Assembly (NCBI RefSeq): GCF_021165935.1
Contig: NZ_CP088953.1
Coordinates: forward strand, 1,493,001-1,557,000
DNA: 64,000 nt
Reading direction: 5' to 3'
Origin: Microbulbifer elongatus
GTDB lineage: Bacteria; Pseudomonadota; Gammaproteobacteria; Pseudomonadales; Cellvibrionaceae
The translations under genes were made by a program, and so were the position numbers. Below are positions 1 to 64,000 of the stretch, piece after piece (within the stretch, counting starts at the first letter, position 1; each line of letters begins with the position of its first letter). The notes under the pieces were generated by a model. The model had not been told where the DNA came from and made no database searches. It saw only the letters and a program-made list of their open reading frames with translations.

Positions 1-1
1 C

Positions 2-709
2 GCGAACCTCGGGCTTTTCGGGTGGTTCCTGAACAAGGACCAGGCTCCCGCTGCCAGGGTTACCGCGGTGGCGACGGATGTTGGGGTCAACACCATATCT
101 CTGGTCAGTGAGGTGGATTCCGCTGAGCTTGAGGCTGTCGCCCCGCCCCCCGAGCCGTCGCCGCCGGAGGTGGCGGCTGGTGCTCAAACCCGGGCGGCGC
201 CCCTGTGTACTCTGGTAGGGCCTTTTGAAAAGGCGTACCAGGGTGAAGACGTGGCGCAGCGCCTGCAGGCGCTGCAGGTGGATGCGGTGCTGCGGGATGT
301 GGAGATGCAGGGGCAGATGCGCTATTGGGTTTACCTGGCACCTCTGAATTCTACGCGCGAGGCCTTTCGCAAGCTGCGTGAGCTGCAGGCGGCGGGTATC
401 GACAGCTACGTGATCCCGAAGGGGTCGCTGGAAAATGGCATCTCCTTCGGCATCTTCTCCGAGCTGGCGAGGGCGCAATCCCTCGCCAGAGAATTGCGCG
501 AGCGCGGGTTTGCCGCGGAATTTCGCGAGGAGCCGCAAACTTATCTCGAGCGCTGGGTCGTGCTCACCAATGAGGACCCTGTATCCGCGGTGGGTGCAGG
601 TGAGCAGATTGGCGACGAGTTCTGGCAGCAATTACAGCTCGACTACCCGGATATCGAGCGGCGTCAGAATCTGTGCAGTGAGATTCGGCAGGACAGCGCC
701 GATCGGTAA
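2..709 (+). CDS. SPOR-domain protein, 5' end outside window
   Basis: The reading frame is open from the first bases, so the start lies upstream of the window; the GTG at 68 is only an internal candidate. The visible N-terminal part has a short hydrophobic run (LGLFGWFL), suggesting a membrane anchor. A Pro/Ala-rich linker follows, then two alpha/beta stretches typical of SPOR domains (around YWVYLAPL and GISFGIFS). SPOR domains bind denuded septal peptidoglycan. In pseudomonads a gene of this kind sits between coaX and the same tRNA-tuf cluster, which fits the downstream context. It ends 58 bases before the tRNA promoter-like sequence. Exact cellular role unknown. Confidence 0.75.
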   Translation, partial: ANLGLFGWFLNKDQAPAARVTAVATDVGVNTISLVSEVDSAELEAVAPPPEPSPPEVAAGAQTRAAPLCTLVGPFEKAYQGEDVAQRLQALQVDAVLRDVEMQGQMRYWVYLAPLNSTREAFRKLRELQAAGIDSYVIPKGSLENGISFGIFSELARAQSLARELRERGFAAEFREEPQTYLERWVVLTNEDPVSAVGAGEQIGDEFWQQLQLDYPDIERRQNLCSEIRQDSADR

Positions 710-767
710 GTATCTGGCGAAGAACAACAAATTGTCTTTCGGGGTGAAGAAAAGCGACAACAGGCTG

Positions 768-796
768 TTGCGTGTCGCCATCACTTCCCCTAGAAT
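768..796 (+). promoter_or_regulatory. Promoter-like sequence for tRNA-tuf operon
   Basis: TTGCGT at 768-773 is followed after 17 bases by TAGAAT at 791-796. A C-rich stretch (CCCGCCTCC) follows at the expected discriminator, as in stringently controlled stable-RNA promoters. It lies 70 bases before the first tRNA. Confidence 0.6.
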
Positions 797-866
797 CCCG
801 CCTCCACTTCAGGGGTGGTCAACAACACCTGAAGCGGGTGGAGCCTCCGGGTTTCATTTTTGAGGT

Positions 867-942
867 GCTGGCGTAGCTCAGTTGGTAGAGCAGCTGACTT
901 GTAATCAGCCGGTCGGGGGTTCGACTCCTCTCGCCAGCTCCA
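867..942 (+). tRNA. tRNA-Thr (TGT)
   Basis: 76-base cloverleaf with acceptor arms GCTGGCG/CGCCAGC, anticodon TGT at 900-902 in loop CTTGTAA, a T-loop TTCGACT and an encoded CCA end. First of four tandem tRNAs before tuf, the order seen in pseudomonads (Thr-Tyr-Gly-Thr). Confidence 0.97.
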
Positions 943-1053
943 TCTCTCTTCCTGTTCGCGGGCTGCTGAAGAAAATCAGTTAAGTGTGTGAAATTAAAGG
1001 AAAAACTTGTTGACATCGAAAAGGTCGCTGTAGAAAATACGCACCGCTTTCGG

Positions 1054-1137
1054 GCAGGGGTTCCCGAGTGGCCAAAGGGATCAGACTGTAAATCTGACGC
1101 GCAAGCTTCGGTGGTTCGAATCCACCCCCCTGCACCA
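1054..1137 (+). tRNA. tRNA-Tyr (GTA)
   Basis: 84-base type II tRNA with long variable arm. Acceptor arms are GCAGGGG/CCCCTGC, the anticodon GTA is at 1088-1090, the T-loop is TTCGAAT, and CCA is encoded. Confidence 0.97.
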
Positions 1138-1218
1138 TTATTCAGATGCCTGTGTGCTGGCATCGAAGATGGAAGAGGTTGTTTGGTCTTCTGTCTGGAG
1201 GTTATCGCACGCGATAGC

Positions 1219-1292
<74 letters not shown>

Positions 1293-1418
1293 TTTTATTG
1301 TGCGGAGCCTGGTTGGCAAGCTTGAAAAAGCTTGGTTCTAAAGTCGCTCGGCTCTCTGGGTTGTGCGCATGCAGGCGGCCCCGTCTGCGCCGGCAGAAAC
1401 TGCTGGCTTCTGGAGTAA

Positions 1419-1493
1419 GCTCATGTAGCTCAGGGGTAGAGCACACCCTTGGTAAGGGTGAGGTCGGCGGTTCAAATCCGCCCATGAGCTCCA
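1419..1493 (+). tRNA. tRNA-Thr (GGT)
   Basis: 75-base cloverleaf with acceptor GCTCATG/CATGAGC, anticodon GGT at 1451-1453, T-loop TTCAAAT and encoded CCA. It is followed at 1501-1530 by a 9-bp hairpin (TAGCCGCGG/CCGCGGCTA, 12-base loop). That hairpin has no real T-run and is more likely a processing signal than a terminator before tuf. Confidence 0.97.
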
Positions 1494-1664
1494 TTATTCG
1501 TAGCCGCGGTGACTGGTGTCTCCGCGGCTATTTGTATCCGGGTTTTGTGTCTTTTGGCGGCCCGGGTGCGCAGGCTCCCGAGCGGACTCATGTCTGTGAA
1601 TGTATGGGAGCCGTTCTTGGTAATAGTCGCTAGTTCGGCTCACGCTTATATTGGGAGGCCCGCA

Positions 1665-2888
1665 ATGGGAAAAGAAAAGTTTGAACGTTCCAAGCCCCAC
1701 GTAAACGTGGGCACCATTGGTCACGTTGACCACGGTAAAACCACCCTGACCGCTGCGCTGACCCGCGTATGTTCCGAAGTGTGGGGCGGCGCTGCTGTTG
1801 AGTTCGCCGGTATCGATAACGCTCCGGAAGAGCGTGAGCGTGGTATCACCATCGCGACCTCTCACGTGGAATACGAGTCCCCGACCCGTCACTACGCCCA
1901 CGTAGACTGCCCGGGACACGCCGACTACGTTAAGAATATGATCACCGGTGCTGCTCAGATGGACGGCGCTATCCTGGTATGTGGCGCGACTGACGGTCCT
2001 ATGCCGCAGACCCGTGAGCACATCCTGCTGTCCCGTCAGGTAGGTGTACCTTACATCGTTGTATTCCTGAACAAAGCAGACCTGCTGGCAGAAGACTGTG
2101 GCGGCGTAGGCTCTGAAGAATATGCAGAGATGCTGGAACTGGTAGAGATGGAGCTGCGCGAGCTGCTGGATCAATACGAATTCCCGGGTGACGACACTCC
2201 GATCATCGCTGGTTCTGCCCTGATGGCCCTGAATGGCGAAGATGACAACGAGCTGGGCACCAGCGCGGTTAAGAAGCTGGTAGAAACCCTGGATGAGTAC
2301 ATTCCGGAGCCGGAGCGCGCTGTAGATCAGCCGTTCCTGATGCCGATCGAAGACGTATTCTCCATCTCTGGTCGCGGTACCGTAGTAACTGGTCGTGTAG
2401 AGCGTGGCATTATCAACACTGGTGACGAAATCCAGATCGTTGGTATCAAAGAAACCACTCAAACCACCTGTACCGGTGTTGAAATGTTCCGCAAGCTGCT
2501 CGACGAAGGTCGTGCTGGTGAGAACATTGGCGCCCTGCTGCGTGGCACCAAGCGTGACGAAGTTGAGCGTGGTCAGGTACTGGCGAAGCCGGGCTCCATC
2601 ACCCCGCACACCAAGTTCGAAGGTGAGGTGTACATCCTGTCCAAGGACGAAGGTGGTCGTCACACCCCGCTCTTCAAAGGCTACCGTCCGCAGTTCTACT
2701 TCCGTACCACCGACGTAACCGGTGCGGTTGAGCTGCCGGAAGGCACCGAAATGGTAATGCCGGGCGACAATATTCAGATGTCTGTGACTCTGATTGCTCC
2801 GATCGCCATGGAAGAAGGTCTGCGCTTCGCGATCCGCGAAGGTGGCCGTACCGTTGGTGCTGGTGTTGTAGCTAAAATCATCGAGTAA
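1665..2888 (+). CDS. tuf: Elongation factor Tu, copy 1
   Basis: 407-residue EF-Tu, the GTPase that brings aminoacyl-tRNA to the ribosome. G1 motif GHVDHGKT is at residues 19-26, DCPGH near 80 and NKAD as the G4 box; domains 2 and 3 follow. The ATG at 1665 is preceded by GGGAGG and gives the usual MGKEKFER start. The protein is 13 residues longer than E. coli EF-Tu (394). About 10 of these form an insertion right after NKAD ([12 protein letters not shown]) and 3 lie in the GEDDNELGT region. It is nearly identical to copy 2 at 18919, differing mainly at a short N-terminal patch and at MSVTLIAP near the C-terminus. Cotranscription with the upstream tRNAs is likely. Confidence 0.98.
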
Positions 2889-2929
2889 TCGATGTGGGGT
2901 GCGATTGCCAGTTGAATTGGTGGTCGCAC

Positions 2930-2957
2930 TTGCAAATGCTGGGGTGGGTGGTATGAT
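2930..2957 (+). promoter_or_regulatory. Promoter-like sequence for trpT-secE-nusG
   Basis: TTGCAA at 2930-2935, a 16-base spacer and TATGAT at 2952-2957, then a C-rich discriminator (CCGCCCC). It lies 51 bases before tRNA-Trp. Confidence 0.6.
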
Positions 2958-3008
2958 CCGCCCCTCATTTTTTCCGGCGGTGGCGCCGTCTGCCTCCGGA
3001 AGTGTTCC

Positions 3009-3084
3009 AGGCCAGTAGTTCAATTGGTAGAGCACCGGTCTCCAAAACCGGCTGTTGGGGGTTCGAGTCCCTCCTGGCCTGCCA
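3009..3084 (+). tRNA. tRNA-Trp (CCA)
   Basis: 76-base cloverleaf with acceptor AGGCCAG/CTGGCCT, anticodon CCA at 3042-3044, T-loop TTCGAGT and encoded CCA. Position between tuf and secE is conserved in many gammaproteobacteria. Confidence 0.97.
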
Positions 3085-3201
3085 ACTTTCAGATGCCCGC
3101 AAGGGGCCTGCAGTTGGGCTATCCTGTACTGCTGTCGCTCTTTGTGGTCGTTGGCAATAAAGGCGCCTTGCGGTATAGAGGCGCGCTAAAGGCTTCTTCG
3201 T

Positions 3202-3570
3202 ATGAATGCTAAAGTAGAGGCGAAAACCTTTCGTCTTGACGGCCTCAAGTGGCTGCTTGTAGTGCTGCTGGTTGGCGCTGCGGTTGCCGGCAATTCCTAC
3301 TACGCCGAAATTCCCCTGCTGTATCGCGTATTGGCAATCGTTGCGCTTTGCCTGGTGGCGGTATTTGTCGCAGTGCAGACCGAGAAGGGTAACGCTTTCT
3401 GGAATCTGTTGCGGGAGGCGCAGAATGAAGTGCGCCGCGTAGTGTGGCCGACCCGCCAAGAAGCGACCCAGACCACTCTGATTGTGGTGGTGTTTGTGCT
3501 GCTGATGGCAGTCATTCTGTGGGCGTTGGATTCCGGCCTCGGCTGGATTGCTTCCAAGATCATTGGCTAA
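3202..3570 (+). CDS. secE: Preprotein translocase subunit SecE
   Basis: 122-residue inner-membrane protein, the clamp subunit of the SecYEG channel. Three hydrophobic segments are visible (about residues 14-32, 38-58 and 93-113). The conserved amphipathic helix with VWPTR at 81-85 precedes the last one. This is the three-helix gammaproteobacterial form. It is followed by nusG with a 10-base gap, the usual secE-nusG pair. Confidence 0.96.
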   Translation: MNAKVEAKTFRLDGLKWLLVVLLVGAAVAGNSYYAEIPLLYRVLAIVALCLVAVFVAVQTEKGNAFWNLLREAQNEVRRVVWPTRQEATQTTLIVVVFVLLMAVILWALDSGLGWIASKIIG

Positions 3571-3580
3571 AGGTTAATCC

Positions 3581-4114
3581 ATGGCAAAGCATTGGTATGT
3601 GGTTCAGGCTTACTCCGGTTATGAGAAGCGCGTAAAGACTTCTCTGAAGGAGCGCATTGAGCTGCACGAAATGGATCACCTCTTTGGTGAGGTTCTGGTT
3701 CCCACCGAGGAAGTGGTGGAAATGCGTGCCGGCCAGAAGCGCAAAAGTGAGCGCAAGTTTTTCCCCGGCTACGTGCTGGTGGAGATGGAGCTGAATGACG
3801 ATACCTGGCACCTGGTCAAAGAGACCCCGCGCGTGCTGGGTTTTATTGGCGGCAAGGCAGATAAGCCGGCCCCGATTACCGACCGCGAAGCGCAGGCGAT
3901 CCTGAATCGCATCGACGACTCCGTCGACAAGCCCAAGCCGAAGACGTTGTTCGAGCCGGGCGAGATGGTGCGCGTTATCGATGGTCCGTTTAATGACTTC
4001 AATGGTGTGGTTGAAGAGGTCAATTACGAGAAGAGCCGCCTGCGGGTGGCAGTATTGATCTTCGGGCGCTCCACACCGGTAGAGCTTGAGTTCGGTCAGG
4101 TAGAAAAGAACTGA
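3581..4114 (+). CDS. nusG: Transcription antitermination factor NusG
   Basis: 177-residue protein. The N-terminal NGN domain opens with [11 protein letters not shown] and carries the [10 protein letters not shown] core that contacts RNA polymerase. A KOW domain follows from about residue 125 ([11 protein letters not shown]). It couples RNA polymerase to Rho and to ribosomal S10. Second gene of the secE-nusG operon, and the last before the hairpin at 4135-4163. Confidence 0.97.
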
Positions 4115-4134
4115 ATTTGAGTTGAAAGGATTCG

Positions 4135-4163
4135 GCCCTCTTTCGCTGTGAGCGGAAGGGGGC
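4135..4163 (+). terminator. Terminator/attenuator-like hairpin before rplK
   Basis: GCCCTCTTTCGC (4135-4146) pairs with GCGGAAGGGGGC (4152-4163): 12 pairs including two G-U, with a TGTGA loop. Only a short TTT follows, so termination is probably partial. Between here and rplK a weak promoter-like pair, TTGTAC (4252-4257) and GTTAAT (4275-4280) with 17-base spacing, could restart transcription. Confidence 0.55.
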
Positions 4164-4303
4164 TTTCACGTCCCTGAAAACCAAGTATCTCTTTCCGGAA
4201 TTCTGGATGGGTGCCTGGTTGGGGCAAACAGGGGAGCCGAGCGTTGCACGTTTGTACAAGTGTACAGCGCAGGCGTTAATACCCAGTTAAAGAGGAAGCT
4301 GTA

Positions 4304-4735
4304 ATGGCTAAGAAAATCGAAGCTTATATCAAGCTGCAAGTGAAGGCCGGTCAGGCCAACCCGAGTCCCCCCGTTGGTCCTGCTCTGGGTCAGCACGGTG
4401 TGAACATCATGGAGTTCTGTAAAGCGTTCAACGCACAGACTCAAGGTCTGGAGCCGGGCCTGCCGGTACCGGTTGTGATCTCTGTATACAGCGATCGCTC
4501 CTTCACCTTCATCATGAAGTCTCCGCCCGCCGCGGTTCTGCTGCGTAAGGCTGCCAAGATCAAGAGTGGTTCCGGTCGTCCGAACACCGACAAAGTCGGT
4601 AAAGTGACCCGCGCTCAGATCGAAGAAATCGTGGAAATGAAAAAAGCAGACCTGACTGCCTCCGATATGGACGCAGCGGTGCGCACCATCGCGGGTTCTG
4701 CTCGCAGTGCCGGTATCGAAGTGGAGGGTCTGTAA
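4304..4735 (+). CDS. rplK: 50S ribosomal protein L11
   Basis: 143-residue L11, which binds the GTPase-associated region of 23S rRNA and is needed for RelA activation. The opening matches the family ([13 protein letters not shown], then [19 protein letters not shown]). An AGAGGAAG ribosome binding site precedes the ATG. Its stop is directly followed by the rplA start with no spacer, so the two are translationally linked. L1 usually represses this pair by binding its mRNA. Confidence 0.97.
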
Positions 4736-5434
4736 GTGGCTAAATTGACCAAGCGTCAGCGCGCAATGGCTGAAAAACTGGAAGCTGGCAAAGCTTACGG
4801 TATCGACGAAGCCGTCGCGCTGCTGAAAGAGTTCTCCAACGTTAAGTTCTCCGAAACCGTTGATGCTGCCATCAACCTGGGTATCGATCCGCGTAAATCC
4901 GACCAGGCTGTTCGCGGTGCGACCACTCTGCCGCACGGTACCGGTAAAGACGTACGCGTTGCTGTATTCACCCAGGGTGCCAACGCCGACGCCGCGAAAG
5001 AAGCGGGCGCCGATGTTGTAGGCATGGACGAGCTGGCCGCAGAAGTGAAAGCCGGCAAGATGGATTTCGACGTGGTCGTGGCTTCTCCGGACGCCATGCG
5101 CGTTGTAGGCCAGCTGGGCCAGATCCTCGGTCCACGCGGCCTGATGCCGAACCCGAAAACCGGCACCGTAACCCCGGACGTTGCGACTGCGGTTAAGAAT
5201 GCCAAGGCTGGTCAGGTGCGTTTCCGCGCTGACAAAGGCGGCATCATTCACGGCGGTATCGGCAAAGTTAGCTTTGACGCCAAGGCTCTGAAAGAGAACC
5301 TGGAAGCGCTGGTTGCTGACCTGAAAAAGGCCAAGCCGGCTTCCGCGAAAGGCGTATACCTGAAAAAGATCACCCTGAGCACCACTATGGGCCCGGGTCT
5401 GACTCTGGATCAGGCTTCTCTGGACGTTAAGTAA
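4736..5434 (+). CDS. rplA: 50S ribosomal protein L1
   Basis: 232-residue L1, L1-stalk protein and, in the family, translational repressor of rplKA. The start is GTG at 4736, immediately after the rplK TAA; the GGAGGG ribosome binding site lies inside the last rplK codons (4723-4728). The family signature is visible around [14 protein letters not shown]. The pair is separated from rplJL by a 302-base leader. Confidence 0.97.
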
Positions 5435-5736
5435 TTCCCGAGGGGATTCACTGCGTTCAGTAAAAAGAACTTTGGGGTTCGTCGCGCTGCTGGGGTTGTT
5501 TCCAGATGGGGCGACGGGCCGTCAAAGACCGTAGGTGCGGTGGGTGTTTGAGGTTTAAATGTCCCCGCTTAATCCGCTCTCTGGCCAAGTGGCCACTAGG
5601 TCCTGAACCGAAGGGAGCGAGCCTACGCAGACGGTGTGCCCAAACCAGTATTTTTACTGGATTTGAGCTTTAAGCACCGGAACGGGCCGGGTTTACATGG
5701 TGTTCCCGGCCTTCATTCAAATCCAGGAGTGACACT
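5435..5736 (+). promoter_or_regulatory. rplJ leader with mutually exclusive hairpins
   Basis: 302 bases without a gene. Near its 3' end CCAGTA (5645-5650) and TACTGG (5655-5660) form a tight TTTT-loop hairpin. CTGGATTTGA (5657-5666) can instead pair over 10 perfect bases with TCAAATCCAG (5717-5726), which covers the first bases of the rplJ ribosome binding site AGGAG (5725-5729). That long-range helix encloses a further GGCCGGG (5685-5691)/CCCGGCC (5705-5711) hairpin. The two arrangements share 5657-5660 and cannot coexist. The position is that of the L10 autoregulatory leader known in bacteria; a match to that family is inferred, not tested. Confidence 0.6.
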
Positions 5737-6231
5737 ATGGCTATTGGACTCGTAGACAAGAAAGCGATTGTCGCGGAAGTCCAGCAGGCTGCTGAGGGTG
5801 CTCTGTCTGCGGTTGTTGCGGATTCCCGTGGCGTAACCGTGAATGACATGACTGCCCTGCGCAAAGAGGCTCGCGAGAACGGCGTTTGGTTGAAAGTCGT
5901 CCGCAATACTCTGGCGCGTCGCGCTCTGGCCGGTACCGAATTCGAATGTCTCATCGAGAAATTCGTCGGTCCCAGCATCATTGCTTTCTCCAACGAACAC
6001 CCGGGTGCCGGCGCGCGCATCCTGAAGGCGTTCGCGAAAGACAATGAAAAGCTGGAGCTGAAAGGTGCCGCCTTCGAAGGCGTAGCGACTGACATCGCTC
6101 TGTTGGCAAGCCTGCCGACTTACGATGAAGCAATCGCTAAGCTGATGAGCTGCATGAAAGAAGCCTCTGCTGGCAAACTGGTTCGCACTATTGCGGCCGT
6201 TCGCGACCAAAAAGAGCAGGAAGCTGCGTAA
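5737..6231 (+). CDS. rplJ: 50S ribosomal protein L10
   Basis: 164-residue L10, base of the L7/L12 stalk. It opens with the typical [15 protein letters not shown]. The C-terminal helix (after residue 130) binds L7/L12 dimers. L10 in complex with L12 represses its own mRNA in E. coli, and the leader just upstream contains a fold able to hide the ribosome binding site. rplL follows 86 bases later. Confidence 0.96.
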
Positions 6232-6317
6232 TTGTTTCGCAAAAGCGAAATGGCAGTTTTCCACTTTTAAAGAAATTACGAGCAGTTTCCTGCTCACACG
6301 AAATCAGGTACTAACTC

Positions 6318-6689
6318 ATGTCTCTGACTAAAGAAGATATCATCAATGCGATCGCCGAAATGTCCGTTAAGGACGTTGTTGAGCTGATCGAAGCAATGGA
6401 AGAGAAATTCGGCGTAACCGCAGCGGCTGCTGTTGTTGCCGGTGGCGCTGCTGGCGGCGAAGCTGCTGCAGAAGAGAAAGACTCTTTCGACGTAATCCTG
6501 GCAAGCGCTGGCGACAAGAAAGTGAACGTGATCAAGGCTGTTCGCGGCATCACTGGTCTGGGCCTGAAAGAAGCCAAAGCTCTGGTAGACGGCGCTCCAA
6601 GCCCGCTGAAAGAAGGCGCTACCAAAGAAGAGGCCGAAGAAGCCAAAGCGCAGCTGGAAGAAGCTGGCGCTACCGTAGAACTGAAGTAA
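6318..6689 (+). CDS. rplL: 50S ribosomal protein L7/L12
   Basis: 123-residue acidic stalk protein that recruits translational GTPases. The N-terminal dimerisation helices are followed by an Ala/Gly-rich hinge (about residues 35-52). The conserved globular C-terminal domain then has [10 protein letters not shown] and [13 protein letters not shown]. It is transcribed with rplJ. The strong hairpin just after the gene is where a partial attenuator normally sets the ratio of stalk protein to RNA polymerase. Confidence 0.97.
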
Positions 6690-6996
6690 TTCGGTTTTAC
6701 CAATGGCCGCCAACCGCGATTGATTCAGCGGTTGGCGGAAAGGCTGGTGGATATTTGTCCGCCGGCCTTTTTGCCGTTTGCGGCATGGGGCTTTTTTGCG
6801 CCACTGGCGCAGAGCGTTTCACAAGGTAAACGGCAAACAAACCGAGAGGTTTGCGCTCAGAGTGGTACGTTTTTTGGTCACTTCCATAAGCGTAGCGCAA
6901 TGTGCAGAGACTTCTCGCCCGGATGGACTGCGTACTGTCAGAAATCTGACCGCAGTTCTGATGAAGTCTTGTCACCGATCAAGCTGGGGAATATGA
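6690..6996 (+). promoter_or_regulatory. rplL-rpoB spacer with attenuator-like hairpins
   Basis: 307 bases without a gene. CCGCCAACCGC (6707-6717) pairs perfectly with GCGGTTGGCGG (6728-6738) over 11 bp with a 10-base loop and no following T-run. Further small hairpins are TGCCG/CGGCA (6772-6785), then a C-T6 run, and TGCGCC/GGCGCA (6797-6811). In E. coli the equivalent spacer holds a partial terminator and an RNase III site; a similar role is inferred. Confidence 0.5.
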
Positions 6997-9900
6997 ATGG
7001 CTTACTCATACACTGAGAAAAAACGTATCCGCAAGGATTTTGGCAAACTGCCTAAGGTCATGGACGTGCCTTTCCTGCTTGCGATACAGCTGGAATCGTA
7101 TCGCAAATTTACTCAGGCCGACACGCGCCCGGATGAGCGCCTGGATATCGGCCTGCAGGCTGCGTTCAAGTCTGTATTTCCGATTGTCAGCTACTCTGGC
7201 AACGCCGCTCTGGAGTATGTGAGCTACACACTCGGCAAACCCGCCTTCGATGTCAAGGAATGTACCCTGCGCGGTGTGACCTACGCCTGCCCGCTGCGTG
7301 TACGTGTTCGCCTGATTATTTACGATAAAGAATCAGCGAATAAGTCCATCAAGGACATCAAGGAACAGGAAGTGTACATGGGCGAGATTCCGCTCATGAC
7401 CGAAAACGGTACCTTCGTGATTAACGGTACCGAGCGCGTAATCGTATCCCAGCTGCACCGCTCCCCGGGTGTATTCTTCGATCACGACAAAGGCAAGACC
7501 CACTCCTCCGGTAAGCTGCTCTACGCCGCGCGAGTGATTCCTTACCGCGGCTCCTGGCTGGATTTCGAATTCGATCCGAAGGACCTGGTCTACGTACGTA
7601 TCGACCGTCGTCGTAAGCTGCCGGCAACCATCCTGCTGCGCGCCCTGGGTTATAGCTCCCAGGAAATGCTGGAAATGTTCTTCGACACCAGCAAGTTCAC
7701 CCTGAACGACGAAACCGTCAGCCTCGAGCTGATTCCGTCCCGCCTGCGCGGTGACGTTGCCTCCTTCGACATCAAGGACGGCAACGGCAAGGTGATTGTT
7801 GAAGAAGGCCGCCGCATTACTCCGCGTCACATCCGTCAGCTGGAAAAGGCTGGTGTCGAAAAGCTGGAAGCGCCGATTTCCTACCTGTACGGCCGCGTAC
7901 TGGCCCATGACGTGATCGACGACTCCACCGGTGAGGTAGTGGTAGAGGCGAATGCCGAGATCACCGAAGAAGTGGTCACCAAGCTGCGCATCCTGAATGT
8001 TCAGACCATCGAGACGCTGTACACCAACGATCTGGATTGTGGTCCGTTCATTTCCGACACCCTGCGCGCCGACCCTTCCCGTACCGAGCTGGAAGCGCTG
8101 GTGGAAATCTACCGCATGATGCGCCCGGGCGAGCCGCCCACCAAGGAGTCTGCAGAGTCTCTGTTCGAGAATCTGTTCTTCTCCGACGAGCGCTATGACC
8201 TGTCTGCGGTTGGTCGCATGAAGTTCAACCGCCGCCTGAATCGCGAAGACGAGACTGGCCAGGGCACTCTGAGTAAAGAAGACATCGTCGATGTTCTGAA
8301 GACCCTGATCGAGATCCGTAACGGTCGCGGCATGGTGGACGATATCGACCACCTGGGTAACCGTCGTGTGCGTTCCGTGGGTGAGATGGCGGAAAACCAA
8401 TTCCGCGTCGGTCTGGTACGTGTAGAGCGTGCGGTAAAAGAGCGCCTGTCCATGGCCGAGTCCGAAGGCCTGATGCCGCAGGACCTGATCAACGCCAAAC
8501 CGGTGGCCGCTGCGGTGAAGGAATTCTTCGGTTCCTCCCAGCTGTCCCAGTTTATGGACCAGAACAACCCGCTGTCGGAAGTTACCCACAAGCGCCGCGT
8601 TTCCGCGTTGGGCCCGGGTGGCCTGATCCGTGAGCGTGCGGGCTTTGAGGTGCGCGACGTGCACCCGACCCACTACGGCCGTGTATGTCCGATTGAAACA
8701 CCGGAAGGTCCGAACATCGGTCTGATCAACTCTCTGGCCACCTATGCCCGCGCCAACCACTACGGCTTCCTGGAAAGCCCGTACCGCAAGGTGGTTGACG
8801 GTCAGGTAACCGACGAAATCGAGTACCTGTCTGCGATCAACGAAGCCAATTACGTGGTGGCACAGGCGTCTGCTGCGGTGGACGAGAACGGTCGTTTTAC
8901 CGATGACCTGGTCAGCGTGCGCCACCAGTACGAATTTACCCTGAAGACCCCGGACGAAATCCAGTATATGGACGTGTCCGCCCGTCAGGTTGTGTCTGTT
9001 GCCGCGGCAATGATTCCGTTCCTGGAACACGATGACGCCAACCGCGCATTGATGGGATCGAACATGCAGCGTCAGGCGGTTCCGACCCTGCGCGCTGAGA
9101 AACCGCTGGTGGGCACCGGCATGGAGCGCACCGTAGCGCGCGACTCCGGTGTCTGTATCGTGGCCAAGCGCGGCGGTGTGATTGAGCGCGTCGATGCCAG
9201 CCGCGTGGTTGTGCGCGTGCACGACGACGAGGTGGAAGCCGGTGATGCGGGTGTGGATCTGTACGGTCTCACCAAGTACACCCGCTCCAACCAGAACACC
9301 TGCATCAACCAGCGCCCGATCGTAAAGACCGGCGACGTGGTTGCCCGCGGTGACATCCTGGCCGACGGCCCGTCTGTCGATCTGGGTGAGCTGGCTCTGG
9401 GCCAGAATATGCGCATCGCGTTCATGCCGTGGAACGGCTACAACTTCGAGGACTCCATCCTCGTCTCCGAGCGCGTGGTTCAGGAAGACCGCTTCACCAC
9501 TATCCATATCCAGGAGCTGACCTGTATTGCCCGTGATACCAAGCTGGGCAGTGAGGAAATCACCTCGGATATTCCCAACGTGGGCGAGTCTGCGCTGAAC
9601 AAGCTGGATGAGTCCGGCATCGTGTACATCGGTGCGGAAGTGGGCGCTGGCGATATTCTGGTGGGTAAGGTGACCCCGAAAGGCGAAGCCCAGCTGACCC
9701 CGGAAGAAAAACTGCTGCGTGCGATCTTCGGTGAGAAGGCCTCCGACGTAAAAGACACTTCTCTGCGTGCGCCTTCCGGCACCCGCGGTACCGTGATCGA
9801 CGTACAGGTCTTCACCCGCGATGGTCTGCAGAAAGACCAGCGCTCCCTCGCCATCGAGAAGGCCCAGCTGGACGAAGTGCGCAAGGACCTGAACGAAGAG

Positions 9901-11070
9901 TACCGCATCGTCGAAGGTGCAACCTTCGAGCGTCTGGCGGCGGCTTTGGACGGTCAAACCGTTGCCGGTGGTAAGGGCGTCAAGAAAGGCGACGTGCTGA
10001 ACGCCGAGATCCTCGCCGGCCTGCCGCGCGAAGACTGGTTCAAGCTGCGCATGACCGAAGACAGCCTGAACGAGCAGCTGGAAAAAGCCGAAGCGCAGCT
10101 GAAAGAACGTCGCAAACTGCTGGACGAGCAGTTTGAAGACAAGAAGAAAAAACTGGAATCCGGTGACGATCTGGCGCCAGGCGTACTCAAAATCGTCAAG
10201 GTCTACCTGGCGATCAAGCGTCGCATCCAGCCCGGTGACAAAATGGCCGGCCGTCACGGTAACAAGGGTGTGATCTCCGTGATCAAGCCTGTGGAAGATA
10301 TGCCGTACGACGAAAACGGTGAGCCGGTGGACGTGGTGCTGAACCCGCTGGGTGTACCGTCGCGGATGAACGTCGGTCAGGTTCTGGAAATGCACCTGGG
10401 TATGGCGGCGAAAGGTCTCGGTGTGAAGATCGATCGCATGATCAAGGAGAAGCAGGAAGCGGCGAAGATTCGTGGATTCCTGGAAGACGTCTACAACTCC
10501 ACCGGTGGCCGCAAAGAAGAGCTGGACGCGCTGTCCGACGAGGAAGTGCTCGCCATGTCCGAAAACCTGCGTCGCGGTGTCCCCATGGCGACTCCGGTAT
10601 TCGACGGTGCGCAAGAGCCGGAGATCAAGAAGCTGCTGCGTCTGGCGGACATCCCGGATTCCGGTCAGATCACTCTGTACGACGGCCGTACCGGTGACTC
10701 CTTCGAGCGTCCGGTTACTGTGGGCTACATGTACATGCTGAAGCTGAACCACCTGGTCGACGACAAGATGCACGCGCGTTCTACCGGTTCCTACAGTCTG
10801 GTTACCCAGCAGCCGCTGGGTGGTAAGGCGCAGTTCGGTGGCCAGCGCTTCGGTGAGATGGAGGTGTGGGCACTGGAAGCTTACGGTGCCGCTTACACCC
10901 TGCAGGAAATGCTCACGGTCAAATCCGATGACGTGGAAGGTCGTACCAAGATGTACAAGAACATCGTGGATGGCGACCACCGCATGGAGCCGGGCATGCC
11001 CGAATCCTTCAACGTACTGGTCAAGGAAATCCGCTCGCTGGGTATGAACTTCGAGCTGGAAAACGAGTAA
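6997..11070 (+). CDS. rpoB: RNA polymerase subunit beta
   Basis: 1357-residue beta subunit, forming with beta' the catalytic cleft. It opens with the usual [18 protein letters not shown]. The rifampicin pocket segment ([16 protein letters not shown] then THKRR and SALGPGG) carries the wild-type Asp, His and Ser residues. The catalytic-core lysine region [13 protein letters not shown] and the C-terminal clamp contacts with beta' are present. The length is close to the pseudomonad protein (1357). ATG at 6997 is chosen because it gives the family N-terminus. rpoC follows after 123 bases. Confidence 0.98.
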
Positions 11071-11193
11071 CACTGGTATCAATCGGATTTAGTAGACAGA
11101 GGCCGGTGGCGGCGATCGGAAATCACCACCACCGGCACTTCCGGCCCGAGAGGCAGTTGGCCGGAATGACTACCCCCTAGTGGAGGAAAGGCC

Positions 11194-14100
11194 TTGAAAG
11201 ATTTGTTAAACCTGGTGAAAGCCCAGGATCAGCTCGAAGAATTTGACGCTATCCGTATCGGTCTGGCTTCGCCGGACATGATTCGCTCCTGGTCCTACGG
11301 CGAAGTGAAAAAGCCAGAGACCATCAATTACCGTACCTTCAAGCCGGAGCGCGAAGGCCTGTTCTGTGCCAAAATTTTTGGCCCGGTAAAGGACTACGAG
11401 TGCCTGTGCGGTAAGTACAAGCGCATGAAGCACCGCGGCATCATCTGTGAGAAGTGCGGCGTTGAAGTCACTAAGGCGAAAGTGCGCCGTGAGCGCATGG
11501 GCCACATCGAACTGGCGAGCCCGGTTGCGCACATCTGGTTCCTGAAATCCCTGCCGTCCCGTATCGGCCTGCTGCTGGATATGACCCTGCGTGATATCGA
11601 GCGCGTGCTGTACTTCGAATCCTACGTGGTGACCGATCCGGGTATGACCACCCTGGAGCGCGGCCAGCTGCTGAACGACGAGCAGTACTTTGAGGCGATG
11701 GAAGAGTTCGCCGATGAGTTTGAAGCGAAAATGGGTGCGGAAGCCATCCAGGAGCTGATGAACGACATCGAGCTGCCCACCGAGATCCAGCGTCTGCGCG
11801 AGGAGATCCCGGCGACCAACTCCGAGACCAAGATCAAGAAGCTGTCCAAGCGCCTTAAGCTGCTGGAAGCCTTCTACAAATCCGGCAACAAGCCGGAGTG
11901 GATGATCATGCAGGCGCTGCCGGTTCTGCCACCAGATCTGCGCCCGCTGGTACCCCTGGATGGTGGCCGCTTTGCGACCTCCGACCTGAACGACCTGTAC
12001 CGTCGCGTGATCAACCGTAACAATCGTTTGAAGCGCCTGCTGGAGCTGAACGCGCCGGACATCATCGTGCGCAACGAAAAGCGTATGCTGCAGGAGTCTG
12101 TGGACGCGCTGCTGGATAACGGCCGTCGCGGCCGCGCCATCACCGGTTCCAACAAGCGCCCGCTGAAATCCCTGGCCGACATGATCAAGGGTAAGCAGGG
12201 TCGTTTCCGTCAGAACCTGCTGGGTAAGCGTGTGGACTACTCCGGTCGTTCCGTGATCGTGGTGGGTCCGACCCTGCGTCTGCACCAGTGTGGTCTGCCG
12301 AAGAAAATGGCTCTCGAGCTGTTCAAGCCGTTTATTTTCGGCAAGCTGGAAGCCCGCGGTCTGGCTACCACCATCAAGGCGGCCAAGAAAATGGTCGAGC
12401 GCGAAGAAGCGGTGGTGTGGGACATCCTTGACGAAGTGATTCGCGAACACCCGGTACTGCTGAACCGTGCACCGACCCTGCACCGTCTGGGTATCCAGGC
12501 GTTCGAGCCGGTACTGATTGAAGGTAAAGCGATTCAGCTGCACCCGCTGGTGTGTGCGGCGTACAACGCCGACTTTGACGGTGACCAGATGGCGGTACAC
12601 GTACCGCTGACCATCGAAGCGCAGCTGGAATCCCGCGCGCTGATGATGTCCACCAACAACATCCTGTCGCCCGCCAACGGTGAGCCGATCATCGTACCGT
12701 CTCAGGACGTGGTACTGGGTCTGTACTGGATGACCCGCGAGCGCGTAAACGATAAAGGCGAAGGCATGTTCTTTGCCGACACCAAGGAAGTGAGCCGCGC
12801 GTTCTATGCCAAGCAGGTCGGTCTGCAGGCGAAGGTCAAAGTGCGTATCGACGAGACTTCCATTGGTGAAGATGGCGAAAAGCAGGTTACCCGTACGGTG
12901 TACGACACCACCGTTGGTCGTGCGCTGCTGTGGAACATCGTGCCGGAAGGTCTTCCCTTCGAGTACGTTAACCAGCCAATGAAGAAGAAGGCCATCTCCA
13001 AGGTGCTCAATGAGTGCTACCGCAAGGTGGGTCTGAAGGCGACCGTGATCTTCGCGGACCAGTTGATGTACACCGGCTTCGATTTCTCCACCAAGTCTGG
13101 TTCTTCCATTGGTGTGAACGACTTCGAGATCCCGGCCGCCAAGGCCGAACTCATCGCTTCTGCGGAAGAGGAAGTGAAAGAAATCGAAACCCAGTTCGCA
13201 TCCGGTCTGGTAACCGCGGGTGAGAAATACAACAAGGTCATCGACGTCTGGTCTCGAACCAACGACAAGGTGACCCAGGCGATGATGGCCGGCATCAAGA
13301 AAGAGCCGGTGATCGATCGCGAAGGTAATGCGACCGAGCAGGACTCCTTCAACTCCGTATACATGTACGCCGACTCCGGCGCACGGGGTAGTGAGGCCCA
13401 GATTCGTCAGCTGGCCGGTATGCGTGGTCTGATGGCCCGTCCGGACGGTTCCATTATCGAGAACGCCATTACCGCGAACTTCCGTGAAGGTCTGAGCGTA
13501 CTGCAGTACTTCATCTCGACTCACGGTGCCCGTAAAGGTCTGGCGGATACCGCTCTGAAAACTGCGAACTCCGGTTACCTGACCCGTCGTCTGGTGGACG
13601 TTGCGCAGGACGTGGTCATTACCGAGATCGACTGCGGTACTGACGATGGCCTGACCATGGCGCCAGTGATCGAAGGCGGTGACGTCATCGAGTCTCTGGG
13701 TGACCGTATCCTGGGTCGTGTGGTGGCGCGCGACGTGACCAAGCCAGGTAGTGAAGAAATCGCGGTACCCGCGGGCACCATGATCGACGAAGCCTGGGTT
13801 GAGCGCATCGAAGGTATGGGCATCGACGAGGTCATCGTGCGTTCCGCGATTACCTGTGAGACCGCCCATGGTATCTGTGCCCAGTGTTACGGCCGTGACC
13901 TGGCTCGTGGCCACCGCGCCAACCCCGGTGAGTCCGTGGGTGTTGTGGCGGCACAGTCCATTGGTGAGCCGGGCACCCAGCTGACCATGCGGACCTTCCA
14001 CATCGGTGGTGCGGCGAGCCGTGCCTCTGCAGCGGACAGTATTCAGGTCAAGCAGCCCGGTACCGTGCGTCTGCACAATGTGAAGACCGTGAAGACCGAA

Positions 14101-15423
14101 AGCGGCAATCTGGTAGCGGTATCCCGTTCCGGTGAGCTGGCGGTGGCCGACTCTGCCGGCCGCGAGCGCGAGCGCTACAAGCTGCCTTACGGTGCGGTGA
14201 TCAGCGTCGACGAGGGTGCGACCATTGACGGTGGCCAGATTGTGGCCAAGTGGGATCCACACACCCACCCGATCATCACCGAGGTTGCCGGCTGGGTGAA
14301 ACTGTCCGGTATGGAAGATGGTCTGTCCATCCGCAAGCAGACCGACGAGATTACCGGTCTGTCCTCCATCGAGGTCATCGACCCGGCGGAACGCCCGGCA
14401 GCGGGTAAAGACCTGCGTCCGGCGGTGACGCTGGTGGACGAGAATGGCGAAGAGCTGACCCTGGCCAACTCCAACGCGCCGGCGCACTACGCGTTGCCGC
14501 CGCGTGCGATCTTGAGCCTGAAAGACAGCGACAAGGTGAATGTCGGTGACGTAATCGCCCGTATTCCGCAGGAATCCGGCGGTACCAAGGACATCACCGG
14601 TGGTCTGCCGCGGGTTGCCGACCTGTTCGAAGCCCGTAAGCCGAAAGAGCCGTCCATTCTGGCGGAGATCTCCGGTACCGTTTCCTTCGGTAAAGAAACC
14701 AAAGGCAAGGTACGCCTGCAGATCACTCCGCAAGACGGCAAGCCGCTGGCCAACGGCAAGGATCACTACGAGGTACTGATTCCGAAGCACCGCCAGCTGA
14801 CCGTGTTCGAAGGTGAAACCGTAGAGAAGGGTGAGGTCATTTCTGACGGCCCGTCCAATCCGCACGACATTCTGCGCCTCAAGGGTGTGGAAGAACTGGC
14901 GCGCTACATCACCAACGAAATCCAGGAGGTTTACCGCCTCCAGGGTGTGGGCATCAACGATAAGCACATCGAGACCATCGTGCGTCAGATGCTGCGTAAA
15001 GTTGAAATCCTTGAGATGGGCGACTCCGAGTTCATCAAGGGTGACCAGGTGGAATACCAGCGCGTGGTAGAAGAGAACGAACGTCTGCGCGCCGAAGGCA
15101 AGCAGCCGGCTCAGTTCGAGCGTCTGCTACTGGGTATCACCAAGGCGTCCCTGGCGACCGAGTCCTTCCTGTCCGCGGCCTCCTTCCAGGAGACCACCCG
15201 CGTACTGACCGAGGCGGCGGTAACCGGCAAGGAAGACAGCCTGCGTGGTTTGAAAGAGAACGTGGTGGTGGGTCGTCTGATCCCGGCTGGTACCGGTCTC
15301 GCCTACCACGCCGAGCGCAAGCGCAAGCGCACCCAGCAGCTGGCTCCTGGCTTCGCCGAGGGACCGTCTGCCGAAGAGGTGGAAGCGGCACTGACCGAAG
15401 CCCTGAAATCTTCCGGGGAGTAA
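11194..15423 (+). CDS. rpoC: RNA polymerase subunit beta'
   Basis: 1409-residue beta' subunit. The start is a rare TTG at 11194 behind a strong GGAGGAAAG ribosome binding site, giving the family start [10 protein letters not shown]. The first zinc motif is [19 protein letters not shown]. The catalytic metal loop NADFDGDQM is intact. The second zinc set includes [11 protein letters not shown]. In the 123-base gap before it, GCCGGTGG and CCACCGGC around 11103-11134 can pair as a processing-type hairpin. Expression is tied to rpoB. Confidence 0.98.
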
Positions 15424-15532
15424 GGTCTTCAGGACGGAGTAGTCTGACCGGTTGGTTTGCCATATCAGGCGCTGACCGGTCTGTTCCGGATCGCAACCAC
15501 TTGTCGATGTGAGTGTTTACTTCGGTAGGTGG

Positions 15533-15561
15533 TTGACTCGGGGTGGCCGCGTTTATAGAAT
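15533..15561 (+). promoter_or_regulatory. Promoter-like sequence for str operon
   Basis: TTGACT at 15533-15538, 17-base spacer and TAGAAT at 15556-15561, followed by GCGGCCCCCG. It lies 122 bases before rpsL and after the rpoC stop. Confidence 0.65.
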
Positions 15562-15632
15562 GCGGCCCCCGCTAATGGGGTGCGATTGCCCGGAGGCATT
15601 TCAGCCGACGGAATATCGCGCACTGACGATAG

Positions 15633-15665
15633 GCCCTCACTGCTGTTTATGGTGGGGGCGTTTTA
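15633..15665 (+). terminator. Terminator-like hairpin in rpsL leader
   Basis: GCCCTCAC (15633-15640) pairs with GTGGGGGC (15652-15659), 8 pairs including one G-U, then G-TTTT-A-TTTT. It lies downstream of the rpsL promoter-like sequence and about 18 bases before the rpsL start, so it could act as an attenuator of the str operon rather than only as the rpoC terminator. Confidence 0.5.
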
Positions 15666-15682
15666 TTTTGGAGTGATTTTTA

Positions 15683-16057
15683 ATGGCAACGATCAACCAG
15701 TTGGTTCGTAAGCCGAGAAAACGCAAAGTTGAAAAAAGCGACGTGCCTGCACTGCAAGCTTGCCCGCAGCGCCGTGGAGTTTGTACTCGTGTGTATACCA
15801 CTACACCGAAGAAGCCGAACTCCGCACTGCGTAAAGTTTGTCGTGTGCGCCTGACCAACGGCTACGAAGTAGCTTCGTACATCGGCGGTGAAGGCCACAA
15901 CCTGCAGGAGCACAGCGTGGTGCTGATTCGCGGCGGTCGTGTTAAAGACCTGCCGGGTGTGCGCTATCACACTGTGCGTGGTGCACTTGACTGTGCCGGC
16001 GTAAACGATCGCAAGCAGGGCCGTTCCAAATACGGTGCCAAGCGTCCTAAGAGTTAA
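15683..16057 (+). CDS. rpsL: 30S ribosomal protein S12
   Basis: 124-residue S12, decoding-centre protein. The segment [17 protein letters not shown] contains the lysine at the usual streptomycin-resistance position (wild-type Lys). A GGAGTG ribosome binding site precedes the ATG. First gene of the str operon rpsL-rpsG-fusA-tuf. Confidence 0.98.
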
Positions 16058-16184
16058 TTCCCCTAGGTCAATTTGCGTTTCGGTTTAACGAATAACCGGA
16101 GTAAGGCTGAGCTCGCCGATTTGTAGTTACTATGTTTAGTGAATCAGGCGGCGTCTCAGAGTAACCCTGAAGAGAGGCAATCCC

Positions 16185-16655
16185 ATGCCAAGAAGACGAG
16201 TAGTCGCCAAGCGCGAAGTGCTGCCCGATCCCAAGTTTGGGAACGTGACTCTGGCCAAGTTCATGAACCATGTCATGATCTCTGGTAAGAAGTCCGTGGC
16301 AGAGAGCATCGTTTACGGTGCGCTGGATCTGGTTTCAGAGAAACTGAACAAAGATCCGATTGAAATTTTCGAAGAATCCCTGGAAAACATCGCCCCGATG
16401 GTGGAAGTGAAGTCCCGTCGTGTTGGTGGTGCTACTTACCAGGTACCGGTAGAAGTGCGTCCGGCACGTCGTACTGCGCTGGCAATGCGCTGGCTGGTAG
16501 ATTTCTCCCGTAAGCGCGGTGAGAAGTCCATGGCCCAGCGTCTGGCCAATGAAATGATCGATGCATCCCAGAACAAGGGCGGCGCGGTCAAGAAGCGTGA
16601 AGACGTGCACCGTATGGCGGAAGCCAACAAAGCGTTCTCCCACTATCGTTTCTAA
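16185..16655 (+). CDS. rpsG: 30S ribosomal protein S7
   Basis: 156-residue S7, primary binder of the 16S 3' domain. It opens with [16 protein letters not shown] and contains the family segment [17 protein letters not shown]. In E. coli S7 represses the str mRNA through the rpsL-rpsG spacer; here that spacer is 127 bases, long enough for such a site. ATG with GAGAGG upstream. Confidence 0.97.
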
Positions 16656-16767
16656 GATAGTGACGCTTCTAAGTCTGATGATTATTTCCATCGGAAATTA
16701 AAACCGAAAGGCAGCAAGGAAGGTAAAACTCCGCGCTGCCTTTTGCCGTTATATCGAGGATACAACT

Positions 16768-18876
16768 GTGGCACGTAAAACGCCTATCGAACGCTATCGC
16801 AATATCGGTATCTGCGCCCACGTAGACGCCGGTAAAACCACCACTACCGAGCGCGTACTGTTCTACACCGGTCTGTCCCACAAAATTGGTGAGGTGCACG
16901 AAGGCGCAGCCACCATGGACTGGATGGAGCAGGAGCAAGAGCGCGGTATCACCATTACCTCCGCCGCTACCACCTGTTTCTGGGCCGGTATGCAGCAGCA
17001 GTTTCCGCAGCACCGCGTAAACATCATCGACACCCCTGGACACGTTGACTTCACCATTGAAGTAGAGCGTTCCCTGCGTGTTCTCGACGGTGCCGTGGTT
17101 GTACTGTGTGGCTCTTCCGGCGTTCAGCCGCAGACCGAAACTGTATGGCGCCAGGCCAACAAGTATGAAGTACCGCGTATGGTCTTCGTCAACAAGATGG
17201 ACCGCGCCGGTGCAGACTTCCGTAAGGTTGTCGGCCAGCTGAAGACCCGTCTGAACGCCAGTGCAGTTCCGCTGCAGATGACCATTGGCTCCGAAGACGA
17301 GTTCAAGGGGGTCGTCGACCTGGTGAAAATGAAGGCCATCCTGTGGAACGAAGACGACATGGGTATGACTTTCGAATACGGCGATATCCCGGCGGATATG
17401 CAGGACGAGTGCGATGAAATGCGCGAGTTCCTGGTGGAAGCCGCTGCGGAAGCCAGCGAAGAACTGATGGAAAAATACCTGGAAGAAGGTGAGCTGACTG
17501 AAGAAGAAATCAAGTCCGCTATCCGTCAGCGCACTCTGGCCAACGAAATCGTACCGGTTCTGGGCGGCTCCGCGTTCAAGAACAAGGGCGTGCAGGCCAT
17601 GCTGGACGCGGTCATTGAATACCTGCCGGCGCCGACCGAAGTTAAGGCGATCGAAGGTACTCTGCTGGATAAAGACGAGACCGTCGAAACTCGTGTTGCC
17701 GATGACGATGCGCCGTTCGCGGCACTGGCATTCAAAATCGCCACTGATCCCTTCGTTGGTACTTTGACCTTCTTCCGTGTGTACTCCGGTAAGCTGGAAA
17801 GTGGCACCGCGGTATACAACTCCGTGAAGCAGAAGAAAGAGCGTGTCGGCCGTATGGTGCAGATGCACTCCAACGAGCGTAAAGAGATCAAAGAAGTGCT
17901 GGCGGGCGACATCGCTGCGGCGATTGGCCTGAAAGATGTGACCACTGGTGACACCCTGTGTGCCGAAGACGCCAAGATCGTTCTCGAGCGTATGGAATTC
18001 CCGGAGCCGGTAATCTCTGTTGCGGTTGAGCCGAAGTCCAAGCCGGACCAGGAAAAAATGGGTATCGCACTGGGCAAGCTGGCTCAGGAAGACCCGTCTT
18101 TCCGTGTGAAAACCGACGAAGAGACCGGTCAGACCATCATCTCCGGTATGGGTGAGCTGCACCTGGACATCATCGTTGACCGCATGCGTCGTGAATTCAA
18201 CGTGGAAGCCAACATCGGTAAGCCGCAGGTGGCCTATCGTGAAACGATCCGCAACACCTCTGAGATCGAAGGCAAGTTCGTTCGTCAGTCCGGTGGTCGC
18301 GGTCAGTACGGTCACGTTTGGGTGAAATTTGAGCCGGCGGAAGACGAGTCCCAGGAAGGTCTGGAATTCGAAAACGCCATCGTGGGTGGTGTGGTACCGA
18401 AGGAATACATCCCGGCGGTACAGAAAGGTATCGAAGAGCAGATGCAGAACGGTGTTCTGGCTGGCTACCCGCTGCTGGGCCTGAAGGCTACCCTGTACGA
18501 CGGCTCCTTCCACGACGTGGACTCCAACGAAATGGCGTTCAAGATCGCCGGTTCTATGGCGACCAAGAAGCTGGCAGACGTTGGCGGTGCGGTACTGCTC
18601 GAGCCGATGATGAAGGTAGAAGTGGTAACCCCGGAAGAGAACATGGGTGACGTCGTGGGCGACCTGAACCGTCGTCGCGGTCTGATTCAGGGTATGGAGG
18701 ACAGCAGCTCCGGTAAGGTAGTTAACGCGGAAGTGCCGCTGGCCGAAATGTTCGGTTACGCCACCGATCTGCGTTCTGCGACCCAGGGCCGTGCGACCTA
18801 CACCATGGAATTCCTGAAGTACGCGGAAGCGCCGAAAAACGTCGCCGACGAAATTATCGCCAAGAACAAAGCTTAA
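16768..18876 (+). CDS. fusA: Elongation factor G
   Basis: 702-residue EF-G, the translocation GTPase. The start is GTG at 16768, giving the family opening [15 protein letters not shown]1 is AHVDAGKTT, switch [11 protein letters not shown] and G4 NKMD. All five domains are represented to the C-terminal region ending in IAKNKA. tuf copy 2 follows after 42 bases. Confidence 0.98.
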
Positions 18877-18918
18877 GCTTTAGTCCCTTTAGAACTTTTA
18901 AGTTAGAGGATCCTGAAA

Positions 18919-20142
18919 ATGGGAAAAGAAAAGTTTGAACGTTCCAAGCCCCACGTAAACGTGGGCACCATCGGTCACGTTGACCACGGTAAAACCACCC
19001 TGACCGCTGCGCTGACTCGCGTATGTGCCGAAGTATGGGGCGGCGCTGCCGTTGCTTTCGACGGTATCGATAACGCTCCGGAAGAGCGTGAGCGTGGTAT
19101 CACCATCGCGACCTCTCACGTGGAATACGAGTCCCCGACCCGTCACTACGCCCACGTAGACTGCCCGGGACACGCCGACTACGTTAAGAACATGATCACC
19201 GGTGCTGCTCAGATGGATGGCGCTATCCTGGTATGTGGCGCGACTGACGGTCCTATGCCGCAGACCCGTGAGCACATCCTGCTGTCCCGTCAGGTAGGTG
19301 TACCTTACATCGTTGTGTTCCTGAACAAAGCAGACCTGCTGGCAGAAGACTGTGGCGGCGTAGGCTCTGAAGAATATGCAGAGATGCTGGAACTGGTAGA
19401 GATGGAGCTGCGCGAGCTGCTGGATCAATACGAATTCCCGGGTGACGACACTCCGATCATCGCTGGTTCTGCCCTGATGGCCCTGAATGGCGAAGATGAC
19501 AACGAGCTGGGCACCAGCGCGGTTAAGAAGCTGGTAGAAACCCTGGATGAGTACATTCCGGAGCCAGAGCGCGCTGTAGATCAGCCGTTCCTGATGCCGA
19601 TCGAAGACGTATTCTCCATCTCTGGTCGCGGTACCGTAGTAACTGGTCGTGTAGAGCGTGGCATTATCAACACTGGTGACGAAATCCAGATCGTTGGTAT
19701 CAAAGAAACCACTCAAACCACCTGTACCGGTGTTGAAATGTTCCGCAAGCTGCTCGACGAAGGTCGTGCTGGTGAGAACATTGGCGCCCTGCTGCGTGGC
19801 ACCAAGCGTGACGAAGTTGAGCGTGGTCAGGTACTGGCGAAGCCGGGCTCCATCACCCCGCACACCAAGTTCGAAGGTGAGGTGTACATCCTGTCCAAGG
19901 ACGAAGGTGGTCGTCACACCCCGTTCTTCAAAGGCTACCGTCCGCAGTTCTACTTCCGTACCACCGACGTAACCGGTGCGGTTGAGCTGCCAGAAGGCAC
20001 TGAAATGGTAATGCCGGGCGACAACATTCAGATGAAAGTTGAGCTGATCTGCCCGATCGCCATGGAGGAAGGTCTGCGCTTCGCGATCCGCGAAGGTGGC
20101 CGTACCGTGGGCGCCGGCGTTGTTGCCAAGATCATCGACTAA
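18919..20142 (+). CDS. tuf: Elongation factor Tu, copy 2
   Basis: 407 residues, the second EF-Tu gene in the classic str-operon position after fusA. Long stretches, for example about 355 bases from 19566 to 19923, are base-for-base identical to copy 1 at 1665. Differences cluster at codons around residues 35-48 ([14 protein letters not shown] versus [14 protein letters not shown]), at HTPFFKGY, and at the codons for MKVELICP near the end. This pattern fits ongoing gene conversion with unconverted edges. It carries the same 10-residue G-domain insertion as copy 1. A clear terminator follows. Confidence 0.98.
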
Positions 20143-20170
20143 TTCCTAGTCTCTGATCTCATGAGCCAGA

Positions 20171-20199
20171 AGCCGCGGCAGAGATGCTGCGGCTTTTTT
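20171..20199 (+). terminator. Rho-independent terminator of str operon
   Basis: AGCCGCGGCA (20171-20180) pairs with TGCTGCGGCT (20185-20194), 10 pairs with one G-U, GAGA loop, then a run of T to 20199. Confidence 0.9.
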
Positions 20200-20307
20200 G
20201 TGTCTGCTCAGTTCTGACTGGAACTGTTGGTCGAGTACCGGAAAGGGATGTTTGCCTGATATGTGGTCCGTCTGCGCTGGCAGTTGGTTAAAAAATGGTA
20301 GCCGCTA

Positions 20308-20336
20308 TTGACACACCTCTGTCCTACCCGTAGACT
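20308..20336 (+). promoter_or_regulatory. Promoter-like sequence for S10 operon
   Basis: Consensus TTGACA at 20308-20313, 17-base spacer and TAGACT at 20331-20336. It leaves a leader of about 68 bases before rpsJ. It is the only strong promoter-like pair seen between the tuf terminator and rpsJ. Confidence 0.75.
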
Positions 20337-20410
20337 TCGCGCTCCTTTTCGCCCGCCCTCGGGGCTGCGTAAAAGGACGTTCTTTAGATTTACAACTGGA
20401 GTTTGATTCC

Positions 20411-20722
20411 ATGCAGGGTCAACGCATCCGAATTCGCCTGAAGGCCTTCGATCACAAGCTGATTGATGCGTCTACTCAGGAGATCGTAGAGACGGCCAAG
20501 CGCACTGGCGCCCAAGTACGCGGTCCAATCCCGCTGCCGACTCGCAAAGAGAAGTACACCGTGCTGATTTCTCCGCACGTCAATAAAGACGCGCGCGACC
20601 AGTACGAAATTCGTACTCACAAGCGTTTGCTGGACATCGTAGAGCCTACCGAGAAAACCGTCGACGCGCTGATGAAGCTCGATCTGGCGGCCGGTGTAGA
20701 GGTTCAGATCAGTCTCGGCTAA
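20411..20722 (+). CDS. rpsJ: 30S ribosomal protein S10
   Basis: 103-residue S10, also the NusE partner of NusG in transcription-translation coupling. The family core [14 protein letters not shown] and [18 protein letters not shown] are present. First gene of the S10 operon. The leader before it is short (about 68 bases), shorter than the E. coli L4-responsive leader. Confidence 0.97.
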
Positions 20723-20832
20723 CACTTCAAATTAACTACCGAATCCCAGGCGAAAACGGTCTGGGTAGTGTAACGCTCTGAAATTGGGCGGCCGCAGTGG
20801 GTTAAAGCCCCGTGCACTGAGAGGTTGAAAAG

Positions 20833-21468
20833 ATGACTATAGGTATTGTCGGCCGCAAGAGCGGCATGACTCGCATCTTCACTGAAGATGGCGCTTCTAT
20901 CCCGGTAACTGTTATCGAGGTAGCTCCGAATCGCGTCACCCAGGTGAAAACCGTGGAAACTGATGGCTACTCCGCAGTTCAGGTAACTGTGGGTGCCCGT
21001 AAAGCTTCCCGTGTCTCCAAGCCCGAAGCGGGCCACTTCGCCAAAGCCAATACTGAGGCTGGCACTGCTCTTTTCGAACTGCGCACTGACGGTTCTGAAG
21101 AGTCCTTCGAAATCGGTTCTGAAATCACTGTGTCTGGCTTTGAGGCCGGTCAGAAGATTGACGTAACCGGCACTTCCAAAGGTAAAGGTTTCCAGGGCGG
21201 CGTTAAGCGCTGGAATTTCCGTACCCAAGACGCTACTCACGGTAACTCTCTGTCTCACCGCGCGCCCGGTTCTATCGGTCAGTGCCAGACTCCTGGCCGC
21301 GTGTGGAAGGGCAAGAAAATGGCCGGTCACATGGGTGCTGAGCGTGTTACCACGCAAAACCTGGAAGTAGTTCGTGTGGACGCCGAGCGCAACTTGCTGC
21401 TGGTTAAGGGTGCCGTACCTGGCGCACCTGGCGGTGACGTTATCGTTCGTCCGGCAGTTAAAGCCTAA
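20833..21468 (+). CDS. rplC: 50S ribosomal protein L3
   Basis: 211-residue L3. It opens with [18 protein letters not shown] and contains the loop [15 protein letters not shown] that reaches toward the peptidyl transferase centre. The glutamine in [12 protein letters not shown] is the usual site methylated by PrmB. ATG with GAGAGGTTG upstream. Confidence 0.97.
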
Positions 21469-21486
21469 GTCTGAGGGGAAATAGAT

Positions 21487-22101
21487 ATGGAACTGAATAT
21501 CGCAACTCCCGAAGGCGCTAAAGGCACTGTTGCAGTCTCTGAAGTGGCTTTCGGTCGTGAATTCAATCAGGACCTGGTGCACCAGGCAGTCGTCGCCTAT
21601 ATGGCTGGCGCTCGTCAGGGTACCAAGGCTCAGAAAAACCGCGCTGCGGTTTCCGGCGGCGGCAAGAAGCCGTGGCGCCAAAAAGGTACTGGCCGCGCGC
21701 GTGCTGGTACTATCCGCAGCCCGCTGTGGCGTTCCGGTGGCGTAACCTTCGCTGCTGAACCTCGTGATCACAGCGTTAAGCTGAACAAGAAAATGTACAG
21801 CGCTGCACTGCGCTGCATTCTCTCCGAGCTGGCTCGTCAGGAGCGTCTGGTTGTGGTTGAGTCCTTCGACGTGGAAGCGCCGAAGACCAAGCAGCTGGTA
21901 ACCAAGCTGGCACAGTTCGATCTGTCTGAAGCGTTGATCGTGACCGAAGAGGTTAACGAAAACCTCTACCTGGCCGCGCGCAACCTGCACAAGATCGATG
22001 TTCGCGATGTACAGGGTATCGATCCGGTAAGCCTGATTCGCTTTGACAAGGTCGTGGTTACCGTTTCTGCACTGAAGAAAATTGATGAGGTGCTGGGATG
22101 A
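21487..22101 (+). CDS. rplD: 50S ribosomal protein L4
   Basis: 204-residue L4, exit-tunnel protein and, in E. coli, repressor of the S10 operon. The tunnel loop [16 protein letters not shown] is intact, with no sign of the changes linked to macrolide resistance. It overlaps rplW by 4 bases (ATGA at 22098), so the two are translationally coupled. Confidence 0.97.
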
Positions 22102-22394
22102 ACCAAGAGCGAATTTACAAAGTCCTGCTGGGCCCGGTGATTTCCGAGAAGGCTGCTGTACTGGCGGATGCCGCCAACCAGGTAGTGTTCAAAGTGACCA
22201 CCGACGCTTCCAAAGCCGAAATCAAGGCCGCGGTAGAAAAGCTGTTCAATGTATCTGTTGAGCAGGTTCGCACCGTGAACGTTAAAGGCAAGACCAAGCG
22301 CACCCGCTACGGTATGGGTCAGCGCAACGATTGGAAAAAAGCCTACGTTCGTCTGGCCGAAGGCAGCGACATCAACTTCGAAGCTGCTGAGTAA
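22098..22394 (+). CDS. rplW: 50S ribosomal protein L23
   Basis: 98-residue L23, the docking site for trigger factor and SRP at the tunnel exit. The family start [16 protein letters not shown] and the motif [21 protein letters not shown] are visible. Its start overlaps the rplD stop. Confidence 0.97.
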
Positions 22395-22408
22395 AGGGGA
22401 AAGTTACA

Positions 22409-23233
22409 ATGGCTCTTGTAAAAGCAAAACCGACCTCTGCTGGCCGTCGTCACCTGGTTAAGGTTGTTAATTCTGACCTGCATAAAGGTGCACCTTACGC
22501 GCCGCTGCTGGAGAAGAAGTCCAAGTCCGGTGGTCGTAACAACAACGGTCGTATTACCACGCGTCACATCGGTGGTGGTCACAAGCACCATTACCGCATC
22601 GTTGACTTCAAGCGCAACAAAGATGGCATTCCGGCGACTGTTGAGCGTCTGGAATACGATCCGAACCGCAGCGCGCACATCGCACTGGTGTGCTACGCCG
22701 ATGGTGAGCGTCGTTACATTATTGCGCCGAAGCACCTGAAGGCCGGTGACAAGATTCAATCTGGTGACGCTGCACCGATCAAAGTGGGTAACACTTTGCC
22801 GCTGCGCAACATCCCGGTTGGTTCCGTAATTCACGCCATCGAGCTGAAGCCTGGTAAAGGTGCTCAGCTGGCCCGCTCTGCCGGTGCCTCTGTTCAGCTG
22901 GTTGCCCGTGAAGGTCAGTACGCGACTATCCGTCTGCGCTCTGGCGAAATGCGTAAAGTGCTGTCCGAGTGCCGCGCCACCCTGGGTGAAGTGAGCAACT
23001 CTGAGCACAGCCTGCGCAAGCTGGGTAAAGCTGGTGCCAAGCGCTGGCGCGGTGTTCGTCCTACCGTTCGCGGTGTGGCGATGAACCCGGTAGACCACCC
23101 GCACGGCGGTGGTGAAGGTCGTACCTCTGGTGGTCGTCACCCTGTGACGCCTTGGGGTGTTCCGACCAAGGGTAAGAAAACGCGTAAGAACAAGCGCACC
23201 GACAACATGATTGTACGTCGTCGCGGCAAGTAA
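22409..23233 (+). CDS. rplB: 50S ribosomal protein L2
   Basis: 274-residue L2, essential for subunit joining and peptidyl transfer. The C-terminal signature [14 protein letters not shown] carries the conserved functional His. It lies 14 bases after rplW with an AAGGGGAAAG binding site. Confidence 0.98.
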
Positions 23234-23287
23234 TTCTCAGTAGAGAATGTCGCGCACGATGTGTGAGCATCTAAAGAGGAATCTAAA

Positions 23288-23566
23288 GTGCCACGCTCAT
23301 TAAAGAAAGGTCCCTTTATTGATCTGCATCTGATCAAAAAGGTGGAGGCAGCGATCGAGAAAAATGATCGCCGGCCGATTAAAACCTGGTCCCGCCGTTC
23401 CATGGTTATGCCGGAAATGGTGGGTCTGACGATCGCTGTTCACAACGGTCGTCAACACGTACCGGTACTGGTCAACGAAGAAATGGTTGGTCACAAGCTG
23501 GGTGAATTCGCTGCTACCCGCACTTACCGTGGCCACGCCGCGGACAAGAAAGCGAAGAAGCGCTAA
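23288..23566 (+). CDS. rpsS: 30S ribosomal protein S19
   Basis: 92-residue S19, which contacts S13 at the head. The start is GTG at 23288 behind [18 protein letters not shown] and the C-terminal [14 protein letters not shown] match the family. Confidence 0.97.
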
Positions 23567-23581
23567 GCCGAGGTTATAGAG

Positions 23582-23914
23582 ATGGAAGTACAAGCAAAAT
23601 TACGCGGTGCTCGTCTGTCGGCACAGAAAGCGCGTCTGGTAGCTGATCAGATTCGCGGCAAAGGTGTCGAGGAAGCCCTGGACATCCTGGCTTTCAGCCA
23701 CAAGAAAGGTGCTGCGATCGTCAAGAAGGTTCTGGAATCTGCAATCGCCAACGCTGAGCACAACGACGGTGCTGACGTTGACGAGCTGAAAGTTTCCACC
23801 ATCTTCGTGGATGAGGGTATGACCATGAAGCGCATTAAGCCGCGTGCCAAGGGTCGTGCCGATCGTATTCTTAAGCGTACTTGTCACATTACTGTGAAAG
23901 TAGCCGAGAAATAA
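23582..23914 (+). CDS. rplV: 50S ribosomal protein L22
   Basis: 110-residue L22, which lines the exit tunnel with L4. The long beta-hairpin segment is intact ([19 protein letters not shown]). It lies 15 bases after rpsS and 19 before rpsC. Confidence 0.97.
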
Positions 23915-23933
23915 GAGAGCAGGCGAGAAAACC

Positions 23934-24614
23934 ATGGGACAAAAAGTACATCCTACCGGCATTCGTCTGGGTATCGTTAAAAAGCATACCTCTGTTTGGC
24001 ATGCCGGCAGCGACGAGTACGCAGACAAGCTGTACACGGATCTGAAAGTTCGCGAATTCATTCGCAAAAAACTGGCCCACGCTTCTGTGAGCCGCATCGA
24101 GATCGAACGTCCGGCGAACACCGCTCGTGTGACCATTCACACTGCGCGTCCGGGTATCGTGATCGGTAAAAAAGGTGAAGACGTAGAGCGTCTGCGCAAC
24201 GAGGTGAGCAAGCAGATGGGTGTGCCCGTGCACATCGACATCGAAGAAGTGCGCAAGCCTGATCTGGACGCAACTCTGGTTGCCCAGAACGTTGCTCAGC
24301 AGCTGGAGCGTCGCGTTATGTTCCGTCGCGCTATGAAGCGTGCCGTACAGAACGCTATGCGTCAGGGCGCTGAAGGTATCAAGATTCAGGTGGGTGGTCG
24401 TCTTGGCGGTGCCGAGATTGCCCGTACCGAATGGTACCGTGAAGGCCGTGTGCCGCTGCACACTCTGCGTGCCAACATCGACTACGGCACTTATGAAGCC
24501 AGCACTACCTACGGCATCATCGGTGTGAAAGTTTGGATCTTCAAAGGCGAAGTCATCGGTGACGAAATCCCCGAAGAAAAGCCGGCGAAGACTCGCAAGA
24601 AAGCTGCTAAGTAA
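23934..24614 (+). CDS. rpsC: 30S ribosomal protein S3
   Basis: 226-residue S3, mRNA-entry helicase protein. It opens with [13 protein letters not shown]; the KH-type segment has [16 protein letters not shown]. The C-terminal tail is Lys/Ala-rich ([11 protein letters not shown]). Start ATG at 23934. Confidence 0.98.
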
Positions 24615-24625
24615 GGGGTGCGCAG

Positions 24626-25039
24626 ATGCTACAACCGAAGCGTACAAAATTCCGCAAGGTACAGAAGGGTCGCAACCGCGGTCTTTCCCAGCGCGGCTCT
24701 AAAGTGAGCTTTGGCGAGTTCGGCCTCAAGGCCATCGGTCGTGGACGCATTACTGCGCGCCAGATCGAAGCGGCTCGTCGCGCAATGACTCGTCACGTTA
24801 AACGTGGCGGTAAGATCTGGATTCGTGTGTTTCCGGACAAGCCCATTTCCAGTAAGCCCCTCGAAGTTCGGATGGGTAAAGGTAAGGGTAACGTAGAATA
24901 CTGGGTAGCTCAGATTCAACCGGGTAAAGTCCTCTATGAAATGGAAGGCGTATCCGAAGAACTGGCCCGCGAAGCTTTCGAGCTCGCTGCAGCCAAGCTG
25001 CCTGTAAAGACAACTTTCGTTAAGCGTTCGGTGATGTAA
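24626..25039 (+). CDS. rplP: 50S ribosomal protein L16
   Basis: 137-residue L16. It opens with [18 protein letters not shown] and contains the segment [14 protein letters not shown] with the arginine position hydroxylated in E. coli by RoxA. The stop overlaps the rpmC start by one base (TAATG). Confidence 0.97.
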
Positions 25040-25230
25040 TGAAGACTGCAGATCTACGCTCAAAGTCAGTTGAGGAGCTGAACCAGGAACTGTTGAGCCA
25101 GCTTGAAGCACAGTTCAAGCTGCGTATGCAGAAATCCACCGGTCAGCTGTCTCAGACTCATCTGCTGAAGCAGACTCGTCGCGACATTGCTCGCATTAAG
25201 ACTGTGTTGACCGAGAAGGCAGGTAATTAA
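25039..25230 (+). CDS. rpmC: 50S ribosomal protein L29
   Basis: 63-residue two-helix protein at the tunnel exit. [14 protein letters not shown] and the C-terminal [11 protein letters not shown] match the family. Coupled to rplP by a one-base overlap and two bases from rpsQ. Confidence 0.96.
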
Positions 25231-25232
25231 TC

Positions 25233-25496
25233 ATGGCTGAAGCAAAACTGAAGCGTACTCTGACCGGTAAGGTTGTGAGTGACAAGATGGATAAAACCAT
25301 CACCGTTTTGATCGAGCGCCGTGTTAAGCACCCGATCTACGGCAAAATCGTGAGCAAGTCCACCAAGCTCAAGGCACACGACGAAAACAATGAATGCGGC
25401 ATCGGTGATGTCGTGACCATTGAAGAATCCCGTCCGCTGTCCAAGAGTAAGTCCTGGTCCTTGCAGACTATTGTAGAGCGTGCGGCGAAGGTTTAA
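25233..25496 (+). CDS. rpsQ: 30S ribosomal protein S17
   Basis: 87-residue OB-fold protein. It has [16 protein letters not shown] and the [12 protein letters not shown] segment of the family. Last gene of the S10 group; rplN follows after 49 bases. Confidence 0.97.
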
Positions 25497-25545
25497 TCCT
25501 GGCCCATTGACTGTGAAGACCTGAACAGGTTCTCGGAGAGGAACA

Positions 25546-25914
25546 ATGATTCAAGCAGAATCCTACTTAGAAGTAGCCGATAACAGTGGGGCTCGCCGTG
25601 TCATGTGCATCAAGGTGCTGGGCGGCTCCCACCGTCGCTACGCTGGCGTTGGCGACATCATCAAGGTAACCGTTAAGGAAGCGATTCCTCGCGGTAAGGT
25701 TAAAAAAGGTCAGGTGATGAACGCGGTTGTGGTTCGCACCAAAAAAGGTGTGCGTCGCCAGGACGGCTCCCTGATCAAATTTGACGATAACGCAGCGGTA
25801 CTGCTGAACCAGCAACATGCGCCGGTCGGCACCCGTATTTTTGGCCCGGTAACTCGCGAGCTGCGCGGTGAGAAGTTCATGAAGATCATCTCACTGGCTC
25901 CCGAAGTTATCTAA
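25546..25914 (+). CDS. rplN: 50S ribosomal protein L14
   Basis: 122-residue L14, an intersubunit-bridge protein bound by Rsf[19 protein letters not shown] and the [19 protein letters not shown] signature are present. First gene of the spc group. No separate promoter is obvious in the 49-base gap, so readthrough from the S10 operon is likely. Confidence 0.97.
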
Positions 25915-25934
25915 GCCACGAGCGGAGAAGAGTA

Positions 25935-26252
25935 ATGCGCAAGATCAAGCGTGACGACGAAGTGATCGTTATCGCCGGTCGCGACAAGGGCAAGCGTGGC
26001 ACCGTACGTAAGGTGTTGAACGATGGCCGCCTGATCGTATCCGGTGTTCAGATGATCAAAAAACACCAGAAGCCGAACCCCCAGCTGGGTGTTGCCGGTG
26101 GCATCGTTGAGAAAGAAGCCGCTATCCAGGCTTCCAACGTAGCCATCTTCAACCCGAACACGCAGAAAGCTGACCGGGTAGGCTTCAAAGTACTGGAAGA
26201 TGGCACTAAGATCCGCGTCTTCAAATCCAGCGGCGAAGCCGTTGACGCATAA
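25935..26252 (+). CDS. rplX: 50S ribosomal protein L24
   Basis: 105-residue L24, assembly initiator with a KOW motif ([20 protein letters not shown]). The segment [17 protein letters not shown] matches the family. Confidence 0.97.
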
Positions 26253-26266
26253 GTCAGGTGGAAAAA

Positions 26267-26806
26267 ATGGCAAGGCTTAAAGAGCTCTACACCAAAGAAC
26301 TCGCGTCCAAGCTGAAAGAAGAGCTGGGACTTGAGAACGTAATGTCCGTGCCGCGCATCACCAAAATCACCGTCAACATGGGTGTCGGTGAAGCCATTGG
26401 TGATAAGAAGGTACTGGAACACGCAGTCAGTGACATGACTGCGATTACTGGTCAAAAACCCATTGTGACCAAGGCGCGTAAGTCAATCGCGGGCTTTAAA
26501 ATCCGTGATGGCTGGCCGATCGGCTGTAAGGTAACTCTGCGCGGTGAGCGCATGTATGAGTTCCTGGAGCGACTGATCGGTATCGCGATTCCACGTATCC
26601 GCGACTTTCGTGGCATCAGCCCGAAGCAGTTCGACGGTCGTGGTAACTTCTCAATGGGTGTAACCGAACAAATCATCTTCCCGGAAATTGACTACGACAA
26701 AGTAGACAAGATCCGCGGTCTGGATATTTGTATCACTACTACAGCAGCCAACGACGAACAAGGTCGCGCACTGCTGAAAGCATTCAACTTCCCTTTCAAG
26801 GGTTAA
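26267..26806 (+). CDS. rplE: 50S ribosomal protein L5
   Basis: 179-residue L5, the 5S rRNA and P-site tRNA contact. The ATG at 26267 is preferred over a GTG at 26258. It gives the usual 179-residue length and the start [12 protein letters not shown], and AGGTGG lies at proper distance. The core [19 protein letters not shown] is conserved. Confidence 0.96.
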
Positions 26807-26815
26807 GAGGATTCC

Positions 26816-27121
26816 ATGGCGAAGAAATCCATGATTGCGCGTGAGAACAAGCGCGCTCGAACCGCAGCTAAGTACGCTGAAAAGCGTCAAGAGCTGAAGG
26901 CGATCATCGCCAGTGCCGACGCTTCTGATGAGGAGCGTTGGGAGGCTCAACTCAAGCTGCAACAACTGCCGCGCGATGCAAGCCCGGTACGTCAGCAACG
27001 TCGCTGCCGTATCACTGGTCGCCCCCACGCTGTCTACCGTAAGTTCGGCCTGTGCCGTAATAAACTGCGTGAAGCAGCCATGCGTGGTGATGTCCCCGGT
27101 CTGGTTAAATCCAGCTGGTAA
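26816..27121 (+). CDS. rpsN: 30S ribosomal protein S14 (zinc-free type)
   Basis: 101-residue long form of S14, without the CxxC pairs of the zinc-binding short form. It has [12 protein letters not shown] at the start and [19 protein letters not shown] toward the end. It lies 9 bases after rplE. Confidence 0.97.
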
Positions 27122-27148
27122 TACGGCAGACTTGAGGAGTCTTAAGTA

Positions 27149-27541
27149 ATGAGTATGCAAGATCCGTTGGCAGATATGCTGACCCGCGTCCGCAACGCCT
27201 TGGCGCGCGGCAAGGGCAGTGTTTCTATGCCTTCTTCAAAACTGAAAGTAGCCGTAGCCAACGTACTGAAAGACGAAGGTTACGTTACTGGCGTAGCGGT
27301 CAGCGAAGGTGCGAAACCTGAACTGACTATTGAACTGAAATACTTCCAGGGCAAGCCGGTAATTGCTGAGCTGGACCGGGTTTCCCGTCCAGGCCTGCGT
27401 AACTACGCAGGTAAAAAAGCATTGCCATCCGTTCGCGGCGGCCTGGGCATCGCTATCGTCTCCACCTCTCGTGGTGTGATGACTGATCGCGCAGCCCGTC
27501 AGGCTGGTGTCGGCGGCGAAGTGCTCTGCACCGTATTCTAA
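27149..27541 (+). CDS. rpsH: 30S ribosomal protein S8
   Basis: 130-residue S8, which in E. coli represses the spc mRNA at rpl[16 protein letters not shown] and the C-terminal [13 protein letters not shown] match the family. Confidence 0.97.
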
Positions 27542-27553
27542 GCGGGGGTTAAT

Positions 27554-28087
27554 ATGTCTCGAGTAGCGAATAGTCCCGTAAGCATCCCCGCTGGCGTAAC
27601 CATTGACCTGAAAGGTCAGGATATCGCCGTTAAAGGTGGTAATGGCAACCTGAACTTCAATGTTCACGCTGACGTGGAAGTGAAGCAGGAAGAAAACCAG
27701 CTGACCTTTGCTGCACGCAACGGTTCCAAGCAGGCCCGTGCCCTCGCCGGCACTACCCGCGCGCTGGTGAACAATATGGTGGTCGGCGTCAGTCAGGGTT
27801 TCGAAAAGAAGCTGCAGCTGAACGGTGTAGGTTACCGTGCGAAAGCATCTGGTAAGACCCTGAACCTGACTCTGGGTTTCTCTCACCCGGTAGATTACGA
27901 CCTGCCGGAAGGTGTTAAAGCCGAAACCCCGAGCCAGACTGAAGTTGTACTGAAGAGCAGCGATAAGCAGCTGTTAGGTCAAGTGGCCGCAGAGATCCGC
28001 GCATTCCGTCCGCCGGAGCCCTACAAAGGTAAGGGTGTCCGCTACGCCGATGAGCGCGTGTATCGCAAAGAGGCCAAGAAGAAGTAA
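27554..28087 (+). CDS. rplF: 50S ribosomal protein L6
   Basis: 177-residue L6 near the sarcin-ricin loop. It opens with [14 protein letters not shown], and the C-terminal signature [16 protein letters not shown] is present. Confidence 0.97.
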
Positions 28088-28096
28088 GGCATAGAT

Positions 28097-28447
28097 ATGA
28101 ACGTTAAGAAGCAATCCCGCTTGCGTCGTGCACGTCGTGCCCGCGCCAAGTTCCGTGAGCTGGGCGCCGTTCGCCTGACAGTGAACCGCACTCCCCGCCA
28201 CATTTACGCACAGATCCTGTCTGCCGATGGCGACAAGGTATTGGCCACTGCCTCTACTCTGGACAAGGACCTGCGTGAAAGCAAAACCGGTAACGTCGAC
28301 GCTGCTACAGCTGTTGGCACCCTGATCGCTGAGCGCGCGAAAGCCGCTGGCGTTGAGACGGTAGCCTTCGATCGTAGCGGCTTCAAATACCACGGCCGTG
28401 TTAAGGCCCTGGCAGACGCTGCCCGTGAAGCCGGTCTGAAATTCTAA
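28097..28447 (+). CDS. rplR: 50S ribosomal protein L18
   Basis: 116-residue 5S rRNA-binding protein. Arg-rich N-terminus ([17 protein letters not shown]) and the end segment [19 protein letters not shown] match the family. Confidence 0.97.
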
Positions 28448-28457
28448 GGGTTGAGTT

Positions 28458-28967
28458 ATGGCTAGAGAAAAAGTCGAGAAGAGCAACGACGAAGGCCTCC
28501 AGGAAAAGCTGGTCCAGGTCAATCGTGTTGCCAAAACCGTAAAAGGTGGTCGTATTTTCGCGTTCACCGCTCTGACCGTAGTTGGCGATGGCAATGGCCG
28601 CGTTGGCTTTGGTCGTGGTAAAGCGCGCGAAGTGCCGGTTGCCATCCAGAAGGCGATGGAAGCTGCGCGTCGCAACATGATCCAGGTAGATCTGAACGGG
28701 GACACTCTTCAGTACGCTACCAACGGTCGCCACGGCGGTTCCAAGGTATACATGCAGCCCGCTTCCCAGGGTACCGGTGTAATTGCCGGCGGTGCCATGC
28801 GCTCCGTACTGGAAATGGCTGGCGTCCACAACGTACTGGCAAAGTGCTACGGCTCTACCAACCCGGTAAACGTCGTCCGCGCAACTTTCAGTGCTCTGGG
28901 CAAAATGAGCAGCCCGGAAGACGTTGCCGCCAAGCGTGGCAAGTCTGTGGAAGAAATCCTGAACTGA
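28458..28967 (+). CDS. rpsE: 30S ribosomal protein S5
   Basis: 169-residue S5, important for decoding accuracy. The spectinomycin-loop region reads [20 protein letters not shown], of the sensitive type. rpmD follows after 66 bases, slightly longer than the neighbouring gaps. Confidence 0.97.
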
Positions 28968-29033
28968 TTCGGTTCGGGTCGCAGCAGCAGTATCGCCGCG
29001 GCCCGCTCTGAACTTGCTTTGAGTGAATGAGTC

Positions 29034-29219
29034 ATGGCTAAGAAGACCATCAAAGTAACCCAGGTCAAAAGCATCAACGGTCGTCTGAAAAATCATCAGG
29101 CGTGTGTTGCTGGTCTGGGTTTGCGCCGCATTGGTCACACTGTGGAAGTGGAAGACACTCCCTCTGTGCGCGGCATGATCAACAAAGTGAATTACCTCGT
29201 TAAAGTGGAGGAGGCGTAA
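29034..29219 (+). CDS. rpmD: 50S ribosomal protein L30
   Basis: 61-residue L30. [19 protein letters not shown] and [20 protein letters not shown] match the family. It lies one base before rplO. Confidence 0.97.
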
Positions 29220-29220
29220 C

Positions 29221-29655
29221 ATGCGTTTGAATGAACTGTCTCCCGCTGAGGGTCACAAGCACAGCGCCAAGCGCGTTGGTCGCGGTATCGGTAGCGGCCT
29301 GGGTAAAACCGGTGGCCGGGGCCACAAAGGTCAAAAATCCCGTTCCGGCGGCAGCGTTCGTCCGGGCTTCGAAGGCGGTCAGATGCCTTTGCAGAAGCGC
29401 CTGCCTAAGTACGGTTTCTCCTCTCGCGTTGGCCGCTTTGTTGCGGAAGTGCGTCTGGCGGAGCTGGCCAAGGTGGAAGGTGACACGATTGATTTGGCAG
29501 CGCTGAAGAATGCCGATATTATCGGCAGCCACATTAAGCGCGCCAAAGTGTTCCTGTCTGGTGAACTGACCAAAGCGGTTACCGTGAAAGGTCTGGGTGT
29601 CACCAAAGGTGCTAAAGCGGCCATCGAAGCTGCTGGCGGAAAAGTAGAAGACTAA
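29221..29655 (+). CDS. rplO: 50S ribosomal protein L15
   Basis: 144-residue L15. [20 protein letters not shown] is followed by the Gly-rich extended N-terminal segment and a globular C-terminal part. GGAGG upstream lies inside the rpmD end, so translation is probably coupled. Confidence 0.97.
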
Positions 29656-29667
29656 ATCGAGGCCCTC

Positions 29668-31014
29668 ATGGCACGACCAGGACCTGGTGTTAACTCCCTG
29701 GGCAACGGCAAGGGATTAGGCGAGCTTTGGGCTCGCCTTCGTTTTCTGTTTCTCGCGATTCTTGTTTATCGCATAGGGACCCATATTCCGGTGCCCGGTA
29801 TTGATCCGGAGAAACTGGCGAACCTGTTCAATCAGAACCAGGGAACCATCCTTGGCCTGTTCAACATGTTCTCCGGTGGCGCACTGGAGCGGATGAGTAT
29901 TCTCGCGCTCGGCATCATGCCTTACATCTCCGCGTCCATCATCATGCAGTTGATGACCGCGGTAACGCCTTCTCTGGAAGCGTTGAAGAAAGAAGGTGAT
30001 GCAGGCCGACGCAAGATCAACCAGTACACCCGTTATCTGACGGTGTTGCTGGCCCTGATCCAGGGTATCGGTATGACCTTCGGTCTTGCCGGTCAAAACC
30101 TGGCATACTCCGCGGAGCCAGCATTCGGATTTTACTTTGTGGCTGTTGTGTCGCTGGTAACCGGTGCAGTGTTCATGATGTGGCTGGGTGAGCAGATCAC
30201 CGAGCGCGGCGTCGGCAACGGCATTTCCATGCTGATTTTTGCCGGTATCGTGGCCGGTCTGCCCAGCGCCATCGGTCAGGCTTTCGAGCAGGCGCGCCAG
30301 GGTGAATTGCACATCCTGATGCTGCTGGCTATCGGCTTTGTTGCACTGGCAGTGGTCTACTTCGTAGTCGTGATGGAGCGCGGTCAACGCCGTATCACCA
30401 TCAACCACGCCCGCCGTCAGGCCGGCCGTTACTCTCAGGCGCCCGCGGCTCAATCCAGCCACCTGCCCCTGAAGGTCAACATGGCCGGTGTGATTCCGGT
30501 GATCTTCGCCAGCAGTATCCTGCTGTTCCCTGCGACACTGGCGCAGTGGTTCGGTCAGGGTGGTGAAGGTATCGGTGCACAGATTCTGCAGTGGATGGCA
30601 CTGCAGCTGGGCCCGGGTCAGCCGCTGAACATCATTCTGTTCGCGCTGCTGATCGGCTTTTTCTGCTTCTTCTATACGGCGTTGATGTTCAACCCGAACG
30701 AAGTGGCAGATAACCTGAAAAAATCCGGTGCGTATGTGCCCGGTATTCGCCCCGGCGAACAGACCGCTCGTTACATTGACAGCGTGCTGACTCGTCTGAC
30801 TCTGGTGGGTGCCTGTTACATCGCATTGGTATCCCTGCTGCCGCAGTTCCTGGTAGTCGGGCTGAACATTCCTTTCTATCTGGGAGGTACTTCACTGCTG
30901 ATCGTTGTGGTCGTAGTGATGGACTTTATGGCGCAAGTGCAGTCGCACCTGCTGTCACACCAGTACGAAGGGTTGATGAAGAAGGCAAATCTGCAAGGTT
31001 ACGGCCGTCGTTGA
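29668..31014 (+). CDS. secY: Preprotein translocase channel SecY
   Basis: 448-residue ten-helix inner-membrane channel. The first helix leads into [13 protein letters not shown]; the plug and lateral-gate region has [20 protein letters not shown]. The C-terminal cytoplasmic end is QGYGRR. Placed in the spc operon between rplO and rpmJ as usual; partner SecE is encoded at 3202. Confidence 0.98.
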
Positions 31015-31053
31015 TCGGCAGCCGTCGCAGCAGGATTGAATTGAGGTAAGGTC

Positions 31054-31170
31054 ATGAAAGTACGCGCTTCTGTTAAAAAGATCTGCCGTAACTGCAAAAT
31101 CGTACGTCGCAAAGGTGTTCTGCGGGTTATCTGCAGCGCCGAGCCCCGTCACAAGCAGCGGCAGGGCTGA
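31054..31170 (+). CDS. rpmJ: 50S ribosomal protein L36 (zinc type)
   Basis: 38-codon gene read directly from the sequence, ATG at 31054 with GAGGTAAGG before it and TGA at 31168. The product starts [15 protein letters not shown] and has the zinc ribbon Cys11, Cys14, Cys27 and His33. This C+ form is the zinc-replete version. Position after secY is canonical, closing the spc operon. Confidence 0.96.
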
Positions 31171-31569
31171 TCGACGCCCCGGTGTCGATTGGCATGACTT
31201 GCCAGGGAGGGTGAGTCAGGTGACCGAAACAAGGATCTGGCTGGTCACCAAATGATCGTGAAAAATTTGCCTCTTTGCACAGCCCCGTGTAAAAAGGCGC
31301 ACCGCCTGGCAATACGCCAGCGGCGAAACTGAGAAGTCACTCCCTGAGTGGGCGGAAAGTTTCAAAAAGGGGGCGTTGACTGTCGTCCGTTTTACCCTGG
31401 GTTTAGGCCTTGGGAAAGGCGGGCTATTGCAATTTGGTGTATGAAAAGCTATTCTTGCGCGCCTTTTTGGTGGTGCTGGTGGCTTCTTATTCGCTGTCAG
31501 CGCCGAAATGAGAAATGAGCTGCGCCATTACCAAAGTTGCGCGGTTCACAATACGTGGAGTACGCCTCT
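31171..31569 (+). promoter_or_regulatory. Alpha-operon leader and promoter region
   Basis: 399 bases without a gene. Directly after the rpmJ stop, TCGAC/GTCGA (31171-31188) forms a small hairpin without a T-run. A promoter-like pair is TTGCAA (31427-31432) and TATTCT (31450-31455) with 17-base spacing, about 115 bases before rpsM. TTGACT at 31376-31381 has no good -10 partner. In E. coli S4 binds a pseudoknot in the rpsM leader; such a fold could lie in 31460-31569 but was not established. Confidence 0.5.
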
Positions 31570-31926
31570 ATGGCACGTATTGCTGGTGTAAACGTACCAG
31601 ACCACAAGCACGCCGTGATCTCCCTGACCCATATCTATGGTGTCGGTCGCACTACGGCCAAGTCTATTCTGGCAGCGGTAGGTATCGCTGAATCCACCAA
31701 ACTTCGTGATCTGTCCGAAGACCAGATCGAAACCATCCGCGGTGAAGTTGCAAAACTGACCGTTGAAGGTGATCTGCGTCGTGAAGTATCCATGAACATC
31801 AAACGTCTGATGGACCTGGGTTGCTTCCGCGGTCTGCGTCACCGTCGCAGCCTGCCGCTTCGCGGTCAGCGCACCAAGACTAACGCCCGTACCCGTAAGG
31901 GTCCGCGTAAGCCGATCCGTAAGTAA
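31570..31926 (+). CDS. rpsM: 30S ribosomal protein S13
   Basis: 118-residue S13, head protein contacting the P-site tRNA. ATG at 31570 gives the family start [16 protein letters not shown]; an in-frame ATG at 31537 would add 11 unrelated residues and lacks a binding site. GGAG lies about 10 bases upstream. The C-terminal [18 protein letters not shown] is typical. First gene of the alpha operon. Confidence 0.96.
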
Positions 31927-31975
31927 TCACTTACGTCGCGCAAGTCTTCACAAGTACAGGATTTAGGATACAGGT

Positions 31976-32365
31976 ATGGCTAAGCCAAAAACTACTGTTC
32001 GCAAAAAGGTCAAAAAGACCGTTGTCGACGGTGTTGCCCACATCCACGCATCGTTCAACAACACGATCGTGACGATCACTGACCGTCAGGGCAATACTCT
32101 GAGCTGGGCTACCGCTGGTGGCTCCGGTTTCCGCGGTTCTCGTAAGAGCACCCCTTTCGCAGCCCAGGTTGCCGCTGAGCGCGCAGGTACTGCCGCGCAA
32201 GAGTACGGCCTGAAAAACCTTGATGTCGAAGTTAAGGGCCCCGGCCCTGGCCGTGAATCTGCCGTTCGCGCCCTGAACAACTGCGGCTACAAGATCACCA
32301 ACATCACCGACGTGACGCCGATCCCGCATAACGGTTGTCGTCCGCCCAAGAAACGTCGCGTGTAA
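31976..32365 (+). CDS. rpsK: 30S ribosomal protein S11
   Basis: 129-residue S11, platform protein. [17 protein letters not shown] and the C-terminal [16 protein letters not shown] match the family. 49 bases after rpsM. Confidence 0.97.
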
Positions 32366-32380
32366 GAGGGGGTTGACGAA

Positions 32381-33001
32381 ATGGCACGTTATATTGGACC
32401 AAAATGTAAACTTTCCCGCCGGGAAGGTACCGATCTTCAGCTGAAAAGTGGCGTTCGCCCGCACGACTCCAAGTGTCGTGCAGAAACCAAGCCGGGTGTT
32501 CACGGCGCTGGTCGCGGCCGTCTGTCCGACTACGGTGTTCAGCTGCGTGAGAAACAAAAAGTACGCCGCATCTACGGCGTGCTGGAAAAGCAGTTCCGTA
32601 ACTACTATAAGGAAGCGGCGCGTCTGAAAGGTGCAACCGGTGAAAACCTGCTGCAACTTCTCGAAAAACGCCTGGACAACGTGGTTTACCGCATGGGCTT
32701 CGGCTCCACTCGCGCCGAAGCGCGTCAGCTGGTATCTCACAAAGCGATCCTGGTGAATGGCGCTACCGTTAACATCCCTTCTTACCAAGTGAAAGAAGGC
32801 GACGTTATCTCCATTCGCGAGAAGTCCAAAAAGCAGATGCGTATCCAGAACTCCGTTTCCCTCGCTGCACAGCGCGGTGACGTTGAGTGGGTAGACGTGA
32901 ACGCGAGCAAGCTCGAAGGTACCTTCAAGCGTGTTCCGGATCGCGTGGATCTGCCGGCAGAGATCAATGAAAACCTTATCGTGGAACTCTACTCCAAGTA
33001 A
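32381..33001 (+). CDS. rpsD: 30S ribosomal protein S4
   Basis: 206-residue S4, primary assembly protein and, in E. coli, repressor of this operon. It has [18 protein letters not shown] and the S4 RNA-binding domain from about residue 95 ([19 protein letters not shown]). ATG at 32381. Confidence 0.97.
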
Positions 33002-33046
33002 GGCTCTGTTCCATTTAAGGAATAAAACTGTAATACAGGTATGGCT

Positions 33047-34051
33047 ATGCAGACTGCTGTCAACGAGTTTTTGACACCTCGTCGTATTGACGTCACCGAG
33101 TACAACCAGAACCACGCCAAAGTCGTTCTGGAACCGCTGGAGCGTGGTTTCGGCCACACTCTCGGCAACGCACTGCGCCGCATCCTGCTGTCCTCCATGC
33201 CAGGCTGCGCCGTCACTGAAGTTGAGATCGACGGTGTTGAGCACGAGTACAGCGCAATCGAAGGTGTGCAGGAAGACGTTATCGAAATCCTGCTCAACCT
33301 GAAGGAAATTGCGGTGGTGATGCACGGCAAGGACCAGGCAGTGTTGAGCCTGAGCAAGAAAGGCCCAGGTGCGGTTACCGCTGGCGATATTCAGGTGGAT
33401 CACGACATCGAGATCGTGAACCCTGAGCATGTGATCGCCAATATCACTGGCGATGTGGAACTCAATCTGCGCCTGACCGTCGCGCGCGGCCGTGGCTATC
33501 AGCCCGCCGACGCCCGTCGTGAAGACGAAGAAGAGACCCGCGCTATTGGCCGTCTGCAACTGGACGCCTCTTTCGGCCCGGTTCGTCGTGTTGCCTACAG
33601 CGTGGAATCCGCGCGTGTAGAACAGCGCACCGACCTGGACAAGCTGGTTCTGGACCTGGAGACCAACGGTACTCTGGATCCGGAAGAAGCGATCCGTCGC
33701 GCCGCCACCATCCTGCAGCAACAGCTGGCAGTGTTTGTGGACCTGGAAGGCGAGAAGGACGCTGCACCAGAAACCAAGGAAGAGGAAGTTGATCCGGTGC
33801 TGCTGCGCCCGGTTGACGACCTGGAGCTGACCGTACGTTCGGCCAACTGTCTGAAAGCAGAAAACATCTACTACATCGGCGACCTGATTCAGCGTACCGA
33901 AGTAGAGCTGCTGAAGACCCCGAACCTGGGCAAGAAGTCCCTGACCGAGATCAAGGACGTTCTGGCCTCCCGCGGTCTGTCCCTGGGCATGCGTCTTGAG
34001 AACTGGCCGCCGGCCAGCCTCAAGGGCGACAGCAAGCTGAGCCCCCTGTAA
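33047..34051 (+). CDS. rpoA: RNA polymerase subunit alpha
   Basis: 334-residue alpha subunit. The N-terminal assembly domain contains [17 protein letters not shown]. The linker is acidic ([14 protein letters not shown]). The C-terminal domain has [19 protein letters not shown], including the DNA-contacting Arg. ATG at 33047 gives the family start [12 protein letters not shown] with ACAGG six bases before it. An in-frame ATG at 33041 would add Met-Ala and has only one base after the AGGT. Confidence 0.95.
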
Positions 34052-34174
34052 AGCGTTTGTGGTGCGGGTGTTTCACCCGCACCATGTGAGAAACCCGAGT
34101 GGTGTATGCCGTTAGCAGATACCACTCACAGACGACTTGCTGAGAAAGCAATTGAAGTCGTGAGGAATTGAGTT

Positions 34175-34567
34175 ATGCGTCATCGCTATAGTGGCCGTAA
34201 ATTCAGTCGTACCAGCTCTCACCGCAAGGCCATGTTCAAGAACATGACCGCTTCCCTGGTAGAGCACGAACTGATTAAAACCACACTGCCGAAAGCCAAA
34301 GAACTGCGTCGCGTTGCCGAGCCGCTGATCACCCTGGCCAAGAAAGACAGTGTTGCCAACCGCCGTCTGGCTTTTGCCCGTATCCGCGACAAGGATGCTG
34401 TGCGCAAGCTGTTCGACGAGCTGGGTCCCCGTTACGAAGCCCGTCCGGGCGGATACATCCGCATTCTGAAATGCGGTTTCCGTGCTGGCGATAAGGCTCC
34501 GATGGCCTACGTGGAGCTGGTGGATCGTCCGGTTGCGGATGAGACTGCAGAAGCTGCAGAAGCCTAA
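34175..34567 (+). CDS. rplQ: 50S ribosomal protein L17
   Basis: 130-residue L17. [21 protein letters not shown] is the family start, continuing to an acidic tail (DETAEAAEA). Last gene of the alpha operon; a strong terminator follows after 46 bases. Confidence 0.97.
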
Positions 34568-34613
34568 GACACGCCGTTTTAGGTTTTCCGGCCCAACTAG
34601 GGTTCCGGGCATG

Positions 34614-34645
34614 GAAAAGCCGGTCATTGACCGGCTTTTCTTTTA
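34614..34645 (+). terminator. Rho-independent terminator after rplQ
   Basis: GAAAAGCCGGT (34614-34624) pairs perfectly with ACCGGCTTTTC (34630-34640) around a CATTG loop, followed by TTTTATT. It ends the large ribosomal cluster. Confidence 0.92.
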
Positions 34646-34683
34646 TTCCCGTCATGAAGATGTTGAAAAGAGATTAACCTGCA

Positions 34684-34944
34684 ATGTTTCAGTCTCTGGA
34701 CGATTTACTAAAGGCGCTCAACCCTCAGATTGTGGGCAGTCTCAAGCGCGCCATCGAACTGGGCAAGTGGCCAAATGGCGTTGCATTGACGGCGGAGCAG
34801 AAGTCACTCTGTGGTGAAGCGGTAGCCCACTGGGAGCAGCGACACGCGGCACCCACCGAACGGGTTGGCTATGTGCCTCCCAAAGCGACCCCCTGTGCGG
34901 ATAAGCCCGACAGTGAGGAAGCGGTTACCTGGGTGAATTCCTAG
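34684..34944 (+). CDS. DUF1315 family protein (YeaC-like)
   Basis: 86 residues. The segment RAIELGKWPNGVALTAEQK matches the short DUF1315/YeaC family, whose function is unknown. No signal peptide or membrane helix; the C-terminal half is poorly conserved and contains Pro and acidic residues. It stands alone after the rplQ terminator and faces the pxp genes. Between them GCGCGC-AACG-GCGCGC (34958-34973) forms a small hairpin. Confidence 0.8.
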   Translation: MFQSLDDLLKALNPQIVGSLKRAIELGKWPNGVALTAEQKSLCGEAVAHWEQRHAAPTERVGYVPPKATPCADKPDSEEAVTWVNS

Positions 34945-34988
34945 GCTCTCTCCATTTGCGCGCAACGGCGCGCCGTCGCTGTACCCGC

Positions 34989-35921
34989 TTATAGCAGGTC
35001 GGGTAATTTCATTAGCAAGTGGGCTTTCTCCCGCTGGATCTTTCGGGCTCCCTCTGCATCGATTCTTTCAAGGTTCAGTACGGTTCCGGCGGTCAGTTGA
35101 CCAAGGCGGTGTACGTCGGCACTGATCACATGGGCGATACGCGGGTAGCCGCCAATCGTCTGACCCTCTACAAAGCTGATAATGGGCAATCCATTCGGCG
35201 GTACCTGAACAGTGCCCGGACACACAGCGGATGAGACCTGTTGCGGCAAGTTTTCCCCGGGTAGTGGCGGTCCATCCAGTCGGATACCCATGCGGTTGCT
35301 TTGCGGGGAGACGGTAAAGCCTCCCGCATAAAGCTGCTGCTGCGCGCGGCTTAAAAAATGGTGTGCTTCCTGGCCGGCCACGGCGCGCAGCAGCGGTCGG
35401 TTCCCGTAATCCAGGCGGTATGCCCCCGGTAACCTGCGTATTTTTTCGATGCGGCAGTTGCGCAGGGGAAGCTGATCGCCGGCTTCCAGTGCGCGTCCCG
35501 CAACCCCACCAAACCTCGCAATCACATGTGTGGACAGACTCCCCATACAAGGCTCGATGGCAAACTCGGCGGCAAGTGCGATATACGCGCGGGCCCCGGA
35601 TTGCAGTGTGCCGAAGCGAAGTCGGTCGCCGGCCTGCACTCGGATCACCGTATCGTTTTCGACGCTGGCGCCATTGAGTGTCAGTTCGAAGTGGGCACCG
35701 GTTATCGCGATGGACATATCCGTGGTGAACGCGATTTCCGGCCCTGTCAGTGTTACTTCAAGGCAGGGGTGGGATGCCGGGTTGCCGAGCAGCAGGTTTG
35801 CCAGGACCATGGCGACGGTATCCGCCGCGCCACCTCGAGCGAGCCCCCAGCGCAGTTTGCCGGGGCGGCCGCCATCCTGAATCGTGGTCTGCAATCCGGG
35901 TTTCAGAATATGCAGGCTCAT
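34989..35921 (-). CDS. pxpC: 5-oxoprolinase subunit PxpC
   Basis: 310 residues, carboxyltransferase-fold (KipA/AHS2) subunit. With PxpA and PxpB it forms the ATP-dependent prokaryotic 5-oxoprolinase that turns pyroglutamate into glutamate. The N-terminal LKPGLQTTIQDGGRPG and the later QSNRMGIRLDGPPLP and FVEGQTIGGYPRIA segments are family signatures. Its start overlaps the pxpB stop by 4 bases. Confidence 0.92.
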   Translation of the reverse strand: MSLHILKPGLQTTIQDGGRPGKLRWGLARGGAADTVAMVLANLLLGNPASHPCLEVTLTGPEIAFTTDMSIAITGAHFELTLNGASVENDTVIRVQAGDRLRFGTLQSGARAYIALAAEFAIEPCMGSLSTHVIARFGGVAGRALEAGDQLPLRNCRIEKIRRLPGAYRLDYGNRPLLRAVAGQEAHHFLSRAQQQLYAGGFTVSPQSNRMGIRLDGPPLPGENLPQQVSSAVCPGTVQVPPNGLPIISFVEGQTIGGYPRIAHVISADVHRLGQLTAGTVLNLERIDAEGARKIQREKAHLLMKLPDLL

Positions 35922-36670
35922 GGGGTGCCCTCACCGGGGGACGCCAGCGCGGTTTTTTCCGGTGCGGCAAGCGGGTCGGTTTTGGCAAACTGGTGTGCAC
36001 TAATGGGCACAAACTGAATACGATCCAGTGGTCGGGCAATAAATGGCGACAGCGTCTGCGGGCGGAACAGGGCCAGTGGTGTGCGTCCCAGTAGCTGCCA
36101 ACCTCCGGGGGTAGCCTGGGGATAGATTCCAGTCTGACTGCCGCCGATACCGACGGATCCCGCGGGTACTTTAAATGCTGGCCGCGCTTTGCGTGGACAT
36201 TGCAGTGCGGTATCCAGCCCACCCAGGTAGAGGAATCCGGGCGTAAACCCGAGCATATGCACCAGGTATTGGGGGCGACTGTGGCGGGCGATGATTTCCC
36301 CGGGACTCAGTCCGGAGTGTGCGCTCAGGGTCTGCATATCGGGGGCAAATTTACCCTCGTAGCATACGGGAATGCGTATCAGGTAGCGGGTACCGGAACG
36401 TGTCGCCCTGTTTGCCAGCGCGCTTTCGGTCAGCGATACCAGTAGGTCCTGCAGTCTTGCGGCTTCGGTCAAGCGCAGGGGATCGAAACACACGGTGAGG
36501 CACTGGTAGGCCGGGACCAGTTCGGTGACGGTATCCGGGGAGGCCGTTTCGATCGCCTCGGCGAGGGCAATGATGGTTTCACTCAGCGGTGCACTGGGCG
36601 CTGCGGAAAAGCGGATATCGAAGGCCGCGTCACCATTTGGTAGTACCTCAAAGCTCCCTGCTAACGACAT
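35918..36670 (-). CDS. pxpB: 5-oxoprolinase subunit PxpB
   Basis: 250 residues, cyclophilin-like KipI/AHS1 subunit. VCFDPLRLTE, HSGLSPGEIIARHS and LGFTPGFLYLGGLD followed by PRKARPAFKVPAGSVGIGG are typical of the family. In Bacillus KipI inhibits the sporulation kinase KinA, but the ABC arrangement here supports the 5-oxoprolinase role. It overlaps pxpA by 10 bases and pxpC by 4, so the three are one translational unit. Confidence 0.92.
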   Translation of the reverse strand: MSLAGSFEVLPNGDAAFDIRFSAAPSAPLSETIIALAEAIETASPDTVTELVPAYQCLTVCFDPLRLTEAARLQDLLVSLTESALANRATRSGTRYLIRIPVCYEGKFAPDMQTLSAHSGLSPGEIIARHSRPQYLVHMLGFTPGFLYLGGLDTALQCPRKARPAFKVPAGSVGIGGSQTGIYPQATPGGWQLLGRTPLALFRPQTLSPFIARPLDRIQFVPISAHQFAKTDPLAAPEKTALASPGEGTP

Positions 36671-37413
36671 CGCCTGTACCCCGCGCGCTGCAGAGCCTGC
36701 TGGAGTTTTCGTGCAATCGATTCCGCTTGAGGGTTATCTCCATGCAGGCAGATACTGTCGACGGAAAATTGCAGCGGTTTATTGTCGATCGAGAGGAAAG
36801 GCGTGCCAGCGGTGAGCGCCAGTACCTGGGTGAGGCAATGGTCAAAATCTTCGATCACGGCGCCGGGCATGCTGCGTGGTGACAGCTGATGGTCGTTCAG
36901 GTAGCGGCGATCCATAAATCCTTCCCGTAACACAAGGTAACCGTGCCTGCGCGCTGCCCGTTCCACGGCTGCATTGGCCAGTGCGAGTATGCACAGTGTG
37001 GGGAAAGCCTGGGCGAACATCTGCACAAGGTCTTCGGCAAGTGCATCATCGGCCTCGGCGTCGTTATACAGGGCGCCGTGCAGTTTGATATGGGTAAGAG
37101 TAACCCGTTCCTCTTGTGCCAGACTTTGCAGCGCCTGTATCTGCTCCCGAACTGAAGCCAGTAATGCCTGCCGTGGCATGGTAAGGGAAATACGGCCGAA
37201 ATTTTTACGGTCCGGATAGCCCGGGTGTGCGCCGGCGGCGATCTGGTGTGTCCGCGCATTGATCAGCGAAAGCCGCATGGTTTCGGCGTTGCCGGCGTGA
37301 CCACCACAGGCAATATTGCAGCGGGAGATATACGCCATGATGCGCGCGTCTCGCGCGCAGTGCTGTAGTTCTTCTCCCTCTCCCAGGTCGCAATTGATAT
37401 CAATGGCTTTCAC
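36661..37413 (-). CDS. pxpA: 5-oxoprolinase subunit PxpA (LamB/YcsF family)
   Basis: 250 residues. IDINCDLGEG at the start, NIACGGHAGN and GAHPGYPDRKNFGR near residues 32-75 and KLHGALYNDA are hallmarks of the LamB/YcsF family. First gene of pxpABC. Its start lies only 38 bases after the uvrA stop on the same strand with no visible terminator, so it may be read from uvrA. Confidence 0.93.
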   Translation of the reverse strand: MKAIDINCDLGEGEELQHCARDARIMAYISRCNIACGGHAGNAETMRLSLINARTHQIAAGAHPGYPDRKNFGRISLTMPRQALLASVREQIQALQSLAQEERVTLTHIKLHGALYNDAEADDALAEDLVQMFAQAFPTLCILALANAAVERAARRHGYLVLREGFMDRRYLNDHQLSPRSMPGAVIEDFDHCLTQVLALTAGTPFLSIDNKPLQFSVDSICLHGDNPQAESIARKLQQALQRAGYRRCR

Positions 37414-37451
37414 GGATCGCGTTCCTTGCCCTTTTGGCGGTGCCTCGGGGC

Positions 37452-40277
37452 CTACTTTTTCAGCATGGGTTTCAGGAAGCGTCCGGTATGCGAACCTTTC
37501 ACCCTGGCCACCTGTTCCGGGGTGCCGGTGGCAATAATCTCTCCGCCGCCGGAGCCTCCTTCCGGGCCCAGGTCCACAATCCAGTCCGCGGTCTTGATCA
37601 CATCCAGATTGTGCTCGATCACTACAATGGTGTTGCCGTGATCGCGCAGCCGGTGCAGCACGTCCAGCAGTAACTGAATATCGGCAAAGTGCAGGCCGGT
37701 GGTGGGTTCGTCGAGAATGTACAGGGTCTTGCCCGTATCCCGTTTGGACAGCTCGCGGGACAGCTTCACCCGCTGTGCCTCACCGCCGGACAGGGTGGTC
37801 GCCGCCTGGCCCAGTTTGATGTAGGACAGACCCACGTCCATCAGGGTCTGCAGTTTTTTGGCGATGGATGGTACCGGGTCAAAAAATTCCCGCGCGTCTT
37901 CCACGGTCATTTCCAGCACTTCGTGAATGCTTTTACCTTTGTACTGTACCTCCAGGGTTTCCCGGTTATAGCGTTTGCCCTTACAGGTATCGCAGGGTAC
38001 GTAGATATCCGGTAGAAAGTGCATCTCGACCTTAATTACACCATCGCCCTGACAGGCCTCACAGCGGCCGCCCTTGACGTTGAAGCTGAAGCGACCGGGC
38101 TTGTAGCCGCGGGAGCGGGCCTCCTGGGTGCCTGCGAACAGCTCGCGAATGGGGGTAAAAATGCCCGTATAGGTGGCCGGGTTTGAGCGCGGGGTGCGGC
38201 CGATGGGGCTCTGGTCGATATCCACACATTTGTCGAAATGATCCAGCCCTTCAATCGCCTTGTGGGGCGATGCTTTCAGCGTGGTGGCCTTGTTCAGAGC
38301 GGTGGCGGCCAGTGGATACAGGGTGGTATTGATGAGGGTGGATTTACCCGAGCCGGACACGCCGGTGACACAGGTAAACAGGCCGACCGGAATTTCCAGG
38401 TCCACGTTTTTCAGGTTGTTGCCGGTGGCACCCTCGATGCGCAGCACATCGTCGCCGGCGGGATGGCGCTGTTTCGGCACCACAATCTGTCTGCTGCCAG
38501 AGAGGTATTGGCCGGTCAGTGAGCGTTCACTGGCAGCGATCTCGTCGTGGGTACCGGCGGCGACCACTTCGCCGCCATGCACGCCGGCACCGGGGCCGAT
38601 ATCCACAATGTAGTCCGCCGCGCGAATCGCATCTTCGTCATGTTCTACCACGATCACCGTATTACCGATGTCCCGCAGGTGGGTGAGGGTATTCAGCAGG
38701 CGCTCGTTGTCGCGCTGGTGGAGGCCGATGGAGGGCTCGTCGAGAATGTACATCACGCCCACAAGGCCGGCACCGATCTGGCTGGCCAAGCGGATGCGCT
38801 GGGCCTCGCCGCCGGACAGGGTCTCGGCACTGCGGTTCAGGGTCAGGTAATTCAGGCCCACGTCTACCAGGAAGCGGAAGCGATCCCGAAGCTCCTTGAG
38901 AATCTTGTCAGCGATCTCTTTCTGCGCGCCTTTGAATTTGAGCTGATTGGCGAAGTAGTCAAACGCATCCCCCACTGGCAGGTCGGTGATCTGTGCCAGG
39001 GTACGGTTATCCACAAATACATGGCGGGCTTCCCGGCGCAGGCGGGTGCCGTGGCACTCCGGGCACTGCTGGGTGCTCAGGTATTTGGCCAGTTCTTCGC
39101 GCACGGATTGGGACTCGGTGTCCCGGTAGCGACGCTGGAAATTGGGGATGATGCCCTCAAAGGTGTGGCGGCGCACGGTGATATCGCCGCGGTCGTTCAC
39201 GTAGCTGAAGTCAATCGGGGTGTCGCCGCTGCCGTGCAGAATTACCGTGCGGTATTTTTTGGCGAGTTTTTTCCACGGCTTGTCCAGGTCAAAACCGTAG
39301 TGCTCGGAGAGGGAATCGAGCATGTGGTAGTAATAAATATTGCGCCTGTCCCAGCCGCGGATGGCGCCTTCGGAAATGCTGCTCTCCGGGTCCAGGATCA
39401 CCTTGTCTTCGTCGAAGAACTGGTTGACGCCGAGGCCGTCGCAGCTGGGGCAGGCGCCGGCCGGATTGTTGAACGAGAAGAGGCGGGGTTCCAGTTCGTC
39501 CAGTGAGTAATCACATACCGGGCAGGCGTGGCGGGCGGAGAACAGGTGGTCGTCGCGGTCGCCATCCATAAAGCTGATGGCGGCGATGCCATCGGTCAGG
39601 TTCAGGGCCGTCTCGAAGGATTCCGCCAGGCGCAGCTGCAGATCGTCGCGCACCTTGAAGCGGTCCACCACCACTTCGATGGTGTGCTTCTTGCGCTTGT
39701 CCAGCTTGGGGGTATCGTCCAGGTCGCACACGGTGCCGTTGATCCGGGCGCGCACGAAGCCATCCCGGCGCAACTGCTCGAACACGTGCAGGTGCTCGCC
39801 CTTGCGGTCCCGCACCACCGGCGCCAACAGCATGATCTTGGTGCCCTCCGGCAGCGCCAGCACATGGTCCACCATCTGGCTGACGGTCTGTGCCTGCAGG
39901 GGCACGTGATGGTCCGGGCAGCGGGGCTCGCCCACCCGGGCAAACAGCAGGCGCAGGTAGTCATAGATTTCGGTGATGGTGCCCACAGTGGAGCGGGGGT
40001 TGTGAGAGGTGGACTTCTGTTCGATGGAGATGGCCGGAGAAAGCCCCTCCACAGTGTCCACATCCGGTTTTTCCATCATCGACAGGAACTGGCGGGCATA
40101 GGTGGAAAGCGATTCCACATAACGCCGCTGGCCCTCTGCGTAGAGGGTGTCGAACGCGAGTGAGGACTTACCGGAGCCGGACAGACCGGTAATCACAATA
40201 AGTTTGTCGCGGGGAATATCCAGGTCGATATTCTTCAGGTTGTGGGTGCGGGCACCCCTGACGTAAATCGTGTCCAC
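37452..40277 (-). CDS. uvrA: Excinuclease ABC subunit A
   Basis: 941 residues from the GTG at 40277, damage-recognition ATPase of nucleotide excision repair. It has two ABC modules with Walker [10 protein letters not shown] and GVSGSGKST, signature LSGGEAQR twice, and zinc motifs ([23 protein letters not shown]). An ATG at 40391 would add 38 residues without family similarity. It is rejected because a promoter-like sequence lies inside that extension and AGGAAC precedes the GTG. No clear LexA box was found upstream. pxpABC follows. Confidence 0.95.
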
Positions 40278-40350
40278 TCGGGTTCCTGTTTCCGTATCTG
40301 GTGTGACTCGCGCGTCGGCCGTTGCGGGACCCGGCGAGGGCAAACGGTCA

Positions 40351-40378
40351 AGTATAATCCGACCGGTGGATGTGCCAA
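40351..40378 (-). promoter_or_regulatory. Promoter-like sequence for uvrA
   Basis: On the minus strand TTGGCA (40378-40373), 16-base spacer and TATACT (40356-40351). It lies about 70 bases upstream of the GTG start at 40277 and downstream of the alternative ATG at 40391, which would therefore not be on the transcript. Confidence 0.5.
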
Positions 40379-40420
40379 AATCCTTAGCCATCCCGATATG
40401 AATAACCTAGCGCAGAAATC

Positions 40421-41824
40421 ATGATTCCCGTTATTTTGTGTGGTGGCACCGGCTCCCGCCTGTGGCCCCTTTCCCGCGAAGCCTATCCCAAGCAGTTTCT
40501 CTCCCTGGTGGGCAGTGAAACCATGTTGCAGGCCACTGCTCTGCGCCTGGAGGGGCTGGCGGAGGTGCAGGCGCCGATACTGGTGTGCAACGAGTCCCAC
40601 CGGTTTGCTGCGGCCGAGCAGCTACAGGCAGTGGGCCGTGCGGCTCAGTCGATTCTGCTGGAGCCCTGCGCGCGCAATACAGCCCCAGCCATTGCACTGG
40701 CGGCCCTGGCGGCGGTGGAAAACGGCGAAGACCCACTGCTGTTGGTGCTGCCGGCGGATCACGTGGTTGGCGACCGGTCTGCTTTTCAGGCCGCGGTGAC
40801 CTCTGCGACCCCGCTCGCCGAGGCCGGGCGCCTGGTGACCTTTGGCATTGTGCCCACCTGCGCCGAGACTGGGTATGGCTACATCCGCAGCGGCGCTCCT
40901 CTGGATGGTGGTTGGGAAGTGGCGGAGTTTGTGGAAAAACCGGATCTCGCCACCGCTGAGAAGTACGTCGCCAGTGGCGAATTCAACTGGAACAGCGGCA
41001 TGTTCCTGTTCCGTGCTGCCCGCTATCTTGAGGAGCTGGCGCAGCACCAGCCGGAGATGCTGGAGCGCTGTCGCGCCGCTTTTGCCGGTGCCTCCCGGGA
41101 CCTCGACTTCACCCGTGTGGACGCGGACGTTTTTGCGCGCTGCCCCGCGGACTCTGTGGACTATGCGGTGATGGAGAAAACCGAGGCCGCCGCAGTGGTA
41201 CCGATGGATGCCGGCTGGAGCGATGTGGGCTCATGGTCGGCACTTTGGGAGCTGGCGCAAAAGGACGAATACGGAAACCTGTTGCAGGGCGATGTGCTGA
41301 CCGAAGATGCCAGCGGCTGTCTGGTACACGGCGGCGACCGGCTGATCGGTGTGCTCGGCGTCCGGGATCTGGTGGTGGTGGATACCGACGATGCATTGAT
41401 GGTCGCGGACAAGAGCCGGGTACAGGACGTCAAAAAACTGGTTGCGCAGCTTAAACACAGCGAGCGCAGGGAAGCAGAGAATCACCGCAAGGTCTTCCGC
41501 CCCTGGGGGTATTACGACTCGATTGACGCCGGGCCCCGCTTCCAGGTCAAGCGCATTGTGGTCAAGCCTGGCTGTCAGCTGTCCCTGCAGATGCACCACC
41601 ACCGCGCCGAGCATTGGATTGTGGTTCGTGGTACCGCCAGGGTCACGCGCGGTGAGGACCAGCTGCTGCTGACCGAGAATGAGTCCACGTTTATTCCACT
41701 GGGGGTGGTACACCGCCTGGAAAACCCGGGCGCCATTCCCCTGGAGCTGATCGAAGTGCAGTCCGGCAGCTACCTCGGTGAGGACGACATTGTCCGCTTT
41801 GAGGATCAATACGGGCGCGACTGA
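40421..41824 (+). CDS. manC: Mannose-1-P guanylyltransferase / mannose-6-P isomerase
   Basis: 467-residue bifunctional enzyme of the ManC/AlgA family, making GDP-mannose from mannose-1-phosphate and GTP. The nucleotidyltransferase domain opens with [20 protein letters not shown] and has the FVEKPD motif. The C-terminal type II isomerase cupin shows PWGYYDSID and [10 protein letters not shown]. It lies between uvrA and the MFS-ssb pair, which are adjacent in pseudomonads. The mutase partner is at 47908. No convincing + strand promoter was seen in the gap. Confidence 0.95.
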
Positions 41825-41940
41825 GTAGCCAGCCCCTCCTATAGTTTTGAACTATCTCGCGGTTTGGTCGCGGGGGATCATTCCTCGCGGCCAGCGCTGG
41901 TACAATGCGCGCCGATATTCCCTGTGTCCGGATTTTTTGA

Positions 41941-43113
41941 ATGAATTCCACCGAACGCCGCGCGCTCGCCGGTCTCGCTTCCCTCTACGTTTTTCGCATG
42001 CTGGGCCTGTTTATGGTACTTCCGGTGTTGTCCCTGTATGGCAGTGACTACAGCGGCAGCACGCCCGCCCTATTGGGGCTGGCACTGGGTGCTTACGGCT
42101 TGAGTCAGGCGATTCTGCAGATTCCGCTGGGCGTGTTGAGCGATCGCTGGGGGCGCAAACCGGTGATCTATATCGGGCTGGCGGTGTTCGCACTGGGTAG
42201 TGTGGTGGCCGCCATCACCGACTCTGTGTACGGCTTGATCGCCGGTCGTATCCTGCAGGGGGCGGGTGCCATTGCCGCGGCTACCATGGCGCTGGCCGCG
42301 GACCTGACCCGCGACGAAAACCGGGGCAAGGCGATGGCGGCCATCGGCGCCTCTATCGGGGTGGCGTTTGTTCTCGCCGTTGTGCTGGGGCCACTGGTGG
42401 CCGGACTGGGTGGGCTGTCCGCAATTTTCTGGCTGACCGCGCTGCTGGCGCTGGTTGGCATGTTGCTGGTGTGGCGCCTGGTGCCGAACCCGGCAGTCTC
42501 AACGCGGCGCGGTCCCCGGGCCGGTGATTTCTCGAAGTTGCTGGCCGGAGGTATGGTCTGGCGTCTGGTGAGTGGGGTCTTCTTTCTGCATCTGCTGCTT
42601 ACGGCGCTGTTTGTGCCACTTCCGTTGGTGCTGCTAGAGCAGTTGCAGCTGCCCAGCACCGGTCACTGGAAACTCTATGCGCCACTGATGCTGGGTGCCT
42701 TTGTCGTCATGCTGCCGCTGATGCGCGTGGCGGAAAAACGCCAGCAGGTGCCGGCGGCCATGCGGCTGGCGTTGCTGGGGCTGATTTTTGGTGCGCTCGC
42801 GTTGATGCCGTCGATCACGGGGGGCTGGATTATTGTCTGCCTGGGGCTGTTCTTCCTTGCGTTCAACCTGTTGGAGGCACTGCTGCCCGCACAGCTTACC
42901 CGGGTTGTCCCCGCGGAGTGTCGCGGTGCCGCCACCGGGCTGTACGCCACCGCACAGTTTCTCGGGGCTTTTGCCGGTGGCAGTGTCTCGGGCCTTCTTT
43001 TTGGCCAGGGTGGTGCGGGGGCCGTGGCCACCTTCCTGCTCGGGGTGCTGCTGGTCTGGTCGGTGAGCTGGTGGCAGCTGCGCGGCACGCGCGTACCGGT
43101 TGTGAGCAGCTGA
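41941..43113 (+). CDS. MFS transporter (YajR-like)
   Basis: 390-residue inner-membrane protein with 12 predicted hydrophobic segments. The MFS loop 2-3 signature is visible as GVLSDRWGRKP around residue 65, and motif C-like glycines in segment 5 (AFVLAVVLGPLVAG). Ending after the last helix, it lacks the cytoplasmic YAM domain of E. coli YajR. Substrate unknown. The same family gene precedes ssb in pseudomonads. A possible -10 (TACAAT) lies at 41901-41906 without a good -35. Confidence 0.85.
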   Translation: MNSTERRALAGLASLYVFRMLGLFMVLPVLSLYGSDYSGSTPALLGLALGAYGLSQAILQIPLGVLSDRWGRKPVIYIGLAVFALGSVVAAITDSVYGLIAGRILQGAGAIAAATMALAADLTRDENRGKAMAAIGASIGVAFVLAVVLGPLVAGLGGLSAIFWLTALLALVGMLLVWRLVPNPAVSTRRGPRAGDFSKLLAGGMVWRLVSGVFFLHLLLTALFVPLPLVLLEQLQLPSTGHWKLYAPLMLGAFVVMLPLMRVAEKRQQVPAAMRLALLGLIFGALALMPSITGGWIIVCLGLFFLAFNLLEALLPAQLTRVVPAECRGAATGLYATAQFLGAFAGGSVSGLLFGQGGAGAVATFLLGVLLVWSVSWWQLRGTRVPVVSS

Positions 43114-43201
43114 GCCGGCGGTGCTCCCACTGGATCTTCCATTGAGTCCGATAGGTCGGCCCTTGCGGCGGTGACGGCGCCCCGCCGAGTGTTGTATCCT
43201 G

Positions 43202-43217
43202 CTGGATATAAATACAC
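43202..43217. promoter_or_regulatory. Degenerate LexA-box-like site before ssb
   Basis: CTGGATATAAATACAC differs from the gammaproteobacterial LexA consensus CTGT-N8-ACAG pattern at positions 4 and 16. It lies 165 bases before ssb. In E. coli uvrA and ssb share an SOS box. Weak evidence: both differences fall in the conserved half-sites. Confidence 0.25.
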
Positions 43218-43381
43218 TGTTGGCTGCGCTCGCTCCATGCCCGGAAGGTGGTTTCGGGAAGAGCTCCAGAGAGCGGGTTCCGCAAGAGAGCCCCAGAGCG
43301 CTGGTATTCCGTCAGAATTTTTCATTTTATCTTGAACATAAGAGCTCTCGTGATTTCGGGGGCGTCAGAGAGGAGAGGCAC

Positions 43382-43960
43382 ATGGCTTCCAGAGGCGTGA
43401 ACAAAGTAATCCTGGTGGGTAACCTGGGTGGTGATCCGGAGACCCGCTACATGCCCAGCGGTGGTGCCGTAACCAATATCACCGTGGCCACTTCCGAGAC
43501 CTGGAAAGACAAGCAGACCGGCCAGCAGCAGGAGCGGACTGAATGGCACCGGGTGGTGTTCTTCAACCGCCTGGCGGAAATCGCCGGTGAATACCTGCGC
43601 AAAGGCAGCAAGGTCTATCTGGAAGGTTCTCTGCGCACCCGCAAGTGGCAGGATAAAAACACCGGGCAGGATCGCTACACTACCGAGATCGTTGCCGCTG
43701 AAATGCAGATGCTCGACAGCCGTGGTGAGGGTGGCTACCAGCAGAATCAGGGGGGCGGCTTCCAACAGCAGAATCAGGGAGGCTACGCCCAGGATCAGGG
43801 TGGCTACCAGGACGACTACTCCCAGGGCCGTTCCGCTCCATCGCCCATGGCACCCTCTCAGCAGGGTGGGCCGCAGGGCGGTCAGCCACAGAACAAACCG
43901 GCCAGCCAGCCGCCGGCGGGTGGTTTTGACAACAGCTTCGACGACGACATCCCCTTCTAA
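43382..43960 (+). CDS. ssb: Single-stranded DNA-binding protein
   Basis: 192 residues from the ATG at 43382, preceded by AGAGGAGAGG; an upstream in-frame ATG at 43220 adds 54 unrelated residues. The OB-fold spans about residues 1-110 ([20 protein letters not shown]). A Gln/Gly-rich disordered linker with repeated QNQGG-type units follows. The acidic tip DDDIPF recruits partner proteins. The linker is longer than in E. coli SSB (178 residues in total). Neighbour of the MFS gene as in pseudomonads. Confidence 0.97.
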
Positions 43961-43977
43961 GCCGGGTCTGAACTGCG

Positions 43978-44829
43978 ATGCATCACACCGGCTATACCCC
44001 GGATACCGCGGTCGTCATCGGGGCTGGCAATGCGCTGGATAGTGCGCTGCAGAAAGGTCTACAGAAAGTGGGCTTTCGAGTGCAGCTACTGGGGGCGGAA
44101 TCGTTTGTCACCAGCGGCCTCGCCGCTGGCTCCAGACCGATTGTGGTCAATGCCGCGAGCTGTGCCGGTGGTCCCCGGATGGCGGGCGCCAAGGCCGTGT
44201 GTGAGGCGCTACTGAATCAGCCTTGCCACGCGCTGTTGCATCTTTCTTCCTACGGGGTTTTCGGCCGGGTGCGCGGTAAAAAAATCGATGAAGAGGCGGA
44301 GCCGGGGCCCCTGTCAGAGCGGGGCAAAGACTGGCTTGCCTGTGAACAGATCCTGTCCGGGGTGGATAACGCCAGTATCCTGCGCCTGGGCTGGCAGGTG
44401 GATCGCAGCGAAGATGCGCTGCTCGGGCGGGTATTGCGCACCCTGCTGGATGGGCGCACGGTGTCTCTCGATGACGTCAGTCTCGGCAATCCGGTGACTG
44501 TATCGGATCTGGTGCGGGTTTCCGTGGCGGTTGTCCAGCAGCTGGCCAGCGGCGCTCCCAAGGCCGGGCTCTATCACTATGGCTCTGCCGATACCTGTAC
44601 CGCCATGGACTTCGGCCGTGAAGTCGTGGATCGGGTGCGTTCCCTTTATGGTGAAGACTTTGCCGCGGAGCTGGAAGCGCTGGACACAGCGGACGAAGAC
44701 CGCTCGTCGGTACTGTCCTGTGAGCGGCTGCGGGACGTTTTCGGTATTCAGCAGCGCAGCTGGCGCCAGGGGCTGACCCGCCAGGTGGAGTTGTGGCTGG
44801 AGCGACTGCAGAAGGATGTGAAGGGGTAG
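43978..44829 (+). CDS. RmlD-like Rossmann-fold sugar nucleotide reductase
   Basis: 283 residues. The N-terminal dinucleotide fold is suggested by VVIGAGNALDSAL, and a dTDP-4-dehydrorhamnose-reductase-like core by LLHLSSYGVFGR and the later NPVTVSDLVRV and GLYHYGSADTCTAMDFG segments. The usual catalytic Tyr-x3-Lys pair is not evident in the matching stretch (SERGKDWLACEQIL), so catalytic activity is uncertain. It starts 17 bases after ssb and ends at a strong bidirectional terminator. The natural substrate is unknown. Confidence 0.65.
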   Translation: MHHTGYTPDTAVVIGAGNALDSALQKGLQKVGFRVQLLGAESFVTSGLAAGSRPIVVNAASCAGGPRMAGAKAVCEALLNQPCHALLHLSSYGVFGRVRGKKIDEEAEPGPLSERGKDWLACEQILSGVDNASILRLGWQVDRSEDALLGRVLRTLLDGRTVSLDDVSLGNPVTVSDLVRVSVAVVQQLASGAPKAGLYHYGSADTCTAMDFGREVVDRVRSLYGEDFAAELEALDTADEDRSSVLSCERLRDVFGIQQRSWRQGLTRQVELWLERLQKDVKG

Positions 44830-44865
44830 GCTCGGGTCTGTTAGGGCGGCTGGTCACACGGACAA

Positions 44866-44904
44866 CGAAAAAGGGCGAATCGCTGTGCGATTCGCCCTTT
44901 TTCG
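44866..44904. terminator. Bidirectional terminator
   Basis: An 18-bp perfect stem (44866-44883 with 44887-44904) around a TGT loop. A-rich on one flank and T-rich on the other, so it terminates both the + strand reductase gene and the minus strand fabB. Confidence 0.93.
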
Positions 44905-44947
44905 TCTGGTCTGCCCGCAGTGCGGGGCTTTGAACCGCCCGCCGGTG

Positions 44948-46171
44948 TCAGATCTTGTCGAAGATCAGACTGGCGTTGGTGCCGCCAAACCCGAAGGAGT
45001 TGGACAGGGCGCGATTGACCTTGGTCTCCCGCAGCTCAGTCACCAGGTCCAGTCCCTCTGCGGCTTCATCTACGCTCTCCACATTGGCGGAGGCGGCGAT
45101 AAAGTCGTTCTGCATCATCAGCAGGGAGTAGATGGCTTCCTGTACACCAGCGGCGCCCAGAGAGTGACCGGTCAGGGATTTGGTGGAGGCAAATGCCGGT
45201 ACCTTGTCGCCGAACACTTCTTTCATAGCACGCAGTTCGGCTACATCCCCTACCGGAGTGGAGGTGCCGTGGGTGTTGATGTAGTCCACACCGCCTTCCA
45301 GGCCGTTACCGTCCATTCCGGCCAGCGCCTGCTGCATGCAGCGGGCGGCGCCTTCACCGCTCGGAGCCACCATGTCATAGCCGTCGGAGGTGGCTCCGTA
45401 GCCCACCAGCTCGGCGATGATGTTGGCGCCACGCGCCTTGGCGTGTTCGTATTCTTCCAGCACCACACAGCCGCCACCACCGGCGATCACAAAGCCGTCA
45501 CGGTTGGCGTCGTAGGGGCGAGATGCGGTAGTCGGGGCATCGTTGTACTTGGAGGAAAGGGCGCCCATGGCGTCGAACAGATGGGTCAGGCTCCAGGCCA
45601 GCTCTTCACCACCACCGGCAAAGACCACGTCCTGCTTGCCCATCTGGATCAGCTCTGCACCGTTGCCGATACAGTGTGCGGAGGTAGCGCAGGCGGAAGA
45701 GATGGAGTAGTTGACGCCCTTGATCTTGAAGGGGGTGGCCAGGCACGCGGAAACGGTGCTGCCCATCACCTGGGGTACCCGGTAGGCGCCCACACGGCGT
45801 ACACCTTTGGTCTTCAGAATATTGGCAGATTCGATGATGGCGGCGGTGGAGGTGCCGCCGGAGCCCATCACCAGCCCGGTGCGAGGATTGGATACATCGG
45901 ACTCTTCCAGGCCCGCCATTGCGATGGCCTCGGCCATGGAAATGTACGCGTAGGCGGCGGAGTCGCCCATAAACCGCAGGTGTTTGCGGTCGATATGCTC
46001 TTTGAAGTCGATATCGACCACACCGGCGATCTGGCTGCGCAGACCCAGCTCGGCGTACTCATCCATGGTGCGGATGCCGCTGCGGCCGGCTTTCAGGGAG
46101 GCCAGCACTTCGGTCGTATTGTTGCCAATGCAGGAAGTGATGCCCATTCCGGTAATAACTACCCGGCGCAT
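44948..46171 (-). CDS. fabB: Beta-ketoacyl-ACP synthase I
   Basis: 407-residue condensing enzyme needed to elongate unsaturated acyl chains. The catalytic triad is visible as Cys161 (SSACATSAH), His301 ([11 protein letters not shown]) and His336 (GHSLGAAG). The C-terminal [12 protein letters not shown] is typical. It lies 76 bases after fabA on the same strand, forming the anaerobic unsaturated fatty acid operon fabAB of pseudomonads. Confidence 0.97.
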
Positions 46172-46247
46172 AGTGATCTCCAGTAAAACTTGTTGTGTGA
46201 ATTGTTATTGTTTTATGTGACAGGCGCTTGCTTGAACACAGACCCGA

Positions 46248-46772
46248 TCAGAAGTTGTCGGTGCGGGTAAACAGACCGACACGCAGGTCTTTGGCCGTGT
46301 AGATCTCTCGGCCGTCGACGGAAACGGAGCCGTTGCCGATGCCCATCACCAGCTTGCGCTCAACCAGGCGGCTCATCTGGATATGGTACGTCACTTTCTT
46401 GTTGGTCGGCAGGATCTGGCCGGTGAACTTCACCTCGCCACAGCCCAATGCGCGACCGCGGCCCGGATTGCCCTTCCAGGCCAGGAAGTAGCCGAGCAGC
46501 TGCCACATGGCGTCGAGACCCAGGCAGCCCGGCATTACCGGGTCACCGGGGAAGTGGCAGTCAAAGAACCACAGGTCCGGCGTGATATCCAGTTCGGCGA
46601 TCAGCTCCCCTTTGCCGAATTCACCGCCGTCTTTGGCAATGTGCGTAATGCGATCCAGCATCAGCATGTTGGGAGCAGGCAGCTGGGCATTGCCCGGGCC
46701 GAACATATTACCCTGGCTGCATTCCAGGAGTTCTTCACGGGTGTAGCTGCTTTTTTGAACGAAATTACTCAT
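46248..46772 (-). CDS. fabA: 3-hydroxydecanoyl-ACP dehydratase/isomerase
   Basis: 174 residues. FabA dehydrates 3-hydroxyacyl-ACP and isomerises trans-2- to cis-3-decenoyl-ACP, the branch point to unsaturated fatty acids. Catalytic His73 lies in [13 protein letters not shown] and Asp87 in GLDAMW. First gene of the fabA-fabB operon. The 298-base divergent gap to galU should hold its control region; a GCGCC-GCT-GGCGC hairpin (46941-46953) is the only structure seen there. Confidence 0.97.
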
Positions 46773-47070
46773 TGGGTCCCCGATTCTGGGTATTTCTTAC
46801 ACGAGCCGGCATTCTAAGGGCTAAGGCGTCCTTGTCCAGTCGGTCATAACCCTTTTTGTGACCGGAACTGTCCCAATTAGCCCTTGACCAACCATCTGTG
46901 GCTTGAAACTCCGGACATCTTGCCAGATTGCCCGGCCGCAGCGCCGCTGGCGCACTGGCGGAATATTGCACCTGAATGTTGCAACAGAATTGTGATAACT
47001 TTCGGCGTTTCGGGAAATGGCCAGATGCTGCCACAGGTTCCCAGGCACGAATATTAATGAGGGGAGTGTC

Positions 47071-47907
47071 ATGCTCAAAAAATGTCTTTTCCCGGTCGCC
47101 GGGTACGGGACGCGTTTTCTGCCCGCCACCAAGGCCATGCCCAAAGAAATGCTGCCGCTGGTCAACAAGCCTCTGGTGCAATACGGGGTCGAAGAAGCCA
47201 TCGAGGCGGGACTGACCGAGATCGGCTTTGTTACCGGTCGCGGCAAGCGCGCCATCGAAGACCATTTCGATACCAACTTTGAGCTGGAACACCAGATTGC
47301 CGGAACCGGTAAAGAGCGCTACCTGGATTGTGTGCGCCAGGTGATCGACAGCGCCAGCTTCTCCTACACCCGTCAGGGCGAAATGCGCGGCCTCGGCGAC
47401 GCCATTCTGCAGGGGCAGCGGCTGATTGGCGATGAGCCGTTTGGTGTGGTGTTGGCCGATGACCTGTGCCTGAATGATGATCTGGGGGTGCTCGGACAGA
47501 TGGTGCAACTCTACAAGCAGTTCCGCTGCAGCATCGTAGCGGTCGAGGAAGTGCCCAAGGAGCATATCCACAAGTTCGGTGTGATTGCCGGCAACGAAAT
47601 CAAGCCCGGCCTCTACCAGGTCACCGACATGGTGGAAAAACCCAAGGCCGAAGACGCGCCGAGCAATATGGCGATTATCGGCCGCTATGTGCTGACCCCG
47701 GATATCTTCGATCTGATTCGTGAAACGCCGCCGGGCAAAAACGGCGAGGTGCAGATCACCGATGCGCTGCTGACGCAGGCCAAACGTGGTTGCGTTCTTG
47801 CATACCGTTTTAAAGGCCGCCGTTTTGACTGCGGCTCGGTGGATGGCTTTATCGAAGCCACCAACCATGTGTATCAAAATATCTATCTGCCAGGGGAGAA
47901 TGGCTGA
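47071..47907 (+). CDS. galU: UTP-glucose-1-phosphate uridylyltransferase
   Basis: 278 residues from the ATG at 47071 behind AGGGGAG; an upstream in-frame ATG at 47017 lacks a binding site. It makes UDP-glucose for polysaccharide and lipopolysaccharide. The nucleotidyltransferase motif is FPVAGYGTRFLPATKAMPKE, followed by VNKPLVQYGVEEA and the VEKPK motif. The stop is immediately followed by the next gene's ATG, so the two form one unit for sugar-phosphate activation. Confidence 0.96.
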   Translation: MLKKCLFPVAGYGTRFLPATKAMPKEMLPLVNKPLVQYGVEEAIEAGLTEIGFVTGRGKRAIEDHFDTNFELEHQIAGTGKERYLDCVRQVIDSASFSYTRQGEMRGLGDAILQGQRLIGDEPFGVVLADDLCLNDDLGVLGQMVQLYKQFRCSIVAVEEVPKEHIHKFGVIAGNEIKPGLYQVTDMVEKPKAEDAPSNMAIIGRYVLTPDIFDLIRETPPGKNGEVQITDALLTQAKRGCVLAYRFKGRRFDCGSVDGFIEATNHVYQNIYLPGENG

Positions 47908-49257
47908 ATGTCCGAGTTAACCTGTTTTAAAGCCTATGACCTGCGCGGCCGCGTGCCGGATGAGCTGAACACGGATGTCGCTTATCGAGTAGGTCGCGCC
48001 TTTGCGCAATTTCTCGACGCCCGCCGCGTCGTGGTTGGTCACGATATCCGCCTCACCAGCAGCGAGTTGACCGACGCCCTGGCCAATGGCCTGCGCGATG
48101 CGGGGGCCGATGTTTACCACATTGGTGAGTGCGGCACTGAAGAGATTTATTTTTCCACCTTCCATGGCGACTTTGACGGCGGTATCTGTGTGACCGCCAG
48201 CCACAATCCCATGGATTACAACGGCATGAAATTCGTGCGCGCGGGCTCCCGCCCGATCAGTGGCGACACTGGCCTGCTGGATATCAAAAAGCTCGCGGAA
48301 GAAAACAATTTCGGCGAAGTGGAAAAGCGCGGCGAACTGCACACGTTCGCGCACCGCGACGACTTCGTGAAACACCTGCTGGGTTATGTGGATGTTGCCG
48401 AGCTGAAACCGCTGAAGCTGGTGGTTAACGCCGGTAATGGTGGTGCCGGTAGCGTGGTGGATGCGCTGGCGCCCCACCTGCCATTCGAGTTTGTGCGCGT
48501 GCACCACGAGCCCGATGGTACCTTCCCCAACGGTATCCCTAACCCGATTCTGCCGGAGAACCGCGAGTCTACTGCTGCAGCGGTACGTGAGAGCGGTGCG
48601 GATTTCGGCATTGCCTGGGATGGTGACTTTGATCGCTGCTTCTTCTTTGATGAAGGTGGCAACTTTATTGAGGGTTACTACGTTGTCGGCCTGCTGGCGG
48701 AGGCATTCCTGCTCAAAAATCCGGGTGCCAATGTCGTCCACGATCCACGCCTGACCTGGAATACCGAAGACATCGTAAAAGCGGCGGGCGGTGAGCCGGT
48801 GCAGAGCAAAACCGGCCACGCGTTTATTAAAGAGCGGATGCGCAAGGAAGATGCCATTTACGGTGGCGAGATGAGCGCGCACCACTATTTCCGCGACTTT
48901 GCCTACTGCGACAGTGGCATGATCCCGTGGTTGCTGGTGGCCGAACTGGTAAGCCGCAGTGGCAAGTCTCTGTCCCAGCTGGTGGGTGAGCGGATGGGGG
49001 CTTTCCCCTGCAGTGGCGAGATCAACTCCAAAGTGGAAGATCCCAAAGCACTGTTAAAGGCGGCGGAAGAAAAATATGCAGGCGACGCTAACAGCGTCGA
49101 ACACGTGGATGGCCTGAGCGTGGCTTTTGATGATTGGCGGTTCAACCTGCGTATGTCCAACACTGAGCCGGTTGTGCGTCTGAATGTTGAATCCCGTGGG
49201 GATGAGGCGTTGATGAAGGCCAAGACTGAGGAGTTGCTCGGCCTGATTCGCGGGTAG
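47908..49257 (+). CDS. manB: Phosphomannomutase (ManB/CpsG type)
   Basis: 449 residues of the alpha-D-phosphohexomutase superfamily. The phosphoserine loop is [11 protein letters not shown] (Ser98), the metal loop DGDFDRC and the sugar loop [10 protein letters not shown]. It resembles CpsG/ManB and may also act on glucose phosphates like AlgC. It starts directly on the base after the galU stop, with its binding site inside galU. With manC (40421) it completes the mannose-6-P to GDP-mannose route. Confidence 0.88.
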
Positions 49258-49340
49258 TTATTTGCTTCGTAGAGATGTGTTTTCGGCGCTCGTCGTTGGG
49301 TTCTATCGAGCTCCGTAGTTGAGGCTGGTGGCGGCCCTGC

Positions 49341-49438
49341 TACCGGGTACGACTTTGCGAGACACGCCGTGAACCCATCCCTGGGGGCTCTTCCGCGAGG
49401 TCCCTCTCGCGGAAGGTCTCGCAAAGTCGTACCCGGTA
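49341..49438 (+). repeat. Three-way-junction palindromic element, copy 1
   Basis: Outer arms TACCGGGTAC...GCGAGAC (49341-49363) and their exact complement (49416-49438) pair over 23 bp. Inside are a core ACGCCGTGAACCCATCCCTG...CTC (49364-49390) with hairpin CCCA-TCCC-TGGG, and a second hairpin TTCCGCGAG/CTCGCGGAA (49391-49414). The same layout with different arm sequence occurs at 54066. Confidence 0.85.
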
Positions 49439-49514
49439 TCAGAGCCTTAGCGTGAAATCTTTTACTTCGTTTCGTATAGAGCAAAGGAATCGAAGCGCAA
49501 CAGTTAAGTGCGAA

Positions 49515-49616
49515 GGCGGGGTGCCGGGGGAAAGGTTTCGAAAGCGTCGGCGACAGGGATGTATTCACAGGGGGGCGCCTAGCTCGGTTTCGAAACCTTT
49601 CCCCCGGTGCCCCGCC
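49515..49616 (-). repeat. Palindromic element, copy 3 (inverted core)
   Basis: Arms 49515-49543 and 49588-49616 are complementary over 29 bases with two mismatches at 49521-49522. Read on the minus strand the interior contains GTGAATACATCCCTGT. This matches the GTGAAC-CCA-TCCC-TGG core of copy 1 in reverse orientation, including the TCCC loop. It lies 76 bases from copy 1. Confidence 0.7.
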
Positions 49617-49643
49617 GCCACCGCAAGAAATTAAAGCCTCTAT

Positions 49644-49683
49644 AACCAAGAAAGCCCCGGAATAACTCCAGGGCTTTTTGGTT
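49644..49683 (-). terminator. ispB terminator, overlapping its stop codon
   Basis: AACCAAGAAAGCCC and GGGCTTTTTGGTT pair with one bulge, with an inner GGA/TCC; A- and T-runs on both sides allow action in both directions. It touches the ispB stop at 49682-49684. Confidence 0.75.
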
Positions 49684-50644
49684 AGGTAGTCCGCTGAATC
49701 GAAAACTCCGCAAGCTGCCTGAGTGCAGTTTTGTGCTCACCGTCTGGCAGAAACTCCAGTTTTTCCAGAGCCAGCGCCACTTCTTTCCTCGCCCGATCAA
49801 AGGTGTAATCCAAGGCGCCACAATTCTCGATGGCCGCCACGATCTCGGTGAGTTTCTCCGAACTCTTTTGCTCAATGGCTTCTTTCACCAGCACCGCCTG
49901 TTCCGCAGTGCCATTTGCCATGGCATAAATCAGCGGCAGGGTAGGTTTGCCCTCGGCCAGGTCGTCACCCACATTCTTGCCCAGCTCTTCCGAATTACCC
50001 CGGTAGTCCAGTGCATCGTCGACGAGCTGGAACGCGGAACCCAGGTGGCGGCCGTAGAGTTTCAGGGATTCCCGTTCGTCGTCAGTACAGCCGGCCAGTA
50101 CTGCTGCGGTCTCACAAGCGGCCTCGAACAGGGCGCCGGTCTTCTTGTGGATAACTGTTAGGTAGTTTTCTTCGCTGACCGCTGGATCGCCGGCGTTCAC
50201 CAGCTGCTGCACCTCGCCCTCGGCAATGGTATTGGTGGTATCCGACAGGATGGACATGATGTCCATATCCTGCAATGCCACCATCATCTGGAAGGCGCGG
50301 GAGTAGAGGAAGTCCCCCACCAGCACCGCCGGTGCATTGCCCCACTGGGCGTTGGCGGTGAGACGGCCGCGGCGCATATCCGACGTATCCACCACGTCAT
50401 CGTGCAGCAGGGTCGCGGTGTGGATAAACTCGATGATCGCCGCCAGAGTGATATGGTTGCTGCCCTGGTAACCGGCGGCGCGGCTGCACAGCAGTACCAG
50501 TAAAGGGCGCAGGCGTTTGCCGCCAGCCTCGACCAGGTAGTGTCCGATGTTCTCCACCAGGGGAACGTCCGAGTGCAGTTGGTCGATGATGTGTTGATTG
50601 ACGGCGGCGAAGTCGTCCGCGGCTACCTGATGAAAGGGCAACAT
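49682..50644 (-). CDS. ispB: Polyprenyl diphosphate synthase (octaprenyl type)
   Basis: 320 residues, all-trans prenyltransferase making the ubiquinone side chain. First Asp-rich motif DDVVD is at 82-86 and second DDALD at 209-213; GGKRLRP near residue 41 binds isopentenyl diphosphate. Small residues before the first Asp motif (TATLL) fit a long-chain product, but the chain length is not certain. Divergent from rplU, a conserved arrangement in gammaproteobacteria. Confidence 0.93.
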   Translation of the reverse strand: MLPFHQVAADDFAAVNQHIIDQLHSDVPLVENIGHYLVEAGGKRLRPLLVLLCSRAAGYQGSNHITLAAIIEFIHTATLLHDDVVDTSDMRRGRLTANAQWGNAPAVLVGDFLYSRAFQMMVALQDMDIMSILSDTTNTIAEGEVQQLVNAGDPAVSEENYLTVIHKKTGALFEAACETAAVLAGCTDDERESLKLYGRHLGSAFQLVDDALDYRGNSEELGKNVGDDLAEGKPTLPLIYAMANGTAEQAVLVKEAIEQKSSEKLTEIVAAIENCGALDYTFDRARKEVALALEKLEFLPDGEHKTALRQLAEFSIQRTT

Positions 50645-50739
50645 GCAGGGTCCTTAATACTTCTCTGTATCGGTTTACGGCGGCAAGCCTAGCGGTTTTG
50701 GCCCCGTGCGGAAAGGAAGCCTGCCCGAAAAGTGCGCTA

Positions 50740-50768
50740 TTGTATCAAGCGGGCGAATTGATTAGAAT
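50740..50768 (+). promoter_or_regulatory. Promoter-like sequence for rplU-rpmA
   Basis: TTGTAT (50740-50745), 17-base spacer and TAGAAT (50763-50768), followed by CTGCGCCCCGC. It leaves a leader of about 150 bases before rplU in the ispB-rplU divergent gap. Confidence 0.6.
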
Positions 50769-50924
50769 CTGCGCCCCGCTCAAACCCGGTCCGCTCTGTG
50801 GGCGATTCCGTCGGCGGGAAGAAGTATCAATCATCAACGGCGCAAGCTCCCAAAATGCTGGCTAACCGGTCATCTTAACCTGACCAGCCGCTGCTTCGTG
50901 TCGTCCATTTTGGAGCATAGAAAT

Positions 50925-51236
50925 ATGTACGCTGTGATCGAAAGCGGTGGTAAACAACACCGTGTAGAAGAAGGCGAAGTACTGCGCCTGGAAAAAATTG
51001 AAGTCGCTACTGGCGAATCTGTCGATTTCGACAAGGTTCTGATGGTAGTGAACGGTGACACCATCAATATTGGTGCGCCGGTCGTGGAAGGTGCCAAGGT
51101 GACTGCAGAAGTGCTGAGCCACGGCCGCGGCGAGAAGGTGAAAATCATCAAGTTCCGTCGTCGTAAGCACTCCATGAAGCGTCAGGGCCACCGTCAGTGG
51201 TACACCGAAGTCAAAATCACTGGCATCAAAGGCTAA
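50925..51236 (+). CDS. rplU: 50S ribosomal protein L21
   Basis: 103 residues from ATG at 50925, giving the family start [28 protein letters not shown] lies upstream. An in-frame start at 50898 adds nine residues and is rejected. [23 protein letters not shown] is the family C-terminal region. Followed by rpmA after 31 bases. Confidence 0.97.
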
Positions 51237-51267
51237 TCACCAGGTAACAGAAGAGGAGTAACTACTC

Positions 51268-51525
51268 ATGGCACACAAGAAAGCTGGCGGTAGTACGCGC
51301 AACGGTCGCGATTCCGAAAGTAAACGCCTGGGCGTTAAGCGCTTTGGCGGCCAAGCGGTTTCCGCAGGCAGCATCATCGTCCGTCAACGTGGCACCAAGT
51401 TCCACGCTGGCGTAAACGTTGGTATGGGCAAAGATCACACCCTGTTCGCAACCGCCGATGGCGTTGTGAAGTTTGAGGTGAAAGGCGCCAACAACCGCAA
51501 GTTTGTTTCTATCGAAACAGCCTAA
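51268..51525 (+). CDS. rpmA: 50S ribosomal protein L27
   Basis: 85-residue L27, whose N-terminus reaches the peptidyl transferase centre. [21 protein letters not shown] is the mature-type start, with no Firmicute-like cleavable leader. A strong terminator follows. Confidence 0.97.
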
Positions 51526-51545
51526 GCGGTCATCACGCCCGATCG

Positions 51546-51573
51546 AAAAGCCCCGCAATCGCGGGGCTTTTTT
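51546..51573 (+). terminator. Rho-independent terminator after rpmA
   Basis: AAAAGCCCCGC (51546-51556), AATC loop, GCGGGGC (51561-51567) and six T. Confidence 0.93.
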
Positions 51574-51619
51574 GTATTGATCAGCCGCAAATTACACTGA
51601 AGACCGGACAACCCGGTAA

Positions 51620-52834
<1,215 letters not shown>

Positions 52835-52909
52835 GTCGTCTGCCCCTGCAGCGCAAAATCCTGTGTAAGGAATTGACCGCAGGGGCACCTCCCCCATCAT
52901 GAGGAAGAA

Positions 52910-54043
52910 ATGGATTCCATCTCGTCGCGCCAGCAACTTGCCGCCAGCAAGCGCTGGGTCGTTAAAATTGGCAGTGCCCTGTTAACCGACAATGGCCGCG
53001 GTGTGAATCGCGCCGCCATTCAGAACTGGGCTGGTCAGATCAGTGCCCTGCGCCGTCAGGGTATCGAAGTATTGCTGGTGTCCTCCGGTGCCGTGGCGGC
53101 GGGTATGGATCGCCTGGGCTGGCGCAAGCGCCCGGAATCCATTCACCAGTTGCAGGCGGCGGCGGCCGTGGGCCAGAGTCATCTGGTGCAGGTGTATGAG
53201 CACGCCTTCGGACAATTCGACTGTCGTACCGCGCAGATTCTGCTGGACCATGACGACCTCTCCAATCGCACCCGCTATCTAAATGCCCGTAGCACCATCA
53301 AAACGTTGCTGTCGCTGGGGGCGGTGCCGATCATCAATGAAAACGATACGGTGGTGACCGACGAGATTCGCTTCGGTGATAACGATACGCTCGGAGCGCT
53401 GGTGGCGAACCTGGTTGAGGCGGATGTACTGTTGATACTCACCGATGCCGATGGCCTGTTTACCCAAGACCCCCGGGATAATCCCGCCGCCGAGCTGGTG
53501 CGCGAGGCGACGGCGACCGATCCACGTCTGGTGACCATGGCGGGCGGTTCCCGCAGCGGTCTCGGTCGTGGCGGGATGGCCACCAAGGTGCGCGCGGCGC
53601 AACTGGCGGCGCGCTCCGGCGCACGTACGTTGATCGTAGGGGGCAGTGCCGATTCGGTGATCGAGCGAGTGGCGGCCGGTGAAGATCTGGGAACGCTATT
53701 GTTGCCGGAGGCGGACCGACTGACGGCGCGCAAGCGCTGGCTGGCCGGGCAGTTGCAGGTGCGCGGTAAGCTGGTGCTGGATACCGGCGCCGAGCGGGCG
53801 TTGCGGGAGCAGGGCAAAAGCCTGCTGCCGGTGGGGGTTGCCGGGCTTGAGGGGCGATTCTATCGCGGGGAGCTGGTGAGCTGCGTGAATGGCGCTGGCG
53901 AAGAGATTGCCCGGGGGCTGGTGAACTACGACAGCACCGAGGCGGTAAAGATCTGTGGTCAGCCCTCCGATCGGATTGTCGAGCTGCTCGGCTATCGCGA
54001 CGACGACGAGCTGATTCACCGCGATAACCTGATTCTGCTTTAG
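52910..54043 (+). CDS. proB: Glutamate 5-kinase
   Basis: 377 residues, first step of proline synthesis from glutamate. The amino-acid kinase domain has [11 protein letters not shown] and SSGAVAAGM, and [14 protein letters not shown]-terminal PUA domain begins near residue 275 ([13 protein letters not shown]). Start ATG at 52910 behind GAGGAAG; 75 bases after obgE. Confidence 0.96.
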
Positions 54044-54065
54044 GCTTTCTTCAAGGTTTATTGGC

Positions 54066-54179
54066 GGTCTCGATTCCGGTTAAAGCCTTGCGAGACACGC
54101 CGTGCACCCATCGTTGGGGGCTCTGCGAAAACATCCCTGTTTTCGAAGGTCTCGCAAGGCTTTAACCGGAATCGAAACC
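54066..54179 (+). repeat. Three-way-junction palindromic element, copy 2
   Basis: Arms 54066-54096 and 54149-54179 pair over 31 bases with one mismatch. The core ACGCCGTGCACCCATCGTTG...CTC (54097-54123) matches copy 1 (49364-49390) at most positions. A second hairpin CGAAAACA-TCCC-TGTTTTCG (54126-54145) has a stem unlike copy 1. The inner end of the arms, TTGCGAGAC, is shared with copy 1; outward the arms differ. It lies between the convergent genes proB and rpsT. Confidence 0.85.
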
Positions 54180-54213
54180 TATCGTCAGCGACTGGCAGTT
54201 TCTTTTATGCAAT

Positions 54214-54241
54214 AAAAAACCCCGCATCAGCGGGGTTTTTT
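54214..54241. terminator. Bidirectional terminator between proB and rpsT
   Basis: AAAAAACCCCGC and GCGGGGTTTTTT pair perfectly around ATCA, with A- and T-tracts for both directions. It ends rpsT and probably proB. Confidence 0.93.
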
Positions 54242-54260
54242 GTGCTCAGGAAGCGGCGGC

Positions 54261-54527
54261 TTAGGCAGCCAGCTTCTTGATCTGGGCATTCAGGCGGCTC
54301 TTATGGCGAGCGGCCTTATTCTTGTGAATGATGCCCTTGTCGGCCATGCGGTCGATAACCGGCACGGCAGCCTCGTAGGCAGTCTTGGCTTTTTCCGCAT
54401 CACCTGCATCAATGGCCGCAACTACCTTTTTGATGTAGGTGCGCACCATGGAGCGCAGGCTGGCGTTGTGATTGCGGCGCTTTTCGTTCTGGCGCGCGCG
54501 TTTCTTCGCTTGGGGTGAGTTGGCCAC
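54261..54527 (-). CDS. rpsT: 30S ribosomal protein S20
   Basis: 88 residues. The start is GTG at 54527 (AGGAG seven bases before it), giving [18 protein letters not shown]20 genes often use a weak start linked to autoregulation. An in-frame upstream ATG at 54596 adds an unrelated stretch lying across the promoter and is rejected. Helical Lys/Ala-rich protein of the 16S 5' domain. Confidence 0.95.
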
Positions 54528-54594
54528 CGGTTGCTCCTGTCTGGAATCTGTAAAATCTCGAACAATCGGGCCGGGGGCCCGTTTGGGACGCGAC

Positions 54595-54622
54595 ATTATC
54601 CCCAGCGTTGGTTGTTTGTCAA
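54595..54622 (-). promoter_or_regulatory. Promoter-like sequence for rpsT
   Basis: On the minus strand consensus TTGACA (54622-54617), 16-base spacer and GATAAT (54600-54595), about 70 bases upstream of the GTG start. Confidence 0.7.
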
Positions 54623-54694
54623 CCGCTTGGGGTGCCAGTTTGTGACCATCTGGGCGGGGGGATAGGCCTCAATGGCTTGCCTGATGTCAAACCC

Positions 54695-54762
54695 CGTCAT
54701 GCCGGACTTGATCCGGCATCCAGCTCCGTGGCACTGGATTCCGGGTCAAGCCCGGAATGACG
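54695..54762. repeat. Dispersed-type inverted repeat (GTCATGCCGGAC class)
   Basis: Arms 54695-54723 and 54734-54762 are complementary at 25 of 29 positions around a 10-base loop. The wording (CGTCATGCCGGACTTGATCC and CCGGGTCAAGCCCGGAATGACG-like) resembles short intergenic repeats seen in many proteobacterial genomes; this is from recall. It lies between rpsT and the kinase gene. Confidence 0.6.
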
Positions 54763-54776
54763 AAGTGGTGACTCAT

Positions 54777-54808
54777 CGTAGGGTGGATAAGCGCAGCGCA
54801 TCCACCGC
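54777..54808. repeat. Short repeat-like hairpin at kinase gene end
   Basis: GGTGGAT (54782-54788) and ATCCACC (54800-54806) pair around an inner GCGC-A-GCGC. The sequence GTAGGGTGGATAAGCGCAGC resembles another widely dispersed bacterial repeat. It abuts the kinase stop codon at 54808-54810 and has no T-run on the minus strand. Confidence 0.5.
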
Positions 54809-56868
54809 TAACGCGGCAAAACCAAGGTGAAGATGACGCCGCGCCCGTCATCGCGGTTTGCGGCCTCCAGTGTCCCCTGGTGGAAGTCTGCGATCAGGCG
54901 CGCGATATGTAATCCCAACCCCAGGTGCCCCTCCTTGCCGCCGTCATTGCGTACCGAGACCAGGGAGTCAAAGAGTTTCTGCTCAAACCCTTCCGGCAGC
55001 GGTGGCCCGTCGTTGCTGACCTGGAGTATGTATTCTCTGGCCGTCGCTTCCAGTGCAAGCCGGATTTCTGAGCTCTCCGGCGCAAAGCTCACCGCGTTGT
55101 CAGCCAGCTTGTCCAGCAATTGTGCCAGCAATTCTGGCGCGCCGTAGTAGAGCTGCGGGCCTTCCGGCGCACGCAGCGTGAAGCCGTACTGGGGGTGGGC
55201 ATCTGCGTAGCTCTGGGTCAGCAGTTGCAGCAGATCGTGGAGGTCGAACTCCTCTCGTTCCGCCTGGTTGATGCTCGCTTCCAGGTGGTTGGCGGCGGAC
55301 AGGGCATTGAGAATGGACGACAGCCGCGCGCCACCCTCGGCGGCGCGTTCGGCGTAGCGCCGGCTGTCGCTGTCCAGCTCACCTGCGCTCAGGTTGTCCA
55401 GGGACGAGCGCATCACTGCGAGCGGCGTGCGCAGCTCGTGGGAGAGTTTGCTGGCGAGGCTGCGCAGATACTGGTGATAGTGATCCAGCTCGCGCAACAG
55501 ACTGGCGAAGGCCCGGTTCAGGGCGCCCAGCTCGTCATTCAGAATTGGTCTGGGGAAGTCGCCGCGCAGGCGGCCGCTGGCGTCCACCGCCGTTTGGGCT
55601 ACCTTGTGCAACTTGCGGATCCGCCACGACAGCCAGCTGGCGTAGCCGAGCAGCAGAAGCAGTACCAGACCCGCAGCACCGGCGGTGGTCAGCCACAGTC
55701 TGCGTGCGGCGGATTCGGTAAGAGACTGCAGGGCGCTGGTAGATTGGGCAGTGATCACCCGGCCCAGTAGCGGCCGCTCGATAATATTGTCCGCGCGGGT
55801 GACCACGGGCACGCTCACTGCGCCAATACGTTCGTCGCTGGTGGCACTTGTATCCGTGGTGGGGGCGCCGAACCACTGGCTGGCAGTTTCCCGGTTCCGG
55901 GTCAGGGCCGGGGGGAGCTGACTTTCGGGTAAGGGGGGGAGCTGGCCGGTGGCGAGGACCTGGCGATAAAACCAGTCTCTCAGCCAGTTGTGGTTGTCGT
56001 CAGCAGCTGCCACAGATCGGTCCCGGTGCCAGTCGCGGCCGGTGCGGGCGAGGACGAACCCCTCCTGGTCGACCACCGTCAGCTGCAATTCCGGTCGTGC
56101 GAAGTGCTCGAGCTCCTGCTGCAGCGCCGGCAAGGGCTCCACCAATGCCCCCGGTCGGCCATCCGCGGGCAGGGTGCTGGCGATACGCTGGGGAGTGCCG
56201 CCGTCGCTGCGCACGCGATCGAGAACCCGCACCGCCAGCTCGCCATCGGTGAGGGCGAACGGCATGGCCAGTTCCAGCTGGTAGCCCCTGGGAGAGGCGG
56301 TCCAGCGCCCGCGAATGCGCAGTTCACGCTCGTACTTGCCGCGCCGCGGGTTGTACCACATGGCCTGTACCGGCCCCTGGCTGGCCACCGGCAGAATATA
56401 GTGCTGGTGCGCGGTAAACAGCTCCACGGTGTCGCCGTTGGACACCCCGGCAAGGCGCGGATCGCGGTAGCTGGGGGTCTGGTCCTGAGCCGTGAGCAGT
56501 AAATAGACCCGCTCGCCGCGTCTGCCGAGGGTGACGCGGGCCTGTGGCTTGCCCTGCAGGTCGTCGAGTACTTTCGGAGGCAGCCCCTGCGCGCGCCACT
56601 CTTCTCCGTAGCCGTCCAGTACCGGGGCCTGCGCCAGTGGATGGAGATACAGCTGGGCACCCGGTGGTCGCCCGGTGCGCCGCGGATCCGGGGCAATCAG
56701 TTCCGGGGCGCTGGCCAGGCGGGCGGCGATGGCGTTGCCGGTCGCTTCCAGTGTCTGCATCTGCCCCTGGCTCAGGGCTTCATCCACCTGGCGCAGATAC
56801 TGGCAGCCCGCCCAGGGCAGGGCGAGGGTACACAGGCTCAGTAAAACCAGCTGGCTGCGAAGCTTCAT
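54808..56868 (-). CDS. pdsS: Sortase-system sensor histidine kinase (PdsS-like)
   Basis: 686 residues from the ATG at 56868; a longer frame upstream overlaps pdsR and is rejected. N-terminal helix (about 5-20) with LPWAGCQYLRQ. A periplasmic part of roughly 400 residues follows, beginning with a CBM9-like stretch (APVLDGYGEEW). A second helix near 410-430, a HAMP-like linker, the phospho-acceptor His477 in SHELRTP, N-box Asn591 and G-box GHLGLGLH (647-654) complete it. It resembles the kinase of the proteobacterial dedicated sortase system, by recall of that family. It starts 23 bases after pdsR. No sortase gene is adjacent. Confidence 0.7.
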   Translation of the reverse strand: MKLRSQLVLLSLCTLALPWAGCQYLRQVDEALSQGQMQTLEATGNAIAARLASAPELIAPDPRRTGRPPGAQLYLHPLAQAPVLDGYGEEWRAQGLPPKVLDDLQGKPQARVTLGRRGERVYLLLTAQDQTPSYRDPRLAGVSNGDTVELFTAHQHYILPVASQGPVQAMWYNPRRGKYERELRIRGRWTASPRGYQLELAMPFALTDGELAVRVLDRVRSDGGTPQRIASTLPADGRPGALVEPLPALQQELEHFARPELQLTVVDQEGFVLARTGRDWHRDRSVAAADDNHNWLRDWFYRQVLATGQLPPLPESQLPPALTRNRETASQWFGAPTTDTSATSDERIGAVSVPVVTRADNIIERPLLGRVITAQSTSALQSLTESAARRLWLTTAGAAGLVLLLLLGYASWLSWRIRKLHKVAQTAVDASGRLRGDFPRPILNDELGALNRAFASLLRELDHYHQYLRSLASKLSHELRTPLAVMRSSLDNLSAGELDSDSRRYAERAAEGGARLSSILNALSAANHLEASINQAEREEFDLHDLLQLLTQSYADAHPQYGFTLRAPEGPQLYYGAPELLAQLLDKLADNAVSFAPESSEIRLALEATAREYILQVSNDGPPLPEGFEQKLFDSLVSVRNDGGKEGHLGLGLHIARLIADFHQGTLEAANRDDGRGVIFTLVLPR

Positions 56869-56891
56869 TTCTCGGGGAGGCCCATGAATGT

Positions 56892-57584
56892 TTACACCTG
56901 CCAGCGGTAGCCCATGCCATAGGCGGTGGCAATGGCATCGAAGTGGCTGTCGACGGTCTGGAACTTGCGGCGGATACGTTTGACGTGGGAGGTGATGGTG
57001 TTGTCGTCCAGTACCACGCGAGCGGCTTCCATCAGCTGGCTGCGGGATTTGACGTGGCCCGGGCGTTTGGCCAGGGCGTGCACGATCCAGAACTCGGTTA
57101 CCGTGAGGTCCACGGGCTCGCCTTTCCAGTGGCAATGCAGCCGCGAGACATCCAGCTGCAGGTCGCCCTGAGTGATCACCTCCTCGTCACTGCCCGTCGA
57201 TTGCATCACGCTTACCCGGCGCAGCAGGGCGCTGATGCGCGCCTGCATATGGGGCAGGGAAATATCCTTGGTCAGGTAGTCATCGGCGCCCAGGCGCAGG
57301 CCGGAAATAATATCCAGCTCGGAGTCCCGCGCGGTCAGAAACAGAATAGGCAGGGTTGGCGCCATGGCGCGCAGTTCCCGGCACAGTTCAAAGCCCCCTT
57401 CGATTTCGGCGCCCAGCCCCACATCGATCACTGCCAGATCCGGCAGGCGCTGCTGGAAGGCGGCCAGAGCGTCCGGGCGCGTATGGTACAGGTTGACCTG
57501 GTAGCCGCTGCGGCGCAGGGCGTCGCGGTAATTTTCCGCGATGGCAATTTCATCTTCGACAATGGCGATGGTGGGGCTGCTCAT
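56892..57584 (-). CDS. pdsR: OmpR-type response regulator (PdsR-like)
   Basis: 230 residues. The receiver domain has acidic D11/E12, phospho-acceptor Asp54 (VIDVG), Thr84 and Lys106. The C-terminal winged helix spans about residues 130-230 (LTVTEFWIVHALAKRPGHVKS, ending YGMGYRWQV). Cognate regulator of the kinase that follows 23 bases later. The ribosome binding site before ATG 57584 is weak. A possible promoter is TTGCCT (57672-57667) and CATGAT (57649-57644), 17-base spacing. Confidence 0.78.
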   Translation of the reverse strand: MSSPTIAIVEDEIAIAENYRDALRRSGYQVNLYHTRPDALAAFQQRLPDLAVIDVGLGAEIEGGFELCRELRAMAPTLPILFLTARDSELDIISGLRLGADDYLTKDISLPHMQARISALLRRVSVMQSTGSDEEVITQGDLQLDVSRLHCHWKGEPVDLTVTEFWIVHALAKRPGHVKSRSQLMEAARVVLDDNTITSHVKRIRRKFQTVDSHFDAIATAYGMGYRWQV

Positions 57585-57713
57585 GGGCGTATTGTTATGA
57601 TTCCGGCCGAGAAAAAACGGATGATTGAAATTCGATGCGGAAAATCATGCCCGAAGTGTGCGAGGCAGGCAAAAGTAACTGGCGGCTTTTGGTGTGAAGC
57701 GGACCCTCAGTGT

Positions 57714-57743
57714 AAAAAAGCGCGCAGCTTTAAGATTGCGCGC
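57714..57743 (-). terminator. Terminator between pdsO and pdsR
   Basis: On the minus strand GCGCGCA (57743-57737) pairs with TGCGCGC (57726-57720) around a 10-base loop, then six T (57719-57714). It would end the pdsO transcript 95 bases after its stop and separate it from pdsR-pdsS. The remaining gap 57585-57838 holds no convincing gene. Confidence 0.75.
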
Positions 57744-57838
57744 AAGGTTACTGCTTACAGGGTTGCACTGGAGGCGCCGGTTGTCGCTTTTGCAGAGCGG
57801 GCAACCGGCACGGGGAAGCGGTTTGCCGGTATCGCGGC

Positions 57839-58549
57839 TCAGAAAGAGCCGGCGACGGTCTCCGGCATGCCGAAGTGGATGTCTACCCGGCGTTCGAGGG
57901 CATAGGCGTCCAGGTCACCTTTGCTCGCCTTGGACTGACTGGCACCCAGGGCGCGGCGTTCAATACGCTCGGGGGCTACGCCGTAGGCTTCCAGGGTACG
58001 CTGCACGCTCAGCGCGCGCTGATCGGAAAGTACATTGTTGTACCCGTCGCTGCCACGGGGATCGGAGTGGCCCTCCAGGTGTACCTGCAGCTGCGGGTGG
58101 CGGTTGAGGAAGTCGGCCATGGCAGCAACCTGCTGTTCCTGGGCTTCCTGCAGCTCGTCGTCCCCGGTGGTGAACAGCATCTGGAACTCCAGGCTTTCCA
58201 GCGCCAGTTCCTGGGCATCGTTGGCGGACAGTCGCGCCGCATCCAGCTGCTGTGCGAGGTTACCCAGTTCGGTACGGCTTTCAGTGAGTTGAGTTGCGAG
58301 CATGTCTGCCTCTTCTGCTTGCTTGATCTGTTCGCCCAGCCAGGCGCCACCGAGGGCGCCGGCGATAAATCCTACCGGGCCTCCCACGGCGGCGCCCGCA
58401 ACTGCGGCGCCGGTAAATACGGTGGCCTGCTTGGCCGGAGTCAGGGGGTCGCCCTGTAATGCTTTCTCGGTGTCAGTAGCGGCCTCAGCGGAAGCAATAG
58501 CATTCAGAGTCAGAGTGCTTACGGTTACTGCCATCAACAACTTTTTCAT
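57839..58549 (-). CDS. pdsO: OmpA-family protein (PdsO-like)
   Basis: 236 residues from ATG 58549, with AAGGAA eight bases upstream. Signal peptide MKKLLMAVTVSTLTLNAIAS with likely cleavage after SAEA. A Gly-zipper hydrophobic stretch (about residues 45-72, GAAVAGAAVGG) follows, then a coiled segment and a C-terminal OmpA peptidoglycan-binding domain (LEGHSDPRGSDGYN, LSDQRALSVQRTL). The combination of Gly-zipper and OmpA domain next to this regulator-kinase pair matches the OmpA component of proteobacterial dedicated sortase systems. Such domains tether the envelope to peptidoglycan. No sortase or target gene lies upstream. Confidence 0.72.
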   Translation of the reverse strand: MKKLLMAVTVSTLTLNAIASAEAATDTEKALQGDPLTPAKQATVFTGAAVAGAAVGGPVGFIAGALGGAWLGEQIKQAEEADMLATQLTESRTELGNLAQQLDAARLSANDAQELALESLEFQMLFTTGDDELQEAQEQQVAAMADFLNRHPQLQVHLEGHSDPRGSDGYNNVLSDQRALSVQRTLEAYGVAPERIERRALGASQSKASKGDLDAYALERRVDIHFGMPETVAGSF

Positions 58550-58746
58550 GATCGTGTTCCTTGCGATTGGATTGAAATGACTGCTCTTTGTTTCCGATCG
58601 GGTGCGTTTCCCGCTTCGGTTGAGTGTCATTTAAATCCCGCAAGGAGGCACTGACGTGGCGCCTCGGGGGCAAATTCCGCAACAATTATGGCGAAATGTG
58701 GCGAGCGCCCCTGTGACTCAGTTCAGCCTCTTGGAATAAGGCGGTC

Positions 58747-58887
58747 TCAGTGCCCGCGACGCCGGTAGCGCGGATCCCGTGGCCGATCGATTCGAACCCG
58801 AACCCGCTGGGGGCGGGGCCCGATAGCGACCGCGGCGTACAGCAGTACCGCCAGGATCAGTGCAATCAATAACGCGTTGATGGTCAT
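58747..58887 (-). CDS. Small membrane protein, 46 residues
   Basis: ATG at 58887 has a strong GAGGAGAG binding site six bases upstream; TGA at 58747-58749. The product is a single hydrophobic helix (INALLIALILAVLLYAAVAIG) followed by an Arg-rich tail (RVRVRIDRPRDPRYRRRGH). I do not recognise the family. Helix plus basic tail implies the C-terminus stays in the cytoplasm. It lies 197 bases upstream of pdsO on the same strand. A possible -10 TATACT is at 58947-58942 without a clear -35. Confidence 0.55.
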   Translation of the reverse strand: MTINALLIALILAVLLYAAVAIGPRPQRVRVRIDRPRDPRYRRRGH

Positions 58888-59083
58888 TCCGTCTCTCCTC
58901 TATTGCTACTACTCCCTGTAGCGCGCCAACTGCTTAACCTGAGTATAGTTCCCTCTTGCGCCAAACGTAGGGCGCCTTTTCGAACACAGGAAGGGTTCCC
59001 GTCTCAGACCAGATGGCCGAGAAAGTGGATTGCGGTAGACTTGCCGGCCATTATGTAGTGATCACCAAGCAGGAATCAGGGAA

Positions 59084-60730
59084 GTGGCAGGATCTTCGCC
59101 AAACCAGACGCCGAATCCCCAGTCGGAGACCTCCGCGCAGGCACCGCAGGCTCAAAAAGATAGTCCGCAGCGGGGGTTGTTGCGCGGAACCTCGGTGGTG
59201 GGTGGTGCCACTTTGTTATCGCGGGTCATGGGGCTGGCGCGGGATATCGTATTTGCACGCCTCACTGGCGCCAGCGATGCCGCGGACGCGTTTTTCGTGG
59301 CGTTCAAGATCCCCAACTTTTTCCGTCGACTGTTTGCCGAAGGTGCGTTTTCCCAGGCGTTCGTGCCGGTGCTGGCGGAGTATCGGCAGAACGGCGGGAT
59401 TGCGGCAGTGCGCGAGCTGAATGACCGCGTGGCCGGTGCACTCGGTGGCACGCTGTTGCTGGTGACCCTGTTCGGTGTGCTGTGCGCGCCCCTGGTCACG
59501 GGAATATTCGCCTTCGGCTGGTGGTGGGGCGGCAATGAGCCGGAAAAATTCGCCCTCGCCACAGAAATGTTGCGGATTACCTTTCCCTATCTGATGCTGA
59601 TCTCGCTCACCGGCTTTGCCGGGGCCATGTTGAACAGCTTCGATCGCTTCGCCATTCCGGCGTTGACCCCGGTGCTGCTCAATCTGGTGTTGATCGGTGC
59701 GGCGACCATCGCCGCGGGCTGGTTCGAGCCCCCGGTTATGGCGCTGGCCTGGGGGGTATTGGCGGCCGGGGTGGTGCAGCTGTTATTCCAGATCCCGTTT
59801 CTGGTGCAGCAGGGACTGCTGCCGCGACCAAAGTGGGACTGGCAGTATCCCGGAGTGCGCAAGATCCTGCGGTTGATGGCCCCCGCCATCTTTGGCGTGT
59901 CCGTCACCCAGATCAGCCTGGTGCTGGATACGGTGCTGGCGTCCTTTCTACCTACCGGGTCGGTAACCTGGCTGTATTTCTCCGATCGTCTCGTCGAGCT
60001 GCCGCTGGGGGTGTTCGGGGTGGCTGTGGCCACCGTGATCCTGCCCAACCTCTCCCGCCAGCATGCGGGAGGGGATCCGCAGAAGTTCCGCCACACCATT
60101 GACTGGGCCCTGCGCAGTGTCACCCTGATTGCCCTGCCTGCGGCGGTGGCACTGTTTGTGCTGGCCGAGCCGCTGCTGACGGTACTGTTCCAGTACGGCA
60201 ACATGACCCCGAGAGATATGGACATGGCAGCCTGGTCGCTGCGCGCCTATACCTTTGGGCTGCTTTCGTTCATGCTGATCAAGGTGTTGGCGCCGGGGTA
60301 TTTTGCCCGCCAGGATACGGCGACACCGGTCAAGTTTGGCCTGATAGCCATCGCCTCGAAGATGGTGCTGAGCTTTCTGTTCGTGATCCCGCTCAACTAC
60401 TACTTCCAGCTTGGTCATATGGGGCTCGCGGCGGCCACCGCCGGGCAGGCGGCGATCAACGCGTTTCTGCTCTACCGCGGATTGCGGCAGGGTGGTGTGT
60501 ACGCACCGGAAGCCGGGTGGCGCGGATTTCTGGTGCGACTGATACTGGCCAATCTGGCGATGGCGGCGGTGCTGCTGGGGATTCTGCACTATTGGCCCGA
60601 GTGGCATCTGTGGTCCTGGTGGGAGCGTGCCCTGCGGATGGCGGCGCTGGTTGCGGCAGGCGCGGGCACTTACGGATTGATACTGGCGGCCAGTGGCCTG
60701 CGACCGCGGCACTTTCGCGCGGCTTCCTGA
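59084..60730 (+). CDS. murJ: Lipid II flippase MurJ
   Basis: 548-residue inner-membrane protein of the MOP superfamily with about 14 helices. The N-terminal cytoplasmic tail is Pro/Gln-rich. Conserved segments include LSRVMGLARDIVFAR, AFFVAFKIPNFFRRLFAEG and AFSQAFVPVL. It moves the peptidoglycan precursor across the membrane. The GTG start at 59084 gives the longest sensible N-terminus; a later start is possible. murJ-ribF-ileS is the normal gammaproteobacterial order. Confidence 0.93.
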   Translation: MAGSSPNQTPNPQSETSAQAPQAQKDSPQRGLLRGTSVVGGATLLSRVMGLARDIVFARLTGASDAADAFFVAFKIPNFFRRLFAEGAFSQAFVPVLAEYRQNGGIAAVRELNDRVAGALGGTLLLVTLFGVLCAPLVTGIFAFGWWWGGNEPEKFALATEMLRITFPYLMLISLTGFAGAMLNSFDRFAIPALTPVLLNLVLIGAATIAAGWFEPPVMALAWGVLAAGVVQLLFQIPFLVQQGLLPRPKWDWQYPGVRKILRLMAPAIFGVSVTQISLVLDTVLASFLPTGSVTWLYFSDRLVELPLGVFGVAVATVILPNLSRQHAGGDPQKFRHTIDWALRSVTLIALPAAVALFVLAEPLLTVLFQYGNMTPRDMDMAAWSLRAYTFGLLSFMLIKVLAPGYFARQDTATPVKFGLIAIASKMVLSFLFVIPLNYYFQLGHMGLAAATAGQAAINAFLLYRGLRQGGVYAPEAGWRGFLVRLILANLAMAAVLLGILHYWPEWHLWSWWERALRMAALVAAGAGTYGLILAASGLRPRHFRAAS

Positions 60731-60815
60731 GCCGCGACGGTGCCCAGATGCCATGGAAATCCGGTATACTGCGCCGCTTGATTTTGCAAGGGCGACGAAG
60801 GGTGGTGGAAACACT

Positions 60816-61793
60816 GTGACCGAGCAACGGGAGCTGATACGCGGGCTGCATAACCTGCGACCTTGCCATCGGGGCTGTGTGGCCACCATCGGCTCATTTG
60901 ACGGGGTGCATCTGGGGCATCAGGCGATCATCGCCCAGTTGCGAGCGCGCGCGGCGGAGAACAAGCTGCCTTCGGTAGCCATCGTCTTCGAGCCCCAGCC
61001 CCACGAGTACTTCTCCGGTGAAAAGGCCCCTGCCAGGCTGATGCGCTTCAAGGAGAAAGTGCTGGCGCTGTTCGGGGCCGGTGTGGGCCGGGTGCTGTGC
61101 CTGCAGTTCAACGAGCGCCTGCGCAATTTGAGCGCGGAAGCGTTTATCCGGCAGGTGCTGGTCGACGGGCTTGGTGTGCGCCATCTGGTGGTGGGCGACG
61201 ATTTTCGCTTCGGCTGTGATCGCAGCGGCGATTACGCATTCCTGCAAAAGGCCGGTGCCGAATCGGGCTTTACCGTGGAAGATACCGCGACCCTGGAAAT
61301 CGCCGGCGAGCGGGTAAGTAGTACGCGCATCCGTGAGGCTCTGCAAAACGCGGATTTTGAACTGGCGGAACGGTTACTGGGCAAACCGTATCGGATTACC
61401 GGCCTGGTGGCCCGGGGCCGCGCGCTCGGCCGGCAGCTGGGCGCGCCCACTGCCAATGTGCGACTGCACCGCTACCGCTCGCCACTGGTGGGGGTGTATA
61501 CCGTCACCGCCAGGCGCACCGATGGCAGCCCGATGAGCGACAGTTGTATGGAAGTCGCCGGCGTTGCCAACGTGGGCTTCCGCCCAACCGTAGAGGGCGA
61601 GGGTGCGAAGCCCTTGCTGGAAGTGCACCTGTTCGACTTCAGTGGCGACCTGTACGGCCGTGAAATTGCGGTGACCTTCTGCCACAAACTGCGCGATGAA
61701 GAGAAGTTTGAGTCATTGGATATTCTCAAACAGAAAATCGCCGAAGATATTGAAAATGCAAAAGCCTGGTTTGCTGAGCGCGCATCAAGTTAA
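60816..61793 (+). CDS. ribF: Bifunctional riboflavin kinase / FAD synthetase
   Basis: 325 residues from GTG 60816 with GGTGG upstream; an in-frame ATG at 60693 overlaps murJ and is rejected. The N-terminal FMN adenylyltransferase has TIGSFDGVHLGHQ and VSSTRIREAL. The C-terminal riboflavin kinase domain starts near residue 185 (ITGLVARGRALGRQLGAPTAN). It makes FMN and FAD. Between murJ and ileS as usual. Confidence 0.95.
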   Translation: MTEQRELIRGLHNLRPCHRGCVATIGSFDGVHLGHQAIIAQLRARAAENKLPSVAIVFEPQPHEYFSGEKAPARLMRFKEKVLALFGAGVGRVLCLQFNERLRNLSAEAFIRQVLVDGLGVRHLVVGDDFRFGCDRSGDYAFLQKAGAESGFTVEDTATLEIAGERVSSTRIREALQNADFELAERLLGKPYRITGLVARGRALGRQLGAPTANVRLHRYRSPLVGVYTVTARRTDGSPMSDSCMEVAGVANVGFRPTVEGEGAKPLLEVHLFDFSGDLYGREIAVTFCHKLRDEEKFESLDILKQKIAEDIENAKAWFAERASS

Positions 61794-61890
61794 GCCCGAG
61801 TAAATCAGGACAAGCGAAACCATTGACCCTTCGCATCCGTCGCAATCTGACGATGCAAAACTCCTGAGCTACAACTGAAGTAGATAGCCA

Positions 61891-64000
61891 ATGACCGACT
61901 ACAAAGCGACCCTGAATCTTCCTCAAACCGACTTCCCCATGCGCGGCAACCTGCCCAACCGGGAACCGGAGATTCTGAAAAAATGGCAGGAAGGAAAGCT
62001 CTACGAAAAAATTCGTGAAGCCCGTGCCGGTCGTGAACAATTTATCCTGCACGATGGCCCTCCCTACGCCAACGGGGATATTCATATCGGTCACTCGGTC
62101 AACAAGATTCTCAAAGACATCATCGTCAAATCGAAAACCCTGAGCGGCTTCGACGCCCCCTACGTGCCCGGCTGGGACTGCCACGGCCTGCCCATCGAAC
62201 ACAAAGTCGAGCAGAAAGTCGGCAAAGCCGGCGTCAAGGTGGACCACAAAACTTTCCGCCAGAAATGTCGCGAGTACGCCGCCAAGCAGGTGGAAGGTCA
62301 GAAGAAAGACTTTATTCGCCTGGGCGTGTTCGGCGAGTGGGACAACCCCTACCGCACCATGGACTTCCAGTTCGAGGCGGACATCATCCGCGCCCTCGGC
62401 GGCGTGGTGAAAAATGGCCACCTGTCCCGCGGCTTCAAGCCGGTGTACTGGAGTGTGGTGGGCGGCTCCGCGCTGGCGGAAGCGGAAGTGGAGTATCAGG
62501 ACAAGACCTCTTTCTCCATCTACGTGAAATATCCGGCCACCGATGAAACTGCGCTGGCCATCGCCGATGCGGCCGGTGGCCACGCCGGCGATGGGGAACT
62601 GTCCGTAGTGATCTGGACCACCACCCCGTGGACCCTGCCATCCTCCCAGGCGATTTCCGTCAACGCCGACCTGGAGTATGTCGTAGTGCAGGTAGGTGGT
62701 GAGCGTCTGCTGGTGGCAGCCGAGCTGAAAGATGCGGTACTGGAAGCGGCGGGCCAGAGCGGCGACGTGGTCGGTCGAATCCAGGGGGCCGCCCTGGAAC
62801 ACCTGAAGGTAAGCCATCCCTTCTACGACAAGCCGCTGCCGATCATCCTCGGTGATCACGTCACCACCGATGCCGGTACCGGCTGTGTACATACCGCGCC
62901 GGACCACGGCCCGGATGACTTCAACGTAGGCAAACGCTACGGCATCGAGACGCTCAACTACGTGGATGACAACGGCGTGTTCCGCGAGAATGTACCGGTA
63001 TTCGCCGGCGAGCACGTGTACAAGGTGGACGGCAAGATTGTCGAGCTGCTGAAAGAAAAAGACGTGCTGTTGCATGAAGACAAACTGGTGCACAGTTACC
63101 CGCACTGCTGGCGCACCAAAACCCCATTGATCTATCGCGCGACGCCCCAGTGGTTTGTGAGCATGCAGCAGAATGATCTGCTGGAGCACGCGCAAAAGGC
63201 CGCGGACGACGTGCAGTGGATTCCCGGCTGGGGTAAGGCCCGCATCGACTCCATGCTGGACGCCAGCCCGGACTGGTGTATCTCCCGTCAGCGGACCTGG
63301 GGTGTGCCCATCGCGCTGCTCGTCCACAAAGAGACCCAGGAAATCCACCCGGATACTCCGGCGCTGATGGAGAAAGTCGCGCAGAAAGTGGAGCAGGGCG
63401 GTATGGACGTCTGGTTCGAGCTGGACGCCAAAGAGCTGCTGGGTGACGACGCGGACAACTACCAGAAAGTCACCGATACCCTGGACGTGTGGTTCGATTC
63501 CGGCGTGACCCACCACGCGGTACTGGAGCGTCGTGAAGGCCTGCGTTTCCCCGCGGACCTGTATCTGGAAGGCTCCGATCAGCATCGCGGCTGGTTCCAG
63601 TCTTCCCTGAAAACCTCCATCGCCATCAACGACTGCGCGCCTTACAAGCAGGTGCTGACCCACGGTTTCACCGTGGACGCCCAGGGCCGCAAGATGTCCA
63701 AGTCCATCGGCAACACCGTGGCGCCCCAGGATGTGATCAACAAACTGGGCGCGGATGTGTTGCGCCTGTGGGTATCCGCCACCGATTTCAGTGGCGAGAT
63801 GGCGGTATCCGACGAGATCCTGAAGCGCACCGCGGATTCCTATCGCCGCCTGCGCAACACCGCGCGCTTTTTCCTGTCCAATCTGGCCGGTTTCGAACCC
63901 GCCAAAGACCTGCTGCCGGTGGAAGAGCTGCTGGCGTTGGATCGTTGGGCCATCGAGCAGGCGGCCAAGCTGCAGGACGAGATTGTCGCGGCTTACGACC
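61891..64000 (+). CDS. ileS: Isoleucyl-tRNA synthetase, 3' end outside window
   Basis: 703 codons are present; the gene continues past the edge (family length about 940). The class I motif appears as HIGH within NGDIHIGHS, and KMSKS near residue 600 as [10 protein letters not shown]. The editing domain with the segment TTTPWTLP lies between. Where E. coli has [16 protein letters not shown], this protein reads [16 protein letters not shown], lacking the Cys pair. ATG 61891 gives the family start [19 protein letters not shown]. The distance from ribF is 97 bases. Confidence 0.96.

What the first reader, a model, noticed from the sequence alone, without database searches (positions are those of the whole stretch)
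54808..58549. Sortase-type regulatory module without its sortase
The kinase, regulator and OmpA-family gene have the layout of the pdsS, pdsR and pdsO parts of the proteobacterial dedicated sortase system. In that system a variant class of sortase and one VIT/VWA-type target protein normally sit beside them. Here the flanks are rpsT on one side and a 46-codon gene plus murJ on the other, with no sortase (no TLxTC-type frame) and no sortase target. Either the sortase and target moved elsewhere in the genome, or the sensor branch survives alone with a new output.
Basis: partly seen in the sequence, partly recalled or inferred. Interest (0 to 1): 0.72.

Follow-up and report, generated by a model that had tools for sequence, protein, structure and literature searches.

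The report
Split sortase regulon with shared box
A sensor and regulator pair that seemed to have lost its protein-anchoring enzyme has been parted from it instead: enzyme and target lie about 176,000 bases away behind the same DNA control sequence as the gene beside the sensor, so the parts probably still work as one system.

Summary
The regulator passes TIGR03787; kinase and OmpA gene match TIGR03785 and TIGR03789 over nearly their whole length but below cut-off. The same chromosome carries a class GN sortase and its VIT/VWA target, both over cut-off, about 176 kb away. The split is genus-wide: 35 of 37 same-genus genomes have all three, on different contigs or at least 168 kb apart.

A 19-bp direct repeat, found independently in target and pdsO promoters, links the halves; the own genome has two exact copies, at those two promoters. 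Four related families with intact clusters carry it between regulator and target; a fresh search of 73 other pdsR upstreams returns the same motif (35 of 73 pass a genus matrix). I read it as the PdsR site, so the parts remain one regulon in trans (inferred, not assayed).

In eight congeners a copy precedes a GDPD-like gene, in one a polysaccharide deacetylase. PdsS's periplasmic part models as a Cache domain with an inserted CBM9 fold, suggesting glycan sensing.

The parts
54808..56868 (-). pdsS-type sensor histidine kinase, 686 aa from the probable ATG at 56868; long periplasmic sensor (Cache-like frame with an inserted CBM9-fold domain, residues about 71-245), then HAMP, HisKA, HATPase
56892..57584 (-). 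pdsR-type OmpR/PhoB-family response regulator, 230 aa
   Evidence: TIGR03787 381.1 bits, above cut-off 335.7
57714..57743 (-). hairpin (GCGCGC arms, 12-base loop) plus six T after pdsO: likely terminator that makes pdsO its own unit
   Evidence: read; hairpin plus T-run in 23 of 27 congener loci, against a mean of 0.09 and a maximum of 2 in 100 shuffles; the consensus scan, limited to loops of 3-8, did not list it
57839..58549 (-). pdsO-type gene: signal-peptide-like start, glycine-rich stretch, OmpA-like domain, 236 aa
   Evidence: TIGR03789 105 bits, below cut-off 152.2; Pfam OmpA 58.8 bits, over cut-off
58630..58635 (-). TTTAAA, -10-like element 48 bp after the box
   Evidence: TTTAAT with at most one mismatch at 48-49 bp in 27 of 27 congeners; shuffled tails give 1.8%
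58684..58702 (-). proposed PdsR box GCCACATTTCGCCATAATT before pdsO
   Evidence: one of only two exact pattern matches in the own 4.2-Mb genome, the other (C1:1723673-1723691) before the distant target gene
58747..58887 (-). 46-codon membrane-type small frame upstream of the pdsO promoter; role unknown, not clearly part of the regulon
   Evidence: matched in 27 of 27 congener loci examined; no NCBIfam or Pfam family
54261..54530 (-). rpsT, one border of the stretch that outgroups lack
   Evidence: within about 260 bp of murJ, no pds genes between, in 8 of 11 outgroup genomes; not found in the flank of the other three
59084..60730 (+). murJ, other border

Best explanation
This is the command half of a dedicated class GN sortase system that has been broken into two places in this genus. 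PdsS, a sensor kinase whose periplasmic Cache-like domain carries a CBM9-fold insertion, senses an envelope or glycan state and phosphorylates PdsR. PdsR binds the 10-bp-period direct repeat GCCAYAWTTYGYCAYAWTT and activates promoters with a TTTAAT-like -10 element 48-50 bp downstream. In this genome those are pdsO, next door, and the target-sortase operon about 176 kb away, so the halves remain one regulon in trans. The sortase then processes the C-terminal signal of its single VIT/VWA target, while PdsO, an OmpA-type protein, links the assembly to peptidoglycan. Shown by computation: presence and distance of the parts, the split in the genus, the shared box, promoter geometry, co-occurrence with PdsR, the sensor fold. 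Inferred: that PdsR is the protein that binds the box, that it activates, that the signal is a glycan, and what target and PdsO do.
Confidence: 0.8

Rival explanations
1. The regulatory branch has been orphaned here and drives a new output unrelated to sortase.
For: No sortase or target in the window or the next 10 kb. Something close to this exists in congener G021, where sortase and most of the target gene are gone while pdsRS and pdsO remain.
Against: Sortase and target are present in the own genome over cut-off, and the target carries the same box as pdsO.
Confidence: 0.05
2. The box belongs to another, perhaps global, regulator; PdsRS and the sortase operon are only controlled by it.
For: No binding test. 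pdsR's own upstream in the genus lacks the box, and 38 of 73 class pdsR upstreams do not pass the matrix threshold.
Against: Two exact sites in 4.2 Mb is far from a global regulon. The element follows PdsR across genomes: 40 of 42 with, 2 of 16 without. It lies directly between pdsR and the target gene in intact clusters and on the strand facing away from pdsR (35 forward, 0 reverse of 73).
Confidence: 0.12
3. PdsRS senses sortase or target traffic itself (a processing or secretion fault) rather than a glycan.
For: The target promoter is boxed in 34 of 35 congeners that have the target and in all six outgroups with the regulator.
Against: The sensor has a CBM9-type fold inserted in a Cache domain; pdsRS persists without sortase in G021 and without one in the fetched stretch in 36 of 61 class loci.
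Confidence: 0.25

Closest known systems
Proteobacterial dedicated sortase system (TIGR03784 class GN sortase, TIGR03785 kinase, TIGR03787 regulator, TIGR03788 target, TIGR03789 PdsO)
   Same: A match to all five models is present in the genome; sortase, target and regulator pass their curated cut-offs.
   Different: Parts lie in two places about 176 kb apart instead of one cluster; kinase and PdsO score below cut-off; a shared promoter element takes the place of physical linkage.
CreBC two-component system
   Same: CreB and CreC are the next-best NCBIfam matches of regulator and kinase (185 and 143.7 bits); CreB is recalled to bind a direct repeat (cre tag TTCACnnnnnnTTCAC).
   Different: Far below the CreB and CreC cut-offs (273 and 356); the box found here has another sequence and a period of 10 bp instead of 11.
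WalK/YycG cell-wall sensor kinases of Firmicutes
CBM9 carbohydrate-binding modules of xylanases (1i82, 7nwn)
   Different: Part of a sensor kinase; one recalled ligand-binding tryptophan is not conserved.

Membership tests
Proteobacterial dedicated sortase system | Response regulator over TIGR03787 cut-off | tested here: met
   381.1 bits, cut-off 335.7
Proteobacterial dedicated sortase system | Histidine kinase over TIGR03785 cut-off | tested here: not met
   517 bits full length, cut-off 612.2. Kinases beside intact clusters score 631.8 (G052, passes) and 555.1 (G037, fails)
Proteobacterial dedicated sortase system | OmpA-like protein over TIGR03789 cut-off | tested here: not met
   105 bits, cut-off 152.2; 0 of 58 genomes searched have a match over it
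Proteobacterial dedicated sortase system | Class GN sortase in the genome (TIGR03784) | tested here: met
   202.4 bits, cut-off 158.25; columns of the His, Cys and Arg expected for sortases (roles recalled) invariant in 36 of 36 aligned
Proteobacterial dedicated sortase system | Single VIT/VWA target (TIGR03788) | tested here: met
   One match in the genome, 772.9 bits, cut-off 551.65; Pfam VIT and VWA
Proteobacterial dedicated sortase system | Sortase and target encoded beside the regulators | tested here: not met
   About 176 kb apart
Proteobacterial dedicated sortase system | LPXTG-like sorting signal cleaved by the sortase | not testable with these tools
   The model covers the target up to 625/629; cleavage needs experiment
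CBM9 carbohydrate-binding module | CBM9 fold | tested here: met
CBM9 carbohydrate-binding module | Pfam CBM9_1 match | tested here: inconclusive
   29 of 66 sensors match at E <= 0.1 (best 4.3e-9); the window kinase does not
CBM9 carbohydrate-binding module | Ligand-binding aromatic residues | tested here: inconclusive
   The position I recall as Trp71 is not aromatic in the aligned profile; Trp175 (recalled) lies outside the alignment
WalK-like Cache sensor | Cache fold with WalK as nearest solved relative | tested here: inconclusive

The most novel reading that the evidence does not exclude
PdsRS is not in essence a sortase regulator. It is a class-wide gammaproteobacterial glycan or cell-wall sensing two-component system defined by the PdsR box. 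Its most persistent output is the OmpA-type PdsO; the sortase-target cassette, GDPD phosphodiesterases and a polysaccharide deacetylase are detachable outputs that plug in by acquiring the box. Cluster splitting and sortase loss are then ordinary events, and many genomes annotated as having a dedicated sortase regulator may have no sortase.
Probability: 0.45. Interest if true: 0.72.

Novelty: new variant of a known kind. Interest (0 to 1): 0.58.

Why it matters
The role of class GN sortases in Gram-negative bacteria is described as unknown in the one paper of the held library that uses the term (PMC10581121, passages), and I found nothing on what switches them on. A specific DNA element, its likely protein, a short list of controlled genes and a sensor-domain fold turn an annotation-only system into one that can be tested with a gel shift and a deletion. 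It also shows that 'regulator without sortase', concluded from one locus, can be overturned by following a promoter element through the genome.

Tried and rejected
Rejected: that the sortase was lost; that a misread boundary hides it; that the box directly autoregulates pdsR in the genus (0 of 27 upstreams), where a hairpin plus T-run lies after pdsO in 23 of 27 loci.

Led nowhere or was limited: the genome-contig scan with the regulator alignment used a pattern common to many regulators; of the 80 loci kept only three (L193-L195, 59-71% identity) look like PdsR, the rest being at 39% or less. TIGR03789 is a weak test of pdsO, since none of 58 genomes has a match over its cut-off. The box test on G037's pdsO-like gene is weak (score 5.3, 7 of 2000 shuffles reach it; no match at 2 mismatches), although it shows the same GATCA variant as that genome's target box. 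Among 12 extra sites in congeners, three (G001, G022, G033) precede no convincing gene. Which half moved could not be polarised: rpsT and murJ are neighbours in 8 of 11 outgroups, but purC, which borders the target here, is not beside the pds genes in any of the 4 outgroups with a purC match either. Literature searches (the lists were capped at 20 of 400, 20 of 1,539 and 15 of 40 papers) found no paper on a PdsR box, its regulon or a split system. Papers: PMC3237569, PMC10581121, PMC12114352 and PMC12620267 were seen in passages only; the 2024 Shewanella algae paper on pdsS that two of them cite (PMC11580497) is not held, so I saw its title only; all others were seen in search listings.
Full report
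What is there. The three genes lie on the minus strand at 54808-56868 (kinase, probable start ATG at 56868), 56892-57584 (regulator) and 57839-58549 (OmpA-family), between rpsT and a 46-codon frame followed by murJ. Against NCBIfam the regulator is a confident TIGR03787 (381.1 bits, cut-off 335.7); the kinase covers all of TIGR03785 but reaches only 517 of the required 612.2 bits; the OmpA gene covers TIGR03789 at 105 of 152.2 bits. No sortase or target is in the window or the next 10 kb.

The sortase is elsewhere. The window's genome is one contig of 4,196,952 bases. It holds one class GN sortase over cut-off at 1726227-1726745 and one target over cut-off directly before it at 1724060-1726000, 176 kb from the regulator. 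The target has VIT and VWA domains. The columns of the sortase His, Cys and Arg (catalytic roles recalled) are invariant in 36 of 36 aligned relatives.

The split is a genus trait. Of 37 genomes of the genus including the own one, 35 have regulator, sortase and target; G007 (80% complete) has none of them, and G021 has the regulator without sortase and without a target over cut-off. In the 35, regulator and sortase are on different contigs in 22; in the 13 where both lie on one contig they are 168-240 kb apart in 11 and 1.4 and 2.1 Mb apart in two. In four outgroup families (G037, G039, G052, G054) the cluster is intact, with kinase-regulator divergent from target-sortase; in two more (G045, G056) it is split over contigs. 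rpsT and murJ are neighbours in 8 of 11 outgroup genomes examined; in the other three rpsT was not found in the flank. Trees of regulator, target and sortase (19 congeners, 5 outgroups, 24 class loci) each give a monophyletic genus (support 1.0, 1.0, 0.997). The nearest clade is made of lineages with intact clusters: G039, G052 and L193 for the regulator (support 0.78), the same plus G037 for the target (0.84), L193 alone for the sortase (0.90); branches beyond are partly weak, down to 0.27. This fits one ancestral cluster that was broken up.

A shared promoter element. Upstream regions of the target gene (27 of 35 congener loci) and of pdsO (27 of 36) were searched separately. Both gave the same 10-bp-period direct repeat: GCCAcAATTCGCCAtAATTgac and tGCCAtAtTTCGCCAtAATTGc. 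A matrix from one set recognises 27 of 27 of the other above a 99.9% shuffle threshold and none on the reverse strand; pdsR's own upstream gives 0 of 27. A TTTAAT-like -10 element (one mismatch allowed, looked for 35-70 bp after the box) follows the box by 48-49 bp in 27 of 27 pdsO promoters and by 49-50 bp in 20 of 27 target promoters, against about 2% in shuffled tails; in the other seven target promoters, the own one among them, my stretch ends at that very point because the start codon chosen lies there. In the own genome the pattern GCCAYAWTTYGYCAYAWTT has two exact matches in 4.2 Mb: window 58684-58702 before pdsO, and 1723673-1723691 before the target. Allowing two mismatches adds one site; the backward control pattern gives one.

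The element follows the regulator. At up to one mismatch in 58 genomes, 40 of 42 with PdsR have a match, against 2 of 16 without; the backward control gives 20 matches over the 58 genomes against 90 for the pattern, by my count of the rows. By position it precedes pdsO in 35 of 36 congeners with the regulator (missing in G012) and the target in 34 of 35 with a target (missing in G022). In the four intact outgroups it sits between regulator and target, facing the target; the two split outgroups have it before the target; G052 and G045 also have it before a pdsO-like gene elsewhere in the genome; G045's regulator upstream lacks it. In a wider sample 71 of 369 genomes of the class have the regulator, 58 of them over the cut-off. 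On up to 400 bp upstream of 73 regulators (70 of these plus L193-L195, none from the genus; one pair near-identical) a fresh motif search returned ttGCCAtAaTTc.TCAt.at with log-likelihood 369 against 76 and 74 for two shuffles. A matrix from the genus scored 35 of 73 above the 99% shuffle threshold on the strand facing away from pdsR and 0 of 73 on the other; by group, 17 of 25 with target or sortase in the stretch and 18 of 48 without. So the element is widespread but not universal.

More outputs. Of 12 extra sites of up to one mismatch in congeners (the remnant site of G021 not counted), eight precede a gene of one kind; five of these eight were given to Pfam and all five match GDPD, the other three look alike in sequence. 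One (G027) precedes a polysaccharide deacetylase, and three precede no convincing gene.

A sensor branch that did survive alone. G021 keeps regulator, kinase, pdsO and a pdsO box with one mismatch. At the old target site a box with one mismatch and about the first 60 codons of the target remain; tblastn finds no more of target or sortase in the 16-kb stretch, and the next gene looks like aceE by sequence. Class-wide, 36 of 61 regulator loci with at least 4.5 kb on the divergent side show no target or sortase in the fetched stretch; seven of those 36 are below the TIGR03787 cut-off. Whether these genomes have a sortase elsewhere is open.

Mechanism. Best supported: PdsS senses an envelope or glycan state, PdsR binds the repeat, and pdsO plus the distant target-sortase operon are switched together; the sortase processes its single target and PdsO provides a peptidoglycan link. 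Binding, activation and ligand are inferences.

Literature. [quoted passage not shown] PMC10581121 (passages) says the role of class GN sortases in Gram-negative organisms is unknown. [quoted passage not shown] That fits a cell-envelope role and means that pdsS itself has been studied. I found no paper on a PdsR box, its regulon or a split system in the library held; subscription journals are largely missing there.

Noticed in passing
58747-58887 (-): A 46-codon membrane-type small frame between the pdsO promoter and murJ, matched in 27 of 27 congener loci examined; no family match; role unknown.
   Followed up: partly
54060-54190: Long inverted repeat (arms of about 30 bases containing GCCTTGCGAGAC, read by eye) between the gene before rpsT and rpsT.
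   Followed up: no
54690-54770: REP-like palindrome (ATGCCGGACTTGATCCGGCAT ... GGGTCAAGCCCGGAATGAC, read by eye) between rpsT and pdsS.
   Followed up: no
L176, L177, L179, L180, L181, L183, L184, L187: GDPD-like phosphodiesterase genes led by a PdsR box (up to one mismatch) in eight congeners; five tested in Pfam, all GDPD.
   Followed up: partly
L178:3078-3908: Polysaccharide deacetylase gene led by an exact PdsR box in congener G027.
   Followed up: partly
L110:7461-8111 (-): 216-aa protein without Pfam match, divergent from pdsR and led by an exact box in G056, whose sortase is on another contig.
   Followed up: partly
L133:7992-8499: Decayed target gene with box in G021; the rest of the target and the sortase are not found.
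   Followed up: yes
L105 (G021:C6:216780-218387): A second VIT/VWA protein, below the TIGR03788 cut-off, occurs in G021 and, as further matches, in seven other congeners, not beside their class GN sortase.
   Followed up: no
L011:7246-9678: The own target protein has a long arginine-rich tail after its C-terminal membrane segment; not checked in the other species.
   Followed up: no
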